From: a virus | Virus record (IMG/VR): IMGVR_UViG_3300046791_000268 | Span: 1-52,599 of that record | Direction: 5' to 3' (one strand) | DNA: 52,599 bases | In this document: positions 1 through 52,599 of the stretch, piece after piece | Numbering within the stretch: the stretch's first letter is position 1 | Layout of the letters: every line of letters starts with the position of its first letter | Translations under genes and position numbers: made by a program | The notes under the pieces: generated by a model | What the model saw: only the letters and a program-made list of their open reading frames with translations | What the model was told of the DNA's origin: nothing | The model's database searches: none

Positions 1-366
1 CCCAGCCATACGGGCCCCCAAACCAGTCACTGCTATGTACGGTGACCACATCCGCTAGGATGGCCGTACACAAGATCGCACTCCGCGGCCACGTAGGCGG
101 TGGCTCGGCGCCCGCTAGCTGACACATCTCCGCACAGTCGGCCTGGCCCTCGTGGTCGCCAGGTTTCGCGCCTGCGTGAATGGCGATCCGCTGGCCTATC
201 ATGGCTTTCGGCGGGGACCAGACCCGGTTCTCTATGTCCTTGCCAGCGTGGGCGATGGCCCAGGCCCAGCAAGCGTGCAACGTCAGTGCCTTCATACGCT
301 ACAGCTTGACAGGTGCCGCCACGTCCGCAAGGCGAAAGTGCAACAAAGATTCAGCCGCGCCATGGT
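1..366. other. Gene-free left end of window
   Basis: Short open frames exist on both strands but none has a ribosome site, promoter or protein-like composition, so no gene is called. The only structure noticed is a degenerate half of the early-region operator at 331-353 (GTGCAAC followed by a right arm ending in TCA), just upstream of the first full operator. If the molecule is circular this stretch joins the integrase upstream region at the right end. Confidence 0.5.
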
Positions 367-410
367 CGATTTACTGTTGCACTATTTCAGAGACGCGCTA
401 CAGTCTAGAT
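367..410 (+). promoter_or_regulatory. Operator/leaderless promoter 1
   Basis: The operator is 367-389 (arms CGATTTACTG and CACTATTTCA around TTG). The -35 TTGCAC is 377-382, the spacer 16, the -10 TACAGT 399-404. Six bases (CTAGAT) separate the -10 from the ATG at 411, so transcription should start at the start codon. Confidence 0.8.
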
Positions 411-758
411 ATGAACAACGCGACGCAAACAACCGAGACGCAGAACGCCACCTACACGCACGATGGCCGCATCGTTTACCCCGCGGGAACGGCCCTGCCA
501 GTCTGGGCGCATGGCTGGACACAGTGTAACAACCGTGGCGGCGCTTACTCTGTGTGGCTGGACGCGGCGGACATTGCCGCCAGCAAGGCGGACTATGCGG
601 CCATTGCCGCGGAAGCTGCAAAGCTCCGCACGCGAGTGGCTTGCGAGGCGGCATTGCGGGACCTGGGCGTTGAGCCATGCGGCACTTGCGCGATGATGCG
701 CATTGCGTACCAAAATACGAAATACGCGGATCTCTGGCCACTCCGCCAAGTCGGCTGA
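411..758 (+). CDS. Leaderless early protein, 115 aa, unknown
   Basis: I do not recognise this family. The ATG at 411 lies exactly at the predicted transcription start of promoter 1 and no Shine-Dalgarno is possible, which fixes the start against a longer frame open from 180. The protein starts Asn/Thr-rich. It has Trp residues in the middle, an Ala-rich probable helix (about 50-75) and a C-terminal Cys pair (C-G-T-C near 91-94) that could bind metal with a second molecule or be redox active. Its TGA stop is the first three bases of the next operator. Confidence 0.75.
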   Translation: MNNATQTTETQNATYTHDGRIVYPAGTALPVWAHGWTQCNNRGGAYSVWLDAADIAASKADYAAIAAEAAKLRTRVACEAALRDLGVEPCGTCAMMRIAYQNTKYADLWPLRQVG

Positions 759-793
759 TTTAGCGTTGCGCGGATTCAATCTAGTGCTAGATT
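756..793 (+). promoter_or_regulatory. Operator/promoter 2 with short leader
   Basis: The operator is 756-778 (left arm TGATTTAGCG, right arm CGCGGATTCA) and begins with the previous gene's stop codon. The -35 TTGCGC is 766-771, the spacer 16, the -10 TAGATT 788-793. Here the ATG is 34 nt beyond the -10 and is preceded by a Shine-Dalgarno, so this transcript is not leaderless. Confidence 0.75.
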
Positions 794-827
794 GAAGTCG
801 TAGGCAGTCAGCAAGGGAGACACGAAA

Positions 828-1043
828 ATGAGCAACGGTATGACGGCGGCGGATGTGCAGGGTTTGGCGAACGGCATTGAGGCGCGTTTGATGGCGCACC
901 TGTCGGGCGCGCAGCCTGCGGACACACAGACACAGCGCGTGCTACTCGCGCAACTTTCGTGGTGCCAGGCGCGCCTGTGCGAGGCCCAGGCCGATCAAGA
1001 GCGATCGGACGAAATCTCCTACCTTTGTTGCGTGCATGGTTGA
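828..1043 (+). CDS. Small early protein, 71 aa
   Basis: Unknown function. The start is supported by AAGGGAG about 10 nt upstream. The first two thirds look helical and Gln/Ala-rich, and the C-terminus has a Cys-Cys pair. The leader before it is almost identical to the leader before the gene at 1337, so both likely share translational control. The stop TGA (1041-1043) is embedded in the next operator. It could be a small inhibitor or adaptor of a host protein, but nothing in the sequence identifies a partner. Confidence 0.65.
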   Translation: MSNGMTAADVQGLANGIEARLMAHLSGAQPADTQTQRVLLAQLSWCQARLCEAQADQERSDEISYLCCVHG

Positions 1044-1084
1044 TTTGCCGTTGCACTAAATCAGAACGGTGCTATTCTCTAGAT
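1041..1084 (+). promoter_or_regulatory. Operator/leaderless promoter 3
   Basis: Operator 1041-1063 (TGATTTGCCG, TTG, CACTAAATCA), -35 TTGCAC 1051-1056, 16-nt spacer, -10 TATTCT 1073-1078, then CTAGAT and ATG at 1085. The first three bases are the stop of the preceding gene. Confidence 0.8.
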
Positions 1085-1267
1085 ATGAACACGACGCAAT
1101 CAATCGCCGCCTACGAAATCTGCACACGCACACGGAACGTCGCACAGGCGCGCAAGTTCCACGCACAGGGCATCTTGACCGCCGTCCAGGTAGCCGCGGT
1201 GGAACGCTTGGTAGCCCAAGAGAACGCGTGGAAGCCGCGCGATACGAATAAAAGCGGCATGCGCTGA
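1085..1267 (+). CDS. Leaderless early protein, 60 aa
   Basis: Unknown. The ATG is at the predicted +1 of promoter 3. The protein is basic and mostly helical, with a central segment (about 15-47) that could form a helical hairpin. It resembles the small early regulators typical of phage cassettes, but no known motif is visible. The stop (1265-1267) is shared with operator 4. Confidence 0.65.
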   Translation: MNTTQSIAAYEICTRTRNVAQARKFHAQGILTAVQVAAVERLVAQENAWKPRDTNKSGMR

Positions 1268-1302
1268 AATAACGTTGCACCGAATCAAAGTAGTGCTAGA
1301 TT
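1265..1302 (+). promoter_or_regulatory. Operator/promoter 4 with short leader
   Basis: Operator 1265-1287 (TGAAATAACG, TTG, CACCGAATCA), -35 TTGCAC 1275-1280, 16-nt spacer, -10 TAGATT 1297-1302. A 34-nt gap with AGGGAG leads to the ATG at 1337. The -10 and leader closely match promoter 2. Confidence 0.75.
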
Positions 1303-1336
1303 GAAGTTGTAGGCAGTTAGCAGGGAGTTGACACGG

Positions 1337-1858
1337 ATGACCACCACGATTCACCAGATTCTTTTCACGCGCAAACACAATGAAAACGCGACCACCGCTA
1401 TGGACGCGTACGCGCCATGGTCGGGTCAGGTAGACCTGAACGAAACCGGCACATTCTGCGCGTCGTTCGATTGGGACATGCTGGTCACGGCGAAACTGTA
1501 TGAGGTGCGTGACGTGGAATTGCCCTCGTGGCTCCCTGCGGCGGAGTGGTGCAACGCTACGATTGACTGGAAATACACTTGGGGTGCGGGCGTAGACCGG
1601 GCATGGTCGGAAGCCTGGCAACGCGGTCTGAAAAGCCTGTCATTCGCCGATCGCTACGCGGCATGCAAGTTGCTCAATACCAAGAAGTTCCGATCCGAGT
1701 TTCGCAAATCGCTCCGTGACCAGATTGTCGCCTGGCTTGAAACCCCCGCCGCTGACCGCCGCTACGGCAACCCCCTGAGCCCTCGCCAGTGGGCCGCCAT
1801 CTCGGGGCCCGCGTACGAAACCAAGCGCGCCCAGGAACAGATTTACCGCGATCGTTGA
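1337..1858 (+). CDS. Early protein, 173 aa, unknown
   Basis: No family recognised. ATG 1337 is chosen over an upstream in-frame TTG (1328) because AGGGAG (1322-1327) lies 9 nt before it. The protein is rich in Trp and aromatic residues (several W between 40 and 100) with a basic C-terminal third. The middle region, with repeated W and charged residues, suggests a compact globular domain. It is the largest of the first cassettes. The stop TGA is part of operator 5. Confidence 0.7.
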   Translation: MTTTIHQILFTRKHNENATTAMDAYAPWSGQVDLNETGTFCASFDWDMLVTAKLYEVRDVELPSWLPAAEWCNATIDWKYTWGAGVDRAWSEAWQRGLKSLSFADRYAACKLLNTKKFRSEFRKSLRDQIVAWLETPAADRRYGNPLSPRQWAAISGPAYETKRAQEQIYRDR

Positions 1859-1899
1859 TTTTCTGTTGCGCTAAATCAAGACACTGCTAGTATCTAGAC
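1856..1899 (+). promoter_or_regulatory. Operator/leaderless promoter 5
   Basis: Operator 1856-1878 (TGATTTTCTG, TTG, CGCTAAATCA), -35 TTGCGC 1866-1871, 16-nt spacer, -10 TAGTAT 1888-1893, then CTAGAC and ATG at 1900. A second in-frame ATG with a Shine-Dalgarno follows at 1927, so the cassette offers both leaderless and SD-led initiation. Confidence 0.8.
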
Positions 1900-1926
1900 A
1901 TGGGCACGAATCAAGGAGTTGGAACG

Positions 1927-2487
1927 ATGAATAGCGAAGCAGTGGCGACGGTTAGCAGCGTGCATGTGTTCGAGGCGGCAGGCTTGGGCAAGGCGCCGTT
2001 CAAGCTGGGCGCGATTGTCGACACAGCCGCTGGCAAAGACGCACAGGGCCTTGTGTTGGTGGGCTACACACCGGAAGGCTTTGCCATCCACACGACGCCA
2101 GGCGGCACGTGCGCCTACTGCGGCCATGCCATCATCGTCTTGTGCAAGATCGTCAGCGCCGATGGTCAGCGGTTCCACGTGGGCACCGATTGTGTGAACA
2201 AAACTGGCGATGCTGGCATGGAAAAGCGTGTGGCGACTTTCGCCAGTGCGCGCGCATCAAAGCAACGCAAGGCGCTTGCGGCCGCAAAAAAAGCTGACCT
2301 GGCGACGCTGTTAGCCGACGAAACCGTGTGCGCGACACTCGCCGCGATGCCCCATCCGCTCGCCTGGCGCGCCGCACAAGGCGACACGCTGCTAGGCTGG
2401 GCTCAGTGGATGGCCGCCCATAGCGGCGCCGCTGGCAAGGCTAAGACGCTGAAAGCAGTCAAGGCTGCGCTGGCGGTGGCGCCATGA
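1927..2487 (+). CDS. Zinc-ribbon early protein, 186 aa
   Basis: The protein has a CxxC (C62, C65) followed by Cys near 73 and a G-T-D-C-V motif (C89). This looks like a single zinc-binding module of a conserved phage/plasmid family of unknown function (I-x-S-x-D-G-x-x-F-x-V-G-x-D-C pattern). A basic Lys/Ala-rich helical region follows (about 100-130). Two starts are possible: ATG 1900, exactly placed for leaderless translation, and ATG 1927 with AAGGAG 8 nt upstream. The second is used here. It overlaps the next gene by ATGA. Confidence 0.75.
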   Translation: MNSEAVATVSSVHVFEAAGLGKAPFKLGAIVDTAAGKDAQGLVLVGYTPEGFAIHTTPGGTCAYCGHAIIVLCKIVSADGQRFHVGTDCVNKTGDAGMEKRVATFASARASKQRKALAAAKKADLATLLADETVCATLAAMPHPLAWRAAQGDTLLGWAQWMAAHSGAAGKAKTLKAVKAALAVAP

Positions 2488-2765
2488 AGTTCGAAGTTTC
2501 GCGCCGCCTCGATTCGCGCGGCTTCACACTGCGCACGCGCGTGCTGACTCTCGCCGCTCACTGGTGGCCGCGCTGGCGGCGCTTCCCCGGCGCATGCGTG
2601 ACGCTGAACTTTGGGCAAGGCGCGGGCTACATCGGGGGCGCTACAGCGTTTCTTGCGGTCAACGCCAAAGGCGGGGGCCTGCGCTGGCTGCACACACCCG
2701 CGCCGTTCCGGGCCGGTCTCACGCGCAACGGCAACGGCGTTCCCTACCATTTTCGCGGGGGCTGA
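2484..2765 (+). CDS. Basic early protein, 93 aa
   Basis: Unknown. It starts inside the stop of the upstream zinc-ribbon gene (ATGA overlap), so it is translationally coupled and shares promoter 5. The protein is Arg- and Trp-rich in its first half and Gly-rich in the second. The high positive charge would suit a nucleic-acid-binding or inhibitory role, but that is inference. Confidence 0.6.
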   Translation: MKFEVSRRLDSRGFTLRTRVLTLAAHWWPRWRRFPGACVTLNFGQGAGYIGGATAFLAVNAKGGGLRWLHTPAPFRAGLTRNGNGVPYHFRGG

Positions 2766-2783
2766 AAATCGACGCGCGCCGAT

Positions 2784-2827
2784 TGAAAAGACGTTGCACG
2801 AAATCAAAAGGCTGTTAGAGTAAAGAC
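2784..2827 (+). promoter_or_regulatory. Operator/leaderless promoter 6
   Basis: Operator 2784-2806 (TGAAAAGACG, TTG, CACGAAATCA), -35 TTGCAC 2794-2799, 16-nt spacer, -10 TAGAGT 2816-2821, then AAAGAC and ATG at 2828. Confidence 0.8.
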
Positions 2828-3025
2828 ATGGACGAAACACAAACCAAGCCCTCCGCTGTAACAACCCTCGCCGCCGTCAAGGCGTTGCGCGCAACCAAGC
2901 CCAGCAGTGGCTTCGCCTGCATGGAATGCGGCCACAAGTTCCGCACCATCGCGGCCGCCCAAAAAGCGGCGTTTGGTGACAACGGGTGCCCCAAGTGTGG
3001 CGGCGCTGACATTGACCTGGGTTGA
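2828..3025 (+). CDS. Small zinc-ribbon protein, 65 aa
   Basis: A leaderless gene with two CxxC knuckles (C31/C34 and C54/C57), the classical four-Cys zinc ribbon. An Ala-rich helix separates the knuckles. Such mini-ribbons are common in phage early regions and can bind DNA, RNA or host proteins; the exact role is unknown. The N-terminal 25 residues look flexible. The ATG falls at the predicted +1 of promoter 6. Confidence 0.75.
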   Translation: MDETQTKPSAVTTLAAVKALRATKPSSGFACMECGHKFRTIAAAQKAAFGDNGCPKCGGADIDLG

Positions 3026-3042
3026 AAGATCGGGGCAACGTC

Positions 3043-3080
3043 TGAAAAGGCGTTGCACTAAATCAAGGGCCTGCTAGTCT
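3043..3080 (+). promoter_or_regulatory. Operator/promoter 7 with leader
   Basis: Operator 3043-3065 (TGAAAAGGCG, TTG, CACTAAATCA), -35 TTGCAC 3053-3058, 16-nt spacer, -10 TAGTCT 3075-3080. The ATG at 3082 is too close to be transcribed from this -10, so the SD-led ATG at 3133 is the probable start. Confidence 0.75.
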
Positions 3081-3132
3081 GATGAGTGTGGATACGGTAA
3101 CGAAACGCAACGCGAGCCAGGGAGTTGACACG

Positions 3133-3450
3133 ATGATTACGACGCAAACCAACAACGGCACCACGGTCACCATGTTCGCCTGTACGGCGGAACAAGAGGC
3201 CTTTGCCGCCTCTCTGAGCTACTGGACGGTCCTTATCCCTTGGTCGGATCAGCCGACCAAGTGGCACCCCACAGACCGCAAGGGCCCCTTCGCGGTGCTG
3301 ACCAGCGGCTGTTACAAGACGCTCGCACAGGCGCAAGCCTGGGCTGACGCCAACCTAAAGGGCCAGCCCTGCACGTTCCGCTGGTACGCGTTCGAAATGC
3401 CCCCAGAGGCGATCGGCCCCGATGGCGCGTGCCTGCCGCCTGCGGTGTGA
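3133..3450 (+). CDS. Early protein, 105 aa
   Basis: Unknown function. ATG 3133 is preceded by CCAGGGAG with good spacing, whereas the in-frame ATG at 3082 lies only 1 nt from the -10 box. The leader end (AGGGAGTTGACACG) matches that before the gene at 1337. The protein contains several Trp and a W-x-x-P-T-D segment near the middle and looks like a small alpha/beta domain. It is not obviously related to its neighbours. Confidence 0.65.
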   Translation: MITTQTNNGTTVTMFACTAEQEAFAASLSYWTVLIPWSDQPTKWHPTDRKGPFAVLTSGCYKTLAQAQAWADANLKGQPCTFRWYAFEMPPEAIGPDGACLPPAV

Positions 3451-3481
3451 GCTGCCGCCAAACAATCTTCAGTGCAACGCA

Positions 3482-3526
3482 TGAAAACGTGTTGCACTAA
3501 ATCAGAGACCACGCTAGAGTAAAGAC
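3482..3526 (+). promoter_or_regulatory. Operator/leaderless promoter 8
   Basis: Operator 3482-3504 (TGAAAACGTG, TTG, CACTAAATCA), -35 TTGCAC 3492-3497, 17-nt spacer, -10 TAGAGT 3515-3520, then AAAGAC and ATG at 3527. An extra half-site GTGCAAC lies upstream at 3472-3478. Confidence 0.8.
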
Positions 3527-3811
3527 ATGGACAACAGCAACTACACGATGCCAGACGCGAGCGAAGCCGTAACCGTCAAGATCGCGGATTTCCGCCGCGC
3601 CATAGAGCACCTAGAGCGCAAGTTGCACGTGGACTACCACGCGTGTGTGGGCGCCGCGGAACGCGCCGCCTGGGCGGCACAGGCGCGCCGTGTAGGCTCT
3701 GAGCTGATCCGCCTAGTGTGCAAGCGCGCCACGGCTGACGATATGGATCGGCGCGAACGCGCTCTGGACCGTTCTACCGCTCTGATCGCGAAAGTTTTGC
3801 AAGCCGGTTGA
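3527..3811 (+). CDS. Leaderless helical early protein, 94 aa
   Basis: Unknown. The ATG is at the predicted +1 of promoter 8. After an N-terminal beta-like V-T-V-K-I segment the protein is strongly helical and Arg/Ala-rich, with heptad-like spacing (about 23-90), suggesting a coiled coil or helical bundle. The stop TGA (3809-3811) opens operator 9. Confidence 0.65.
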   Translation: MDNSNYTMPDASEAVTVKIADFRRAIEHLERKLHVDYHACVGAAERAAWAAQARRVGSELIRLVCKRATADDMDRRERALDRSTALIAKVLQAG

Positions 3812-3853
3812 TTTAGGGTTGCACTCAATCAAGAGCCTTGCTAGAGTCTACTC
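3809..3853 (+). promoter_or_regulatory. Operator/leaderless promoter 9
   Basis: Operator 3809-3831 (TGATTTAGGG, TTG, CACTCAATCA), -35 TTGCAC 3819-3824, 17-nt spacer, -10 TAGAGT 3842-3847, then CTACTC and ATG at 3854. Confidence 0.8.
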
Positions 3854-4678
3854 ATGGACAGCAGTCAAACGGTTACCCGGTTCGTGGGCATCTGCCAAAT
3901 CTGCGAAGGCCAGTTCAAGCTGGACGCGCAGGCCCTGATGGTGCACCACGGCTACAAGCGCCCAGGCGGCGGCTACATCGTGGGCGATTGCGCCGCGGTA
4001 GGTCACCCAGCCTACGAACAGAGCTGTGAGCGCCTGAAGTTGTACATCGTGGGCATGCGCGCGGCGCTGGCGACCGCCCAGGCGCGGAAGTGTGCGCTTG
4101 AAAGCGGCGAAGTGTCGGAACTGACTGTTGAGAGCCGCTACCGTCGCGGTTATGCGGCAGAGACCCGCACCCACAAAGTGGGCGATGTGGAATGGCTGCG
4201 CGTCCTAGAGTCAGCGATCGGCAAACAGACTCAGCTGGTCCGCTGGCTGACCGACGATATCAAGCGTTGCGAGGCCCGCGTAGCCGCCTGGAAAGCCCAG
4301 CCGCTGCGCACGGTGGAGGAACTACGGGCCACGGAACGTGCGAGCGCTCAGGAGGCGCAGGCGGCCAAACTTGCCAAGCGCCAGGCAAAGCTAGACGCCA
4401 AAATCAAGGGCTACCAGACGCGGATCGATGCGGCGTGCCGCCGAAAAACAACCAGCACGCTAGCCGACATTTTCGAGTCAGCGCCTGCCAAGCTCCGCGA
4501 AATCGTGGGCTGGAATGAGCTGACCGCCGCCCAGGCGCTTGCGCTCTTGGAACGTGACCACGTGTGGCGCGCGTTCGAGTTAGAGCCAGGCGCGCCCTCG
4601 AATCAGGTCACTCTGTCAAAGATGAGTTGGCCCGCGCTGCACGGCCTGCCGCGTTTTCCCTGGCCCGCGGGCCTGTGA
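3854..4678 (+). CDS. Zinc-binding coiled-coil early protein, 274 aa
   Basis: The N-terminus carries C14-x-x-C17, H31/H32 with a G-Y-K-R-P-G motif, and V-G-D-C46 followed by G-H-P-A-Y-E. I know this combination from a conserved phage/plasmid protein family with no assigned function. Residues about 60-215 form a long charged helical region with probable coiled coil (Glu/Lys/Arg/Ala-rich). The C-terminal 60 residues look globular. It is the largest protein of the leaderless set, so it may be the effector of this region. The ATG is at +1 of promoter 9. Confidence 0.75.
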   Translation: MDSSQTVTRFVGICQICEGQFKLDAQALMVHHGYKRPGGGYIVGDCAAVGHPAYEQSCERLKLYIVGMRAALATAQARKCALESGEVSELTVESRYRRGYAAETRTHKVGDVEWLRVLESAIGKQTQLVRWLTDDIKRCEARVAAWKAQPLRTVEELRATERASAQEAQAAKLAKRQAKLDAKIKGYQTRIDAACRRKTTSTLADIFESAPAKLREIVGWNELTAAQALALLERDHVWRAFELEPGAPSNQVTLSKMSWPALHGLPRFPWPAGL

Positions 4679-4698
4679 CGATTGTTGGGGTGCAACGC

Positions 4699-4742
4699 TG
4701 ATTTAGTGTTGCACTCATTCAGGCACCTGCTAGAGTCTAGAC
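4699..4742 (+). promoter_or_regulatory. Operator/leaderless promoter 10
   Basis: Operator 4699-4721 (TGATTTAGTG, TTG, CACTCATTCA), -35 TTGCAC 4709-4714, 16-nt spacer, -10 TAGAGT 4731-4736, then CTAGAC and ATG at 4743. An inverted half-site GTGCAAC sits upstream at 4690-4696. Confidence 0.85.
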
Positions 4743-4964
4743 ATGGAAACAAAGCAAATCATCGTGTCTAGCCGCCTGACCCTGGACGGCGTTCGCGTGT
4801 TCATCCACTCGGATGGTGCGATCGCCGATCGCTGTAACTTCCTTCGCAATCGCGTCAAGCGTGATCTGTGGCGCTTTGTGGGCGAAATCTGCACTCTGAA
4901 CTATTCGGAGTTAGAGACCGCGATCAAGGCCTGGAACCGTCCAGCGAAGGCCGGTGTGCGCTGA
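4743..4964 (+). CDS. Leaderless early protein, 73 aa
   Basis: Unknown small basic protein. It begins with a beta-like segment followed by a helical part containing N-F-L-R-N-R-V-K-R, which could contact nucleic acid. The ATG is exactly at the +1 of promoter 10. Its stop TGA (4962-4964) is the start of operator 11. Confidence 0.65.
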   Translation: METKQIIVSSRLTLDGVRVFIHSDGAIADRCNFLRNRVKRDLWRFVGEICTLNYSELETAIKAWNRPAKAGVR

Positions 4965-5005
4965 TTTAGTGTTGCGCTATTTCAGAGGCCTGCTAGAGTC
5001 TAGAC
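4962..5005 (+). promoter_or_regulatory. Operator/leaderless promoter 11
   Basis: Operator 4962-4984 (TGATTTAGTG, TTG, CGCTATTTCA), -35 TTGCGC 4972-4977, 16-nt spacer, -10 TAGAGT 4994-4999, then CTAGAC and ATG at 5006. Confidence 0.85.
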
Positions 5006-5185
5006 ATGGAACCGACGTACACAAAAAGCAACGCGGAAACGGGTGTAGAGGCGCGCGTGTTTGCCTACGGCGAACGCTACACGGTGACCCTGTGCGATCT
5101 TGACTCTGGCCAGACGTTGCCCCACATGCGGCGCGTGGCCACGCTGGCGGAAGCCGTGGCGCTTGCGGACAAGTGGGCCGCCTGA
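5006..5185 (+). CDS. Leaderless early mini-protein, 59 aa
   Basis: A 59-codon gene whose ATG is at the predicted +1 of promoter 11. It reads as a small beta-rich domain (V-F-A-Y-G-E-R-Y-T-V-T-L) ending in a helix (T-L-A-E-A-V-A-L-A-D-K-W). This order is like small phage proteins that bind host targets. The family was not recognised. The strong promoter match is the main reason to accept it despite its size. Confidence 0.7.
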   Translation: MEPTYTKSNAETGVEARVFAYGERYTVTLCDLDSGQTLPHMRRVATLAEAVALADKWAA

Positions 5186-5197
5186 ACCGCGCCAGGG

Positions 5198-5242
5198 CGC
5201 GTGAGTGTTGCGAACAATCAAGAGAGTGGTTAGTGTGTGGCG
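5198..5242 (+). promoter_or_regulatory. Operator/leaderless promoter 12 (degenerate left arm)
   Basis: The right arm CGAACAATCA and centre TTG are present at 5208-5220, while the left arm CGCGTGAGTG lacks TGA. The -35 is TTGCGA 5208-5213, the spacer 17, the -10 TAGTGT 5231-5236, with ATG 6 nt later at 5243. It controls the RHH gene and is the least palindromic copy. Confidence 0.7.
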
Positions 5243-5455
5243 ATGAAGAAAAAGAAGAAAGTGGCGACACGGGGCGGGGCTCGCGAGGGCGCTGGACGGC
5301 CCGCGGTGGCCGATGAACTCAGGCGCGGTCATCGCATCATGCTGAATCTGCGAGACGAGCAACACGCGGAGCTAGTAGGCCTGGCCCAGCGTGCGAAGGT
5401 AAGTCTAAGTCGGTTCATCGTGCGTAAGCTGTTTCCGCTGGCTGCCGACGATTGA
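5243..5455 (+). CDS. Ribbon-helix-helix type DNA-binding protein, 70 aa
   Basis: After a Lys-rich start the protein has the G-A-R-E-G-A-G-R-P segment often found before small ribbon-helix-helix repressors. A candidate beta-strand (R-I-M-L-N-L, about 31-36) and two helices follow, the second containing S-L-S-R-F-I-V-R-K. RHH dimers bind short inverted or direct half-sites in operators. It is therefore a candidate regulator of the repeated operator; its own promoter carries the degenerate copy, which would suit autoregulation (inference). ATG 5243 is preferred to GTG 5237 by the 6-nt -10 spacing. Confidence 0.7.
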   Translation: MKKKKKVATRGGAREGAGRPAVADELRRGHRIMLNLRDEQHAELVGLAQRAKVSLSRFIVRKLFPLAADD

Positions 5456-5476
5456 GCGGCTGGCAAGGGGGCACGC

Positions 5477-5896
5477 ATGGGTGAGCTGGATGACGGGATT
5501 GCGGAGCGCGTAGAGCTGTTTGAGCGGCTCAAGATGGCCTATTTGGAGTATCGGGCGGAGTGTTCGCTAGCCTGGAATCGTCACAGCACGTTCATGATTC
5601 TTGTGATCGTGCCTACAGCGCTGGGGTGCGTGCTGGGCATGGGATCGGCTGGGGTGCGTGCGTTGTTGCTTCAAAGCGCGCTGACGGCGCTAGCAGGCGC
5701 GTTCATCACGGCCCGCTCGCATGGCAGGGTAGCCGCGGCCCGGTACGTCCTAGAGGCGCTTGAGGGCAAGCTAGGGCTGGTCGCGATGCATGCCGCAGAC
5801 GGCGCGCGCGAACCGTTCCCCGGCATGCGGGTCACGGTCGCGCTGTTTGCGCTTCTGGCCGTGCTGGACGTCGGGCTAGCGGTGTGTGGGAGGTAG
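5477..5896 (+). CDS. Three-TM membrane protein, 139 aa
   Basis: It has three hydrophobic segments (about 38-56, 62-79, 118-137), an N-terminal charged helix and a cytoplasmic-looking linker with R-V-A-A-A-R-Y-V-L-E. The layout is reminiscent of SLATT-type membrane proteins of defence systems or of a superinfection-exclusion/holin protein, but no diagnostic motif proves either. The stop overlaps the convergent gene by about 21 bp. It follows the RHH gene closely and probably shares promoter 12. Confidence 0.65.
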   Translation: MGELDDGIAERVELFERLKMAYLEYRAECSLAWNRHSTFMILVIVPTALGCVLGMGSAGVRALLLQSALTALAGAFITARSHGRVAAARYVLEALEGKLGLVAMHAADGAREPFPGMRVTVALFALLAVLDVGLAVCGR

Positions 5897-6337
5897 CGGT
5901 CTACGAAATCCCAGCTTGTGCGCGACCGCATCGGACATGCCTTGCAGGGCTTCGCGGTAGGGGTCGCAGACTTTGATGCTGGCCACGATCGCAGGCGCTG
6001 TGTAGGCGAGGGGCATGCGGGTGTGCGCGGCCAGGGCCTGACCGTTCATCGAATCGGCTGCGGCGCGTAGGCGCTTGGCGAGCTGGGATTCAAGGGCCAG
6101 CATCAGCGTGACGTGGTCGCAGGGCAGGGGAAAGTGTTGCTCGTGCAGTGGGTCAGCGCTTTCAAACAGGGCGGCGAATGTGATGGGATGGCCGCCCAAA
6201 TCGTACAGCCCGACGCGGCCGAAAGCGGGCCACACGGCCATAGTGTAGTGGCCTACCTGTGCGAGCCAGACGCGCCTACCATCGCAGTCTGTACGGCGTT
6301 GCCATTTCGCTTGCGGCTGTGTGGGCTGTGTGTGCAT
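5876..6337 (-). CDS. Unknown phage protein, 153 aa
   Basis: Not recognised. The ATG has an upstream AGGGGGA at suitable distance. The N-terminal half has aromatic residues and a W-L-A-Q-V-G-H-Y segment; the middle has an acidic stretch, and the C-terminal half is helical. It is convergent with the membrane-protein gene to its left and is the leftmost member of the leftward group. Confidence 0.6.
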   Translation of the reverse strand: MHTQPTQPQAKWQRRTDCDGRRVWLAQVGHYTMAVWPAFGRVGLYDLGGHPITFAALFESADPLHEQHFPLPCDHVTLMLALESQLAKRLRAAADSMNGQALAAHTRMPLAYTAPAIVASIKVCDPYREALQGMSDAVAHKLGFRRPLPPTHR

Positions 6338-6415
6338 GACGTGTCCCCCTGAGTGGTTAGAGCTAGCGCGACGATAGCGCGCTGGGTGCGTGCGTAAATG
6401 GCCGATCGGGGCCGT

Positions 6416-6640
6416 TCAGGGGTAGCCAGTGACCGTCAGTGCCTTGCGGACCCTGGGCGTAAGCGAGCGTAGCCAGAGCGCGACCGCCAGGCAGTCCACG
6501 TGTTCACAGGCGAACGCAAGGCTGACGCAGGCGTCAACGTCGCGATCGGCTACGTGGCCATTGTCGAGCACGTTGGCGACGCAACAGCCGGACGCGGCGC
6601 GCGCGTAAATGTTCGCGATGAGTGTGCTGGGCGCGTCCAT
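6416..6640 (-). CDS. Small protein, 74 aa
   Basis: Unknown. It is the last gene of a three-gene leftward operon and overlaps the stop of its upstream neighbour as TGATG, so translation is coupled. It contains two Cys clusters (C-C near 18 and C-E-H-V-D-C near 46-51) that could bind zinc. A GTG 3 nt upstream is an alternative start. Confidence 0.55.
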   Translation of the reverse strand: MDAPSTLIANIYARAASGCCVANVLDNGHVADRDVDACVSLAFACEHVDCLAVALWLRSLTPRVRKALTVTGYP

Positions 6641-6891
6641 CACTTCCCCAGCCGTCCCTCTACGATGGTTTCCCAGCGCTCGTGTAGGCGGTCACGCCAG
6701 CCCCGGACGCGTCCAAGCAAACGGGACCAGCGGATGGTGCCGCGTTCGTGGTCGATGTCTAGGCGGTAGTCCCCTGCCGGCGTGTCACGAAACGTGATTG
6801 TGCATACCATGGCGCCCAGTTCCTGCATGTGGTCCAGGGTCGCTTTGAGTAGCTGTTCCCGCTGCGCATGGGTGAGTGGTAAATCGTCCAT
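6640..6891 (-). CDS. Small protein, 83 aa, paralogue of upstream gene
   Basis: It begins D-D-L-P-L-T-H-A-Q-R-E-Q-L-L and ends with W-x-x-R-L plus an acidic E-G-R-L-G-K tail, the same plan as the adjacent upstream gene (Q-Q-L-P-L-T-P-D-Q-V-Q-Q-L-L ... E-N-H-L-V-K). The pair arose by tandem duplication and then diverged. The start overlaps the upstream stop as TGATG. Function unknown; a helix, a beta-hairpin and a basic helix are likely. Confidence 0.6.
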   Translation of the reverse strand: MDDLPLTHAQREQLLKATLDHMQELGAMVCTITFRDTPAGDYRLDIDHERGTIRWSRLLGRVRGWRDRLHERWETIVEGRLGK

Positions 6892-7127
6892 CACTTGACC
6901 AGGTGATTTTCTTCAAAGTTATCCCACCATAGGCGCAGACGCTCACCCCAGGTCAGGCGGCACAGGTGAGCGGTGCGGGTGTTCACATCTACGCGCAGGA
7001 TGACCGTGCCACAGCGGAGGCCTGAAAAGGTCATGGTGTGCACACCGCCTGTGTCAGGAGGCGTAGGTGTTTCAAAGATGCGTAGGAGCTGTTGCACCTG
7101 ATCGGGAGTGAGCGGCAGCTGTTGCAT
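6891..7127 (-). CDS. Small protein, 78 aa, first gene of three-gene operon
   Basis: It heads the leftward operon 7127-6416. Its N-terminal L-P-L-T-x-x-Q-x-x-Q-L-L and its beta-strands and tail mirror the next gene. A weak AGAAAG lies upstream. No operator of the dispersed family lies before it, so this operon is probably under different control. Function unknown. Confidence 0.6.
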   Translation of the reverse strand: MQQLPLTPDQVQQLLRIFETPTPPDTGGVHTMTFSGLRCGTVILRVDVNTRTAHLCRLTWGERLRLWWDNFEENHLVK

Positions 7128-7275
7128 ACGTGTAGGTCTTTCTGTGTGTTGCGCTAAGGTCCATTGACGGGCGCGCTAAGTTAGACATACATCAGCACAC
7201 CGAAGTGATGAACACGGAAAGACACGCAGACCCAATGAACGACAAGAGATGCAGTCTCTGTTAAGAGGGGTAGAC

Positions 7276-7503
7276 GTGAGAAAGCGTACAGCGACACCCG
7301 TAGAGGGTTTGAGTGGTGTGCAATACACACGCATCAGTGTGGAGCAGGCTGGGATGTTAGAACAGCTGCGGACGCTCAAGAGCGCCGAGAATCCAGGGAT
7401 GTGTATTTCGAGGGCTGATGTGGTCCGCGGGCTGATCGAGGATGCGGCGCGCAGGCTGCGCGGTGTGCCTTCGGCGCCGCCCCAGCGTGGCCGTGTAGGC
7501 TGA
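7276..7503 (+). CDS. CopG/RHH-like small regulator, 75 aa
   Basis: GTG 7276 is chosen because AGAGGGG lies 5 nt upstream; ATG 7249 in the same frame is an alternative. The protein has a basic start, a beta-like Y-T-R-I-S strand, a helix, then I-S-R-A-D-V-V-R-G-L-I-E-D-A-A, typical of the second helix of CopG-like ribbon-helix-helix proteins. It stands alone between leftward genes, so it may regulate the divergent operon at 7127. Confidence 0.6.
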   Translation: MRKRTATPVEGLSGVQYTRISVEQAGMLEQLRTLKSAENPGMCISRADVVRGLIEDAARRLRGVPSAPPQRGRVG

Positions 7504-7656
7504 GTGTACGTAGATTGTGGGCTGCGCTACTCGTGAGTGGGCCGCACAGGTCTAAATCTCGCACCCTAGACCAAGCCTGTGCGGTGGCGAGATAGCGCGG
7601 CCCAGAGTCTACGTGTGGTGATGTGCGCACGATTGCACGTGAAACGCGTGTGTAGG

Positions 7657-8196
7657 TCAGCTGCTAGCGGTGTTAGGGTCAGCGGCCAGGCTGAGCTTTT
7701 TGGCGTCAGCATCCATCTCGCCTGCAATGTGTCGAAGCACGGCGGCCGCCGTGGTGAGTAGCTCGGGGGCCTGTGACGGTAAGACCAGCCACTGCTGGCT
7801 ATACGCGTTACCGTGTTCGCCCTCAAAGACGATCAGCACGGTGCCCTTGGCATGTGTCTTCTCGCGGATGAAGGCGCATAGCTCGTCACACTCATCGGTA
7901 CCTTGGGTCATGTGAGCCGTTGTAACCGCTAGCGGTGTGACGGGCAACGGTGGACGCGTAAGAGCGCTGACAGTCTGTGCGGAGGCGATGATGAGCAAGG
8001 CTAAGAGCACGGGGAAGGCGAAAGCCAAGCTCAAGGGCAAGGTCAACGCGAGCGTGTACACGCAGGCTAAGAAGTCCAGGGAGAGCTGTGTGGGTCGCGT
8101 GTGCTCGAAGCCGGGGTGAGCGTTCGAGGCTGGGCGTAGGGAGGGCACTGGACGCTCTTGACCCCGCGTACGTCTGCGAAAAACACGCCAACCCAT
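7657..8196 (-). CDS. Membrane-anchored protein, about 179 aa
   Basis: A long hydrophobic stretch (about 43-75) follows a basic Arg/Pro-rich N-terminus. After it comes a soluble domain with C-D-E-L-C and a beta-rich V-L-I-V-F-E-G-E segment. It looks anchored in the inner membrane with a small periplasmic or cytoplasmic domain. The start is uncertain: ATG 8196 is used and GTG 8223 is possible; neither has a ribosome site. No family recognised. Confidence 0.5.
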   Translation of the reverse strand: MGWRVFRRRTRGQERPVPSLRPASNAHPGFEHTRPTQLSLDFLACVYTLALTLPLSLAFAFPVLLALLIIASAQTVSALTRPPLPVTPLAVTTAHMTQGTDECDELCAFIREKTHAKGTVLIVFEGEHGNAYSQQWLVLPSQAPELLTTAAAVLRHIAGEMDADAKKLSLAADPNTASS

Positions 8197-8224
8197 CGAA
8201 GACGCGCGCGCGGTGTCATACACC

Positions 8225-8580
8225 GACCGTGGCCGAGACGTACGCGAGCGCGTGCAGCGGCGGCCTCCTCCTCCGCCTCACCCTCTGCCTCTGCGGTACC
8301 ATTCGGCGCACACATCGCACTCAGCGCACATCAGCGTAGCGTGCGCGCGCGATCCCCGGTGTCCGCTCACGGTCCCATTCGGCGCATCTGCACACATCGT
8401 CAGGGCGCAGCGCACGTCGGCTCTGGGCGCACTGCGTACGATTCGGCGCTGTCTGTGGGCGCTGTGTGTGTGGCGTGCTGTGTACGGCCTGTGCGCTCAG
8501 CGTACGATTCGGCGCATTCTCCTGCGTTCCCCTCTGGTGGGCTGTGTGGGTTGGGCTGTGTGGGTTGGGCGCTGTGTGCG
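8225..8580. repeat. Non-coding repeat cluster (four ATTCGGCGC copies)
   Basis: ATTCGGCGC occurs at 8301, 8377, 8441 and 8507, spaced 76, 64 and 66 bp. Two copies are part of a longer GCGTACGATTCGGCGC. CACACATCG follows two copies, and GCTGTGTGGGTTGGG is tandemly repeated near 8545-8575. Long open frames across it have low-complexity repetitive translations, so I regard it as non-coding. Iteron-like arrays of this kind suggest a replication origin or multi-site regulatory region. Confidence 0.55.
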
Positions 8581-8581
8581 A

Positions 8582-8845
8582 TTACGCGAACACTCCGCAC
8601 TGGCTCGCGATCTTGCGCGCCTGCGCAAAGCATTCGTGGGCGCCCACGACGTTCTGTAGCTCCGCTTGTAGGTCACGGCAGGCGTTACCGATGCCTGCTA
8701 CGCCGCTGGCGTTCCACTCGCTCGCAAGCGCCTGGGCGAACCAGGCGCCGCTCTCATAGTGCAAGCACCACACACGGGCCCGCAGCTTGATCGCGCTGGC
8801 GATGATGGCGGCCTGTGACTCGGTTACGGCGTGCTTGCTGTTCAT
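8582..8845 (-). CDS. Leaderless early protein, 87 aa
   Basis: Unknown. The ATG at 8845 is 6 nt from the -10 of promoter 13; an in-frame ATG 6 nt further upstream would lie at the -10 edge and is less likely. The protein is Ala-rich and helical with two Cys near 29 and 56 and H-E-C near the C-terminus. It is the third of three consecutive leftward leaderless genes. Confidence 0.65.
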   Translation of the reverse strand: MNSKHAVTESQAAIIASAIKLRARVWCLHYESGAWFAQALASEWNASGVAGIGNACRDLQAELQNVVGAHECFAQARKIASQCGVFA

Positions 8846-8889
8846 ACTCATATCCTAGCACGTCACTGAATACGTGCAACAGCTTTTCA
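8846..8889 (-). promoter_or_regulatory. Operator/leaderless promoter 13
   Basis: On the minus strand the operator (8867-8889) has arms TGAAAAGCTG and CACGTATTCA around TTG. The -35 TTGCAC is at 8874-8879, the spacer 16, the -10 TAGGAT at 8852-8857, with 6 nt to the ATG at 8845. Confidence 0.8.
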
Positions 8890-8909
8890 GCTGTGCCCCC
8901 GTATTCAGT

Positions 8910-9161
8910 TCAGCGGCTGGCGATCGTCCAGACGTAGTGACCAGCGCGGTTAGCGGCTTCCTGGCCCTTGACCAGCCGGCCCTGCATCGTCTGGCCCGTC
9001 AGGCGGCGCGATGCCAGGCGAGCGGCTGTCACCAGCTCCGCTTGACGGTCGGTCGCGCTGATGTCCATCGCCAGGGCGAACTTGCCGTTGACATACGCAT
9101 TGTAGAGCGAGCCCGTGACGGTGGGTGACTGGTAGCAGAGCGTGATTTGCTTTGTGTTCAT
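8910..9161 (-). CDS. Leaderless early protein, 83 aa
   Basis: Unknown. The ATG 9161 lies at the predicted +1 of promoter 14. The N-terminal half is beta-rich (I-T-L-C-Y-Q...V-T-G-S-L-Y-N-A-Y-V-N-G-K-F-A-L-A-M-D), a possible small hairpin domain. An Arg/Ala-rich helix and a C-terminal G-H-Y-V-W-T-I strand follow. No Shine-Dalgarno is present. Confidence 0.65.
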   Translation of the reverse strand: MNTKQITLCYQSPTVTGSLYNAYVNGKFALAMDISATDRQAELVTAARLASRRLTGQTMQGRLVKGQEAANRAGHYVWTIASR

Positions 9162-9205
9162 ATCTAGAGATTAGCACGCGTATGATTACGCGCAACAGTA
9201 AATCA
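9162..9205 (-). promoter_or_regulatory. Operator/leaderless promoter 14
   Basis: Minus-strand operator 9183-9205 (TGATTTACTG, TTG, CGCGTAATCA), -35 TTGCGC 9190-9195, 16-nt spacer, -10 TAATCT 9168-9173, CTAGAT, then ATG at 9161. Confidence 0.85.
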
Positions 9206-9270
9206 GCACTGTGCACAAACTAAAAGAGCGAGCCTCGCGGCCCGCTCTGTGTGCGCTCAGTGCGCAGCCC

Positions 9271-9501
9271 TTAGAGGGCGCCCAAGGCGCGCAAGGTAAG
9301 ATTGCGCTCCTGCCATTTGTGGAGCATGCGATCGATTTCGCGCGCAGGCAGTGTGTGCGCATAGGCCTCGATTACAGCAAGGCTGGCCGCCTCGTATTCC
9401 TCGCGCATGGTGCGCTCTTGGGCTGTGCCGCAGGCTTGCGCCAAGCGGTCATGCGCGGTCACGAGGTTTTGGGTGGCGACTTTGATTTGCGTGCTGTCCA
9501 T
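9271..9501 (-). CDS. Leaderless helical early protein, 76 aa
   Basis: Unknown. The ATG 9501 lies at the +1 of promoter 15. The protein is almost wholly helical, with a central acidic E-R-T-M-R-E-E-Y-E-A-A-S segment, and probably forms a small three-helix bundle. It is the first of three adjacent leftward genes that each carry their own operator and promoter. Confidence 0.65.
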   Translation of the reverse strand: MDSTQIKVATQNLVTAHDRLAQACGTAQERTMREEYEAASLAVIEAYAHTLPAREIDRMLHKWQERNLTLRALGAL

Positions 9502-9545
9502 ATCTAGAGATTAGCATCACTCTGAATATGTGCAACACGAAATCA
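9502..9545 (-). promoter_or_regulatory. Operator/leaderless promoter 15
   Basis: Minus-strand operator 9523-9545 (TGATTTCGTG, TTG, CACATATTCA), -35 TTGCAC 9530-9535, 16-nt spacer, -10 TAATCT 9508-9513, CTAGAT, then ATG at 9501. Confidence 0.85.
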
Positions 9546-9630
9546 GCATGGTAGGCGCGATCGGGGTGCGATTTACGGCGGCGCCTCAAGTCGGCTGAGT
9601 ACGTCTCGGCTGCGTTAGAGAGGTGAGAGC

Positions 9631-9894
9631 ATGGCTACAGTAGCTGAACACCTCGCAAGGCTGACTGCACAGCGCGCCTCTATGCGTGGCGGCTTTCTGA
9701 CCCCCAAGGAGGGGGCGGCCGCGGACCTGAGACGCGCGCGGCAGGCCGCTGGGCGCGACAAGATCGCAGAGCGTGCGAAGGCCAAAGCTGACGCCAAACA
9801 GCGCCGCCTTGCACGGGGCGCCTATGGCAACGCTCGCCAAATGAGCCTGTTTGGGCGCCTCTTGGGCGGCACGGCCAGCGGTAAATCGGGCTGA
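9631..9894 (+). CDS. Basic small protein, 87 aa
   Basis: Unknown. A Shine-Dalgarno GAGAGGTGAGAG precedes the ATG. The protein is rich in Arg, Lys and Ala with a long charged helix (about 28-65) and a Gly-rich C-terminus. It heads the rightward group that leads to the IbrA/IbrB-like pair. The charge suggests nucleic-acid binding or packaging, but no motif is diagnostic. Confidence 0.6.
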   Translation: MATVAEHLARLTAQRASMRGGFLTPKEGAAADLRRARQAAGRDKIAERAKAKADAKQRRLARGAYGNARQMSLFGRLLGGTASGKSG

Positions 9895-9976
9895 CTACGC
9901 TTGTCATTGGATGGCCTACGCACGTCATACAAGCGTAGTGCACACATCTGTACTCATGACGTAGGAGGGCTAGCGT

Positions 9977-10384
9977 ATGGCTCGCAGATTCGTAAGCAGC
10001 ACGCCAGCCGCCAAATCGCTGGGTGTAGGCAAAGACGGCAAGCCGCTCACCAAAGCCGCCATCAAAGCAGGCATAGCCAAAACACGCGTAGCCACGGCCG
10101 CACGCAATGCCGCATCGGCCGCCGCAGGCACAGCCGCCTACAACAAGATCTTCGGTAAACAAGCCTTGGCCGCTGGCAAGGCGAAAGTCGCATCACGTCG
10201 CATACGTGACTCGCAATCCCTCAAGAAGGCCAACAAGACCGCTGTAGGTAAGCGCCGTGTGACGTTCCTAGGCGACAAGCGGGGCGGCGCCGCACGTGCG
10301 AAGGCTGCGGCAGGGGTCCTAGCCGCAAGCCGCGGTGGAGGCGCTGGGCTCGTTCTCAAGCTCTCTGGCAGCAAAGGCGGATAG
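9977..10384 (+). CDS. Lys/Ala-rich very basic protein, 135 aa
   Basis: It has a strong ribosome site (TAGGAGGG) 8 nt before the ATG. The sequence is dominated by Lys, Arg, Ala and Gly, without Cys or Trp, resembling histone-H1-like or nucleoid-type proteins in composition only. It could coat DNA or help condensation. The start copies the pattern of the gene at 9631 (short ATG-led basic protein). No family assigned. Confidence 0.6.
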   Translation: MARRFVSSTPAAKSLGVGKDGKPLTKAAIKAGIAKTRVATAARNAASAAAGTAAYNKIFGKQALAAGKAKVASRRIRDSQSLKKANKTAVGKRRVTFLGDKRGGAARAKAAAGVLAASRGGGAGLVLKLSGSKGG

Positions 10385-10393
10385 GGTACACCC

Positions 10394-10741
10394 ATGCCTA
10401 CCAGCCCCGATATCGACCCCTACAGCCCCTGCCCTGATCCCATCATCGAAAGCACGGGCTATCCTACAGAGGATTTCCTGCAGTGGCTCAGTGTGGCAGA
10501 CGACCACAAAGCCATCATGCGTGCGGTACTCGCCTACTTCAGCGAAGTCGCCTACGGGTCCATCACACGCGTTTACGCTGACAGGGTAAGCCTTGCTACG
10601 GGCGGATGGTCCGGGTGCGAGGATGTGATCGCCTCCCTACACGACAATGTACGCTTTTGGCACGATTGCTGGGAGGAACAGCACCGTGGCGGAAAGTGGG
10701 TCTTTGAAGTCGAGGGCCTACAGCTCCCCGGCAACGATTGA
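10394..10741 (+). CDS. Acidic small protein, 115 aa
   Basis: Unknown. It lies 9 bp after the basic protein gene and is strikingly acidic, so the two products could pair electrostatically (inference). It starts with a Pro-rich segment, followed by a helical globular region with several Trp (near 31, 73, 89 and 93). Its stop TGA is 2 nt before the start of the PP-loop gene, suggesting an operon. Confidence 0.6.
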   Translation: MPTSPDIDPYSPCPDPIIESTGYPTEDFLQWLSVADDHKAIMRAVLAYFSEVAYGSITRVYADRVSLATGGWSGCEDVIASLHDNVRFWHDCWEEQHRGGKWVFEVEGLQLPGND

Positions 10742-10743
10742 GC

Positions 10744-11652
10744 ATGTGTATGGGTAGCCCTCGTGCTGACGCACCCACACAGCCCCGTAAACGTCGCACC
10801 TCCACCCAAGTGGTACGCGCTGAACTAGCCCGGGTTACAGGCCTCCTGCTGCTGAGCCGCAAGCGCATGGAGCGCGTGTCGGCACTTTCGCACGATCGCG
10901 TGATGGTGGGGCTTTCTGGGGGCAAAGACAGCCTTGTCACACTGGACCTGTGCTGTAAGTACATCTCTCATGTAGAAGCCTACTACATGTACTTGGTCCC
11001 CGGCCTAGAGGCGTTCGAGTGTCACGTGGATGCCGCCGCTAAGCGTCACGGTATCAAGGTGCACAAAGTACCGCATTTCGACCTAGCAAGGCTCGTCAGG
11101 CACGCTGTGTTGCGACCGCCTACCAAGGGGTGCAACACGCTACGGATCATGCAATTGCGCGACATTGAGTTTGCGTTGCGCGATCGCACCGGCATCACCT
11201 GGATGGCCATGGGTGAGCGTGCAACGGACAGCTTCAATAGGCGTTTTTACACACGTCGCAATGACGGCATTGACGAACGTGTGCACCGCACTTACCCGAT
11301 ATGGGATTGGTGCGACAGAGACGTATACGGCTACCTACGCGCGCGAGGCATCAAGCCCCCTGACAATCGGGGCTACCAGAAAGCCCGTGTACGCGTCAGT
11401 GGCTTTTCGCTCTCTGGACAGTGTCTATCCTGGCTCAAGGTAGAGCATCCCAGAGATTACAAGCGTGTGCTCCGCGTATTCCCTTACGCTGACAGCGAAA
11501 TCCGCAAGTATGAACTCCGACAAGAAAGCGCACGCGACCAAGATCAAGGCGCTGCAAGACTATGTGCGGGAGTCTATCCCGACACAGAGCCCGACACAGA
11601 GCACGCTTCCCACAGCGAACCAGGTCAGCAAATACCAGACGTTCATCACTGA
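10744..11652 (+). CDS. PAPS-reductase-family PP-loop protein, IbrA/DndC-like
   Basis: The S-G-G-K-D-S signature (about 58-63) is the pyrophosphate-binding PP-loop of the PAPS reductase/ATP pyrophosphatase family. Downstream W-D-W-C-D-R-D-V-Y-G-Y-L matches the conserved region seen in phage-encoded IbrA/DndC-like members. Such enzymes adenylate or transfer sulfur to substrates; in phages they often pair with a ParB-like gene, as here. ATG 10744 is used (TTG 10738 is possible). The last 143 bp overlap the partner gene in another frame. About 302 aa; the substrate is unknown. Confidence 0.75.
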   Translation: MCMGSPRADAPTQPRKRRTSTQVVRAELARVTGLLLLSRKRMERVSALSHDRVMVGLSGGKDSLVTLDLCCKYISHVEAYYMYLVPGLEAFECHVDAAAKRHGIKVHKVPHFDLARLVRHAVLRPPTKGCNTLRIMQLRDIEFALRDRTGITWMAMGERATDSFNRRFYTRRNDGIDERVHRTYPIWDWCDRDVYGYLRARGIKPPDNRGYQKARVRVSGFSLSGQCLSWLKVEHPRDYKRVLRVFPYADSEIRKYELRQESARDQDQGAARLCAGVYPDTEPDTEHASHSEPGQQIPDVHH

Positions 11653-12376
11653 GCGCGTACACCGTAGCCAGATTGCGCTTGCGGACTACAACCCGCGCAC
11701 CATGGACGATGAAGCCCGGGGCAAGCTACACGCGAACCTAAAGACGGTCGGGCTGGTCGCTGCGCTTACGTGGAATCGTCGCACAGGGAACCTTGTTGCA
11801 GGTCACCAGCGCATCGCAGAGCTGGACGCGCTCGAAGGTAGCCAGGACTACTACCTGGATCTCAATGTCGTAGACCTGGACGAAAAAACCGAACGCGAAC
11901 AAAATATATTTTTGAACAATCGCGCCGCCCAGGGCGATTACGACGTGCTCAAAGTCGCCGAACTTTTTTCTGACAAAGTGCTAGAGCTGAACCCCGCGGC
12001 CGCAGGCTTTGGCGCGCTGGACCTACAGCTGATGTTCGATGAAGCCGGGGTGGGCATGTTCAGCGATACGGAGGGCCTAGCCGCCATCGATGAACTCAAG
12101 GCCATGGGCGCCGAAAAGAGCACCAAGCGCCACGCGGATCGCGCACCGGGCGAAATGCCCAGCCGCGCAGTGGTAGGCGAGCTGGGCCTAGACGAGCGCG
12201 AAGCCACGGAAGAAACCGAGACGATGAGTGTTATCGTGTTTCTCAATCCCAGGGAACGCGCTGTGTTTCTCGCCGCCATGGGCTGCGATGAACATCAGCG
12301 CTATGTCGACGGGTCCGCGGTGTTTGCGAAGCTGGGCATTGACCCCTCGGAAGCCTGGGCCAGCGAGCTGGGCTAG
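11510..12376 (+). CDS. ParB-like nuclease-domain protein, IbrB-like
   Basis: The region about 62-118 has the ParB/sulfiredoxin-fold pattern (I-A-L-A-D-Y-N-P-R ... G-L-V-A-A-L-T-W-N ... L-V-A-G-H-Q-R), in which G-H-Q-R is the conserved nucleotide-binding turn. It is followed by an E-R-E-Q-N-I-F-L-N-N segment typical of phage ParB-like proteins. The IbrA/IbrB arrangement is known in enterobacterial prophages as a transcription-activating pair. ATG 11510 starts inside the PP-loop gene, an unusually long overlap of 143 bp. It ends 4 bp into the convergent gene at 12373. Confidence 0.75.
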   Translation: MNSDKKAHATKIKALQDYVRESIPTQSPTQSTLPTANQVSKYQTFITERVHRSQIALADYNPRTMDDEARGKLHANLKTVGLVAALTWNRRTGNLVAGHQRIAELDALEGSQDYYLDLNVVDLDEKTEREQNIFLNNRAAQGDYDVLKVAELFSDKVLELNPAAAGFGALDLQLMFDEAGVGMFSDTEGLAAIDELKAMGAEKSTKRHADRAPGEMPSRAVVGELGLDEREATEETETMSVIVFLNPRERAVFLAAMGCDEHQRYVDGSAVFAKLGIDPSEAWASELG

Positions 12377-12750
12377 AACTGGACGCTTTGCAGGCGCACG
12401 CGGCGCTGAGCTTTGGAGCCGTTGCGGCGCGTGTATGCGATAAGCGCGCTGGTCGCGCACGCGCGGACCACACGCCCCGTCCACGATCCGAACATTCCGC
12501 GCTGGAATGTCACCAGCTGACCGATGGCCGGCTGCGATCGGCAGCCGTTGGCGACGCAGTAGCCATCCCAGTGCGCGAGCACGCGCGCCGCACTCGACAC
12601 GTCGAGCGCTATCGATGCCTCGCCCTGGCGGCCGCCGCTGAATACCACGTACCCCGCCTCAATCCGCGCGGATAGCCGCAGGCCGTTCTGTGCCAACTTC
12701 AGTTCAGTGACCAGTTTCGCAATCCGTGTCTCTGTGTTGTTTGCGTCCAT
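12373..12750 (-). CDS. Leaderless protein, 125 aa
   Basis: Unknown. The ATG 12750 is 6 nt from the -10 of promoter 16. The C-terminal part (P-A-I-G-Q-L-V-T-F-Q-R-G-M-F-G-S-W-T-G-R-V) is beta-rich and basic, resembling a small SH3-like or KOW-type barrel that could bind nucleic acid. The N-terminal half is helix plus strand. It is convergent with the IbrB-like gene. Confidence 0.7.
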   Translation of the reverse strand: MDANNTETRIAKLVTELKLAQNGLRLSARIEAGYVVFSGGRQGEASIALDVSSAARVLAHWDGYCVANGCRSQPAIGQLVTFQRGMFGSWTGRVVRACATSALIAYTRRNGSKAQRRVRLQSVQF

Positions 12751-12794
12751 GTCTCTATGCTAGCAGGCCTCTGAAAGAACGCAACACATAATCA
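12751..12794 (-). promoter_or_regulatory. Operator/leaderless promoter 16
   Basis: Minus-strand operator 12772-12794 (TGATTATGTG, TTG, CGTTCTTTCA), -35 TTGCGT 12779-12784, 16-nt spacer, -10 TAGCAT 12757-12762, AGAGAC, then ATG at 12750. Confidence 0.8.
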
Positions 12795-12814
12795 ACGGTC
12801 TGGGCTGGCGGAGT

Positions 12815-13150
12815 TTACCAGGGCGCGACACTTAGGATGTCTGCTAGGTGCACAAAATCCGCTTGACACGCGCGCGCTTCCGCCTCGGTCGCGTGTTGCC
12901 TCTGACTGTCGTGCGCGATTTCGTGCGTCCCGTGCCAAAAAATGGTCGTCTCAAAAATCAGCGGCGGCTCCGCTACGTAGTCCGCGCTATCAGACCGATA
13001 CGGATCGAAGCCCGTCCAGATCGTGGCCACGCGAAACTCGTTAACGGTCTGGTCCGCAAGGAACCGATAGGCGCGATCTTCGAACAGCTCAGCCCAGCGC
13101 TGTAGCGTGATGGGCCGGCCCTCGCGGTCAAAGTAGTGATCCATGGTCAA
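12815..13150 (-). CDS. Conserved phage protein, 111 aa (Y-F-D-R-E-G-R-P-I type)
   Basis: The N-terminal Y-F-D-R-E-G-R-P-I with W-A-E-L-F, a middle W-T-G-F-D, and P-L-I-F-E-T-T-I-F followed by A-T-E-A-E-A matches a family I have seen often in actinophages and other phages. Its function is not established. It overlaps the upstream gene by ATGA and is last in a three-gene leftward operon. Confidence 0.7.
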   Translation of the reverse strand: MTMDHYFDREGRPITLQRWAELFEDRAYRFLADQTVNEFRVATIWTGFDPYRSDSADYVAEPPLIFETTIFWHGTHEIAHDSQRQHATEAEARACQADFVHLADILSVAPW

Positions 13151-13542
13151 GCCTTTGTCGGGGGCTGGGGCAGAGCCTCGTCAGCTTCTGCGTGGGCCGC
13201 GGCGAACGCAACAGCGTCGGCTTCCGCGTAGACTTTGACGAACACAAGCGCGTCCCCAAGGTTCATGTCCGCGCACATCGCAACGCCCCGGATCGCTCTG
13301 GCGAGTACGCCAAGCGCGTCCCATGGGCCGGGCTGGATAACCGCAGCGTCAAATGCCAAGTTCGCAGAGCGTTTCCACTGAGCTTGTCGCGCTTCGGTGA
13401 CTAGCGTTTCGTTTGGTAGCGGCGGCTCAGCGAGTACAAGCATTGTAGCCAGATCCGCCTCGGTCACTTCTACGGGTCGGCTTTGTTGTGCCCGGCTGGC
13501 GCCGTAAGCATGGTTGCGCGGCCCTCGATTGCGTCGGCTCAT
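13147..13542 (-). CDS. Ala-rich phage protein, 131 aa
   Basis: Unknown. A basic, Arg-rich N-terminus (about 1-22) precedes an Ala-rich helical body. It sits 2 nt after the upstream gene and overlaps the downstream gene by 4 nt, so the three are co-translated. No motif recognised. The C-terminal A-A-A-H-A-E-A-D-E-A segment may be a helix with one acidic face. Confidence 0.6.
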   Translation of the reverse strand: MSRRNRGPRNHAYGASRAQQSRPVEVTEADLATMLVLAEPPLPNETLVTEARQAQWKRSANLAFDAAVIQPGPWDALGVLARAIRGVAMCADMNLGDALVFVKVYAEADAVAFAAAHAEADEALPQPPTKA

Positions 13543-13544
13543 GG

Positions 13545-13802
13545 TCAGGCCTTCTTTCTGGCGCGCCGCGCCTCGCGTTCAATCGCGTTGACCAGCCCCG
13601 CATGTGCGGCCGCTGACACGCTGAAAAGCGTGTGCACATCGGGCGGCTGTTCGTTGGGTTGCAAGTATTCACGCCGCAACGATCCGTCAGCGCCGCGGAC
13701 AATGACCGTGCACAGCGCGTTACTCCACCCCGGCCCTGACGCGTACTCACAGAACGCCGTCACGATGCTTTCATCCGCCGCAATCTTCATCCCCACGGGC
13801 AT
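13545..13802 (-). CDS. Conserved phage protein, 85 aa
   Basis: The pattern G-P-G-W-x-N-x-x-x-x-V-I-V-R...L-R-R-E-Y-L-Q-P-x-E-Q followed by L-F-x-V-S-A-A-A-H is a recurrent small phage protein family without assigned role. It is the first gene of the leftward operon 13802-12815 and is divergent from the small terminase gene 11 bp away, so the two starts share a very short intergenic region. Confidence 0.65.
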   Translation of the reverse strand: MPVGMKIAADESIVTAFCEYASGPGWSNALCTVIVRGADGSLRREYLQPNEQPPDVHTLFSVSAAAHAGLVNAIEREARRARKKA

Positions 13803-13813
13803 GCCACGGCTTT

Positions 13814-14392
13814 ATGGCGATTGTCAAAATGAACGATGCGCTCAGGGAACAGATCCTGGGCGCCATCCGCGCAGGCGTACACCCGACAGAAGCGTGCACA
13901 GCCGCAGGCCTTGACCGCTGCTACATGTATGAGGCGCGCCGCCTCGCACGCAATGGCAGCGCCACGTCGCTGGCGTTCCTTGAGGCCGTGGCCCAGGCCT
14001 CCGCGCTCGCCGAAGTGGACGACGTTCTCACCACGAAACGCGCCGCGAAAGTCGAAACGGTCGCGCTCGTGTGCCCCGAATGCAAGGCGCCGTTTCACGG
14101 CGATCCGGTCCAGCTCGCCAACGTGCTGGGCGCCGCCGAAACCGCGCAGCGCGTGAAAGCCAGCGCCGCTGGCATCGCGATGACGCGGCTAGAGCGTCGG
14201 TTTAGTCAGCGCTGGTCACAGCGCGTAGTCCACACGGTCCAGGAAGAACACGAAAGACTGCTCAATGTCGCAGAGCGGATTCTTGCGCCAGAAGTTTTCG
14301 AGCTACTCCTTGAAGAATACATCTCTTCAAGCGGCGGCGAAGACGCGCCTGAAGACGATCAGGGCCCAGCGCCCCGGGCAGGCGTTCACTGA
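13814..14392 (+). CDS. Small terminase subunit candidate with CxxC insert, 192 aa
   Basis: It lies directly before the large terminase. The N-terminus has a helix-turn-helix (about 18-42; G-V-H-P-T-E-A-C-T-A-A-G-L-D-R-C-Y-M-Y) of the type that recognises packaging sites. A C-P-E-C (87-90) with nearby His suggests a metal-binding insert, not typical of small terminases. A long C-terminal helical region could drive oligomerisation. ATG 13814 is used; ATG 13829 is an alternative. Position and the HTH support the call, but the family was not matched directly. Confidence 0.6.
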   Translation: MAIVKMNDALREQILGAIRAGVHPTEACTAAGLDRCYMYEARRLARNGSATSLAFLEAVAQASALAEVDDVLTTKRAAKVETVALVCPECKAPFHGDPVQLANVLGAAETAQRVKASAAGIAMTRLERRFSQRWSQRVVHTVQEEHERLLNVAERILAPEVFELLLEEYISSSGGEDAPEDDQGPAPRAGVH

Positions 14393-14399
14393 ACCGCTC

Positions 14400-15734
14400 A
14401 TGTCGTTCATCCCGCTGGTAACACCGCGGTGGACGGCTCCGACCCATCTAGCTCCCTACGTAGACATTCTAGAACAGGCGCCGGGAGGCGGGTTACGCGT
14501 AGTCTTAGCAGCCCCGCCCCAACATGGCAAGACAGAGGCCACAATTCATGCGTTTGCGTGGTGGATTCGTAAGTTTCCCCACCTACGCTACGCCTACGCT
14601 ACGTATAGCCAGGATCGGTCATACCGTGTAGGGCGCCGCGCCAAAGTGTTAGCGGAACGCGCAGGCGTCGAGCTGGACACGGCCAACATGGGCCTCTGGC
14701 TCACCCCACGTGACGGGCAAGTGCTCTGGACGTCAGTAGGCGGCGGTCTAACAGGTGAGCCTGTTGACGGTGTGTTTGTCATAGACGACCCGCTGGCAGG
14801 CCGTAAGGAGGCCGAAAGCCCCACGATCCGCCAAAACCATAAGGATTGGTTTCACGGCTCTGTCGAAACCCGCGTACACCCCGGCGCATCCATCATTGTG
14901 ATGGCCACGCGCTGGCACGCGGACGATTTGTCCGGCTACTTGGTGCGCGAGCAAGGGTTCACCTACTGCAATCTGAAGGCGATCGCGGATGAAAACCGCC
15001 CAGCGGGTGACAATCGTCAGATAGGCGAGGCGCTATGGGAAGCAGAGCGCCCGCTGACGATGTTGCAAGAGCGTCAAAAGGGAAATATTTGGAACTTTGC
15101 ATCGCTCTATCAAGGCGAGCCACGGCCCCGTGGCGGCGCGCTGTTTCGCGAGCCTACCTACTTCACTCAGCTACCTGCTAGCGGCTTCCGGGTCACGCTG
15201 GGCGCTGACCTGGCCTATTCCGAGAAGACTCACGCAAATTTCTCGGTGCAAGTCGAGATTTGGGCTGTGCCCCCGCCTCCCGCGCGAGGCGCGCGCAGGC
15301 CTGAAGAATGGGCCTTTTACATCGTGGATGTGACCCGCGTGCAGGTAGAAGCGCCGGCTTTCACCATGCTTCTGCTCAAAAAGCAGCGACAGCGCAACGC
15401 GAACACGTACTGGTACGCAAGCGGCACGGAAGCCGGCTCAGCGTCGTTCATTCGCAGCAAGGGCGTGCGCTTGATCGTGATGGACCCTGGCGGCCGCGAC
15501 AAGCTTACACGCGCGCAACAGTCAAGCTACCTGTGGAACTTGGGGCGGATTCTCGTGCCTGAAGACAATGAGCGCTACCCCTGGGTAGATGTGTTCGTCG
15601 ACGAAATCACCTCGTTTACAGGCGTCAAAGACCCACAAGACGATCAGGTAGACGCGCTTGTCAGTGGCATAGATGCCGCCCTGCGCGGCACGCATGACAT
15701 GCAGGTGCAGGGCAGCGGCGGACGCTACGCCTAG
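14400..15734 (+). CDS. terL: Terminase large subunit
   Basis: This is the ATP-driven DNA packaging motor with nuclease. Walker A is A-P-P-Q-H-G-K-T (catalytic Lys 44). Walker B V-F-V-I-D-D-P lies near 124-130, and A-T-R-W-H-A-D-D-L is the coupling motif. The RuvC-like nuclease has Asp in L-G-A-D-L-A-Y-S-E-K-T and P-Q-D-D-Q-V-D-A-L near the C-terminus. ATG 14400, 8 bp after the small terminase stop, gives 444 aa; an in-frame ATG at 14265 would overlap the upstream gene by 128 bp. Confidence 0.9.
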   Translation: MSFIPLVTPRWTAPTHLAPYVDILEQAPGGGLRVVLAAPPQHGKTEATIHAFAWWIRKFPHLRYAYATYSQDRSYRVGRRAKVLAERAGVELDTANMGLWLTPRDGQVLWTSVGGGLTGEPVDGVFVIDDPLAGRKEAESPTIRQNHKDWFHGSVETRVHPGASIIVMATRWHADDLSGYLVREQGFTYCNLKAIADENRPAGDNRQIGEALWEAERPLTMLQERQKGNIWNFASLYQGEPRPRGGALFREPTYFTQLPASGFRVTLGADLAYSEKTHANFSVQVEIWAVPPPPARGARRPEEWAFYIVDVTRVQVEAPAFTMLLLKKQRQRNANTYWYASGTEAGSASFIRSKGVRLIVMDPGGRDKLTRAQQSSYLWNLGRILVPEDNERYPWVDVFVDEITSFTGVKDPQDDQVDALVSGIDAALRGTHDMQVQGSGGRYA

Positions 15735-15736
15735 CG

Positions 15737-16111
15737 CTATTTCCCAGGCCGCCTGTAGCCGTACAGCGCCGGCTCAGCCTCTGGTAGCTGGACGGTTTCG
15801 GGAAGCGCGGATAGATCGCTAAGGTCTTGTTGGTAGAGCCAGCACAAAAACGGTTCATAGAGCGGACACACCCAGATTTTGTGTCTGTTCAGGTCAGCGC
15901 CGGCCAGCCCACCGGGGCGGAACAGCGCCCCCTCACCCGTCTGCAGATCCAGCACCCATACGAAGTCTGGATCCCAGCCCGTCTCACGTAGCAGCGGCAT
16001 AGCAGAGCCGCTGATGGGGCTGCGCTTGCGCCATTCCTCCGCATCGAACCGAGCCACGATGAACTTACCCCAGTTGATACCGTTTGTGGCCTCGATGATG
16101 TGCGTCAGCAT
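15737..16111 (-). CDS. Accessory phage protein, 124 aa
   Basis: Unknown. It lies antiparallel to the terminase gene and ends 2 bp from it. The protein contains N-W-G-K-F-I-V-A-R-F, W-V-L-D-L-Q-T-G-E-G-A and C-P-L-Y-E-P-F-L-x-W-L-Y segments that look like one alpha/beta domain, the last resembling small conserved phage proteins. ATG 16111 is used; an open frame continues upstream to 16234 without a better start. Confidence 0.6.
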   Translation of the reverse strand: MLTHIIEATNGINWGKFIVARFDAEEWRKRSPISGSAMPLLRETGWDPDFVWVLDLQTGEGALFRPGGLAGADLNRHKIWVCPLYEPFLCWLYQQDLSDLSALPETVQLPEAEPALYGYRRPGK

Positions 16112-16162
16112 GGTGGCGCTGTTTACCACGAAAGTGACATTTGCCAAAAGGCGTTGCGTGTG

Positions 16163-16369
16163 ATGGTCATGACTGACGAGCAAGAGCCTATTTTGCAGTT
16201 TTTCGTGTGCGACCACTTGCCAGCGCCGTTGCAAATCGTGTCAACGCCGTTTTGTGACCTGGCGCGCGCGTTGGTTCGCAGCCTGCCCCGCAATCCTGAG
16301 CGGTCGGTCGCGCTGCGCAAACTCTTAGAGTCGAAAGACGCGGCTGTCCGCGCGTTCATTTTCAAGTGA
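16163..16369 (+). CDS. Small helical-hairpin phage protein, possible Acb2/Tad1-like, 68 aa
   Basis: The protein has an aromatic N-terminus, H-L-P-A-P-L-Q, then P-F-C-D-L-A-R-A-L-V and N-P-E-R-S-V-A-L-R-K-L-L-E-S-K-D-A-A-V-R-A. This resembles a widespread phage family. The P-x-x-E-R-S/T-x-A-L-x-K-L-x-E pattern also resembles the helical hairpin of Acb2/Tad1 anti-CBASS/anti-Thoeris sponges. The link is by motif memory only. ATG 16163 has AAAAGG 11 nt upstream. It overlaps the next gene as GTGA. Confidence 0.6.
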   Translation: MVMTDEQEPILQFFVCDHLPAPLQIVSTPFCDLARALVRSLPRNPERSVALRKLLESKDAAVRAFIFK

Positions 16370-16671
16370 TCACTACGCACAAGTACACGCTGCAGCTGGA
16401 CGCGCTAGAGCCCAACTCTGCGCTTGTGCTCGACATGCCTGACGGCGCGTCAGTGCTGAGTGTGCAGGAGCAACGCGGATCGCTGGTCATGTGGGCGCTG
16501 GTCGACACTGACAAGCCCATGGAAAAGCGGCGTTTCGCGATCTACGGCACGGGCCACGCTGTGCCTATCTACATCGGCGTTTACCACGGCACCGTACAGC
16601 TAGCGCAGGGCCACTTAGTGGTTCACGTGTGGGAAGTGCCTGGCCGCGCGCTGGACGATGTGGACGCTTGA
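16366..16671 (+). CDS. Conserved phage protein (DUF7352-like), 101 aa
   Basis: It starts with GTG inside the upstream stop (GTGA overlap). The N-terminal region (Y-T-L-Q-L-D...V-L-D-M-P-D-G-A-S-V-L-S-V-Q), then L-V-M-W-A-L-V-D-T-D and R-R-F-A-I-Y-G-T-G-H, match a small beta-rich family that is common in phages but has no assigned role. The C-terminus overlaps the convergent gene at 16623 by about 49 bp. Co-transcription with the hairpin protein is likely. Confidence 0.7.
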   Translation: MITTHKYTLQLDALEPNSALVLDMPDGASVLSVQEQRGSLVMWALVDTDKPMEKRRFAIYGTGHAVPIYIGVYHGTVQLAQGHLVVHVWEVPGRALDDVDA

Positions 16672-16862
16672 GCTTCGCTATCCGGCATGACCACCGTAGC
16701 CCAACCCTTGCGCTTGAACACCAGCGCAAGCCAGCGTGCGGGGTGACCTATGCACCACTTCAGGATCGGGGCCGCCTGGTAGCAGTAGCCGTCTCGGATT
16801 AGGATGCCAGCGCAGAAGTGCGGCGCCGTAACCTGCACTGCGTAGCTTTTGGCATTTGTCAT
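16623..16862 (-). CDS. Conserved small phage protein, 79 aa (T-A-P-H-F-C-A-G type)
   Basis: V-T-A-P-H-F-C-A-G-I-L-I-R-D-G followed by A-A-P-I-L-K-W and R-K-G-W-A-T-V is a frequently found phage protein pattern of unknown function. The ATG at 16862 overlaps the upstream gene's stop (ATGA). The first codons (ATGACAAATGCC) nearly repeat those of the upstream gene. It lies convergent to the DUF7352-like gene. Confidence 0.7.
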   Translation of the reverse strand: MTNAKSYAVQVTAPHFCAGILIRDGYCYQAAPILKWCIGHPARWLALVFKRKGWATVVMPDSEAQASTSSSARPGTSHT

Positions 16863-17002
16863 GTTCGGTAGAACGGCCAAAAACGCAACTCGGGCTTTTG
16901 CCAATGTCGCCACACGATTAGCTGCCAGTAGCCGTTTGGGCGCTGTAGGGTGAGCGAATAGTTGTGCAGGTAGCGACTTACCGCGATTTTGGCACTTGTC
17001 AT
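16859..17002 (-). CDS. Small phage protein, 47 aa
   Basis: A 47-codon gene, below usual ORF cut-offs. It encodes a beta-rich peptide with Y-S-L-T-L-Q-R-P-N-G-Y-W-Q-L-I-V-W and Q-K-P-E-L-R-F-W-P-F-Y-R, a pattern I associate with small conserved phage proteins. The stop overlaps the next start by ATGA. Its own start codon overlaps, head to head, that of the rightward gene at 17001 (shared CATG). Protein-like composition and coupling support it. Confidence 0.65.
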   Translation of the reverse strand: MTSAKIAVSRYLHNYSLTLQRPNGYWQLIVWRHWQKPELRFWPFYRT

Positions 17003-17285
17003 GCTGATTACTCAGGCTGCATTGCGATTTCGTGGCGACGTTTGGACGCTTCCGCGTCCGGCTCGTCACTGTCACATCATGTGGGTGTTGCGTCAGGTGC
17101 TTGGCTGGGACGGCAAGGCGGGCGCGTTTGTCCCGCTTGATGATGCGGCCGACATTGAGCAAGGATTTGTCACAAACCGAGGGGATTTCGTAGATCGCAT
17201 AACGGCCGGTGAAATCGCGCTGGGCGCGGGCCAGATTGCGGCGCTGGGCTGGCCGCCTGAACTCTACTCGGAAGATTTGTGGTAG
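17001..17285 (+). CDS. Conserved phage protein, 94 aa
   Basis: The pattern L-P-R-P-A-R-H-C-H-I-M-W ... Q-G-F-V-T-N-R-G-D-F-V-D-R-x-x-A ... G-Q-I ... L-Y-S-E-D-L-W is a familiar small phage family without known function. ATG 17001 shares two bases with the divergent start at 17002. No leader or ribosome site is possible if the start lies at +1, hinting at leaderless translation. The 3' end overlaps the convergent gene by about 22 bp. Confidence 0.7.
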   Translation: MLITQAALRFRGDVWTLPRPARHCHIMWVLRQVLGWDGKAGAFVPLDDAADIEQGFVTNRGDFVDRITAGEIALGAGQIAALGWPPELYSEDLW

Positions 17286-17527
17286 GCCTTGCCTACCACC
17301 TTCGCAAAGTTCACTTCGTAACACTCTAAGACGCTGGCCAGCGTCAGCGTGATGGGTATGCCTGTTAGGCTGCCGTAGCTCGCTATTAGCAGCGCGATAA
17401 ATGGCGGCACGGCCGCCGTCCCGTGGCCAAGTAACTCGTGCATGGCCGCTTTCAGCGCGCTGTCAAGCGCCGCTCGCAGCCTCTCTAACTCGGCTGTGTC
17501 CAAAAAATCATCATCCGGCGCTGGCAT
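17264..17527 (-). CDS. Small phage protein, 87 aa
   Basis: Unknown. An acidic N-terminus with a predicted helix is followed by a hydrophobic stretch (P-P-F-I-A-L-L-I-A-S-Y, about 42-52) too short for a certain membrane span, then a helical C-terminus. It is the last of seven leftward genes that overlap one another from 19664 to 17264. Confidence 0.6.
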   Translation of the reverse strand: MPAPDDDFLDTAELERLRAALDSALKAAMHELLGHGTAAVPPFIALLIASYGSLTGIPITLTLASVLECYEVNFAKVVGKAYHKSSE

Positions 17528-17753
17528 GGGTTGTGTCTTCTTTCTGTAGGTCTAAAAACTTGACGCGGATCGATCCGCACAGCGTGAAATCTGGCAGGTG
17601 TCGATACTCCTCCGCGTCGCACGCCAGGCGAAACCAAAACACGCGGCGCCCAAACACATAGCGCTCAAACGGTGCAACGCCGCTGGGCACGCGGTAGGCG
17701 CGACGCTGGCGATTGAACAGCACGCGCAGGCGCGTACGCTGGCGACGGGTCAC
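17511..17753 (-). CDS. Basic small protein, 80 aa
   Basis: Unknown. A GTG start overlaps the upstream stop (GTGA). The first 20 residues are very Arg-rich (T-R-R-Q-R-T-R-L-R), then come a beta-rich aromatic segment and an acidic tail. Binding to nucleic acid is plausible from charge only. Part of the seven-gene leftward operon. Confidence 0.6.
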   Translation of the reverse strand: MTRRQRTRLRVLFNRQRRAYRVPSGVAPFERYVFGRRVFWFRLACDAEEYRHLPDFTLCGSIRVKFLDLQKEDTTHASAG

Positions 17754-17974
17754 GTATCCTTCGCTTTTGTCGGGCTAAGCAGACTGCCGGCGATGATGTC
17801 CAGCGCGTTCGCGATGCGCTCAACGTTGCTGCACATGTCGCTTAGCAGACTGTCAATATTCGCCAGGTGTAACCCGATCGGATAGTCCTGGACTTCGTCA
17901 TCTTGCGAAAGTGGGCCGATGAGTGCACGGCGCAGCGCGTCGACGCTCTCTGAAATCTCTTCTAGTTCTGTCAT
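17750..17974 (-). CDS. Small acidic helical protein, 74 aa
   Basis: Unknown. It is acidic and mostly helical, with heptad-like hydrophobic spacing, probably a coiled coil or four-helix bundle. It overlaps upstream and downstream genes by 4 nt (ATGA, GTGA). It sits next to the basic protein at 17511, so the two may bind each other (inference). Confidence 0.6.
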   Translation of the reverse strand: MTELEEISESVDALRRALIGPLSQDDEVQDYPIGLHLANIDSLLSDMCSNVERIANALDIIAGSLLSPTKAKDT

Positions 17975-18186
17975 TTCGTTCGCTCCAATGGGTCGGGCTT
18001 GTCAAATGGGTGCCGCGCCGCATCCGCCAGGGCCCGCAACACGTCCACGACAAGCGGCCACATCGACGGCGGCAAGCGCCGTTTGACCCGCGTGTGTAGC
18101 TCATGGCTGTACAGCAGCACATCCCGATCTAGCGTTAGCGTAGTCCCGGGCTCTGCGGAGCTGACAGGGCGGCGGCGCTTGGTCAT
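17971..18186 (-). CDS. Basic small protein, 71 aa
   Basis: Unknown. The N-terminal T-K-R-R-R-P is basic and the middle L-T-L-D-R-D-V-L-L-Y-S-H-E-L-H-T-R-V resembles the strand-helix start of small DNA-binding (RHH-like) proteins. That is suggestive only. It is coupled to neighbours through ATGA overlaps. Confidence 0.6.
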   Translation of the reverse strand: MTKRRRPVSSAEPGTTLTLDRDVLLYSHELHTRVKRRLPPSMWPLVVDVLRALADAARHPFDKPDPLERTK

Positions 18187-18416
18187 GCCGCATCGCCCCC
18201 GCTGTCGCTGTCAGCATCGTCCGCAACAAACCACCACTTGCAGCCCGTGTCGCTTTCTTCTTCCGGCGTACAGGGCCGGCAAAGCACGGCATTGAGCATG
18301 CAGGATTCATCCCAGCCGCGCGAGCGCTCGCCATCTATGCCGTAACGCGTCGTGGACGTCTTACCGCACGCTGTGCACACGAACATGTGCCCCTCTGGCG
18401 CCACGCGATCGCTCAT
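18183..18416 (-). CDS. Zinc-ribbon small protein, 77 aa
   Basis: C14-x-x-C17 and C46-x-x-C49, with C39 between them, form a zinc-ribbon-like arrangement. The C-terminus is acidic and Trp-bearing. No enzymatic motif is present. Its role is probably binding to nucleic acid or protein. It is part of the leftward operon and is joined by ATGA overlap to the gene above. Confidence 0.65.
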   Translation of the reverse strand: MSDRVAPEGHMFVCTACGKTSTTRYGIDGERSRGWDESCMLNAVLCRPCTPEEESDTGCKWWFVADDADSDSGGDAA

Positions 18417-18937
18417 GGCGCTGGCTCTGGCGGCGCGGCTTCCGCGGGAATGTCTACGGCCAGCGTGACCCTGCCAAAGTTCGGATCTTCGATGCGCAGC
18501 GCGACCAGCCGCAGGATGCCGCGCGCGTTGAGTGAATCGCCAGCCTCATCAGCCTGCTGACGCAAATGCGCCGCCACCGTGCCCCGGAACGCTTCTACGG
18601 CCGCGTATTCGTGGGCGGCGCAATCCATGGCGGCACCCACTTCCTGGCTTTCAAGTGTCTGCAGGTTCGCCTGCAGAACGTCAATCGTTGCGTTCAGTTC
18701 GTCGCGTTCCGCGCCGGCTTTCTTGAGCTGGGCCCTAAGTTCGCGGCTCTTGGCGTTCGCCTTGGCGAGCGCGTCAACGGCCGTGATCGCGCACTGACCG
18801 CATAGCGCTACGTTGCCGCTGATCGGCCCGCAGCCGTTGCTGCACACGGGCCCCGGCGCGGCCTTCGGTTTCGGCGCGGGGTTGGGTTTGGCCTTGGGCT
18901 CAGGCTTCGCTTTTGGTTTGGTTTTGTAGTGTGGCAT
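18413..18937 (-). CDS. Lys/Pro-rich zinc-binding coiled-coil protein, 174 aa
   Basis: The N-terminus is a Lys/Pro/Ala repeat tail (about 4-29; P-K-A-K-P-E-P-K type), then a four-Cys module (C32, C36, C46, C49), a long helix with predicted coiled coil (about 55-100) and a beta-rich end. The Lys/Pro tail may bind DNA or host surfaces. ATG 18937 lies inside the upstream gene's 3' end (about 38-bp overlap); another in-frame start at 18991 is less likely. Confidence 0.6.
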   Translation of the reverse strand: MPHYKTKPKAKPEPKAKPNPAPKPKAAPGPVCSNGCGPISGNVALCGQCAITAVDALAKANAKSRELRAQLKKAGAERDELNATIDVLQANLQTLESQEVGAAMDCAAHEYAAVEAFRGTVAAHLRQQADEAGDSLNARGILRLVALRIEDPNFGRVTLAVDIPAEAAPPEPAP

Positions 18938-19664
18938 CGGGGTTCTCTGGCGTTTCACGCTTGCGGTAGTCGCGCAACTTCGATGCTGCATAGTGACACT
19001 GTGCGATGGTTTCGTAACGCACGGGCATATCGTACTCGCCCAAGTCGTGCGGGTCAGTGGGCGTTGCTGGTAGCTCGCCTACGGCATGCAACAGCTTTTC
19101 AAGGTACATGCCGCTGACTGTCTTTGCGGCGGCCGCTCCCATGAAGTCGTCAAGGTGACTTTGCGTGCGTGCGTGCGCGGCTTTCTCATAATACAGCGCG
19201 TCACGGGTTTGGGCGTGCGCGATCGTTTCCGCGTTTAGCCGGTTGATAAAGCTTTCCGTCGCATCGCTTGCGGCAAGGCGTCCGGCACGCCAGTGCAAGC
19301 TTTCGTGCCGCAGCCCGTCCAGCTCGACACGTAAGCGCCGCAACGCGCGGGCCAGCACGGCCGCTGCGCTATCCGCGTCGCTTTCGTCAGCGCGCTGTAG
19401 CGCCGATTCGACCAGCGCCCATTCGTCCGGTGTTTGGTCCGCGATCGACACGGCTGACCCTTCGGGCTGCTGAGCCGTTTCCGACCGTGGCCCGCGGCGC
19501 ATTAGTTCCCTAGGCGCGCAGTGACCGCAAAAGCTGGGGCCGCCTACGTGGCTAACGATGCAGTGATCACGGCCGTGAAACACAACGCCCGGATTGCAGG
19601 CACGGGCGCCCGCAATGCACGTGAACGTTACATGGCAGCCCGCGCAAACGTATTCGGTTTCCAT
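18900..19664 (-). CDS. Zinc-binding coiled-coil protein, 254 aa
   Basis: It is the first gene of the seven-gene leftward operon. The N-terminal 50 residues carry seven Cys (7, 10, 16, 23, 35, 46, 49), with C-x-x-C at both ends, consistent with one or two zinc sites. The remainder is helical and charged, with probable coiled coil (about 75-190). A -10 TAGAGT lies 8 nt before the ATG, so the mRNA may be leaderless, but the dispersed operator is absent. The plan resembles the zinc plus coiled-coil protein at 3854. Confidence 0.65.
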   Translation of the reverse strand: METEYVCAGCHVTFTCIAGARACNPGVVFHGRDHCIVSHVGGPSFCGHCAPRELMRRGPRSETAQQPEGSAVSIADQTPDEWALVESALQRADESDADSAAAVLARALRRLRVELDGLRHESLHWRAGRLAASDATESFINRLNAETIAHAQTRDALYYEKAAHARTQSHLDDFMGAAAAKTVSGMYLEKLLHAVGELPATPTDPHDLGEYDMPVRYETIAQCHYAASKLRDYRKRETPENPDATLQNQTKSEA

Positions 19665-19694
19665 AGCCGCGCACTCTAACCCAACATTCAGTCA

Positions 19695-19708
19695 TTGACA
19701 CATGTCAA
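19695..19708 (+). promoter_or_regulatory. Palindrome TTGACA-N2-TGTCAA at portal start
   Basis: A perfect inverted repeat with a 2-nt centre; its right arm overlaps the portal start codon (19702). The same arms recur at 52493-52506 before the integrase. A bound protein here would block translation or transcription of the head operon and could also affect the divergent operon at 19664. This operator role is inferred. Confidence 0.5.
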
Positions 19709-21081
19709 AAAGCGCGGCCAAAGCTGCAAAGAAGCAGCGGCCTGCCGCTACGTCCAGCGCAGAGATTTACAAGGCTGAGTCGCAGCCATCTGTACGCGTC
19801 CAGACACTTTTCACGCCTCCGATGCTGCGCTCGCTTGAGCTGCAGGTTGATTCAGGGGAGCTGTGGCGGCTAGCTGATTTGTGCGAACAGATACTGGCTG
19901 ACGATCGCGTCAGTGAACTGCTGGAATCGTTGGTAGGTGAAGTGCTGGGCTCGGAGCTGACTTTCGAAGTCGGCCCGCGGCAGAACGCCGGAAGCGCCGA
20001 AAAGAGCGAGGAACTCGAAGAAGACTGGCCGATCGGCTTCGATGATGACGAGCTAACCAGCCTCGCAATCTGGACGCTGATGTGTGGCGTTGGCTTCGCC
20101 AAAATCGAACGCTGGGTGAGCCAGCCGCCCAGCTCTGCAGACGCAACGCAAAGCACGCCCGCACGCGTGATCCCCGTGCTGCGCTGGTGGCATCCAAAGC
20201 ACTTTTGCTACGATTACACCTCGAATACGTGGCAAGTACGCGATCAACTCGGGATCAAAACGCCGATCCACGCGGGTGATGGCACGTGGATCATTGCCAC
20301 GCGGCGCGGCGAAGTCCGGCCCTGGGCATCGGGGCTTTGGCGCGGTCTGTCGCGCTGGTGGATGCTCAAACAGTACGCGGTCTCTGACTGGGGCGTGCAC
20401 TCTGAGAAAGCCAGCAAGCTGGTGGCCACGTCGCCAGACGGCGCGACGTTTGAAGATCGGGCCTCGCTTGTTACCGAGATTTTCAACGCCGCTAAAGACG
20501 CTACGATCGCGCTTCCGATCGGGTTTGATCTCAAGCTCCTAGAACTCAGCGCGGACACGCGCATGATCTATGAAGCCCAGATCAATGCGGCGAACGAATC
20601 CTTTGCGATCGGTATCGCGGGCCAAAACCTGACTACCAAAGTCGAGGGCGGTTCGCACGCCGCAGCCCAGGTACACGAGAATAAAGAGAACAAAAAGCAG
20701 CGCTATGTAGCCCAGTTTTTGGGCAAGCTTCTAAGCACGCAGGTGCTGACCTGGTGGGCTCAGTACAACTTTGGCGATCGCGCGCTTGCGCCCTATCCCA
20801 AATACCACACAGAGCCGCCTGACGATGTTCTGTCACGGGCTACCGCACTCAAGATGTTGGGCGATGCGCTCAACAGTCTCAAAACCGCGGGCTACCAGCT
20901 CAGCACCGAACAGATAGAAGAAGCCTACGGGGTAGAGCTTACGGAAGTGCCCCCGCCTCCGATGCCTACGCTAGGCCCCAACGGTCTGCCTGTGAAGCCG
21001 CCTCCCGGCACACCGGGATCGCCAGGTCCACAAGCCGCGCCACCGCGCAAGCCGCCGCCTGCGGCCCCGCCAGCGTCGTAA
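19702..21081 (+). CDS. Portal protein, Mu gp29/DUF935-like
   Basis: It forms the dodecameric DNA channel at the capsid vertex. The region around 28-60 (L-F-T-P-P-M-L-R-S-L...L-C-E-Q-I-L-A-D-D-R-V), a middle R-W-W-H-P-K-H-F and P-W-A-S-G-L-W-R-G-L-S-R-W-W-M-L-K, and a Pro-rich tail agree with DUF935 portals of Mu-like phages. It is 459 aa, somewhat shorter than Mu gp29. The start ATG overlaps the palindrome, with no Shine-Dalgarno. Its position before the head protease agrees. Confidence 0.85.
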   Translation: MSKSAAKAAKKQRPAATSSAEIYKAESQPSVRVQTLFTPPMLRSLELQVDSGELWRLADLCEQILADDRVSELLESLVGEVLGSELTFEVGPRQNAGSAEKSEELEEDWPIGFDDDELTSLAIWTLMCGVGFAKIERWVSQPPSSADATQSTPARVIPVLRWWHPKHFCYDYTSNTWQVRDQLGIKTPIHAGDGTWIIATRRGEVRPWASGLWRGLSRWWMLKQYAVSDWGVHSEKASKLVATSPDGATFEDRASLVTEIFNAAKDATIALPIGFDLKLLELSADTRMIYEAQINAANESFAIGIAGQNLTTKVEGGSHAAAQVHENKENKKQRYVAQFLGKLLSTQVLTWWAQYNFGDRALAPYPKYHTEPPDDVLSRATALKMLGDALNSLKTAGYQLSTEQIEEAYGVELTEVPPPPMPTLGPNGLPVKPPPGTPGSPGPQAAPPRKPPPAAPPAS

Positions 21082-21183
21082 CGCGCTCGCCGCTAATGGC
21101 TGCAACGGAGCGGCCGCGCTCTGTCCTGCGGTCTGTCGTCGGCCTGGGCTCCGCTGCAACCACGTCCAAGGTGACACATTCTC

Positions 21184-22533
21184 ATGACAAAATCAGTCTT
21201 TGAAGTTCAGGCGTCCGCAGACGGTAGCGCGCTGACGCTGAACCTGTTTGGCCGCATTGGCGGCGGCATGTTCGATGAAGGCATCACAGCGAACATGGTC
21301 CAGCGCCAGCTGGATCAGCACCCGCACGCGCGCGAGATTCAGTGCAATCTCAGCTCGCCTGGCGGCAACATGTTCGAAGCCCAGGCGATCCGCAGCATCC
21401 TGGCGGCGCATCCTGCCAACGTCACTGTGGATGTAGTCGGCCTTGCGGCGTCAGCCGGTAGTTTGCTGGCGATGTGCGGCGACAAGATCCGCATGCACGA
21501 GGGCGCGTCAATGATGGTGCATGACGCCACCACGATGACGCAAGGCGGCGTCAGCGATCATAACCGCGCCATCGCGGCGTTAGGCGCCGCTGACACGAAC
21601 ATGGCGGATCTGTATGCCGCCCGCAGCGGCAAGACAGCGGCGCAGTGCAAGAAAATGATGGCCGCTGAAACGTGGATGACCGCGGCGCAGGCCGTTGCGG
21701 AGGGCTTTGCCGATGAAGTGATCAAGGGCAAGCCCGGCGCGCCACAGACAGCGCCGCAGGCCTGTTTAGAAGCGCGTTTTGACACGCGGGATCTCGGTTA
21801 CGCGCGCGTGCCAGTGGAGTACGCGCATTTTTTCATCACTGCGCAGGCGACAACGTTGCCGCCCGCGCCACTCACACAACCCACTGGGGAGCTAACTGTT
21901 ATGGCCGATTACACGCGCATCGCACAGGCACTGAGCCTGACCGCAGACGCAGGAGAAGGCGCCGTGTTTTCGGCGCTGGACAAGCTCAAAGACAAAGCCG
22001 CCACCGCTGACAAGGCAGTAGCCCAACTGTACGCGCTGACTGGCACGCAGGATATTTCTGCAGCGTTCGGTGTGGTGCAAGCGCACGCGGAAGCCGCAAA
22101 GCAGCTGCCGATCGTCAAGGAGCAAGCGGACACGCAAGCCAAGGCGCTGGAAACCGCGGAACGCGCCGCACTGTTTGCGGCGGATTCTGCGGATGCGAAG
22201 GGCCGCAAGCTTACGCCGGCCATGCAAGCGTATTGGGCGGAGCGTCCGGTCAAGGAGCTACGCGAGTTTCTAGCCGTGGCACCTGTCGTGATTGCGAACA
22301 CGGCCGCAGCCACTGGCGGCGCCCAGCCGCCTGTCAACGCGGGCCCTGCCGCAGGCAAGGTCGCCCCGATTTTGTATGAGGGCAAGACCTGGGAACAGCA
22401 CGTAGCGGAAGCGCCCAGCGTGCTCGCGGAGCTGCACAGCGCGGACCCCGCGCAATACGCGGCACTGAAAGCCAATCACGAGGAGCGCGGACGCCCGCGC
22501 GCGCACGTCACCCAGCCGCGCGCAGGCGCGTAA
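21184..22533 (+). CDS. Head maturation protease-scaffold fusion (ClpP-like), 449 aa
   Basis: The N-terminal domain (about 1-185) is a ClpP-type serine protease: S-S-P-G-G (57-61), catalytic Ser90 in A-A-S-A-G-S and His113 in M-V-H-D. The C-terminal region is helical with a Pro/Ala-rich end and the L-T-P-A-M-Q-A-Y-W...E-L-R-E-F-L segment found in Mu gpI-like proteins, so it is the scaffold. An internal ATG at 21901 with GGGGAG can yield the scaffold alone. It lies between portal and capsid, as expected. Confidence 0.85.
   Translation: MTKSVFEVQASADGSALTLNLFGRIGGGMFDEGITANMVQRQLDQHPHAREIQCNLSSPGGNMFEAQAIRSILAAHPANVTVDVVGLAASAGSLLAMCGDKIRMHEGASMMVHDATTMTQGGVSDHNRAIAALGAADTNMADLYAARSGKTAAQCKKMMAAETWMTAAQAVAEGFADEVIKGKPGAPQTAPQACLEARFDTRDLGYARVPVEYAHFFITAQATTLPPAPLTQPTGELTVMADYTRIAQALSLTADAGEGAVFSALDKLKDKAATADKAVAQLYALTGTQDISAAFGVVQAHAEAAKQLPIVKEQADTQAKALETAERAALFAADSADAKGRKLTPAMQAYWAERPVKELREFLAVAPVVIANTAAATGGAQPPVNAGPAAGKVAPILYEGKTWEQHVAEAPSVLAELHSADPAQYAALKANHEERGRPRAHVTQPRAGA
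21901..22533 (+). CDS. Nested scaffolding protein (internal start), 210 aa
   Basis: ATG 21901 is in frame with the protease gene, exactly where the protease domain ends, and is preceded by GGGGAG 9 nt upstream. The product would be the helical scaffold domain without the protease, the same design as lambda Nu3 within C and the nested gpZ of Mu. The domain break and ribosome site support it; expression is not shown. Confidence 0.65.
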   Translation: MADYTRIAQALSLTADAGEGAVFSALDKLKDKAATADKAVAQLYALTGTQDISAAFGVVQAHAEAAKQLPIVKEQADTQAKALETAERAALFAADSADAKGRKLTPAMQAYWAERPVKELREFLAVAPVVIANTAAATGGAQPPVNAGPAAGKVAPILYEGKTWEQHVAEAPSVLAELHSADPAQYAALKANHEERGRPRAHVTQPRAGA

Positions 22534-22568
22534 CCCGCACCCGATCAAACGCAAAGGATTTTTGACCT

Positions 22569-23453
22569 ATGCCGACCACAGTTCGCAGTGACATCGTTGT
22601 ACCTGAGTTGCTAGAGCAAGCCATTGAGGGCGCGTTTCTAGGGCGCACGTTGTTGTTTGGTACTGGCGCCGTAGTCCGCTCGAACACGCTACCAGGCAAC
22701 AAAAAGGGCGGTGACACTGTCACGATCCCTTACTTCAGTACGCTGGGTGACGCTGAAACCCTCGCAGAGGGTGACGCGCTGACACCTGAGAAAATCACCG
22801 AATCGAAAGAGACTAACGTTGTCATTCGAATCGGTAAGGCGTTCGAAACGACCATGTGGGCGCAATGGGCGGCCGCTGGCGATCCGTACAAAGAAGCTTC
22901 GCGGCAAATCGATATCATCATCGCGCGCGCGCAAGATCAGGCGCTGATCGATCGCGCTACGGCGGCACTGCCTACGGCGTACGTCTGGGATATCACCGGC
23001 ACGCCAGGCGCTACGCTGAACTTCGATGTGATCACGGATGCCGCAGGCATCTGGGGTGACCAGCAAGACGATGTGGTGCTTCTGGGCGTGCACAGCAAGG
23101 TCTTCCGCGACTTGCGCAAGCTCAAGGATTCCACGGGACGGCCGCTCTTGGTTGACCCCGAGTTTTCCCCGCTGCCACTCGGACGCCCAGCGCCCGCGAC
23201 GATCTGGGGAATCCCGATCGTGGTGTCTGACAAGTGCAAGGTAATCTCTGGCACGCCCAACCAGTATGAAAGCCTGTTGATCAAGCGCAGCGCGCTGGCG
23301 CTGTGGGAAATGCAGGCGCCTGTGGTCAAGACGGGTGACGATATCCTCGCACACACGGAGATTTTGGCCGTGCATCACTACTTCGCCACGCACCGTTACC
23401 TGCGCGTGCAAGGGTCCACACACCCCGGCGTCATCAAGATCAAGCACTTCTAA
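22569..23453 (+). CDS. Major capsid protein, HK97-fold
   Basis: The gene follows the protease-scaffold and encodes 294 aa, the usual size for a short HK97-fold capsid protein. The N-terminal helix, a beta-rich P-domain region, and D-V-I-T-D-A-A-G-I-W-G-D-Q-Q-D-D-V-V-L-L-G-V-H-S-K-V-F near the middle are consistent with that fold. It will self-assemble on the portal and scaffold. Identification is by position and overall features. Confidence 0.8.
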   Translation: MPTTVRSDIVVPELLEQAIEGAFLGRTLLFGTGAVVRSNTLPGNKKGGDTVTIPYFSTLGDAETLAEGDALTPEKITESKETNVVIRIGKAFETTMWAQWAAAGDPYKEASRQIDIIIARAQDQALIDRATAALPTAYVWDITGTPGATLNFDVITDAAGIWGDQQDDVVLLGVHSKVFRDLRKLKDSTGRPLLVDPEFSPLPLGRPAPATIWGIPIVVSDKCKVISGTPNQYESLLIKRSALALWEMQAPVVKTGDDILAHTEILAVHHYFATHRYLRVQGSTHPGVIKIKHF

Positions 23454-23486
23454 GTCTAGGCGACCTACACACAGGACAATAACGCT

Positions 23487-23966
23487 ATGCCATACATTGC
23501 CACCCCCAGTAAGTCGCCTTTCGGCCACCCCCAAGTCCACGCCAACGCCGTAGGTACGGCAGAGTACAACGGCGGGGATATCTACGCGGTCAAGCTGGCC
23601 GTTGACTACACGATGGCAGACGCCACCGTGCTGTTCACGATCCCTTACCGCAGCATCATGATCCCTGACAGCCCGTTCATGGAAGTGATCACGGGTTTCA
23701 CTGGCGGCACTGCGTCAGCGGTGGGCGCATCGTCGAGCCAGACGGCCTACACCGCAAAGGGAAGCCTGCACGGCGGCGCCGCTGGGCTTCTGACCGCGGT
23801 CATCGGTACGACCACGATCGTGCGCGGCACCGTAGGCACCGGCGTCTCTGCGGCGCCTAACGTGGTCGTGCTCGAAAAGGGCGCCACCATTCGCTGGGAT
23901 CTCATCGCGAGTCAGTACGCGGTGGGCGCTGGTTTCCTCCACATGGCGTTCCGCACGATCGGCTAA
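23487..23966 (+). CDS. Capsid-associated beta-rich protein, 159 aa
   Basis: It directly follows the major capsid gene. It is Gly/Ala/Thr-rich with alternating beta-strand pattern and little charge, as seen in capsid decoration or head-stabilising proteins. A single domain of this size could cap three-fold sites. No specific family recognised; position is the main argument. Confidence 0.6.
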   Translation: MPYIATPSKSPFGHPQVHANAVGTAEYNGGDIYAVKLAVDYTMADATVLFTIPYRSIMIPDSPFMEVITGFTGGTASAVGASSSQTAYTAKGSLHGGAAGLLTAVIGTTTIVRGTVGTGVSAAPNVVVLEKGATIRWDLIASQYAVGAGFLHMAFRTIG

Positions 23967-23969
23967 GCC

Positions 23970-24377
23970 ATGGCGTTCCCCGCTATCATCCGACGCGAAC
24001 ACAACCGGACGCGTGAGATCCAGGCCGCGCGCGCCGCCAAGCGCCAAGCGTATTACGACGCTTTCGGCGAGGCGGAACGCGCGGACGCGGAGCGGCCCAC
24101 CCCCGTGATCGAACCGTACGAATCGCCCCCGGGCGCTGACCCCGGGCCCGTGCCTGACGTCGAGCCTGCCCCCGAGCCTAAGCCCGACGAACCGGACGCG
24201 GCGCCTGTGCCCAGCGAACCGGCCCCCGACGAATCCGAGGCGCCTGACGTGGCCGCGCGCGCCACGCAAACCGCCAAGGCGGCCCCGCAGCCTGCCAGAC
24301 TTGCGTCTGTCAGCCCCGGCCCGCAACACGCGCAGCTGCGGCCAGGGTTTCAGCCCAGCCGCAGCATCAGGCGCTAG
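23970..24377 (+). CDS. Pro/Glu-rich head-region protein, 135 aa
   Basis: The N-terminus is basic and helical (about 8-36) and the rest is a low-complexity Pro/Glu/Asp/Ala tract with several P-E-P, P-D repeats. It starts 3 bp after the decoration-like gene. The tract should be unstructured and extended; such proteins in head operons may be linkers or minor head components. Not recognised. Confidence 0.6.
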   Translation: MAFPAIIRREHNRTREIQAARAAKRQAYYDAFGEAERADAERPTPVIEPYESPPGADPGPVPDVEPAPEPKPDEPDAAPVPSEPAPDESEAPDVAARATQTAKAAPQPARLASVSPGPQHAQLRPGFQPSRSIRR

Positions 24378-24860
24378 TCACTCCGACAGGTCCAACAGGT
24401 GACGGCTGATGGTGTGGGCCAACTCGCGGATCTCAGCGTCAGCGCATTCCAAGGCCTGGCGCATGGCTGCCAAGTCTTTCGCGTCCATCGCCTCTCGGAT
24501 CGCGTCGGACAGGCGCTTGACGCGTGAGTCTTGCAGGTAGGCCATGTGCGAAACGCACTCCTTGAGGTGTGCGGCGTTCATCACTTCCGCGCATTGTTGG
24601 GCGATCTGTTCGTTCCACTGTTCGATCGCTTGCGCTTCTGACCGGCCCACACCGCTAGTCTGGGGTGTGCCATCTGCGCATTCCTCGCACGCGATGCTGT
24701 AAAAGCCAGCGGGCTGACTTTCGACAGTGGGTGTGGTGCCGCACGTACACGCCAGCGGCTCTGTGGGCGTGTGTTCGGAGTGAAAAGCCGCATACGCCTT
24801 GCGAAAGGCGTCACACTTTGAGCATTCGTTATTGGGGCACTGGCCGTTGCAGTTGTTCAT
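24378..24860 (-). CDS. Lar-like zinc-finger protein with N-terminal Cys cluster, 160 aa
   Basis: The N-terminus has C4, C8, C13, C16; a second cluster (C38, C40, C58, C61) is followed by A-I-E-Q-W-N. The pattern C-x-C-G...I-x-C-x-x-C...A-x-x-x-W-N is that of Lar-like restriction-alleviation zinc fingers. The rest is helical and acidic. It is a leftward leaderless gene behind the rightward head genes, so it may be expressed early. Anti-restriction activity is only suggested. Confidence 0.65.
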   Translation of the reverse strand: MNNCNGQCPNNECSKCDAFRKAYAAFHSEHTPTEPLACTCGTTPTVESQPAGFYSIACEECADGTPQTSGVGRSEAQAIEQWNEQIAQQCAEVMNAAHLKECVSHMAYLQDSRVKRLSDAIREAMDAKDLAAMRQALECADAEIRELAHTISRHLLDLSE

Positions 24861-24905
24861 AAGCATCAATCTAGCAGGGATATGAAATCGCGCAACTAGA
24901 AATCA
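24861..24905 (-). promoter_or_regulatory. Operator/leaderless promoter 17
   Basis: Minus-strand operator 24883-24905 (TGATTTCTAG, TTG, CGCGATTTCA), -35 TTGCGC 24890-24895, 16-nt spacer, -10 TAGATT 24868-24873; 7 nt separate it from the ATG at 24860, one more than usual. Confidence 0.75.
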
Positions 24906-25106
24906 ATGTGACCAGGCTTCATTATCAAAGTGGTGCGCGCGCACGCCCACGGTAGCCGGTATTTCCCCTTGCCAGAGAAAAACGCGCTGTTGTTCGCGCG
25001 CCACGGCGTCGTAAGCATCCTCCTCCCGGGCATGCACAGAGACCACCGTGCAACGGTTAGGGGTAATGTCGCCAGCCACTACGTAAGTCGAGGGTTTTTT
25101 GTCCAT
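24903..25106 (-). CDS. Leaderless small protein, 67 aa
   Basis: Unknown. The ATG 25106 is 6 nt from the -10 of promoter 18. It encodes a beta-rich start (T-Y-V-V-A-G-D-I-T), a helix with E-E-D-A-Y-D-A-V-A-R, and a beta-rich end. It is preceded by its own operator and followed by operator 17, so these two leftward genes are separately controlled. No family recognised. Confidence 0.65.
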   Translation of the reverse strand: MDKKPSTYVVAGDITPNRCTVVSVHAREEDAYDAVAREQQRVFLWQGEIPATVGVRAHHFDNEAWSH

Positions 25107-25151
25107 TCCAAAAGCCTAGGGCATGCGCTGAAATAACGCAACGCTAAATCA
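25107..25151 (-). promoter_or_regulatory. Operator/leaderless promoter 18
   Basis: Minus-strand operator 25129-25151 (TGATTTAGCG, TTG, CGTTATTTCA), -35 TTGCGT 25136-25141, 17-nt spacer, -10 TAGGCT 25113-25118, 6 nt to ATG at 25106. A rightward gene begins at 25154, two bases past the operator. Confidence 0.8.
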
Positions 25152-25153
25152 GC

Positions 25154-25450
25154 ATGTCTGACATTCTCACCTACCGGCGCTACCTGCATAACGAGCGCAT
25201 GAACGCCCGCGCACGTCAGGACAAGGAGTTGGAAAGCGTCTGGCGTGCGAAGCAGGAGGCTCAGCCTGGCACGGCCATCCCTGCCAGTGTGCCCTACCAC
25301 CCCGAACTAGCCATGGGCGGTTACGAGGCGCTAGAAGACTTGGACGGCGCGGACAGTTGCGAGCTGGTGACTATGACAAGCCTTGCGTGTGGCCCGGGTC
25401 TGACGCATCGGGAGGCGGATCAGGTAATGGCGGCGCTTGCGGCTCTGTAG
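25154..25450 (+). CDS. Small protein, 98 aa
   Basis: Unknown. The N-terminal half is helical and charged and the C-terminal half has a D-G-A-D-S-C segment. ATG 25154 is separated from the early operator by 2 nt. It is the only rightward gene between head and neck modules here; a link to the head-tail neck is possible by position. About 80 bp overlap the convergent gene on the other strand. Confidence 0.5.
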   Translation: MSDILTYRRYLHNERMNARARQDKELESVWRAKQEAQPGTAIPASVPYHPELAMGGYEALEDLDGADSCELVTMTSLACGPGLTHREADQVMAALAAL

Positions 25451-25631
25451 TTCCACACTCGGGGTTTATGCAGGTCAGGCGTAGGCTTGCCAGCGCCGGA
25501 TCGTGCAATGGCGCAAGGTCTATAAGCCGATTGAACCAGCACGCCCAGCAAAGGCCCGCTAGGTCAAGCTGACTTGCCCAATAGTCAGCGGGGTCGTAGC
25601 CCCGCGGACAGTGATCGTCAGGGTACGTCAT
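25371..25631 (-). CDS. Cys/Trp-rich small protein, 86 aa
   Basis: Unknown. It contains C-P-R-G-Y near the start, C-W-A-C-W in the middle and L-T-C-I-N-P-E-C-G-T, possibly a metal-binding set, and a Pro-rich tail. ATG 25631 lies just before the upstream gene's stop (about 14-bp overlap); ATG 25661 is an alternative. Antisense overlap with 25154-25450 makes it less certain, although the Cys spacing is protein-like. Confidence 0.55.
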   Translation of the reverse strand: MTYPDDHCPRGYDPADYWASQLDLAGLCWACWFNRLIDLAPLHDPALASLRLTCINPECGTTEPQAPPLPDPPPDASDPGHTQGLS

Positions 25632-25818
25632 GTGGGACCAGCAGTGAGCGTAGCGTGTCACCGTGTGGATAGCCCCCGGCGTATTGGTCTAGCGCGTGCT
25701 CTATCCCCTTGCGCAGGCGCGCCACTTCGGCGACCAGCGCGGCCCTGTACGCGACTTCCGCCGCCAGCGATTTGCACAGGGGACACGTGGCGAGTTCACA
25801 GCCCAGCGGTTTGATCAT
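25618..25818 (-). CDS. Small CxxC protein, 66 aa
   Basis: Unknown. It has C-E-L-A-T-C-P-L-C close to the N-terminus, then a long amphipathic helix, resembling a zinc hook or small coiled-coil protein. ATG 25818 is preferred to an upstream in-frame start at 25932 because the extra N-terminal residues look non-coding. It precedes, with overlap, the Cys/Trp-rich gene. Confidence 0.55.
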   Translation of the reverse strand: MIKPLGCELATCPLCKSLAAEVAYRAALVAEVARLRKGIEHALDQYAGGYPHGDTLRSLLVPHDVP

Positions 25819-25958
25819 GGCCGCACGTTGGCATGAGTCAATGACAGATGCCAACGGCCTGGACGGGTCAGCGGCGGACGTGCCCAGGCACACAAGATCA
25901 ATCCGCGCAAACCGCGCGGGCTGTGTACGCAAACCTCCACGGGACGGGACACAAACAC

Positions 25959-26309
25959 ATGGGATATTACAAGGCCAACGGCCGCTACGCGGACACGATC
26001 GTGAGCACGTTCGCCAACGGCGTTATCAGCGTCACCACGACCAGCCCCGCGCATGAGCTGGGTGACCGCGGCACGATCCGAATCGACACCGCGGTAACGG
26101 CCATCACAGGCACGCCCACGCTGACAGTGGCTGTTGAAACCAGCAAAGACGGCGTGACCTGGGTAGCGGTGGCCGCGTTTACCGCGATTTCCACGGTTAG
26201 CACGGCGCGCAAAATCTTTTCGGGCTTGGATCGATTCGTCCACATCGTCGAAACGGTAGGCGGCGGCGCAGGCACGATTACGCGCAGCGTCGTGGGCGAA
26301 TCCTGCTAA
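25959..26309 (+). CDS. Beta-sandwich head/neck decoration protein, 116 aa
   Basis: Unknown family, but the sequence pattern L-T-V-A-V-E-T-S-K-D-G-V-T-W-V-A-V is similar to the first half of the next gene's product (V-V-I-E-A-S-P-T-G-D-N-W-A-T-A). Both thus likely carry a shared beta-sandwich. ATG 25959 is chosen because the protein-like region starts there. Probably a structural protein. Confidence 0.6.
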   Translation: MGYYKANGRYADTIVSTFANGVISVTTTSPAHELGDRGTIRIDTAVTAITGTPTLTVAVETSKDGVTWVAVAAFTAISTVSTARKIFSGLDRFVHIVETVGGGAGTITRSVVGESC

Positions 26310-26312
26310 CCC

Positions 26313-27047
26313 ATGCCTAACGCACTCCCCATCAGCCTGCACCCAGCGGGCGCCGAAATCGCTGACGGCGTAGGCGCGGCCGTTCCGCTGGGCGATCGGC
26401 TGTATGCCACCGTGACGCTCAACTGCACGGCGCTCACAGCATCGGACACGCTGGCCGTGGTTATCGAGGCGTCGCCTACGGGTGACAACTGGGCCACGGC
26501 GGCGGCGTTCCCTGAGCTGACGGCCCCGGCCACGCTGGACGTCGTGATCCCCGTATGCGCGGGAAGCCTGCGCGCGCGTTGGACGTTTACGGGCCTGACC
26601 CCATCGGCCACGTTTTCAGTGACAGGCACGGCCTACCAACTCTATGCGACGATCGCTGACCTAGCAGAGCACGGTATGCCAGCCAGCGCGCTAGCGCGCT
26701 TTACGCAGGCCGAAATGGCCGCGGCATGCCTCGCGTCCAGCGATGAAGCCAACGGCTACATTGCCAGCGCCTACGCGTTACCCCTGACAGCGTGGGATCG
26801 CGACTTGCGAAAGCAAGTCAGCTGTATGGCGATCTACGACTTGCTATCTACACACGGGTTTGACCCGCTGAGCGGCAAAGACAGCATGATCGAAACGCGC
26901 CAAAAGGGCGCGATCAAGTGGCTGGACCGTTTGGCAAACGGCCAGATTCGCCCTGTGGGCATCATCGATAGCGCCCCGGAAGTGCGTGAGCAATCGGTGT
27001 ATGTCGAAACGTGGCAGGCGCGCGGCTGGCGCGGATGGAACTGCTAA
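26313..27047 (+). CDS. Neck protein: beta-sandwich fused to gp36-like (DUF1320) domain, 244 aa
   Basis: The first ~105 residues repeat the beta-rich pattern of the upstream gene. From about 109 (Y-A-T-I-A-D-L-A-E-H-G...L-A-R-F-T...A-N-G-Y-I-A-S-A-Y-A-L-P-L) it matches Mu gp36/DUF1320, a head-tail connector family whose members are usually about 140 aa. So this is a fusion. It ends in a hairpin whose loop is the stop codon (GGAACTGC, TAA, GCAGTTCC). Confidence 0.75.
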   Translation: MPNALPISLHPAGAEIADGVGAAVPLGDRLYATVTLNCTALTASDTLAVVIEASPTGDNWATAAAFPELTAPATLDVVIPVCAGSLRARWTFTGLTPSATFSVTGTAYQLYATIADLAEHGMPASALARFTQAEMAAACLASSDEANGYIASAYALPLTAWDRDLRKQVSCMAIYDLLSTHGFDPLSGKDSMIETRQKGAIKWLDRLANGQIRPVGIIDSAPEVREQSVYVETWQARGWRGWNC

Positions 27048-27078
27048 GCAGTTCCATAAAAAACGCAACGCATAATCA
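27041..27078 (-). promoter_or_regulatory. Relict or antisense copy of the operator/promoter
   Basis: On the minus strand, left arm TGATTATGCG, TTG and -35 TTGCGT (27063-27068), 16-nt spacer and TAGCAG (27041-27046) keep the family geometry, but no start codon follows and the right arm has lost TCA. The left arm matches promoter 16 in 9 of 10 bases. It points antisense into the gp36-like gene. Confidence 0.45.
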
Positions 27079-27081
27079 ACC

Positions 27082-27561
27082 ATGGCCCTGACTGGCGATT
27101 TCAAGAAGCTAGGCCACTGGGCTGACCTGATGCGCAACGGGTCAGTTATCGCGGAGGCTTCTTCAGAGGCGCTCGCCCAAAAATCCGTTGATCTGATAGA
27201 GGATGGTTTCAACGCGGGGCGCGACCCGTACGGCCGCATGTGGGTACCCAAACAGCGGCCGAATGGTTACGCGACCCTGCACGGCAAGACCGGATTGCTT
27301 GAATACACCTGGCACGTGGTCAAGACCAAGCGCCGCGGCTTCATCGTGGCGAGCGATGCGCCTTACGCGGCCGCTCACCAGAAGCCCAAACGCGGCAAGC
27401 GCCCCATGCGCATGATGGTGCCATCCACGGCGCGCGGTCTCCCTGCATCGTGGTCGCGCGCGTTTGAAAAGCTGTATCTGAACTTAGTCAACGTCTATTT
27501 GTCAGGCGGCGCGGTCAACGATGCGGGCGGGCTTGCCGACGATATGAAAGAAACGGGCTAA
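27082..27561 (+). CDS. Virion morphogenesis protein, Mu gpG-like (Phage_tail_S)
   Basis: The pattern G-F-N-A-G-R-D-P-Y-G-R-M-W-V-P and L-H-G-K-T-G-L-L followed by a C-terminal helical region matches the Phage_tail_S/virion morphogenesis family, which joins tails to heads. It follows the gp36-like gene as in other Mu-like phages. Start ATG lies 3 bases past the half-operator described above. Confidence 0.75.
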   Translation: MALTGDFKKLGHWADLMRNGSVIAEASSEALAQKSVDLIEDGFNAGRDPYGRMWVPKQRPNGYATLHGKTGLLEYTWHVVKTKRRGFIVASDAPYAAAHQKPKRGKRPMRMMVPSTARGLPASWSRAFEKLYLNLVNVYLSGGAVNDAGGLADDMKETG

Positions 27562-27563
27562 GC

Positions 27564-28124
27564 GTGGCCAGCGATTTTGAGGTGCTGGTCGGCGTCATAC
27601 ACGTCGCATTCAATGATCCCAGCATTGAGTGGGGGATCTTCCGTGTGGAGGAGTCTGCCAACTCCATTACGCGCACCGTGCTGTGGGTGCCTACCACGTT
27701 CAAAACGGAAGCGCCGAAATACTCTAGCCCGTCCATCGACCCCGACACGGGAATGCCCGTCCAGATTGGCTACCAAGATTTCCTAACGGTTGAGTGTCAG
27801 ATCACAGGCACTACGTTTGAAGACGCGTGCAACACACGCGCGCGCGTTCTGACGGCTGTCCGCATCGCGCTGGGCACGGCCAGCACGCCCACCACGGGCG
27901 CGTACATGACTGAGTTAGAGGGCAAGTCAGGGCACCTCTGGGGCGGCGCGTGCCTGATAGTCCAACACTTCGTGTGGCAGATGAACGTTGAGCTTGTCGA
28001 CGTTATCGCGGGCGCTGGCGAGCCATTCATCTGCGCCAAAATCATCGTAGACGCTGAGCTTCACGACGTTGTTGATAACAGCGTCAGCATTCCGATCGAA
28101 ACGTTCGAAATCCCGACACCGTAA
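27564..28124 (+). CDS. Probable tail terminator/neck protein, 186 aa
   Basis: A GTG start lies 2 nt after the previous stop. The protein is beta-rich with a central helix (about 88-101) and the segment Q-D-F-L-T-V-E-C-Q-I-T-G-T. Size and place, just before the sheath module, suit a tail terminator or Mu gp38-like neck protein. Not recognised by motif. Confidence 0.6.
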   Translation: MASDFEVLVGVIHVAFNDPSIEWGIFRVEESANSITRTVLWVPTTFKTEAPKYSSPSIDPDTGMPVQIGYQDFLTVECQITGTTFEDACNTRARVLTAVRIALGTASTPTTGAYMTELEGKSGHLWGGACLIVQHFVWQMNVELVDVIAGAGEPFICAKIIVDAELHDVVDNSVSIPIETFEIPTP

Positions 28125-28137
28125 GGGGAAAACCACC

Positions 28138-28677
28138 ATGAGTAAGATAGATGGCGCGGCCGAAGCCGCGGCCGATGGGGACGCGCGCGCGCCGCGTGCG
28201 AAGCCCCCGACCACAACGGCCATTCTCTCGCCTAGCGCATGGAGCAAGGCGTATTTTCCCGTGTCGGTTACGGGCCGCATCAATGACGACATGTGGCGCC
28301 ATTCCGCGGCATCGCAGCTGCACGGCTGGGCCAATCACATCCGCGTGATGGGTGTCCCGATGCAGCTGGATCAGGATGCCTATGAGGGCGCGCTAGCCGC
28401 CGTCAGCGGCACGACGCTGGACCCGTATCCAGACGCGCTGTTTGTAGATCCCAGCTTGCCTGTGGTGGGGGGTCAGTTGCCGCGTGTGCCGCGTGTGCCG
28501 CCTCTGCATGGCGACACGCTACCCGTTTTGCCGCCTCTGCATGGCGCCACGCTGCCAACCATTCCGGGCATCGACAACGCCTTGCCAACTCCGCCCGATC
28601 CGCCGCCTGAGATGGCTGACGACCAGTCACGCCGCGAAAAGTCCAGCGATAAGCCACTTCCGAAAGGCGCGCGCTAA
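28138..28677 (+). CDS. Small tail-region protein with Pro-rich C-terminus, 179 aa
   Basis: ATG 28138 follows AAGGGGAAAACCACC. The first 60 residues are Ala/Arg/Pro-rich; the middle (about 35-95) is a helical domain with W-R-H-S-A-A-S-Q-L; and the C-terminal third repeats L-P-P-L-H-G-x-T-L-P. The stop overlaps the sheath start as TAATG, so it is coupled to it. Possibly a sheath-associated or assembly protein. Confidence 0.55.
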   Translation: MSKIDGAAEAAADGDARAPRAKPPTTTAILSPSAWSKAYFPVSVTGRINDDMWRHSAASQLHGWANHIRVMGVPMQLDQDAYEGALAAVSGTTLDPYPDALFVDPSLPVVGGQLPRVPRVPPLHGDTLPVLPPLHGATLPTIPGIDNALPTPPDPPPEMADDQSRREKSSDKPLPKGAR

Positions 28678-30107
28678 TGCCGATCCCTAAACTGACTCTT
28701 ACAATCCGCGATCCGGGGCTGGGCTCTACCAGTGCGGCTACTAACGCAGTGCTCTACATGGGTTGCTGCTCCACTGGCTCTAACTACGTATTCAACACGT
28801 TTGGCAACGCCGCGGACGCGGTAGACATGCTGGGCCAGGGGCCTCTAGTAGAGGATATCGCGCTAAACTGTTTGGTAGCTGGCGGGCCTGTGTATGGCGT
28901 GAAGCTGGCAGCTACGATAACCGGCACGTCCAGCGCGGTGGTAGCGTCGCCAGTCACCACGGCTACGGGAACCATCACAGTCAGCGGCGCGGCTTACGAT
29001 TCGTATGACGTCGTGGTGGAAATCACAGGCGCAGGCACGGTCGGGATTGGCTCGTTTCGCTATTCGCTGGACGGTCGTAACACCTACAGCCCAAGCGTGC
29101 TGATTCCGTTGACGGGCCCGTACATCGTCGCGAATACCAACCTCACGATCACGTTTGTGCCAGGCGCTGGCCCGATCTTCTATGCCGTGGGCGATCTTCA
29201 TTCGTTCACCACCACGGGCCCGAGTTTCAGCGTCACAGAGTTGGCGCTAGGCATCGCGGCCGTCAAAGCGGCGAATGTGCGTCTCGCGTCGATCAACATC
29301 TCGGGGAAGTTCGCCACGGGCGCAGGCGCGGCCACCATGGCGGCGGCGCTCGCCACGCATGCCGCAAGCCTGTTTCAGGTCTATCAACCTGTGCGCTGCA
29401 TACTCGACGGCGGCGCTGAAAACGAGTCTACAACCCAGCTCGCTTTCGTCGCGTTCGCCAGCGATCGCGTAGCTGTGGGCTACGGTGACGAGCGCGTGTC
29501 GAGCGGTAAGCCGTTTGCAGGCTGGGGCTTTCCACGTTGCTCTGTACAGCGTTCGATGTCTGTGCGCTGCGCCGCCATCAGCGTCAGCACTGACCCCGCA
29601 CGCTTTGCCACAGGCGCATTGCCAGGCGTCATCAGCATTACGCATGACGAGTTTCGCACCGAAAACATGGATGCGAAAAAGTTCGCCACGCTGCGCACGC
29701 ATCAGGGCCAGCCGGGGATCTACATCTGCAAAGTACGGCTGATGAGTGCGGGGGGCTCTGACTATACAGACTGGCAGCTAGGCCGCGTGATGGATGCGGC
29801 ATGCAATGTCACCTATGACGCGCTGTTGCCGTTTCTGTCTAGCAGCGTGCGCACCAACGCTGACAAGACCATGAACGCCAGCGACGCGGATCGCTGGGAA
29901 AAGAAAGTAAACGACGCGCTCAAGGCTGTGTTGCTCGCGCCTGACAACGCGGAAGGCACGCCAGGTCACGTCAGCGCCGCCAAGTATTTCGTAGACCGCG
30001 CTTACAACGTGCTCGACACCAAAACAGTCAAGGGCCGCGTGGCCATCCGTCCGCTGGGTTACGCGGATTTCATCACTGTTGAGCTGAGCTTCAGCGCCAA
30101 CGTCTAA
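28677..30107 (+). CDS. Tail sheath protein
   Basis: It is 476 aa, placed just before tail tube and chaperone genes, the typical Mu gpL position. The beta-rich N-terminus (L-T-L-T-I-R-D-P-G-L-G-S), the central V-P-G...F-T-T-T-G-P-S-F, and the C-terminal G-R-V-A-I-R-P-L-G-Y-A-D-F-I-T-V-E-L-S-F agree with contractile sheath proteins. The C-terminal strand is the segment that interlinks subunits in known sheaths. It marks this phage as a myovirus type. Confidence 0.85.
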   Translation: MPIPKLTLTIRDPGLGSTSAATNAVLYMGCCSTGSNYVFNTFGNAADAVDMLGQGPLVEDIALNCLVAGGPVYGVKLAATITGTSSAVVASPVTTATGTITVSGAAYDSYDVVVEITGAGTVGIGSFRYSLDGRNTYSPSVLIPLTGPYIVANTNLTITFVPGAGPIFYAVGDLHSFTTTGPSFSVTELALGIAAVKAANVRLASINISGKFATGAGAATMAAALATHAASLFQVYQPVRCILDGGAENESTTQLAFVAFASDRVAVGYGDERVSSGKPFAGWGFPRCSVQRSMSVRCAAISVSTDPARFATGALPGVISITHDEFRTENMDAKKFATLRTHQGQPGIYICKVRLMSAGGSDYTDWQLGRVMDAACNVTYDALLPFLSSSVRTNADKTMNASDADRWEKKVNDALKAVLLAPDNAEGTPGHVSAAKYFVDRAYNVLDTKTVKGRVAIRPLGYADFITVELSFSANV

Positions 30108-30119
30108 CGGAGATTTGAC

Positions 30120-30608
30120 ATGGCTATCCTTCCCGGCACTGGCACACGCATCAACGGTCACATCTACGATTGGTCGTCTGTCAACATCGATTGCAACGGG
30201 CGCTTTTACGGCGGCATCAGCGAAATCAACTACACTGACAAGCTGGACGTAGGCGAGCTACGCGGGTCAGGCGCGATCCGCCTGGGCACTACGCGCGGTC
30301 AATACTCTGCAGAGGGTAGCTTCACAATCGCGAAAGAAGATTGGGAACCGCTGCGCATGAGCCTGACCGCCATGGGATTTGGCGGTTTTGGCGAGGCTCG
30401 GTTTTTGATTGTGTGTAGCTACCGTGAGGTAGCCGCCGTCTCGCCTATCACTGACACAATCGAGACATGCCGCGTCATCAACGTGGAAAACAGCCATAGC
30501 CAGGGCACCGATCCGCTGATGGTCAAGATCACGCTGGACGTGCACCGTATCGGCCATAACGGAAACTACCTGGTCAACGATTTGGAGGCGCAAGCGGTGG
30601 GCCTCTAA
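30120..30608 (+). CDS. Tail tube protein
   Basis: It starts 12 bp after the sheath gene, is 162 aa and beta-rich with G-S-G-A-I-R-L-G-T-T-R-G-Q-Y, the position and size of Mu gpM-like tail tube subunits. The tube is a helical stack of such subunits inside the sheath. No catalytic motif is expected. Assigned by synteny plus fold-like pattern. Confidence 0.8.
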   Translation: MAILPGTGTRINGHIYDWSSVNIDCNGRFYGGISEINYTDKLDVGELRGSGAIRLGTTRGQYSAEGSFTIAKEDWEPLRMSLTAMGFGGFGEARFLIVCSYREVAAVSPITDTIETCRVINVENSHSQGTDPLMVKITLDVHRIGHNGNYLVNDLEAQAVGL

Positions 30609-30648
30609 GCCTCGCACGCGCCTTGTAGACACGTGAAAGGGATCTGTC

Positions 30649-31011
30649 ATGTCACTGACGCTAGCGGAAAAAATGCAGGAGCCAGAGAGCTACGGCGGGT
30701 TGACGTTGGACGAGTTGAAAGCCAAGCACGGCGACCTAACCATGATGAACACCCCGCGCGGGCCGCTGATTTTCAAGCGGCCCAGCGATCCGGTGTACGC
30801 TGACTTTGTCGACTCCATGAGCCGCGATAAGGCTTCGAAACACGCCAGCATGAAGCGCCTAGCGCTCGCGTGCTGTGTGTTTCCCAGCCTGCCAGAGGCG
30901 CGCGATATCTTGGAAACGTACCCCGGCGTAGTGCTCAAAGCGCAAGGCATCATCAGTGAGCTGGGCGGGGCCGCGGATGAAGGGGCCGGATTCGATATAA
31001 AAAAACTCTAG
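30649..31011 (+). CDS. Tail assembly chaperone, shorter product
   Basis: It lies between tube and tape-measure genes, where tail assembly chaperones sit in contractile and long non-contractile phages. It is 120 aa, with an N-terminal M-Q-E-P...L-T-L-D-E-L-K segment followed by a helical domain. The 3' end reads GAT-ATA-AAA-AAA-CTC-TAG, with the slippery A-AAA-AAA heptamer at 30999-31005 just before the stop. This fits a programmed -1 frameshift that makes a longer product. Confidence 0.8.
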   Translation: MSLTLAEKMQEPESYGGLTLDELKAKHGDLTMMNTPRGPLIFKRPSDPVYADFVDSMSRDKASKHASMKRLALACCVFPSLPEARDILETYPGVVLKAQGIISELGGAADEGAGFDIKKL

Positions 31012-31205
31012 CGGGTCTGCGTCGGGACCCCTTGCGCGCCGCGCTGGCAGTGCGCGCACTGGTCGACACTTTGCCGCCAGGCGCAAGCGACGATGACCGC
31101 GCCACGCATGAAGAAAGGCGCCTATATGGCGCGCTTTTGGTCGCTATGGCGCTTGGCGATCTTGCCATGATTCGAAGTGTTTTCTTTCGGTTTCGCGACG
31201 AATAA
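31005..31205 (+). CDS. Frameshift extension of the tail assembly chaperone (-1 PRF)
   Basis: After slippage on A-AAA-AAA (30999-31005), frame -1 is open from ACT at 31005 to TAA at 31203-31205. This adds 66 aa ending in an amphipathic helix (A-L-L-V-A-M-A-L-G-D-L-A-M-I-R-S-V-F-F) to give a fused product of about 185 aa. The geometry matches the chaperone frameshifts of P2 E/E' and lambda G/GT. It has no start codon of its own. Confidence 0.75.
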   Translation, partial: TLAGLRRDPLRAALAVRALVDTLPPGASDDDRATHEERRLYGALLVAMALGDLAMIRSVFFRFRDE

Positions 31206-31214
31206 CCGCACATC

Positions 31215-33062
31215 ATGGCCACAGATAGCGCGTCATTTGCTCTTGCGTTGATCGACAGGGTCACGGCGCCTACGCGCGCGATTTCCAAATCGCTGGACGC
31301 GGTCAATAAGCAGTTCAAGTCGCTGGCGAAACAAGACACCGTGACGTCGGGGCTGCGTGACGCGCTGTCTAGCGTCAACAGTAAGCTTTTCTCGTTCGGT
31401 AAGACCGCGGCCCTCGCATTAGGGGCCGCTGGCATCGCTGTTGGCGGCTTTGTCGTCAAGGGCGTTGTGCACATGGGGATGTTTGCTGAGTCGATCAAGA
31501 TGGCCTTTGGGCTGCTTACAGGCGACAAGGCGATCGGCGATGCGACGTTTACTCGCACCATAGAGCTGTCCAAACAGCTGGGCCTGGGTGTCGAGGAAAC
31601 TGCGCACAGCATGCAAAAGCTGTTGGCAATGCAGTTCTCGCCTCCCGATGCCGAGAAGTGGGTCAGGTTGGGCTCAGACTTGCGCGCTGTTGGCGTGCAA
31701 GGCGATGCTGTACAGCGCGTGATGCTTGACATCGCGCACGTCAAGGCCACCGGCAAACTGAATCAGCGTAACGTCAACATGTTCGCCAACGCTGGCGTAT
31801 CCGCACAGTTGCTGATGGAAGAAGTTGGCAAGGCGATGGGCACCAATGAGGCCGGCGCCATGGCGGCCATGCACAAGGGCAAGATTACCAGCGCGATCGC
31901 GTTGCCTGCCCTTGAACGTGCGATCATGCGTAAGACGCATGAGCATGCAGCCGGCGAGGCTGGTACGGGATTCGCTCAGAAAACACTCACGGGCCTAACA
32001 GGTCAACTCCAAAACGCGCCCGCGCTACTCTTTTTGAAGATTTCGGAAGCTGCGCAGGATTCGCTAGAGCGTCTCAAGCCGCTCGTCCAGAGCGTCATGA
32101 ACGCGATCGATCAGGTGAACGTTTCGCAGGTAGCGCGGTTTGTGGGCAACGTGCTGGACATGCTGACCAGCCTTGTGCCCCTCGCGGTCGAGTTTGCCAA
32201 CGGTTTCGGCGAGGGCTTGAGTGAGATCTCGGACGTGATCGGCGGCGGCAAAGTGGCGGCGGAGTCGCTGCAGACGGCGCGCGATCTTGGGCACGCGCTT
32301 GCGTCGGCGTTCGCAGAGGTACTCAGGATCATAGGGAAGATCGTGGACGCGTTCGTGTGGCTCAATGAACACCGCTGGGCCGCGTGGTCGCTAGCAGGTC
32401 TGTATATCGCGCTCAATATTTTCTCGCAGATGGGCAACATCGCCAAGGGCATAGAGCTAAGCATGGTCGCCGCCAAGGGCATCGGTGCGCTCTTGGGTAT
32501 TGGCGGCAGTGCTGCCGCTGCCGCCGCCCCTGCGGTTACTGGCGCGCTTGCAGGCGGCGCGCGCGAGCTGGTGCTTGGCGGCGAGGGCGCCGCGCTTGAG
32601 CTGGCCGCGGCAGGTGAGGTTACTGCTGCGGGCGGCGGCGTTGCCGCTGCGGGCGGCGGGGCTGCGGCCGCTGGTGGCGCTGCCGCCTGGGGTAGTACGG
32701 CCGTAGGCGCCGCGTCCGTAGGCGCGCTGGCGTTGGCGGCGTTGCCCGGTCTGATGATTGGCGGCGCTGGGTATTACTTTCGCGAGGAAATCGCAAAGGG
32801 CATGTTGGGCATGTTGGGGCCGCGCGCGGATGAAGCCACGGGCCGCGGGCTTGGAGCGGGCGCGGCTACGCCCACGGCCATGTTTACGGGCTTGGAAGCC
32901 GCGGGCAGCAAGCAACCCAACAACGTCACGGTTGGTAATATCAATCTACAGATTGACGGCACGGGCAAAGACGGCGCGCAAATCGGCAGGGATGCGGCGG
33001 AAGCCGCGGGCACGCACATTCAACAGAACTGGCAAAGCCTAGCGTTTGAGAGCGGCGGTTAA
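31215..33062 (+). CDS. Tail tape measure protein, 615 aa
   Basis: It follows the chaperone frameshift, as usual. It is long, helical and Ala-rich, with a hydrophobic region around 59-75, a second one near 390-470, and a Gly/Ala-rich C-terminus. As tape measure length scales at about 0.15 nm per residue, the tail would be near 90 nm. The central A-A-A-x-G runs are low complexity. Likely cleaved or pulled into the tube during injection. Confidence 0.85.
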   Translation: MATDSASFALALIDRVTAPTRAISKSLDAVNKQFKSLAKQDTVTSGLRDALSSVNSKLFSFGKTAALALGAAGIAVGGFVVKGVVHMGMFAESIKMAFGLLTGDKAIGDATFTRTIELSKQLGLGVEETAHSMQKLLAMQFSPPDAEKWVRLGSDLRAVGVQGDAVQRVMLDIAHVKATGKLNQRNVNMFANAGVSAQLLMEEVGKAMGTNEAGAMAAMHKGKITSAIALPALERAIMRKTHEHAAGEAGTGFAQKTLTGLTGQLQNAPALLFLKISEAAQDSLERLKPLVQSVMNAIDQVNVSQVARFVGNVLDMLTSLVPLAVEFANGFGEGLSEISDVIGGGKVAAESLQTARDLGHALASAFAEVLRIIGKIVDAFVWLNEHRWAAWSLAGLYIALNIFSQMGNIAKGIELSMVAAKGIGALLGIGGSAAAAAAPAVTGALAGGARELVLGGEGAALELAAAGEVTAAGGGVAAAGGGAAAAGGAAAWGSTAVGAASVGALALAALPGLMIGGAGYYFREEIAKGMLGMLGPRADEATGRGLGAGAATPTAMFTGLEAAGSKQPNNVTVGNINLQIDGTGKDGAQIGRDAAEAAGTHIQQNWQSLAFESGG

Positions 33063-33065
33063 GTC

Positions 33066-33707
33066 ATGCTGTCACATTGGGACGAGTTCGGCGACCCGTG
33101 GGATCGCATGACGCTGGGCACGCGTCAGTTGCCCGGTGTGTGGGAAGTGTCGAGCGGCGAATGTTCGCGGCAGGTTGACCACAAGAAAACCAAGGACAAA
33201 GACGGCGCGCGCATCAAGGATCTGGGCGTACTGCCCTCGCGATTTGCGGCGCGCGGCAAGATCATGACTCCCGAAGATTGGGAGACCATGCAAGATGTGT
33301 TGCAGGAAATCAACCCCAAGAAAAAGGGCGGGCTGAAAACGCCGTTACATATCTTTCATCCCGCGATCGCGGTGCTGGGCGTATTCACGGTGTACGTAGA
33401 ACGCGTGCGGCCGCCAGAGCTGAAAAACGGCGTAGCAGAGTTCACGTTTGATATGATCGAGTGGACGGAGCCTAAGGCTACGAACATCGGAAAAACGCCA
33501 GCGTCGGTCATCACGTATGACTTTACCACGCGCACATGGGTGTCACGCGAGCGCGATGGCAAGGGCGGATTCAAAGACACCCCGATCGGCCAGACGCCCA
33601 CGGCTGAACTCAGTTTCAACGATCCGCCCAGCAAGAAGGCGGCGGAATGGGACCCAACTACAGCCGGTAACCGTAAGCACTTCTTTGACGATCCAGCGGC
33701 TCACTGA
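33066..33707 (+). CDS. Baseplate/DNA-circularisation-like protein (Mu gp43 position), 213 aa
   Basis: It sits between tape measure and spike genes, where Mu gp43 (DNA circularisation N-terminal family) is found. The first part contains V-W-E-V-S-S-G-E-C-S-R-Q-V and D-L-G-V-L-P-S-R-F-A-A-R-G-K, similar in plan to the beta-rich N-terminal domain of that family, but I am not sure of the match. It overlaps the next gene as TGATG. Confidence 0.6.
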   Translation: MLSHWDEFGDPWDRMTLGTRQLPGVWEVSSGECSRQVDHKKTKDKDGARIKDLGVLPSRFAARGKIMTPEDWETMQDVLQEINPKKKGGLKTPLHIFHPAIAVLGVFTVYVERVRPPELKNGVAEFTFDMIEWTEPKATNIGKTPASVITYDFTTRTWVSRERDGKGGFKDTPIGQTPTAELSFNDPPSKKAAEWDPTTAGNRKHFFDDPAAH

Positions 33708-34819
33708 TGGGCGCCACAGCTAACGGCAAAGACGTTCTACATGCCGTGATTCAAGAGCCGCGTACAGGCGTCTGGACGGCTGTTGTTGACGTCGACAGCG
33801 ATCAAACCCTAACCGGTCAGGTGACGCTTGTCATTGACGGTGTGACGTGGATAGGCACGGTTACGCGCGGGGATCTCACGTCCGGCCACGTGCACGCGCA
33901 ACTTGTGGGCGGCGCTGGGAAGCTCGCCACGTTGTTAGCGGCGAAATACTATATCAGTGTCCCGCTGTCTGTGGTGCTGACCGATGTCATGACAGCCACG
34001 GGCGAACGCTTGTCGCCGCTGACCAGCACGGCTGTCACGGGCTACACGTCGCCGCGCTGGGCGCGTTTGCAGGGTAAGGCGGGGCTGGTCGTCAAACAGC
34101 TGGCCGCGGCTGTGCCGAACACGGTTTGGCGCGTGCTGCGGGACGGCACGGTGTGGCTGGGCGCTGAAACCTGGCCCGCGGTCAAACCTGAATACGATGA
34201 GACCGATCGGCAGCCCTCGCGAGACTCGGTCACGATCGCGCCTGAGTCGCCTACGGTAGCGCCAGGCACCATGTTCCTGGACAAGCGCGTGTCACGTGTG
34301 ACCACCACGTGCGGCGCGGATGGGCTGCGGCAAGAAATCTTGTTCGAAGCTGACGGCGGCGGCACGCGTGTGATGGGCGACGTAGAAGCCGTGATCGGCG
34401 CGATCGTCGATACGCGGATCGATCTTAGCTACGCCTATCCGGCCAAAGTGATCCGGCAAGCGTCGGATGGCACGCTAGAGCTGCTTTGTGATGACGACAA
34501 AATGCGCGGCACGGGTCTAACCCGCGTCCCGATCCGTCACGGCATACCCGGCGTGATTGTCAAAGTTCCGCCTGGCGGCAAGGTGCTTCTGATGTTCGAA
34601 GCAGGCGACCAGACACGGCCAATAGCCGCGCTGTGGCCCGATGGGTCCAGTGTAACAGAGATTCAAATCACGTCACCCACGATCAAGATCGTGGGCGACC
34701 TAGAAGTCACAGGCGAGGTAACGGCGCTCAGCGCTAACCCGCTGACCAAGGTGACACTGTCAGGGCACATCCATCCCACAGCGATGGGGCCCAGCGACAA
34801 ACCGATCGGCGGTATGTAG
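33707..34819 (+). CDS. Baseplate hub-spike fusion with H-x-H apex, 370 aa
   Basis: The N-terminal ~220 residues form a beta-rich hub-like domain. The remainder looks like the gpV/gp45 spike: an OB-like barrel (A-Y-P-A-K-V-I-R-Q-A-S-D-G-T-L-E-L), an R-P-I-A-A-L-W-P strand repeat, and the apex motif S-G-H-I-H-P-T-A-M-G-P-S, whose H-x-H binds iron in known membrane-piercing spikes. In Mu the hub and spike are separate, so this is a fusion or combined protein. Confidence 0.75.
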   Translation: MGATANGKDVLHAVIQEPRTGVWTAVVDVDSDQTLTGQVTLVIDGVTWIGTVTRGDLTSGHVHAQLVGGAGKLATLLAAKYYISVPLSVVLTDVMTATGERLSPLTSTAVTGYTSPRWARLQGKAGLVVKQLAAAVPNTVWRVLRDGTVWLGAETWPAVKPEYDETDRQPSRDSVTIAPESPTVAPGTMFLDKRVSRVTTTCGADGLRQEILFEADGGGTRVMGDVEAVIGAIVDTRIDLSYAYPAKVIRQASDGTLELLCDDDKMRGTGLTRVPIRHGIPGVIVKVPPGGKVLLMFEAGDQTRPIAALWPDGSSVTEIQITSPTIKIVGDLEVTGEVTALSANPLTKVTLSGHIHPTAMGPSDKPIGGM

Positions 34820-34821
34820 CC

Positions 34822-34974
34822 ATGAGCAAGCATCCACGGTGTAGGCGATGGCACTGGCTCCCATGGGAATGGGCCGGCTGCGCAGATTGTAGAATGTTCG
34901 CAGCCCACGATGTGGCGAGCGCACGTGTGCGCGAGCAAAGCGCCGCGCCGCCAGTTACCCCGGGCGAACCGTAG
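34822..34974 (+). CDS. Miniprotein with H-P-R-C...G-C-x-x-C, 50 aa
   Basis: It starts 2 bp after the spike gene. The first 24 residues contain H-P-R-C and W-H-W-L-P-W-E-W-A-G-C-A-D-C, closely repeated in the next gene. The three Cys and His could bind one zinc; the multiple Trp suggest a compact or membrane-facing element. The C-terminus is Ala/Pro-rich. Its paralogue and tight packing argue for a real gene, although it is short. Confidence 0.6.
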   Translation: MSKHPRCRRWHWLPWEWAGCADCRMFAAHDVASARVREQSAAPPVTPGEP

Positions 34975-34976
34975 CC

Positions 34977-35168
34977 ATGGACATTCACCCACGGTGCACG
35001 CGCTGGCACTGGCTTCCCTGGCGATGGCCCGGCTGTGCGCAATGCGTCCAGCTTCGCGAGCGCGATCTTGACCGCTGGTCAGAGAGCCAGGGCTTCATTC
35101 CGATCAAGCGACATACACCTATCCCAACGGCGTGGGATCTCCTGCACAAAGACCCGCCCAAAAAGTAG
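34977..35168 (+). CDS. Paralogous miniprotein, 63 aa
   Basis: It begins 2 nt after the preceding stop and repeats its head: H-P-R-C, W-H-W-L-P-W-R-W-P-G-C-A-Q-C. The C-terminal half differs and carries W-S-E-S-Q-G and I-P-T-A-W-D-L-L-H. The duplicated Trp/Cys head implies selection for this module; role unknown. Confidence 0.65.
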   Translation: MDIHPRCTRWHWLPWRWPGCAQCVQLRERDLDRWSESQGFIPIKRHTPIPTAWDLLHKDPPKK

Positions 35169-35171
35169 GCG

Positions 35172-35615
35172 ATGGCGCTCATAGCTGCGAACTTGCAAAC
35201 GAGTCTAACAGCGCTCGCCGAAGACCCGGGCGCGACGGTTGCTGACTGCGCGCAAGCGTGGGCCGCGGCTGTTCGCGACTATGCTGCTACCGTGGTCCCC
35301 CTTTCTGCCACGGTAGCAGCGGCGGGCTTAGCGCTACAGGCGCAGCTGACAGCGGCGTTCGAGGTGCGGCCAACGGCGGCGCCTGCCATGGATGCAGCCT
35401 TCCAGGCGTTCGGCGCAGCCGTAGGGCTGGGCATGGCGCCCGCGTTCGTGGCCGTGCCGCCTCCCGCACCTGTGGGCTTTGCAAGCCTGTTTGCGAAGCC
35501 CTACCAGACGAGCGCGGCCGCAGCTGCGGCGCATCTGACGCCAGCGATTGACGCTTGGATGCGCACAGGCACGGCCACGCCAGCGATCGGCGGTTCGCCT
35601 ATTCCGTGGTCATGA
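35172..35615 (+). CDS. Baseplate-region Ala-rich protein, 147 aa
   Basis: Unknown function, but its place between spike and gp46-like genes and the C-terminal P-A-I-G-G-S-P-I-P-W-S are typical of a conserved phage baseplate-region protein in Mu-like phages. It is helical and Ala-rich (A-A-A repeats near 60-85) with no Cys apart from one in the first 30 residues. It could be a baseplate or tail-hub component. Confidence 0.6.
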   Translation: MALIAANLQTSLTALAEDPGATVADCAQAWAAAVRDYAATVVPLSATVAAAGLALQAQLTAAFEVRPTAAPAMDAAFQAFGAAVGLGMAPAFVAVPPPAPVGFASLFAKPYQTSAAAAAAHLTPAIDAWMRTGTATPAIGGSPIPWS

Positions 35616-35616
35616 C

Positions 35617-36426
35617 TTACTGTGCGCGGTAGCCGCGCACCTCGCCTACAGCGTCAATGGCCAGCGTGCTGATTGAGAATGTGGATTTTGCGTAGTAGCC
35701 GGTTACGGTATCGCCAGCGGCAAGCGCGCAGGGCACGATCTTGGATTGCTGCGGCCAGTCTGTGGACGCGGCGCTAGGGTCCACGAAAATGTATCCAACT
35801 TCGATTGATTGAAGGGTACGCAGGGCCGCGGTTTTTGTTGCGTCGGCCGGGCTGAGTAGTTCGGCGCTCATAACCGGGCTAGGCATTGCCATGGTGACGG
35901 CGTGAACATACGCAGTGGCCTTTGCCAGGGATGTACCGCTCGTAGCGCCTGCGTTTGTGGCGTAGATGCTTGACGAAACGCGGGTCATTGTCCCCGAGTG
36001 AGCTGGCGCAACGCCATGTACAGCGGCGGTACACAGCACCACTTCCACAGGGTCGACATGCACAGGCGCGGGGCTACCGCTTGCGCCACCAGTGCCGCCC
36101 GTAGGCATCACAGCGGCTTGACCCGCTGCGCCTGAGCCAGCGGCGCCGCCTGCGCCTGCCACAGGCGCGGGGTCAGCGATGGCCGCGTCCGCTTGCTCCA
36201 CAGGCATTCCAGCGTCCGGCGTCGCTTCCGACTGGGGCTTCGGTTTGGGCTTGGGGGCCGCGCTTCCCGCGGTCTCCTGCGGCGCCGCCTGGCCCGCAAA
36301 TACCGTGGATGGACCCGTCCACTCCTGCGCAGTCCAGCCGCCGTCTGGCGCGGGCTCTGCGCCTCCGCACGCCGCTGTAAGTGTTGTCACTAGGATAAGC
36401 CACTTCGATTGATTGCAACTGCTCAT
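35617..36426 (-). CDS. Secreted lipoprotein, moron candidate, 269 aa
   Basis: A leftward gene inside the rightward baseplate operon, the usual place for a lysogenic-conversion (moron) gene. It has a signal peptide ending in the lipobox L-T-A-A-C (Cys20), a Pro/Lys linker and a Gly/Ala/Ser-rich linker (near 90-110). A Ser/Thr-rich C-terminal domain has two Cys far apart. Gly/Ala linkers of this type are common in myxobacterial secreted proteins (inference for host). It may alter the cell surface, for example by blocking phage adsorption. The ATG 36426 start is uncertain by a few codons. Confidence 0.7.
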   Translation of the reverse strand: MSSCNQSKWLILVTTLTAACGGAEPAPDGGWTAQEWTGPSTVFAGQAAPQETAGSAAPKPKPKPQSEATPDAGMPVEQADAAIADPAPVAGAGGAAGSGAAGQAAVMPTGGTGGASGSPAPVHVDPVEVVLCTAAVHGVAPAHSGTMTRVSSSIYATNAGATSGTSLAKATAYVHAVTMAMPSPVMSAELLSPADATKTAALRTLQSIEVGYIFVDPSAASTDWPQQSKIVPCALAAGDTVTGYYAKSTFSISTLAIDAVGEVRGYRAQ

Positions 36427-36508
36427 ACATTGATCATGCAAGTTTCGCTAAGCGACGCAATAGCCGATTGGCACTTGTCCAAATCGCGCGCGCGCGCGGG
36501 GGGCTACC

Positions 36509-36898
36509 GTGGCCACTCCTGATCCGTTTGGCGTCGATTTGTATGGTGTCGACGACCTAACACCCACGATGCGCACAGTCAGCGGGCCACTGGGCCTGAC
36601 GCAAGCCATCACACGGCGGCTTATCACGCCCAGCGGCGCGCTTTGGTATGACCCCGCCTACGGCTGGGATGTTCGCCGCTATCTGTCTGCGTCGATTGCG
36701 AACGTAGGACAAATCGCAGCCAGTTGTGCGCATGAGGCGGAAAAAGACGAGCGCGTAGCAAGCGCCACGGCCACGGCCACGTTTACGACAAAGACCCTGG
36801 CGATCGCTATGCACATAGTGAGCGCGTTTGGGCCTTTCACATTCACGATCACGATTGACAAGGTGACAGCTGAGCTGCTGTTGCAGGCGCCTACATGA
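36509..36898 (+). CDS. Baseplate protein, gp46/gpW (GPW_gp25)-like, 129 aa
   Basis: It starts with GTG. The position directly before the baseplate J-like gene and the segment T-P-S-G-A-L-W-Y-D-P-A-Y-G-W-D-V-R-R fit the gpW/gp25 baseplate wedge family (Mu gp46). It overlaps the next gene by ATGA, so they are translated together. A palindrome-like TTGGCACTTGTCCA lies upstream at 36468-36481, between it and the divergent lipoprotein gene. Confidence 0.75.
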   Translation: MATPDPFGVDLYGVDDLTPTMRTVSGPLGLTQAITRRLITPSGALWYDPAYGWDVRRYLSASIANVGQIAASCAHEAEKDERVASATATATFTTKTLAIAMHIVSAFGPFTFTITIDKVTAELLLQAPT

Positions 36899-38004
36899 GT
36901 CTATCGCTTGACCAGCTACTGACGCCCACTACGGAAGAAGAGGCGCTGACAACGGCGCTAGCGTTCCTGGATGACCTGGGCTTTTCCGCCAGCTCATGGC
37001 AATCGGGAAGCCTGCCGCGCGCGCTGGTCCAGCTTGTAGCGCGCTTCTACAGCGATCTTACGTACACACGTGTGACGCTGACCAAGTCGCGTTTCAACGA
37101 TAGCGCACAGGGCGACTTTTTAGACCTGTACAGCGATGACGCTTACGACAATCAGCGCATAGCGGCCGTTTACACAGAGATTACCCTTGTACTTGACGAC
37201 ACCACGAGTCACGTGGGCCCGTTTACGATCGCTGTAAACCAGCTGGTGGCGCAAGACTCTGGCGGCTATACCTATCGCAATCTGACAGGCGGCACGCTCG
37301 CAAACGGCGGCACGCTGACCCTGACGTTCAAAGCCGAGCAAGCGGGCTCTGGCCCCATTCCGCCGCTGGGCCTGGGCATTCCGCTGATAACGCCGCTGGC
37401 GGGCCTGCCTGACCCGATCGTGCAAGCCATTACGGTGGTAGGTGCGGAAAAAGAAGACGATACCAAGCTCCAAACGCGCAACCGGGCGAAGTGGGCAACG
37501 CTATCGGTGCATGCGCCTGCGGACGCGTACAAAGCGTGGGCGCTTGCGGCGGATCCCAGCGTTACGCGCGTCTACATAGACGACTTGAATCCGCGCGGGC
37601 CTGACACGATCGATATCTACATCGCAGGCGCCACCAATCCCTTGCCGCCTATCGTGGCCACAAACGTGCTGGCCTACATCGAGCCTCGCAGGGGCATCGG
37701 CGCGGACGTGGCCGTGCTGAATGCGGTTACGATAGACGTCAACATCGTGGGCACACTCTATGTGGCCGCGTCTTACGATGTTGATCACGTGTCCAACGCT
37801 GTGGAGGCGGCGCTAGAGCTGGCGTTTGACGCGATGCCAGTGGGCGGGGACGGCGGCGTAGTCCAGCTCGCCACGCTGTATACCACGATCATGCCAGTGC
37901 CTGGCGTTCGCAATGTGCATATCCTTTTGCCGTCTGGCGACGTGGCGATCGGTCCAACGCAAATCCCGATCCCAGTGGTCACACTTCCGACGCTGCTAGT
38001 CTAA
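36895..38004 (+). CDS. Baseplate J-like protein (Mu gp47), 369 aa
   Basis: Baseplate wedge protein; it overlaps the gp46-like gene by ATGA and precedes the gp48-like gene. The D-Y-G-like beta pattern, the central repeat V-T-L-V-L-D-D-T-type strands, and L-P-P-I-V-A-T-N-V-L-A-Y-I-E-P-R-R-G-I-G-A-D-V in the C-terminal third match the J family. The size is typical. No irregularity seen. Confidence 0.8.
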   Translation: MSLSLDQLLTPTTEEEALTTALAFLDDLGFSASSWQSGSLPRALVQLVARFYSDLTYTRVTLTKSRFNDSAQGDFLDLYSDDAYDNQRIAAVYTEITLVLDDTTSHVGPFTIAVNQLVAQDSGGYTYRNLTGGTLANGGTLTLTFKAEQAGSGPIPPLGLGIPLITPLAGLPDPIVQAITVVGAEKEDDTKLQTRNRAKWATLSVHAPADAYKAWALAADPSVTRVYIDDLNPRGPDTIDIYIAGATNPLPPIVATNVLAYIEPRRGIGADVAVLNAVTIDVNIVGTLYVAASYDVDHVSNAVEAALELAFDAMPVGGDGGVVQLATLYTTIMPVPGVRNVHILLPSGDVAIGPTQIPIPVVTLPTLLV

Positions 38005-38006
38005 GC

Positions 38007-38666
38007 ATGGCCAACTTCCAGACGTATAGGCGCTGGGCTAAGACCCTGGCCACTAACGCGTTACACGGTGAATGGGGAGACAAGTTTGCGCAGGCGTTCG
38101 CGCTGCTATTCGACATAGAGGCGGAAGCCGCTATGGAGGCTGGCGCGTGTAACCAGCTGCCGGCCCCGACGTTCCCGGTTGAGTCGCTTTCGCCGAAAGG
38201 CAATGAGCGTCAGATTGAGCGTTACCCGGGCGATACCGACGAAATCTACAAAGAACGCGTAGCGGGCGCATGGGTCGCCTGGTCGCAGGCTGGCACGGTC
38301 CCCGGCATGCTATCGCAGCTGACGGCGGCGGGCTTTGATGCAGAGATCAAAGAATGCCGTGACTGGGATTGGGATGGGGACACGGCGAACCGATCGCGGT
38401 TTTGGGTGATTCTGCATAACACCGGCTGGACGCCCCGCCTTTGGGGCGATGGCCACGTGTGGGGCGTTGGCGTGTGGGGCGTGGACGCGCCTATAGAAGA
38501 AGTAAACCTGTTGGTCCGCATCGTGATGAAGTGGAAACCCGGCCACATGGTGCCCATTATCATCGTGGTGCTGGATGAGGCGGCCTGGGCGGCGGATCAG
38601 CCCGATGGCACATGGGGCGATGCCGCAAACCGCAACCCCGCAGCGCTCTATCACTACTTTCGCTGA
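38007..38666 (+). CDS. Baseplate/tail protein gp48-like (DUF2313/gpI-like), 219 aa
   Basis: It follows gp47 and precedes the fibre genes. It starts with Y-R-R-W-A-K-T-L-A...A-F-A-L-L-F-D-I-E-A, and the central Y-P-G-D-T-D-E-I-Y-K-E-R-V-A-G-A-W-V-A-W matches the region where such proteins connect baseplate and fibres. The C-terminal half has W-G-V-G-V-W-G-V repeats. Role assigned by synteny. Confidence 0.75.
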   Translation: MANFQTYRRWAKTLATNALHGEWGDKFAQAFALLFDIEAEAAMEAGACNQLPAPTFPVESLSPKGNERQIERYPGDTDEIYKERVAGAWVAWSQAGTVPGMLSQLTAAGFDAEIKECRDWDWDGDTANRSRFWVILHNTGWTPRLWGDGHVWGVGVWGVDAPIEEVNLLVRIVMKWKPGHMVPIIIVVLDEAAWAADQPDGTWGDAANRNPAALYHYFR

Positions 38667-38679
38667 CTGTTAGATCGCT

Positions 38680-39699
38680 ATGCCAACAAACTACACGCCA
38701 GTCCCGGGCAACGCCCCGGCTGTGATCACGCTTCCGTCCGATTTGGACGCTGCATCAGCAGAGTCAGTCAATCTCGCGTTCCGCGCGTTGGCTGACAACA
38801 TGATGGGCCTGACCGCGATCCTGGACCAGCCCAATGAGTTCACCGGCGCGCCTATCATCGTCAATGTTACTAACGCGGAAACCGCGGCGCTTGTCACGCA
38901 AACGATAGCGGCTGACGATGCGAACGCCGCGAACATCTGGAAGGCGGTTTTAGGCTTCAACGTTGGCAGTTACTACGTCAACATTTACGTGGGCCGCGAC
39001 GGGGCCGCGGAGCAGTTCATTTTTGCGGTCAACGGCGTGTGGAATGCTGTCACGCAAGTCTGGATCGCGGATGACCATTTACACCCGTCACTGGCGCTGA
39101 TTTTGTCGGTTGACGGCGCGCGCATTTCGCATCGTGGCGCGGGGTTTGGCTCGTGGACTACCTGGCCCACAACCAGCGGCGATCTATCACTGGGCGGTAC
39201 TCTGTTTGCTGCGGCTGCGGCTGTCGTGGGCGATATTGCGGCAGGCACGGGCAACTTCGCGTACGCCCCTGCGCGCGTGCGTACCAGCATGATGCCAACA
39301 GGCGTTGTCTGCGCTGGTGGCCACAACGGCGGTAACGGCGAAGTGCTTACGAATGGCTCGCGTTCGTATGTGTATTTCAGCCTCAATCTACCTAGCAACT
39401 CCCCGGGCGGCACAATCGAAATCGTGCACCACCAGAGCACGGCCACCCCTAGCGTATTTCGCCTAGAGGTGATTACGTGCAACTTCGCAGCCCCCGCGGC
39501 CTGTTCGTCGGCATGGATCGGCACGGCCACGGGGCCCACAGCGTCGGGCTACTACAAAGCCACGATCGATCTAACGCTCTTGACGTTTGACCAAACCAAG
39601 GAATACCGATTGCAGTGGTATCCGGGTGACGCGGCGGACGCGGTAGAGGGGATCCGGATGGTCGCCTGGGAAGATAACGGCCCCTTCAATGATCTGTAA
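38680..39699 (+). CDS. Tail fibre protein, 339 aa
   Basis: The first gene of the host-recognition module. The N-terminus Y-T-P-V-P-G-N-A-P-A-V-I-T-L-P-S-D-L-D-A-A-S-A has the form of a fibre-attachment domain used by several phages. The rest is beta-rich, with aromatic Tyr/Trp and few charges, consistent with a trimeric fibre or receptor-binding protein. Family not determined. Confidence 0.6.
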   Translation: MPTNYTPVPGNAPAVITLPSDLDAASAESVNLAFRALADNMMGLTAILDQPNEFTGAPIIVNVTNAETAALVTQTIAADDANAANIWKAVLGFNVGSYYVNIYVGRDGAAEQFIFAVNGVWNAVTQVWIADDHLHPSLALILSVDGARISHRGAGFGSWTTWPTTSGDLSLGGTLFAAAAAVVGDIAAGTGNFAYAPARVRTSMMPTGVVCAGGHNGGNGEVLTNGSRSYVYFSLNLPSNSPGGTIEIVHHQSTATPSVFRLEVITCNFAAPAACSSAWIGTATGPTASGYYKATIDLTLLTFDQTKEYRLQWYPGDAADAVEGIRMVAWEDNGPFNDL

Positions 39700-39708
39700 G
39701 GTCAAGCC

Positions 39709-40188
39709 ATGCCATTCCTAGACGACTTGCCCGGCATCCACGACGTCACGGTCAACGGGGGTAGTACCGTGCCGCGGCGCAGCGTTCTAAATGTCGTCGG
39801 GCTGGGCATTACCATCACAGACAACAAGCTTGCGGGGCGTACCGATCTAAGCCTGCCAGCGACCGCCAGCGGCACGACAATCACGCCCCCCACGCTGACC
39901 AGCGACGTGAATGACTACCTGCCAGCGGGGCACGCAGGCGCGACGCTAGAGCGCTGGTCAGCGGACGCCACACCGCGAAACGTGACGGGGCTGGACGCTG
40001 GCGGGCTTCCGCGTCTGGTGATTTGCAACGTAGGCGCCACCACGATTACGCTCAAACATGAGAGTGCAAGCTCGCTGGCCGCGAACCGTTTCACGTGTCC
40101 GGCCAGTGCGGATTTCGCGCTAACGCAGGCGTTTAGCGTGGCACTGGTACGCGATCCGGTCAGCTTGCGCTGGCGTGTGGTGACCTGA
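39709..40188 (+). CDS. Tail fibre-associated beta protein, 159 aa
   Basis: Its N-terminal ~45 residues carry L-N-V-V-G-L-G-I-T-I-T-D-N and G-R-T-D-L-S-L, repeated in the next gene. The rest is beta-rich. The pair seems to share an attachment module with divergent receptor-facing ends. Its stop overlaps the next start as TGATG. Confidence 0.6.
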   Translation: MPFLDDLPGIHDVTVNGGSTVPRRSVLNVVGLGITITDNKLAGRTDLSLPATASGTTITPPTLTSDVNDYLPAGHAGATLERWSADATPRNVTGLDAGGLPRLVICNVGATTITLKHESASSLAANRFTCPASADFALTQAFSVALVRDPVSLRWRVVT

Positions 40189-40751
40189 TGGGGCACGGCG
40201 TTCTGACAGACATCCTGGGGCCCTGGGATATCTCAATCAATGGTGAACCGTCCTACCCGTTGCGCAAGGTTCTGAACGTCATCGGCTCCGCTGTTGCGGC
40301 CACTGACAACCCTGGACGTGGCCGCACTGACTTGTCACTTGGGATCGGCACGCTGGCCTACAACTCGCTTACGCGCTCGTTTCCGGGCGAATGGCAGCCG
40401 CTGGCGGTCACGGAGGGCATGACGGATCTGGACCTGTTGCGCGTGCAGGCGACGGTGGCCGGCGTCATCATGACGGGTTTCGACGTCTCAGGCGAGCCCA
40501 CGCAAAGCGAAAAATACCTCGCAAACTACGGCGCAAACCCGATTGAACTACGGCCGCCTACAACGCTGCTAGGTGGTCATGCGTACTTTGCTGACAGCTA
40601 CACGCTGCGCATCAATGAAACGGTTCACCTCATCTACGACAGTGAAGACGGCGTGTATCGCATCCTAGGCGCGGTGTTCAGCACGTTTAGCTACCTGGCC
40701 GTGGGCGGAGCGCACCTCACTGTCAACGGCGACCGCTTGCACGTCGGATAA
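40188..40751 (+). CDS. Tail fibre-associated beta protein, paralogous N-terminus, 187 aa
   Basis: The N-terminus has L-N-V-I-G-S-A-V-A-A-T-D-N and G-R-T-D-L-S-L, paralogous to the preceding protein. The C-terminal part is different, beta-rich and aromatic. It likely assembles in the same tail-tip complex. No enzymatic motif was noticed. Confidence 0.6.
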   Translation: MGHGVLTDILGPWDISINGEPSYPLRKVLNVIGSAVAATDNPGRGRTDLSLGIGTLAYNSLTRSFPGEWQPLAVTEGMTDLDLLRVQATVAGVIMTGFDVSGEPTQSEKYLANYGANPIELRPPTTLLGGHAYFADSYTLRINETVHLIYDSEDGVYRILGAVFSTFSYLAVGGAHLTVNGDRLHVG

Positions 40752-40753
40752 CC

Positions 40754-40930
40754 ATGCAACTCGCAATCGCGATCGCGCTGGCCATGGGCTGCGGCGCGTG
40801 TGCGCCCGAGTTTGCTTTGCAGCGGCCTACCAGCATCCATTGCAGCTGTGTGTGCGAACGCAAGCCGCATGACCTGCAGTGCCCCGAGACACGGCCACGC
40901 CCCGCTGGGCCGGCGCCTGCGCCCAAGTAA
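40754..40930 (+). CDS. Small Cys/Pro-rich lipoprotein candidate, 58 aa
   Basis: It starts 2 nt after the previous stop. A hydrophobic N-terminus (Q-L-A-I-A-I-A-L-A-M-G-C) gives a lipobox-like L-A-M-G-C at Cys13. The mature part has clustered Cys (C-S-C-V-C, C-P-E) and a Pro-rich tail (P-R-P-A-G-P-A-P-A-P). Size and lipobox plus Pro-rich tail recall Rz1-type spanins, but the many Cys are unusual and no Rz partner is visible. It is shorter than 60 codons. Confidence 0.55.
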   Translation: MQLAIAIALAMGCGACAPEFALQRPTSIHCSCVCERKPHDLQCPETRPRPAGPAPAPK

Positions 40931-40945
40931 GGATCTGACACTTTC

Positions 40946-41740
40946 ATGGCAGACATTGAACTTCTAACGCTGGCGCGGATGAACTGGCCGCACAGTGTTA
41001 TCAGCGCCACGCTGACGGCGCCTCCCGGGTCCCCTGTGGCAGGAGACCCGTATATCGTGGCCGCGTCACCCACGGGCGCGTGGGCCGGTCAGGCGACCAA
41101 GATCGCGCGCTGGTCCGGCACTGTTTGGGAGTTTCAAACGCCGGGGCTAGGGCGCACCGTTTACAATGAAGCCACGTCTGGCGTTCTGCGCTGGACAGGC
41201 GCCGCATGGGTTGACCCAAGTCCAGCCTCCCTGACGGCGTCCATTTACGACGCTAACACGGTGCTTGCGGCGGACGTTGACGACACGCCGCACACGGTTA
41301 CGATGGCGGCGTCTACCACGCTGGCGCGCCTCGCAAGCGGAAACATCAAAGCGGCGAGCGTCGCAGAAATGCAGGCGCTGCTAAGCATCAGTGTTAGCGG
41401 CGGCGGCGCGATCACGGCGTTCGCATGGGCCTCGAACGCTGCGACACTCTCTCTGCTCACCTCTAAGAACTGGGCGGCGTCTAACACGCTAACTGGTAAC
41501 AGCACGATTACGATTACAAACGGCGTTGAGGGCGACTACGGAACTATCTATGTTCGGCAGGATGGCACGGGTACCCGCACGCTGACATTTACCGTTGCGG
41601 GACGGACGATCTTGCGCGACGCCAACGCTATCGACGATAACCCGCAGAGCTTCAATAGCACTATCACAGCATATAACTATCAGTTTGTGACGATGACGGG
41701 GGGCGTGTACATACGCATTACGAAAGTGTTTCTCGCATGA
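40946..41740 (+). CDS. Tail fibre protein with DUF2793-like domain, 264 aa
   Basis: The stretch P-P-G-S-P-V-A-G-D-P-Y-I-V-A-A-S-P-T-G-A-W and W-V-D-P matches the DUF2793 domain of phage tail proteins. The C-terminal half is beta-rich, with T-R-T-L-T-F and a predicted trimeric fibre pattern. Its stop overlaps the next start by ATGA. Likely a fibre or spike subunit. Confidence 0.7.
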   Translation: MADIELLTLARMNWPHSVISATLTAPPGSPVAGDPYIVAASPTGAWAGQATKIARWSGTVWEFQTPGLGRTVYNEATSGVLRWTGAAWVDPSPASLTASIYDANTVLAADVDDTPHTVTMAASTTLARLASGNIKAASVAEMQALLSISVSGGGAITAFAWASNAATLSLLTSKNWAASNTLTGNSTITITNGVEGDYGTIYVRQDGTGTRTLTFTVAGRTILRDANAIDDNPQSFNSTITAYNYQFVTMTGGVYIRITKVFLA

Positions 41741-42606
41741 TGGGGGCACAGTCAGAGCGCATGTTGCTGCAAGCGATCAGCGCTCGCCCGAACTTCATCG
41801 GCGGAACTATGCGTTTCAACGCCGGTTACGGCGGGCCGATCTTGCAGATATACAACGGGACAACGGTGCAAGATGTCTCATCGGTCAACGCGATCGGGGC
41901 GTTCTGCGGCGCGAGCAATGGATTCGTTGCGAAGATCTATGATCAGTCAGGCAACGGCCGCGACTTCACGCAAGCGACCACCACTGCGCGCCCGAAGATA
42001 TATGATGGCGCGACCACTGCCCTGCTTCGCGCAACTCCACACGGTCCAGCTGTAATGTCGTTCGATGGCGTGGACGATTACCTGCCGCGTGCAGCGGATG
42101 GCTGCGGGCTTGTTGGCGCGCCGTCATTCACCTATTGGCAGATGAACAAGGTAACGTTCAACGCTAGCAGCGGGTATGCACACTTTGGAACCACGGGGAC
42201 CACTGGCGGCGACTTCACGCCGCAGATTATCTACAACTACAACGGGCTCGGCATAGACGCTCCGCGCATCACCAGCACGAGCGCGATGGAAGTCTACTAT
42301 CAAGACACTCTGCCAGGCGGGGAAACGTCCACCGCGTTCCACGAAGACGTTATAAATCATGTCGGCGGGACCAGCGGCAGCGGGCGCATTACATGGAACC
42401 TAAACGGCACATCGTTGCCGCCTACCGATCAAACGGTTGGCACGCAAAACCTCAATAACACGGCATCGGGGATCGGCGCGCGCACCGCAGGCAATCTTCC
42501 TTTCAAGGGAAGCTTTGCATGCCTCGCGATATGGAGCCCGCAGCTGTCAGCGGCAGACTTCGCTGTGTTGAAACGGTTTAGTCAAACGTGGCGCTCGCAA
42601 GCGTGA
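41737..42606 (+). CDS. Tail protein with AbfB/LamG-like carbohydrate domain, 289 aa
   Basis: The protein has F-V-A-K-I-Y-D-Q-S-G-N-G-R-D-F near its N-terminal third, and V-M-S-F-D-G-V-D-D-Y and further beta-strands, resembling arabinofuranosidase/lectin-like domains frequently present in phage tail fibres. It may bind or cut polysaccharide. The identification is by the Y-D-Q-S-G-N-G motif only. Confidence 0.6.
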   Translation: MMGAQSERMLLQAISARPNFIGGTMRFNAGYGGPILQIYNGTTVQDVSSVNAIGAFCGASNGFVAKIYDQSGNGRDFTQATTTARPKIYDGATTALLRATPHGPAVMSFDGVDDYLPRAADGCGLVGAPSFTYWQMNKVTFNASSGYAHFGTTGTTGGDFTPQIIYNYNGLGIDAPRITSTSAMEVYYQDTLPGGETSTAFHEDVINHVGGTSGSGRITWNLNGTSLPPTDQTVGTQNLNNTASGIGARTAGNLPFKGSFACLAIWSPQLSAADFAVLKRFSQTWRSQA

Positions 42607-42655
42607 CGGGAGACCTATACAACGCTGCTGGACCTATGCTGAAAGGGCACTTTAT

Positions 42656-43006
42656 ATGTCTGCCACTATCGTAAGCGGCTACTTTCCGGGGCAGTCTCAA
42701 GCGGCAAGCGAAGGCGCCTTGATCGCGGCCGATCTTGTATGTCCGAATGTCTGCATGCTGCAATGCGTTGTCGGCTACAACGCAGGCGCAGGCCTGCTCT
42801 ATGTCCAGCTATTCGACAAGACCACCGCGCCCATCGCTGGTGACGTGCCAGAGATATCCATACCGGTGCCAGGCGGCCGTACGCCGTTCTCCCTGTCTAT
42901 GCCATATGCGTTCACGTTAGGATGCGCGATCGGCATTAGCAGCACTGAGTTTACATACACATCGGGCGGCAACTCGCTCGCCTACGCGGCGACGGTTCAC
43001 CTGTGA
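42656..43006 (+). CDS. Small tail-tip beta protein, 116 aa
   Basis: A beta-rich protein with one Cys-Cys-like pair (C-P-N-V-C) and a Gly/Ser/Thr-rich C-terminus. Size and pattern suit a jelly-roll receptor-binding tip. It overlaps the first tailspike gene as GTGA, so it is translated with it. Confidence 0.55.
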   Translation: MSATIVSGYFPGQSQAASEGALIAADLVCPNVCMLQCVVGYNAGAGLLYVQLFDKTTAPIAGDVPEISIPVPGGRTPFSLSMPYAFTLGCAIGISSTEFTYTSGGNSLAYAATVHL

Positions 43007-44445
43007 GCGGCGAACAGTTTTACGGTGGGCTACGCGTAGGCGCGGCGGGTGCGAGCGCTCCCACGGGCGCGGGCGCAGCCACGCCGCCGCTCACGAGCGC
43101 GCGGACGATTCATGTGGATAGCGCGACGGGCAGTGACAACACCGGCGACGGCTCAAGCGCTAGACCTTGGCAGACCTTGGCCAAAGCGTGGGCCGACCGA
43201 AAGGTATACGACGAGTTGCGTGCTATCTACACGATCCAGCTGCATGGCGTCGGGCCGTACACGATGCCTATCATGATGGGAAGCTATGCCGGTGACGGGG
43301 GTTTTTTTGTGTTGCTGGGTGATCCCAGTGTTGACGTCACTGCTATCAGTGGAACGTTTACGGGCGACGTCAACACGACGACTTTCATAGTGCCTACGTC
43401 TGCAGGGCTTGGCGTGGATACGCACAAGGGAAAGTTTCTCTACATCACTAGCGGCGCATGCGCTGGCGTGCGGAGCACTGTCCTAGCCACGACCGATACA
43501 TCGATCACGGTGCCTCTGACTGACTGGCGAACGACGCTCGGAGCCATAGTCGCAGGCGACACATTTAGCATCAAGACTCCGGGAACTGTCATCAACGTTC
43601 CCACTATTTCGACAGCATCGGGCCAGCCAAACTCAACCTTCATAAACTGCACTGGCGGCGGCGCATATCCTAACGGCCCAAGCGTTGGAGACTCCCCGAC
43701 AAAGCACTGGGTTGTCGGATGTTCCTTCACGGGCGCGGCCCTACGGATGAAGCGCAGCTCCATGATCTTCGCCGGATGCGTGTTCACGCAGCCGTTCCAA
43801 AACTACGGCAGCGAACTACAGATAGGAGGTATTTCAAATGGGTTTGCGGCTGGCGTCGGTGCGGACACTAAGACTGACAAACTTACCGGATATGGCTGCG
43901 CGACCAACTCACAGGTTATAAACGGGATGAATGCTACTGCCGGCATATTTGGACTATACACTTCATCAACAGGCACGTTGTCATGCGGCACCGTAAGCCA
44001 AGCTGACTACATGTTCCTAAATGGCTGTCGGCTGGAAGGCTCTCTGTTCATGAACACTGGGCGCGTAGAAGGCAACGGCGCCTGCCTAAACATATTCAAT
44101 AAGACGATAACACTCCAATCGTTTGCTACGCTGGTCATCAATGGCGGCACGTGGAACTTTGCTGTCACAAGTGGTGAGTGCATCTTAGTCAAGCAAGGTT
44201 CCACGGCAGTTATATCGTTCGGCACCGCGACGGGTGGAACTACTGACGCCGCTAGCGTAGCCATGCGTGCTCTCAGTGGTTCTAAAATCATCATGGTCAA
44301 CAAAGCTCCTACGCTCACTGGCGTAGCAGGCGCAGACATGAAGGCCGACAGCACGGCGGCGATCGCGAACGCGACGCTATCCGCAAACGGTCAAAGCACG
44401 CTCGATGCCGCCACGCAGGCGATCATTATGCGCGTTGCGGCATGA
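43003..44445 (+). CDS. Tailspike with right-handed beta-helix, copy 1, 480 aa
   Basis: It starts with GTG inside the upstream stop. The N-terminal ~95 residues (S-G-E-Q-F-Y-G-G-L-R-V-G-A-A-G ... H-V-D-S-A-T-G-S-D-N-T-G-D-G) are nearly the same as copy 2 and form the attachment domain. The rest has repeated short beta-strands as in pectate-lyase-type helices, so it may bind or degrade polysaccharide. The region 43.6-44.3 kb looks more AT-rich than the surroundings. Confidence 0.7.
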   Translation: MSGEQFYGGLRVGAAGASAPTGAGAATPPLTSARTIHVDSATGSDNTGDGSSARPWQTLAKAWADRKVYDELRAIYTIQLHGVGPYTMPIMMGSYAGDGGFFVLLGDPSVDVTAISGTFTGDVNTTTFIVPTSAGLGVDTHKGKFLYITSGACAGVRSTVLATTDTSITVPLTDWRTTLGAIVAGDTFSIKTPGTVINVPTISTASGQPNSTFINCTGGGAYPNGPSVGDSPTKHWVVGCSFTGAALRMKRSSMIFAGCVFTQPFQNYGSELQIGGISNGFAAGVGADTKTDKLTGYGCATNSQVINGMNATAGIFGLYTSSTGTLSCGTVSQADYMFLNGCRLEGSLFMNTGRVEGNGACLNIFNKTITLQSFATLVINGGTWNFAVTSGECILVKQGSTAVISFGTATGGTTDAASVAMRALSGSKIIMVNKAPTLTGVAGADMKADSTAAIANATLSANGQSTLDAATQAIIMRVAA

Positions 44446-44470
44446 CGCGCTTGGTGGAGGGAACACAGCT

Positions 44471-45931
44471 ATGAGCGGCGAACAGTTTTACGGCGGGCTG
44501 CGCGTAGGCGCAGCGGGCGCGAGCGCTCCTACGGGATCGGGCGCAGCCACGCCGCCACTCACAGCGGCGCGCACGGTCCACGTTGATAGCGCGGCGGGCA
44601 ATGACGCGACGGGCGATGGGTCCGCGGCGCTACCGTTTGCGACGCTTGCGCGTGCGTGGACGGAGCGGCTTACGTATGGCGAGCTACGCGCGAGGCTGAT
44701 TATACAGCTGCATGGCGTGGGTCCATACACTATGCCGGTTATGGGCGCTAGCGTCTGTGGTGACGGCGGTTACCTTCAGGTGTTTGGCGATCCCGCTGTA
44801 GATATCGCGGTGGCCGCTGGAACCTTTACGGGCGACCTAAACACGACCACGTACACACTGCCGACGTCGGCGGGCTTGGGCGTCAACACGCTCAAGAATG
44901 CGTTTCTTGAGATCACGAGTGGCGCGTGCGTGGGCGTACGCTCGAACATCGTACTCAACACAGACGCAAGTATCACGATTCCGTTTCGTGCGTGGCGTGC
45001 GTCGCTAGCTGTAGCTGTTGCGAGCGGCGACACATTCAGAGTATTTCAGCCGGGTACTGTGATCAACTTTGCGGCGGCCGCCACGGGCACGATCGCGCCC
45101 GGCTGCTATGACTGGATCGGCAGCGCTGAATACCCACTGTCGTATGCAAGCGGCGGCGTAGCGCGGCACGGGTTTTACAATCTACAGTTCAGCGGAACAC
45201 AGCTAAGCACGCGAAACGCGGCAGTGCAGTTGATCGGCGTGCGGGCCACTCTAAGCATTGTGTGGTTTGACCGCAGCACAATCAGCGCGGGCGGGCCGAG
45301 CAACGGTGCAACGTGGGGCGTGGGCGCTTCCGCGATTACAAACCTGATATCCTCTTACGGTCTTGTCGATACAGCCTCGACATTCCTGATCGGCAATCGA
45401 TCGATCTTGGCCGGTGTGCTTTGCGTAAAAACTTCACTGAATATCGGCACCGAGATTGCTGGCGAGGGGGACATTGTGTTGCAAAAGGGCGGCCGATATG
45501 AGGGCGGGATCACTCTGACGGGCGGAACCTTCGAAAGCAACGGCGGCGGCAACACGTACACTTATATCCAAGGAACACTAACGATCAACAAAGGCGGCAA
45601 GCTGTATCTGTTTACGGGTACCACCACGACGTCTAAGGCCGTGTTCGCGGTCACGGTCGGAAGCTGCATCGACGTGGCCGACAGCTCGCTGGTAGAGATC
45701 GTCACCACGGGCGGACTGTCAGGCGGCACTACCGATGCTGCCGGTTATGGCATCCGGCTGCGGGCAGGCGGCGGCAGCGTGTTGCTAAACGGCGCGTTTA
45801 CGCTCACAGGCGGCACGCTGAACGCTGACGTAAAGACGGCTGTGGCGGCGGCCACTGCCAACTCGTTCTTTACGGCGGCCAACATCTTCATCAACGACAT
45901 GGGCGGCGCGGGTTTGGTGGCGCGGATATGA
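44471..45931 (+). CDS. Tailspike with right-handed beta-helix, copy 2, 486 aa
   Basis: ATG 44471 is preceded by GGAGGG. The N-terminal domain repeats copy 1 (S-G-E-Q-F-Y-G-G-L-R-V-G-A-A-G). The body is beta-helix-like but differs, and the ends of the two proteins diverge. It is the last gene of the late operon; a bidirectional terminator follows. Confidence 0.7.
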   Translation: MSGEQFYGGLRVGAAGASAPTGSGAATPPLTAARTVHVDSAAGNDATGDGSAALPFATLARAWTERLTYGELRARLIIQLHGVGPYTMPVMGASVCGDGGYLQVFGDPAVDIAVAAGTFTGDLNTTTYTLPTSAGLGVNTLKNAFLEITSGACVGVRSNIVLNTDASITIPFRAWRASLAVAVASGDTFRVFQPGTVINFAAAATGTIAPGCYDWIGSAEYPLSYASGGVARHGFYNLQFSGTQLSTRNAAVQLIGVRATLSIVWFDRSTISAGGPSNGATWGVGASAITNLISSYGLVDTASTFLIGNRSILAGVLCVKTSLNIGTEIAGEGDIVLQKGGRYEGGITLTGGTFESNGGGNTYTYIQGTLTINKGGKLYLFTGTTTTSKAVFAVTVGSCIDVADSSLVEIVTTGGLSGGTTDAAGYGIRLRAGGGSVLLNGAFTLTGGTLNADVKTAVAAATANSFFTAANIFINDMGGAGLVARI

Positions 45932-46013
45932 CCCCTTGACAGCCACATAAGCCAGCGCCACAGTGCGCTTGCGCTTTGCGGGCTCTGCGTGCCTCCTCTG
46001 AACGTTGCCAAGC

Positions 46014-46051
46014 AAAACCGCCTACCCCTTGCAGTGGGGTAGGCGGTTTTT
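46014..46051. terminator. Bidirectional intrinsic terminator
   Basis: A perfect stem AAAACCGCCTACCCC (46014-46028) and GGGGTAGGCGGTTTT (46036-46050) with a 7-nt loop, followed by a T run on the plus strand and, in reverse, by one on the minus strand. It lies between the last tailspike and the convergent leftward gene. Confidence 0.85.
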
Positions 46052-46082
46052 GCAATTCTAAGCGTGCCGATCTTGGGGAGAG

Positions 46083-46334
46083 TCAGGGGAGCGGTTCGCC
46101 GCGGCGCATGCGATCGATGAAGTCCCGCAAGTCGGGGTCATGCATCATGCGGCTGATGGTGCGGCACAGCTGTTGGGTGGTCTGGCCGCAGCTGGCGGCA
46201 TGCAGTGCCGTGGCGGCGGTCAGCGCGATGCCTACGACGGTCGGGGGCTCGCCTCGCTCTGTGAGGCGGTCAACGGCGTCAGCGATGGCGCATGTGCAGC
46301 GCATTACGGCGGCGTCTTGTGCGGCGTTAGCCAT
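46083..46334 (-). CDS. Ala-rich helical protein, 83 aa
   Basis: Unknown. It is rich in Ala and has a Met-containing helical body with C-T-C near the N-terminus; the C-terminus is basic/acidic with D-P-D-L-R-D-F-I-D-R-M-R-R. ATG 46334 is chosen. It is the last of four leftward genes 47594-46083 and likely in the same operon. Confidence 0.6.
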   Translation of the reverse strand: MANAAQDAAVMRCTCAIADAVDRLTERGEPPTVVGIALTAATALHAASCGQTTQQLCRTISRMMHDPDLRDFIDRMRRGEPLP

Positions 46335-46346
46335 GGCATAGCCCAA

Positions 46347-46997
46347 TCAGCGTACCAGTGTGTGATTTGCCACACGTAAAAATGTGGCTTCATCGGTTTC
46401 AAGCAACAGCTTTTGCGCCAACATCGTGTCGGCGTCAGGCACGGCCAGCGTGGGGTGAATGCACAGGCGTTTGAGCACGCGCCCCGCATCGTCGAGCTGA
46501 TCCACATTGCCAGCGCGACCGCGCCGAATCCGGTAGCGGCGGCGCGTGCCATCGGCTGCGATCGTCGTGAGGTGAAACGCGTTGGTTTGCTGCAGCTCCG
46601 CAGCCTGGGCGGCTGTTAGCGATTCGGTCAGCAAGATTTCGGCGCGGGCCGCGGCTGCGGCGCGTTCGATGGCCAGCGCACGCTGATGCTGTTCTGTCGC
46701 CGCCAGCCGCTCTAGGCGGGCTGCGCGCTGGGCCTGAGTCAGCTCTAGCGTGCCGCCCCACGCTTGCCACGTGGCAAGCGGCAGGGCTGCAGCGCGGCGC
46801 AATTCCGCTTGGGTCCACGCGGGCCAGACCAGCACGTTAGAGCCGGTGATCATGGCTGTCGGTGTTATGTAAGCGGTAGACGTGACGCTAGATGCGCTCC
46901 ATGCGAGCACGGGCGTATTCCACGGCCTGGCGCTCCACGTTGTCGGCGTGGTGGCTGACGTCGTGGGCGTGGACGTGACAATCACAGGGAACGGCAC
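46347..46997 (-). CDS. Conserved phage protein with basic C-terminal domain, 216 aa
   Basis: The first part is Thr/Ser/Pro-rich with a probable extended tract (about 9-50). A helical coiled-coil-like region (about 85-140) follows. The end has R-R-R-Y-R-I-R-R-G-R-A-G-N-V-D-Q-L and R-L-C-I-H-P-T...D-T-M-L-A-Q-K-L-L-L-E, a pattern seen in a widespread small-phage-protein family of unknown function. It probably makes a folded C-terminal domain of beta-strands. Confidence 0.65.
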   Translation of the reverse strand: MPFPVIVTSTPTTSATTPTTWSARPWNTPVLAWSASSVTSTAYITPTAMITGSNVLVWPAWTQAELRRAAALPLATWQAWGGTLELTQAQRAARLERLAATEQHQRALAIERAAAAARAEILLTESLTAAQAAELQQTNAFHLTTIAADGTRRRYRIRRGRAGNVDQLDDAGRVLKRLCIHPTLAVPDADTMLAQKLLLETDEATFLRVANHTLVR

Positions 46998-46999
46998 GG

Positions 47000-47260
47000 T
47001 CAGCCGCCCTGCATGGGTGGCGCAAATATGATCCGTTCCGCGTCGGGATCAAACTCCCGCATTTGCTCTCCTTTCGTTCCGTCTTTCCCTGTGACGCGGA
47101 ACGCCAGATAGCCCTGACGGCGGAGCCCATCAAACTGGGCGCGTGCGGCTTCCACTTCGGTAGAAACATCTGCGTTCCACATCGTCTTGACGTCGCCCTC
47201 TATCCCTAATGTCTGCGCCTCTAAGAACGGCTTCAATCGCAGCACGATCGGCCCACTCAC
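47000..47260 (-). CDS. Conserved small phage protein, 86 aa
   Basis: It starts with GTG at 47260. The pattern F-D-G-L-R-R-Q-G-Y-L-A-F-R-V followed by G-E-Q-M-R-E-F-D-P-D-A-E-R-I-I-F-A-P-P is one of the recurrent small beta/alpha phage proteins of unknown role. It lies 2 bp from the gene on its left, so they share an operon. Confidence 0.65.
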   Translation of the reverse strand: MSGPIVLRLKPFLEAQTLGIEGDVKTMWNADVSTEVEAARAQFDGLRRQGYLAFRVTGKDGTKGEQMREFDPDAERIIFAPPMQGG

Positions 47261-47294
47261 GCGAGCCTGTAATCACCACGCATTTCATACGCAC

Positions 47295-47594
47295 CTAGTT
47301 AGTATCTGAGCTTACGTTCTCGCTGGTTTCTTGCTCATTCTTGCGCAGCCATTCCACGTAATCGGCTGCGCGGGGCAACGCCTTGTTGACCGCGGTGTGC
47401 ACGTCTAGTGGTGTTAGTTCTGAGTAAAGGCCTACGGTCACGAGCGCCAGCGCCAGCGCTGGGCCAATGGCGCCAGCGGGGCAACCGGCTTCTTCCAGGT
47501 GGCTTATCGTTGAGAGAATCACTGCGGCAGCGCGATCAATGGTGCTACCGCATCCCAGGCAGCCGCAGCCTGCTACAGGTATTTTGTGGCCCAT
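47295..47594 (-). CDS. Small Cys-rich helical protein, 99 aa
   Basis: A strong Shine-Dalgarno (AAGGAGGGG, about 8 nt upstream) precedes the ATG. The first 16 residues have C-G-C-L-G-C-G, possibly metal-binding; the rest is Ala-rich and helical, ending in an acidic tail. Leads the leftward operon 47594-46083. Confidence 0.6.
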   Translation of the reverse strand: MGHKIPVAGCGCLGCGSTIDRAAAVILSTISHLEEAGCPAGAIGPALALALVTVGLYSELTPLDVHTAVNKALPRAADYVEWLRKNEQETSENVSSDTN

Positions 47595-47698
47595 GCCAAT
47601 CCCCTCCTTGCGATCATGGTCGCGAGTACGCGCGTGGTATCAGCACTTTCGGCGGCCACGCAACCCGGCTACAGGTCACCGTGTGCTGACGGCGGCAA

Positions 47699-47715
47699 GC
47701 TAGCGCAGCGCTAGC
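47699..47715. promoter_or_regulatory. 17-bp palindrome in divergent regulatory region
   Basis: A perfect inverted repeat GCTAGCGC, A, GCGCTAGC between the leftward operon at 47594 and the rightward regulators at 47823. A similar GCTAGC-N5-GCTAGC lies at 50806-50822. Probably an operator for a repressor; the binding protein is unknown. Confidence 0.5.
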
Positions 47716-47822
47716 GCTACGGTTGCCGCGAAAAAGTGCAACAAAAAAGTTGAATACCGATCGCTCCTGGCGTCCTATGCGCAGAGGAGCAGCAAAAACA
47801 ACCCTCAAACGTCAGGAACGCT

Positions 47823-48164
47823 ATGGCCAAGCCAGCCCGAGTTTTGCAGCGCAGTGAAAAAGCTCACCCCTACGTTGTGCGCGCAACAGACGTCCAGCGC
47901 GCCCAGCGGCAGATGAACGCCGCATCTAAGCAGAGTCTGGTCACGCTGTTTTCGCTGGGCTCATACGATCGTAATCAGTTGTCGATTCGCCAGCTCGACA
48001 AGTTACGAGACTGGATCGATTCAAGCGGCGCGGCGGAAGTTGCGAAGGCTCTAGCCGTAAGTGAGATCACGCTTTTTCGTGTGTGCGCGGGGTTTGGGCA
48101 TCGTCTGCGCCCAGGTACCGCCATGAAGTTTCGAAAGTATTTCAACGTCAACGTGAACGATTGA
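47823..48164 (+). CDS. HTH regulatory protein candidate, 113 aa
   Basis: The C-terminal region (G-A-A-E-V-A-K-A-L-A-V-S-E-I-T-L-F-R-V-C-A-G, then R-L-R-P-G-T-A) has a helix-turn-helix pattern like phage and myxobacterial DNA-binding proteins, while the N-terminus is basic. It starts the rightward regulatory operon, with the 17-bp palindrome upstream, so it may be the lysogeny repressor or an activator. AGGAA precedes the ATG. Confidence 0.7.
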   Translation: MAKPARVLQRSEKAHPYVVRATDVQRAQRQMNAASKQSLVTLFSLGSYDRNQLSIRQLDKLRDWIDSSGAAEVAKALAVSEITLFRVCAGFGHRLRPGTAMKFRKYFNVNVND

Positions 48165-48176
48165 GGCATCCAGTCT

Positions 48177-49307
48177 ATGGGCTCAGCCTCGCGTAACAAG
48201 CCTTCGCAATCGCCTGCCGCACGTCGGGAGGCTTTCGTTAGGAGGCTTCCGCGCGGGCTAGACACGGATGAAGTAATGCGCCGCTGCAAGGCGGCAGGCG
48301 TCTCTTGCACACGATTGCAAGTCAATAAGATTCTGTACGACAAAGATTTGGCGCACGCGGTGGAAGCCGTCTCAGCGGTCCCCGCGGCGGCGCCGAAAAA
48401 GCCAGCGGAGCGCAAGGAGCTGTTGGCCTTTGCGCGCACGCTGTTGCCGCGGTTCCTTGAGATGTCAGCGTTGGATGCAATCAAGCGCGCGGAAGCCGCG
48501 GGCCTGTACGGCTGGACAAAGCGCGACGTGCACAGGTTTCGTTACATCCTGAAACAAGAAGCGGCGAACGCTGGTCAGCCGGTCGCCGAAAACGCGGAGC
48601 CCACAACCATAACCATAACCACAGACGCGAGGGGACAAGACATGCCAGACGGATCCGAGTCACAGAGCGCCAGCGCGGCGCCAGGCGATAGGAACGAGGA
48701 GGAGGATAGGCGGTCAGGGCCGGGCAAGCCAGTGAGCGGCAAGCGCCTCTACATCGAAGCAATCCCCCTGTCAGTCAACGCGAAAGACGCGGTCAAAATG
48801 GTAGAGGCGGCGGGTTTTGGCGAAACGACGCTCAGCACGATTTACACAACTCGCAGCAACAAGCGGCTCAGGGAGGAGCGCGGTCAGGTCAAGCGCAAGC
48901 CCGCGCCTGTGCCCACGTCCAAGGCCAGTCAGGACAAGCTGGGCCACGGCGCGAAACGCGCATTCGTTGAAACGCTGCCAGACACAACGCCAGTTCAAGA
49001 GGTTATCCAGGCGGCGGCCGCGGCGGGGATTGAGGTATCAGAGGCGTACATAAAACAGATGAGGCGCAACGCTCGCAGACTCGCAGAGCTAGGCGCTGTT
49101 TCTGTGGTGCCCAGCCCGTCAGCGTCCAAGGCGCTGGCTCGCAGGCCGCAGCCATTGGCGGCGCAAACCAACGGCGCCTCGGACAAGCTTGCGCTTCTCA
49201 AGTCGCTTATTCTGGACGTCGGACTTGATCAAGCGCGTCATGCGTTCGATGAGTTTGAAGCATTGTCCGGCCACATACGGCCACCGCAGGAGCGTAAGCC
49301 ATGGTAG
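48177..49307 (+). CDS. Four-repeat regulatory protein, 376 aa
   Basis: It contains four related units of ~40 aa (about 18-55, 84-126, 190-230, 261-300) with the form F-V-x-x-L-P...V-x-x-A-A-A-A-G-I...Y-I-x-x-M-R-R. Similar units are found in hypothetical proteins of myxobacteria, supporting that host range (inference from memory). Each unit probably forms a small helical DNA-binding domain, so the whole could bind several half-sites. Acidic and Pro-rich linkers join them. It follows the HTH gene by 12 bp and overlaps the next gene by about 7 bp. Confidence 0.65.
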   Translation: MGSASRNKPSQSPAARREAFVRRLPRGLDTDEVMRRCKAAGVSCTRLQVNKILYDKDLAHAVEAVSAVPAAAPKKPAERKELLAFARTLLPRFLEMSALDAIKRAEAAGLYGWTKRDVHRFRYILKQEAANAGQPVAENAEPTTITITTDARGQDMPDGSESQSASAAPGDRNEEEDRRSGPGKPVSGKRLYIEAIPLSVNAKDAVKMVEAAGFGETTLSTIYTTRSNKRLREERGQVKRKPAPVPTSKASQDKLGHGAKRAFVETLPDTTPVQEVIQAAAAAGIEVSEAYIKQMRRNARRLAELGAVSVVPSPSASKALARRPQPLAAQTNGASDKLALLKSLILDVGLDQARHAFDEFEALSGHIRPPQERKPW

Positions 49308-49585
49308 CGGGCCAAGCACAAAACGCAGACACAGAGACTGCGTCTGTAGGCGACGTGATCCAGCTCGATCCGGTGCACTCGTGCTGGGGGCCACAGCTGT
49401 GCATCGTGGACAACGTCAATCCCAAAAGCGTGCGCTGCATTTTTTTCACAGACCACGTCAAAGACGAACCGCCAGGGGAAGCCTACTTGCGCGTGCCGCA
49501 CGGTCAGTACGTTCGGATCGGTCGCGCGGCATGGTTGCCCGGACACCTCGCAGAGGAAATGCAGGAGCAATCCGGTAGACGCTGA
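49301..49585 (+). CDS. Conserved phage protein, 94 aa
   Basis: It overlaps the repeat protein gene. The pattern G-D-V-I-Q-L-D-P...W-G-P-Q-L-C-I-V-D...G-E-A-Y-L-R-V-P-H-G-Q-Y resembles a small phage protein family (beta-rich, SH3-like) of unknown role. It ends just before the terminator that closes this regulatory operon. Confidence 0.6.
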   Translation: MVAGQAQNADTETASVGDVIQLDPVHSCWGPQLCIVDNVNPKSVRCIFFTDHVKDEPPGEAYLRVPHGQYVRIGRAAWLPGHLAEEMQEQSGRR

Positions 49586-49611
49586 GCCTGTGCGCCGGTA
49601 GAGTTTCCGCT

Positions 49612-49650
49612 TGCCCCCTGGTCGCGCTTCACGGCGCGGTCAGGGGGCTT
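49612..49650 (+). terminator. Imperfect intrinsic terminator
   Basis: A GC-rich inverted repeat GCCCCCTG-N2-CGCG (49613-49626) and CGCG-N2-CAGGGGGC (49635-49648), with a short T-rich tail, follows the rightward regulatory operon. The convergent leftward mini-gene ends inside its loop. Confidence 0.6.
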
Positions 49651-49751
49651 TCAGTTTGTAACGCGTCGGGGTCTGTTGTGAGCCATGCGGCGGCGAACAT
49701 CAGAACGAGCCACAGCGCCGCCAGCAGCCACGCTTTGCCCTGGTCACCCAT
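49629..49751 (-). CDS. Small single-TM protein, 40 aa
   Basis: It overlaps the upstream gene by 8 bp. A single hydrophobic helix (about 7-24; W-L-L-A-A-L-W-L-V-L-M-F-A-A-A-W) follows a short charged N-terminus, and an acidic/Pro tail ends the protein. It resembles small phage holins or membrane regulators. The stop lies within the terminator hairpin. Function is inferred from size and topology only. Confidence 0.55.
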   Translation of the reverse strand: MGDQGKAWLLAALWLVLMFAAAWLTTDPDALQTESPLTAP

Positions 49752-50262
49752 GGGAGCGTACTGGCGCAGGGGCAAGCTCTCTGCGGCGCCTGGGTGGCGG
49801 CTGGCGCGGCACGCGTCGCAAGTATTGGGTCAGGAGGAGCAGCGCGAAAAAATACATGCGCAGCGACTCTATGCGCGTCCAGCGCTCCCCAGTTTCGTAG
49901 ACGACGATCGCGGACGTCAGCGCTCCCCAAACGATGAAGGCCTTGAGCATGGCGGCAGCTTCTCCCGCTGGACCCCAATCACGTCGGGCGGTGGGCACGT
50001 GCATGGCGGCCACCAGAAACGCAGTGAGGCCGATGCCCATCAGCCAATGGCCTTGCGCGGCGTTGAGGGCCAGGCCTGTGGACGCGACCGCGGCATCGTG
50101 GGCATAGTAGATGGCAATGCGCCGCACGCCTTGCGCTTCCATCCACCACACCGCGGCGTTTACGGCGTTTTGGATCGCGGTGTCGAGCGGGCCGAACGCG
50201 GTGCGCAGCGCCCAGCCAACCAGGCGGGGGATCAGCGTGAAGCCAGCCCAAAACATTTTCAC
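49744..50262 (-). CDS. Multi-spanning membrane protein, 172 aa
   Basis: GTG 50262 overlaps the upstream stop as GTGA. Hydrophobic stretches around 1-18, 73-90, 106-122 and 134-148 and a very basic Arg/Pro tail suggest three or four membrane spans. A role in lysis (holin-like) or in superinfection exclusion is possible, but no motif supports either. It is in an operon with the zinc-ribbon and mini-TM genes. Confidence 0.6.
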   Translation of the reverse strand: MKMFWAGFTLIPRLVGWALRTAFGPLDTAIQNAVNAAVWWMEAQGVRRIAIYYAHDAAVASTGLALNAAQGHWLMGIGLTAFLVAAMHVPTARRDWGPAGEAAAMLKAFIVWGALTSAIVVYETGERWTRIESLRMYFFALLLLTQYLRRVPRQPPPRRRRELAPAPVRSHG

Positions 50263-50540
50263 GAGGGCTTGTCTCCCGAGCGCAGCAAGATCTGAAAGAA
50301 CACCCCCAGCACGCGCTGGCGCAACGCTTCCGGCGCTTGCTCGCATTCCAGCGCGGTGGCCTTGCGCAGCGTGACCCGCGCGCCATCCGCGGACACGCGA
50401 TCGAAGATCAGCACCTCTGCGCAGAACACGCAAACGGCCCAGTCTCCCGCGATAGGGAGCCGCGTGCCTCCCGATAGCGCGCTGGGAAGGGGTGTGTTGC
50501 ACTCGGGGCACTGCGCGTCTTTCAGGGGCACGTGACTCAC
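50259..50540 (-). CDS. Zinc-ribbon phage protein, 93 aa
   Basis: The first 40 residues carry C11-x-x-C14 and C37-x-x-C40, a four-Cys zinc ribbon, with V-C-V-F-C-A-E-V-L-I-F-D after it; this form is frequent in small phage proteins. It overlaps the next gene by GTGA. Function unknown. Confidence 0.7.
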   Translation of the reverse strand: MSHVPLKDAQCPECNTPLPSALSGGTRLPIAGDWAVCVFCAEVLIFDRVSADGARVTLRKATALECEQAPEALRQRVLGVFFQILLRSGDKPS

Positions 50541-50543
50541 GGG

Positions 50544-50789
50544 CTAGCCCCACACTTCCCAGACGTGCGGATCGGGGTCGACTCCGCGCGGCTGCATCAG
50601 CACAAGCTGCCGGAACGTGCGCTGGACCCATGCGCGTGCCGCCTCGCAGCTGGCGAAAGTCGCGTAGCGCGGATCGTTCGTGATGCTGCCATCGCTCCAC
50701 ACGTAGCCGCATCGCACCACAGCGCAGTCGGGGTGGTCGGTCGGGCGATCGTAGATCGTCACCAGCATCAGCGGCGGGTCAGCGTTCAT
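50544..50789 (-). CDS. Conserved small phage protein, 81 aa
   Basis: ATG 50789 is preceded by GGGAGGGG with 8-nt spacing. The protein has L-V-T-I-Y-D-R-P-x-D-H-P and A-V-V-R-C-G-Y-V-W and D-P-H-V-W-E-V-W, matching a small beta-rich phage family without assigned function. It leads the leftward operon 50789-49629. Confidence 0.65.
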   Translation of the reverse strand: MNADPPLMLVTIYDRPTDHPDCAVVRCGYVWSDGSITNDPRYATFASCEAARAWVQRTFRQLVLMQPRGVDPDPHVWEVWG

Positions 50790-50805
50790 GTCAAAAGCCC
50801 CTCCC

Positions 50806-50822
50806 GCTAGCATCGCGCTAGC
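50806..50822. promoter_or_regulatory. Palindrome GCTAGC-N5-GCTAGC
   Basis: An inverted repeat upstream of the leftward gene at 50789, 17 bp like the one at 47699-47715. It overlaps the region where the promoter of this operon should be, so it may be an operator. Confidence 0.4.
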
Positions 50823-50897
50823 CGGGCTTTGTCTCGCGTGTTTTCGGCGCGCGGACAAGCGGCCGCGATAGGCTAGGGGGCCCCGCCCCCAAGGGGG

Positions 50898-50922
50898 TAT
50901 TTACTGCACAGACGGACGCAGT
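50898..50922 (+). repeat. Integrase arm-type repeat (P arm)
   Basis: ATTTACTGCA followed by CAGACGGACGCAGT. The same repeat occurs at 51140-51163 with two differences. The two copies flank the tRNA-derived core, consistent with integrase arm-binding sites of attP. Each has inverted ACTGC...GCAGT ends. Confidence 0.65.
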
Positions 50923-50969
50923 GAAAACGAGGTGAAACAAAAATGGCTTGTTTTATAGCTAAAAACGAA

Positions 50970-51026
50970 CGACTCCGCATGCTTTGGGAGCATGAGGTCG
51001 CAGGTTCGAATCCTGTCGCCCCGACC
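50970..51026 (+). other. attP core: 3' part of tRNA-Pro(UGG)
   Basis: Anticodon stem CATGC/GCATG with loop TTTGGGA (50978-50994; anticodon TGG), variable region AGGTC, T arm GCAGG-TTCGAAT-CCTGT (51000-51016) and acceptor strand CGCCCCG with discriminator A (51017-51024) match a bacterial tRNA-Pro. The upstream 5' half of the tRNA is absent. This fits the identity segment by which the phage integrates into, and restores, the host tRNA gene. Confidence 0.8.
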
Positions 51027-51031
51027 CGCTG

Positions 51032-51067
51032 AAACCCCGCAAAACGCTCTGTTTTGCGGGGTTTTTT
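51032..51067 (+). terminator. Intrinsic terminator after tRNA fragment
   Basis: A perfect 14-bp stem AAACCCCGCAAAAC (51032-51045) and GTTTTGCGGGGTTT (51051-51064) with loop GCTCT and a T run. It follows the tRNA 3' end directly, as a tRNA terminator would, so it may be part of the host-identity region carried by attP. Confidence 0.8.
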
Positions 51068-51103
51068 GCGTCTGGGCCCCGCTGGCCGTTCCGCCGATGG
51101 GGG

Positions 51104-52459
51104 TCAACTGGCACCCTTTGAGCCCTTTTTGCCCATCGCATTTACTGCACTGACGTACGCAGTTTGGGCCGGACGGGCTTCTGCTGTCTGTGCTGCAGTT
51201 GAAATGGCCCCCGTTCGAGCCTGCAAACGCTGCTTTTGCAGCTGTCTGCGGGATGGTTTGCGCGCGCGCGGCAGGGCCACGGGGGGCAGGGCCATGGGGG
51301 GCAACTTGGCGACCGCGGCGTGTAGCCTGGCCATGTCCGTGTGGCCATAGACCAAGCGGACCATGGCAATGTCTTGGTGGCCCAAAAGCTCCGCGCAATC
51401 TTCGAAGCTGACCCCGGCATTTTTCATCAAACTGCAAAACGTCCGGCGCAGGTCATTGAACGTCAGCGACTTCGGCAGCTCCACGTCCAGATCCTGGCGT
51501 GCGTCGCCTTTCTTGGCGCGCGCCAAGAGACTCGCGCGGGCCCGTTTCCAGTTTGCGCGCAGGTCACGGTTACCCGATCCCCATTCGGTGAACAGCGGCG
51601 TTCCCACGCGCGCATTGCGCATGCGGCGCGTGAACAGCGCTAGCATGACGTCATTGAGCGGCAGTGGCCGCGCGGAGCCATCGGTTTTCAGCTCACGCAC
51701 GACAACGCCACCGCGGACAAGCTCCTCTAACTTCAGCACGCGCTTAACTAGGTCGACATGTTCCCGACAGATGACCAGCAGCTCACGGCGGCGCAGCCCT
51801 AGGTTGACGAGTGTCAAAATATCGTCGCGCCGATCGATCCGATGGCGATCGGGGTTCGAGCTGGTCTCTGCGATCAGCGCTCCGATCCACTCGGGCTTAC
51901 GCAACCATCTGGCCCCGGGCTTGTAGTAACCGCGCTTGCCCTTGGCTCGTTTGAAGCCCTCCACCGTCAACGATTTGGGGTCGCCAGAATAGCCGCCTAC
52001 GGCCTTGGCCAGCTTTGCCGCCTGCCGCAGCACGCGAAGTTCTTTCTGGATCGTGTGGCGTGACGCGTTTTCGGCCAGGCGCGTGTCTGTGTACGCCACC
52101 AGCGTGGGAGCGGGCGGCGTGACATCGATCAGCCGCGTGTCAGGGAGCAACAAGCGCACGAGATGGCGCCCGCGATCCACGTGAAACTGGACGGTTTTGG
52201 GCGCGGCGTTGACGCGTGCGTCATGTTGACCGAGTAGGCCTAGCGCCTCCGCTAGCGTAAGTTCCTGGGCGGTTTGGGTTTGATCGGGCGCAGGTACGGA
52301 CTTGTCGCGTTCGATTTCTCTGGCGGCGTCAAGCGCGGCTTTTCGGTCGGTTTGGTGGGTAGAGGCGGTGTACTTCTTTCCGGCGTAGTCGTAGCCCCAG
52401 AAGTGCCAGACGGCTCCGCGTTGCATGAGTCGCTTTTCGATGGGCGTGCGTTTGAACAA
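51104..52459 (-). CDS. int: Tyrosine-recombinase integrase, 451 aa
   Basis: It has the phage-integrase layout: N-terminal arm-binding part, core-binding SAM-like domain (about 65-155) and catalytic domain. Catalytic candidates are R223 in N-L-G-L-R-R-R-E-L, K258 in L-K-T-D-G-S-A-R, R338 in F-N-D-L-R-R-T, H361 in L-L-G-H and Tyr371 in V-Y-G-H-T. The usual His of the H-x-x-R box is Asn335 here. TTG 52459 is chosen from AGGAGA 6 nt upstream. An arm-type repeat lies in its 3' coding end. A C-terminal Ala/Arg/Pro extension of about 70 aa follows. Confidence 0.9.
   Translation of the reverse strand: MFKRTPIEKRLMQRGAVWHFWGYDYAGKKYTASTHQTDRKAALDAAREIERDKSVPAPDQTQTAQELTLAEALGLLGQHDARVNAAPKTVQFHVDRGRHLVRLLLPDTRLIDVTPPAPTLVAYTDTRLAENASRHTIQKELRVLRQAAKLAKAVGGYSGDPKSLTVEGFKRAKGKRGYYKPGARWLRKPEWIGALIAETSSNPDRHRIDRRDDILTLVNLGLRRRELLVICREHVDLVKRVLKLEELVRGGVVVRELKTDGSARPLPLNDVMLALFTRRMRNARVGTPLFTEWGSGNRDLRANWKRARASLLARAKKGDARQDLDVELPKSLTFNDLRRTFCSLMKNAGVSFEDCAELLGHQDIAMVRLVYGHTDMARLHAAVAKLPPMALPPVALPRARKPSRRQLQKQRLQARTGAISTAAQTAEARPAQTAYVSAVNAMGKKGSKGAS
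51140..51163 (+). repeat. Integrase arm-type repeat (P' arm)
   Basis: ATTTACTGCA followed by CTGACGTACGCAGT, near-identical to the repeat at 50898-50922 and in the same orientation. It lies within the integrase 3' end, so the gene carries the second arm site of its own attP. Confidence 0.65.
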
Positions 52460-52492
52460 ATGCAGTCTCCTGAGCGCAGGTGTTGCTCAAGC

Positions 52493-52506
52493 TTGACATT
52501 TGTCAA
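52493..52506. promoter_or_regulatory. Palindrome TTGACA-N2-TGTCAA upstream of integrase
   Basis: The same perfect arms as at the portal start (19695-19708). It lies 34-47 nt before the integrase start codon, where a repressor could close the int promoter. The recurrence of exact arms at two distant control points suggests a shared regulator. Confidence 0.5.
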
Positions 52507-52599
52507 TCGTAGCTGCGAGCTGAGCCGTCTTACGGCTTGCGCGAGCGCGAACGTTTCTGCGTGGCCGGCGTGATTGGACGCAGAAACGGACTTATCGCG
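52507..52599. other. Gene-free right end
   Basis: No gene or promoter was recognised. CGCAGAAACG occurs near the end (52578-52587), and its near inverse CGTTTCTGCG at 52552-52561, giving an imperfect inverted repeat. If the molecule is circular, this continues into the gene-free left end. Confidence 0.4.

Follow-up and report, generated by a model that had tools for sequence, protein, structure and literature searches.

A probable tRNA-Pro(UGG) attachment site beside the integrase gene of an environmental contractile-tailed phage

Positions 50899 to 51163 of the virus record analysed here (52,599 bases in full, hereafter the window) very probably constitute the attP site of a temperate, contractile-tailed phage, whose integrase recombines with the tRNA-Pro(UGG) gene of its host. 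This reading draws on a pair of repeats not attributable to chance, the 3' part of a tRNA-Pro(UGG) gene, four hybrid genes built with that part, a terminator, an adjoining tyrosine integrase gene, and the temperate-myovirus genes found on the contig. Counting against it are the lack of a host genome with the exact core and of any relative of the integrase, an Asn in the active site, the dyadic form of the repeats, the incomplete left end of the record, and the lack of a Pfam match for an arm-binding domain.

The contig has a GC content of about 61% and encodes the terminase, portal, head protease, major head protein, sheath and baseplate of a contractile-tailed phage. Judged by sequence, this gene set is of the temperate myovirus type. 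No terminal repeats were present in the 52,599-base record. At the left end, an ORF for an ASCH-like/phrog_3193 protein (2-295, minus strand) has a profile match that halts at 183 of 269 positions. As this ORF is cut by the contig end, the record is incomplete on the left. Closing the contig end-to-end into a circle was considered and rejected: the joint would shorten the ASCH-like ORF (...GYGW-AR-stop), the phrog_3193 match covers only 183 of 269 positions, and terminal repeats are lacking. On the right, the contig extends 140 bp past int and then ends.

Two further regions of the contig were noted. Positions 43003-45931 hold two adjoining ORFs of 480 and 508 aa, in which DNA repeats pair at 42998/44466, 43033/44501 and 43063/44531 (22/24 identical). 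From sequence this looks like a tandem gene duplication; the first ORF has a weak tail-protein match only. A PAPS-reductase-family auxiliary gene lies at 10738-11652 (PF01507, E 7.8e-11), and the ORF after it matches phrog_9353, with weaker matches to ParB-like and methyltransferase families.

The tRNA-Pro fragment and the core

The proposed common core, at 50976-51026 (plus strand), is by homology to tRNA-Pro genes the 3' portion of a tRNA-Pro(UGG). It spans tRNA position ~26 through the acceptor stem, the discriminator A and CC, and the next base is C. With ACC-C in place of ACCA, CCA is not fully encoded by the fragment. Identity to tRNA-Pro genes (phage and plasmid records) is 86-92%. Stretches resembling the fragment are also carried by plasmid and chromid records, and in all four of those that were scanned ARAGORN predicted a tRNA-Pro(tgg) at the matched place. 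The same program found no complete tRNA in the window, and the fragment itself scores 23.9 bits with the Rfam tRNA model, below the 29-bit cut-off. Downstream, at 51032-51064 (plus strand), stands an intrinsic terminator hairpin with a 14-bp perfect stem followed by a T run (-26.7 kcal/mol, z -7.4). A preliminary description of this DNA had placed a tRNA-Pro(UGG) 3' fragment with its terminator at 50970-51067. Both elements are there, and only the start needs correction, by about 6 bp, since the tRNA match begins at 50976.

The tRNA-Pro(UGG) genes of Sphingomonas, Nonomuraea, Variovorax and Persicobacter supplied 5' halves reaching as far as the anticodon loop, to which the phage 3' part was joined in silico. 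ARAGORN predicted a tRNA-Pro(tgg) in 4/4 of these hybrids, whose 5' halves come from donors that are not the host, and a tRNA in 0/4 of the reciprocal joints, made of the phage left part and the donor 3' part. The hybrids rebuild a tRNA and the reciprocals do not, which is the behaviour required of the fragment in a tRNA attP. Without the A of CCA, the rebuilt gene would need CCA addition, or else the host would be one that does not encode CCA.

The anticodon arm, CATGC-TTTGGGA-GCATG (50978-50994, plus strand), forms an inverted repeat around 7 bp, as the cores of tyrosine integrases usually do, and we propose it as the core-type site. The crossover most likely falls in the 7-bp anticodon loop, TTTGGGA, at 50983-50989. 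From this overlap to the midpoints of the flanking repeats described below, the distances are about 75 bp on the left and 165 bp on the right, and the att stretch measures about 265 bp in total. The 53-bp spacer between left repeat and core (50923-50975) is A+T-rich, with a GC content of 35.8%, a value equally low in only about 0.02% of the 53-bp windows of the contig. It is likely to be a bendable segment of an attP arm. No IHF consensus was found at up to 1 mismatch in the attP region, left spacer included. The int ORF points towards the core, and its stop codon is 78 bp away from it.

Repeats and integrase

Two direct 24-bp repeats, 22/24 identical and spaced by 241, enclose the core: the left one, ATTTACTGCACAGACGGACGCAGT, at 50899-50922 (plus strand), is a putative P-arm binding site for Int or an accessory protein, and the right one, ATTTACTGCACTGACGTACGCAGT, at 51140-51163 (plus strand), a putative P'-arm binding site. 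They agree with the near-copies of ATTTACTGCA...GACG.ACGCAGT reported earlier, as does the placing of the second copy within the 3' end of the int gene that follows. There, it overlies codons 433-440 (of 451) in antisense, beyond the region that matches the integrase domain (residues 206-377). No third copy with 3 mismatches or fewer exists in the window (chance expectation 0.00), and when the surrounding 2.1 kb was dinucleotide-shuffled 300 times, no ungapped 24-mer pair within 400 bp scored above 20/24. The pair therefore exceeds chance. A search of viral contigs with the arm-repeat pattern gave no match.

That these repeats are integrase arm sites is plausible: they are direct, they bracket the core at lambda-like distances, as arms should, and copies of them are found nowhere else in the window. 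However, each is an imperfect dyad of the form ACTGC-N10-GCAGT, and the only two zero-mismatch dyads of this form in the whole window (n=2) are the repeats themselves, whereas simple arm sites measure ~10 bp, and those of lambda and L5 are short and non-palindromic. There is hence an appreciable possibility, though we think it less likely than not, that the repeats serve another protein, such as an excisionase, a repressor or an accessory factor, or that they are Int sites arranged as inverted pairs. A broader scheme appears distinctly unlikely to us, namely that the dyadic repeats, with the right one lying in int, represent a non-lambda arm architecture (inverted Int-site pairs, for instance, or sites that a regulator shares with Int), whereby binding at attP would also control expression of int, the integrase being a divergent one with Asn at the first catalytic His.

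The gene int (51104-52459, minus strand) encodes a tyrosine recombinase of 451 aa (PF00589, E 5.6e-12; phrog_1, E 3.2e-36), the phrog_1 integrase profile spanning residues 14-428. Alignment to the solved integrase 6en0 gives R-K-N-R-H-Y: R, K, R, H and Y are present, and an Asn occupies the first His of RKHRH. With this substitution, activity of Int would not be assured. The first catalytic His is known to vary, being less conserved in the IntBPP-1 subgroup and replaced by Tyr in IntDes, according to a survey of tyrosine recombinases (PMC8138268), so that the Asn alone does not imply a dead enzyme. Pfam gave no match for an arm-binding domain in Int, and a single-sequence structure model was uninformative (pLDDT 38.5).

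Recombination at the site could proceed as follows. The integrase (51104-52459) would recombine attP with the host tRNA-Pro(UGG) gene, exchanging strands in the anticodon loop (50983-50989) with the halves of the anticodon stem acting as inverted core-type sites. Its N-terminal part would hold the arm-type sites at both 24-bp repeats, and the A+T-rich left spacer would assist by bending. The phage would bring the tRNA 3' part together with its terminator, such that the host tRNA is rebuilt at attL, beside int, and the displaced 3' part of the host gene would end up at attR.

A perfect 14-bp palindrome, TTGACATTTGTCAA, is present at 52493-52506, 34 bp upstream of the int start codon, and might act as the operator of int, being distinct from that of the early genes. 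The latter belongs to a promoter-operator element composed of a near-palindrome, GATTTAGTGTTGCACTAAATC, with a -35-like TTGCRC, ~16 bp and a TAGAGT-like -10. About 17 copies were seen, at 368, 757, 1042, 1266, 1857, 2785, 3044, 3483, 3810, 4700 and 4963 on the plus strand, and at 8888, 9204, 9544, 12793, 24904 and 25150 on the minus strand. In its strict form the element was found 7 times, versus 0.21 expected, and its pattern had no match in viral contigs. In many copies an ATG lies just ~6-8 bases past the -10 (TAGAGTCTAGACATGGA). These sequences suggest that many early genes are under one repressor and give rise to leaderless mRNAs, and we regard this set as of more interest than the attP itself.

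Prophage junction or attachment site

The preliminary description had recognised in this region the organisation of an attP, and our analysis upholds it: viral genes lie to the left and int to the right, the tRNA gene is represented by a 3' fragment only, and hybrids rebuild tRNA-Pro. We favour attP over attL because a whole tRNA is missing, and over attR because int would then be on the host side, and because the repeats bracket the fragment. Together with the virion genes on the left, this arrangement best fits an attP on phage DNA that is free or circular.

The attR reading calls for closer consideration. It supposes that the 3' tRNA remnant ends one element and that int, to the right, is a host gene or part of another element in tandem. 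At an attR, too, one would expect a displaced 3' part of tRNA-Pro followed by its terminator. Moreover, family matches are almost absent for the genes that adjoin the site on its left (46 to 50.9 kb), and the contig stops 140 bp past int. With such a junction, however, both int and the second repeat should be host-side, whereas the two repeats bracket the fragment. What precedes the fragment is an A+T-rich, phage-like tract and not the 5' half of a tRNA, and no bacterial housekeeping gene was recognised among the tested proteins near the site. We consider an attR-type junction very improbable. As to the viral nature of the genes between 46 and 50.9 kb, the attP call rests on geometry: it argues against a host flank there, while gene content does not exclude one. 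Still less credible is the idea that the fragment plays no part in integration and is either a phage tRNA gene in decay or a piece transduced by chance: tRNA genes do occur in phages, and several mismatches separate the fragment from known genes, but it is cut exactly 5' of the anticodon arm, it retains an intact 3' part, T arm and acceptor arm, which complete tRNAs when joined to foreign 5' halves, and terminator, flanking repeats and int all adjoin it.

If the site is an attP, then its host should carry the matching tRNA gene. The exact 51-bp core was found in 0 of 84,980 GTDB species genomes, a count of exact matches only in a collection that may not include the true host, and obtained with a query that took in the two bases before the anticodon stem and was thus stricter than needed. 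Comparable 3' halves are found across unrelated phyla. The earlier expectation that the site would suggest the host was accordingly disappointed. The exact tRNA-core patterns did not match any viral contig. No relative of the integrase was detected in genomes, viral contigs, phages or plasmids, and none of the terminase in viral contigs. For the sheath, one environmental contig encodes a relative (36%) among viral contigs, and the nearest sheath proteins are those of Thermus, Meiothermus and Myxococcus phages (31-35%). By these sequence comparisons, the virus is without close relatives in the collections searched.

Comparison with known systems

The site is a canonical attP of the anticodon type in a tRNA gene, a well-known arrangement, and is ordinary apart from the virus's lack of close relatives. 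It alters no concept. Its value is that such an attP shows an otherwise orphan environmental myovirus to be temperate, predicts tRNA-Pro UGG as the insertion gene and, after sequencing of a matching genome, the host, and provides with int a candidate pair for vectors in the host group.

In the POP' site of lambda, int is transcribed towards attP, one arm lies at the 3' end of int, the core is between the arms, and no tRNA gene is used. Our site shares the direction of int, a putative arm at its 3' end and the core between putative arms; unlike lambda, it would use a tRNA gene, and an IHF consensus was not found at up to 1 mismatch.

Overlap with int is known in the Myxococcus phage Mx8, where attP is inside intP, crossover itself takes place within int and integration alters the C terminus of Int (PMC6070905). 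Here too, att sequence overlaps the coding sequence of int, but only a putative arm repeat does so, the core being located 78 bp beyond the int stop codon. The tail sheath encoded in the window is 31% identical to that of Mx4, a myxophage different from Mx8.

Among tDNA islands, an attP of ~250 bp containing a tDNA fragment has been described; 2083 of 3919 are anticodon-centred and 3760 of 3919 have a 3' fragment, the anticodon-centred 3' tDNA fragments being the commonest Islander class (PMC4383910). Phages that use tRNA genes typically have a common core of 30-45 bp including the tRNA 3' half, and in mycobacteriophages the cores are flanked by arm-type sites (PMC10865867). Our site departs from Islander class A and from the mycobacteriophage attP by its ACC-C in place of ACCA, and by a single 24-bp dyadic repeat per side, the right one in int. 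In all else compared it resembles them, with a 3' tDNA fragment that restores the target, an attP of ~250 bp, flanking repeats and an adjoining tyrosine integrase (PMC4383910, PMC10865867).
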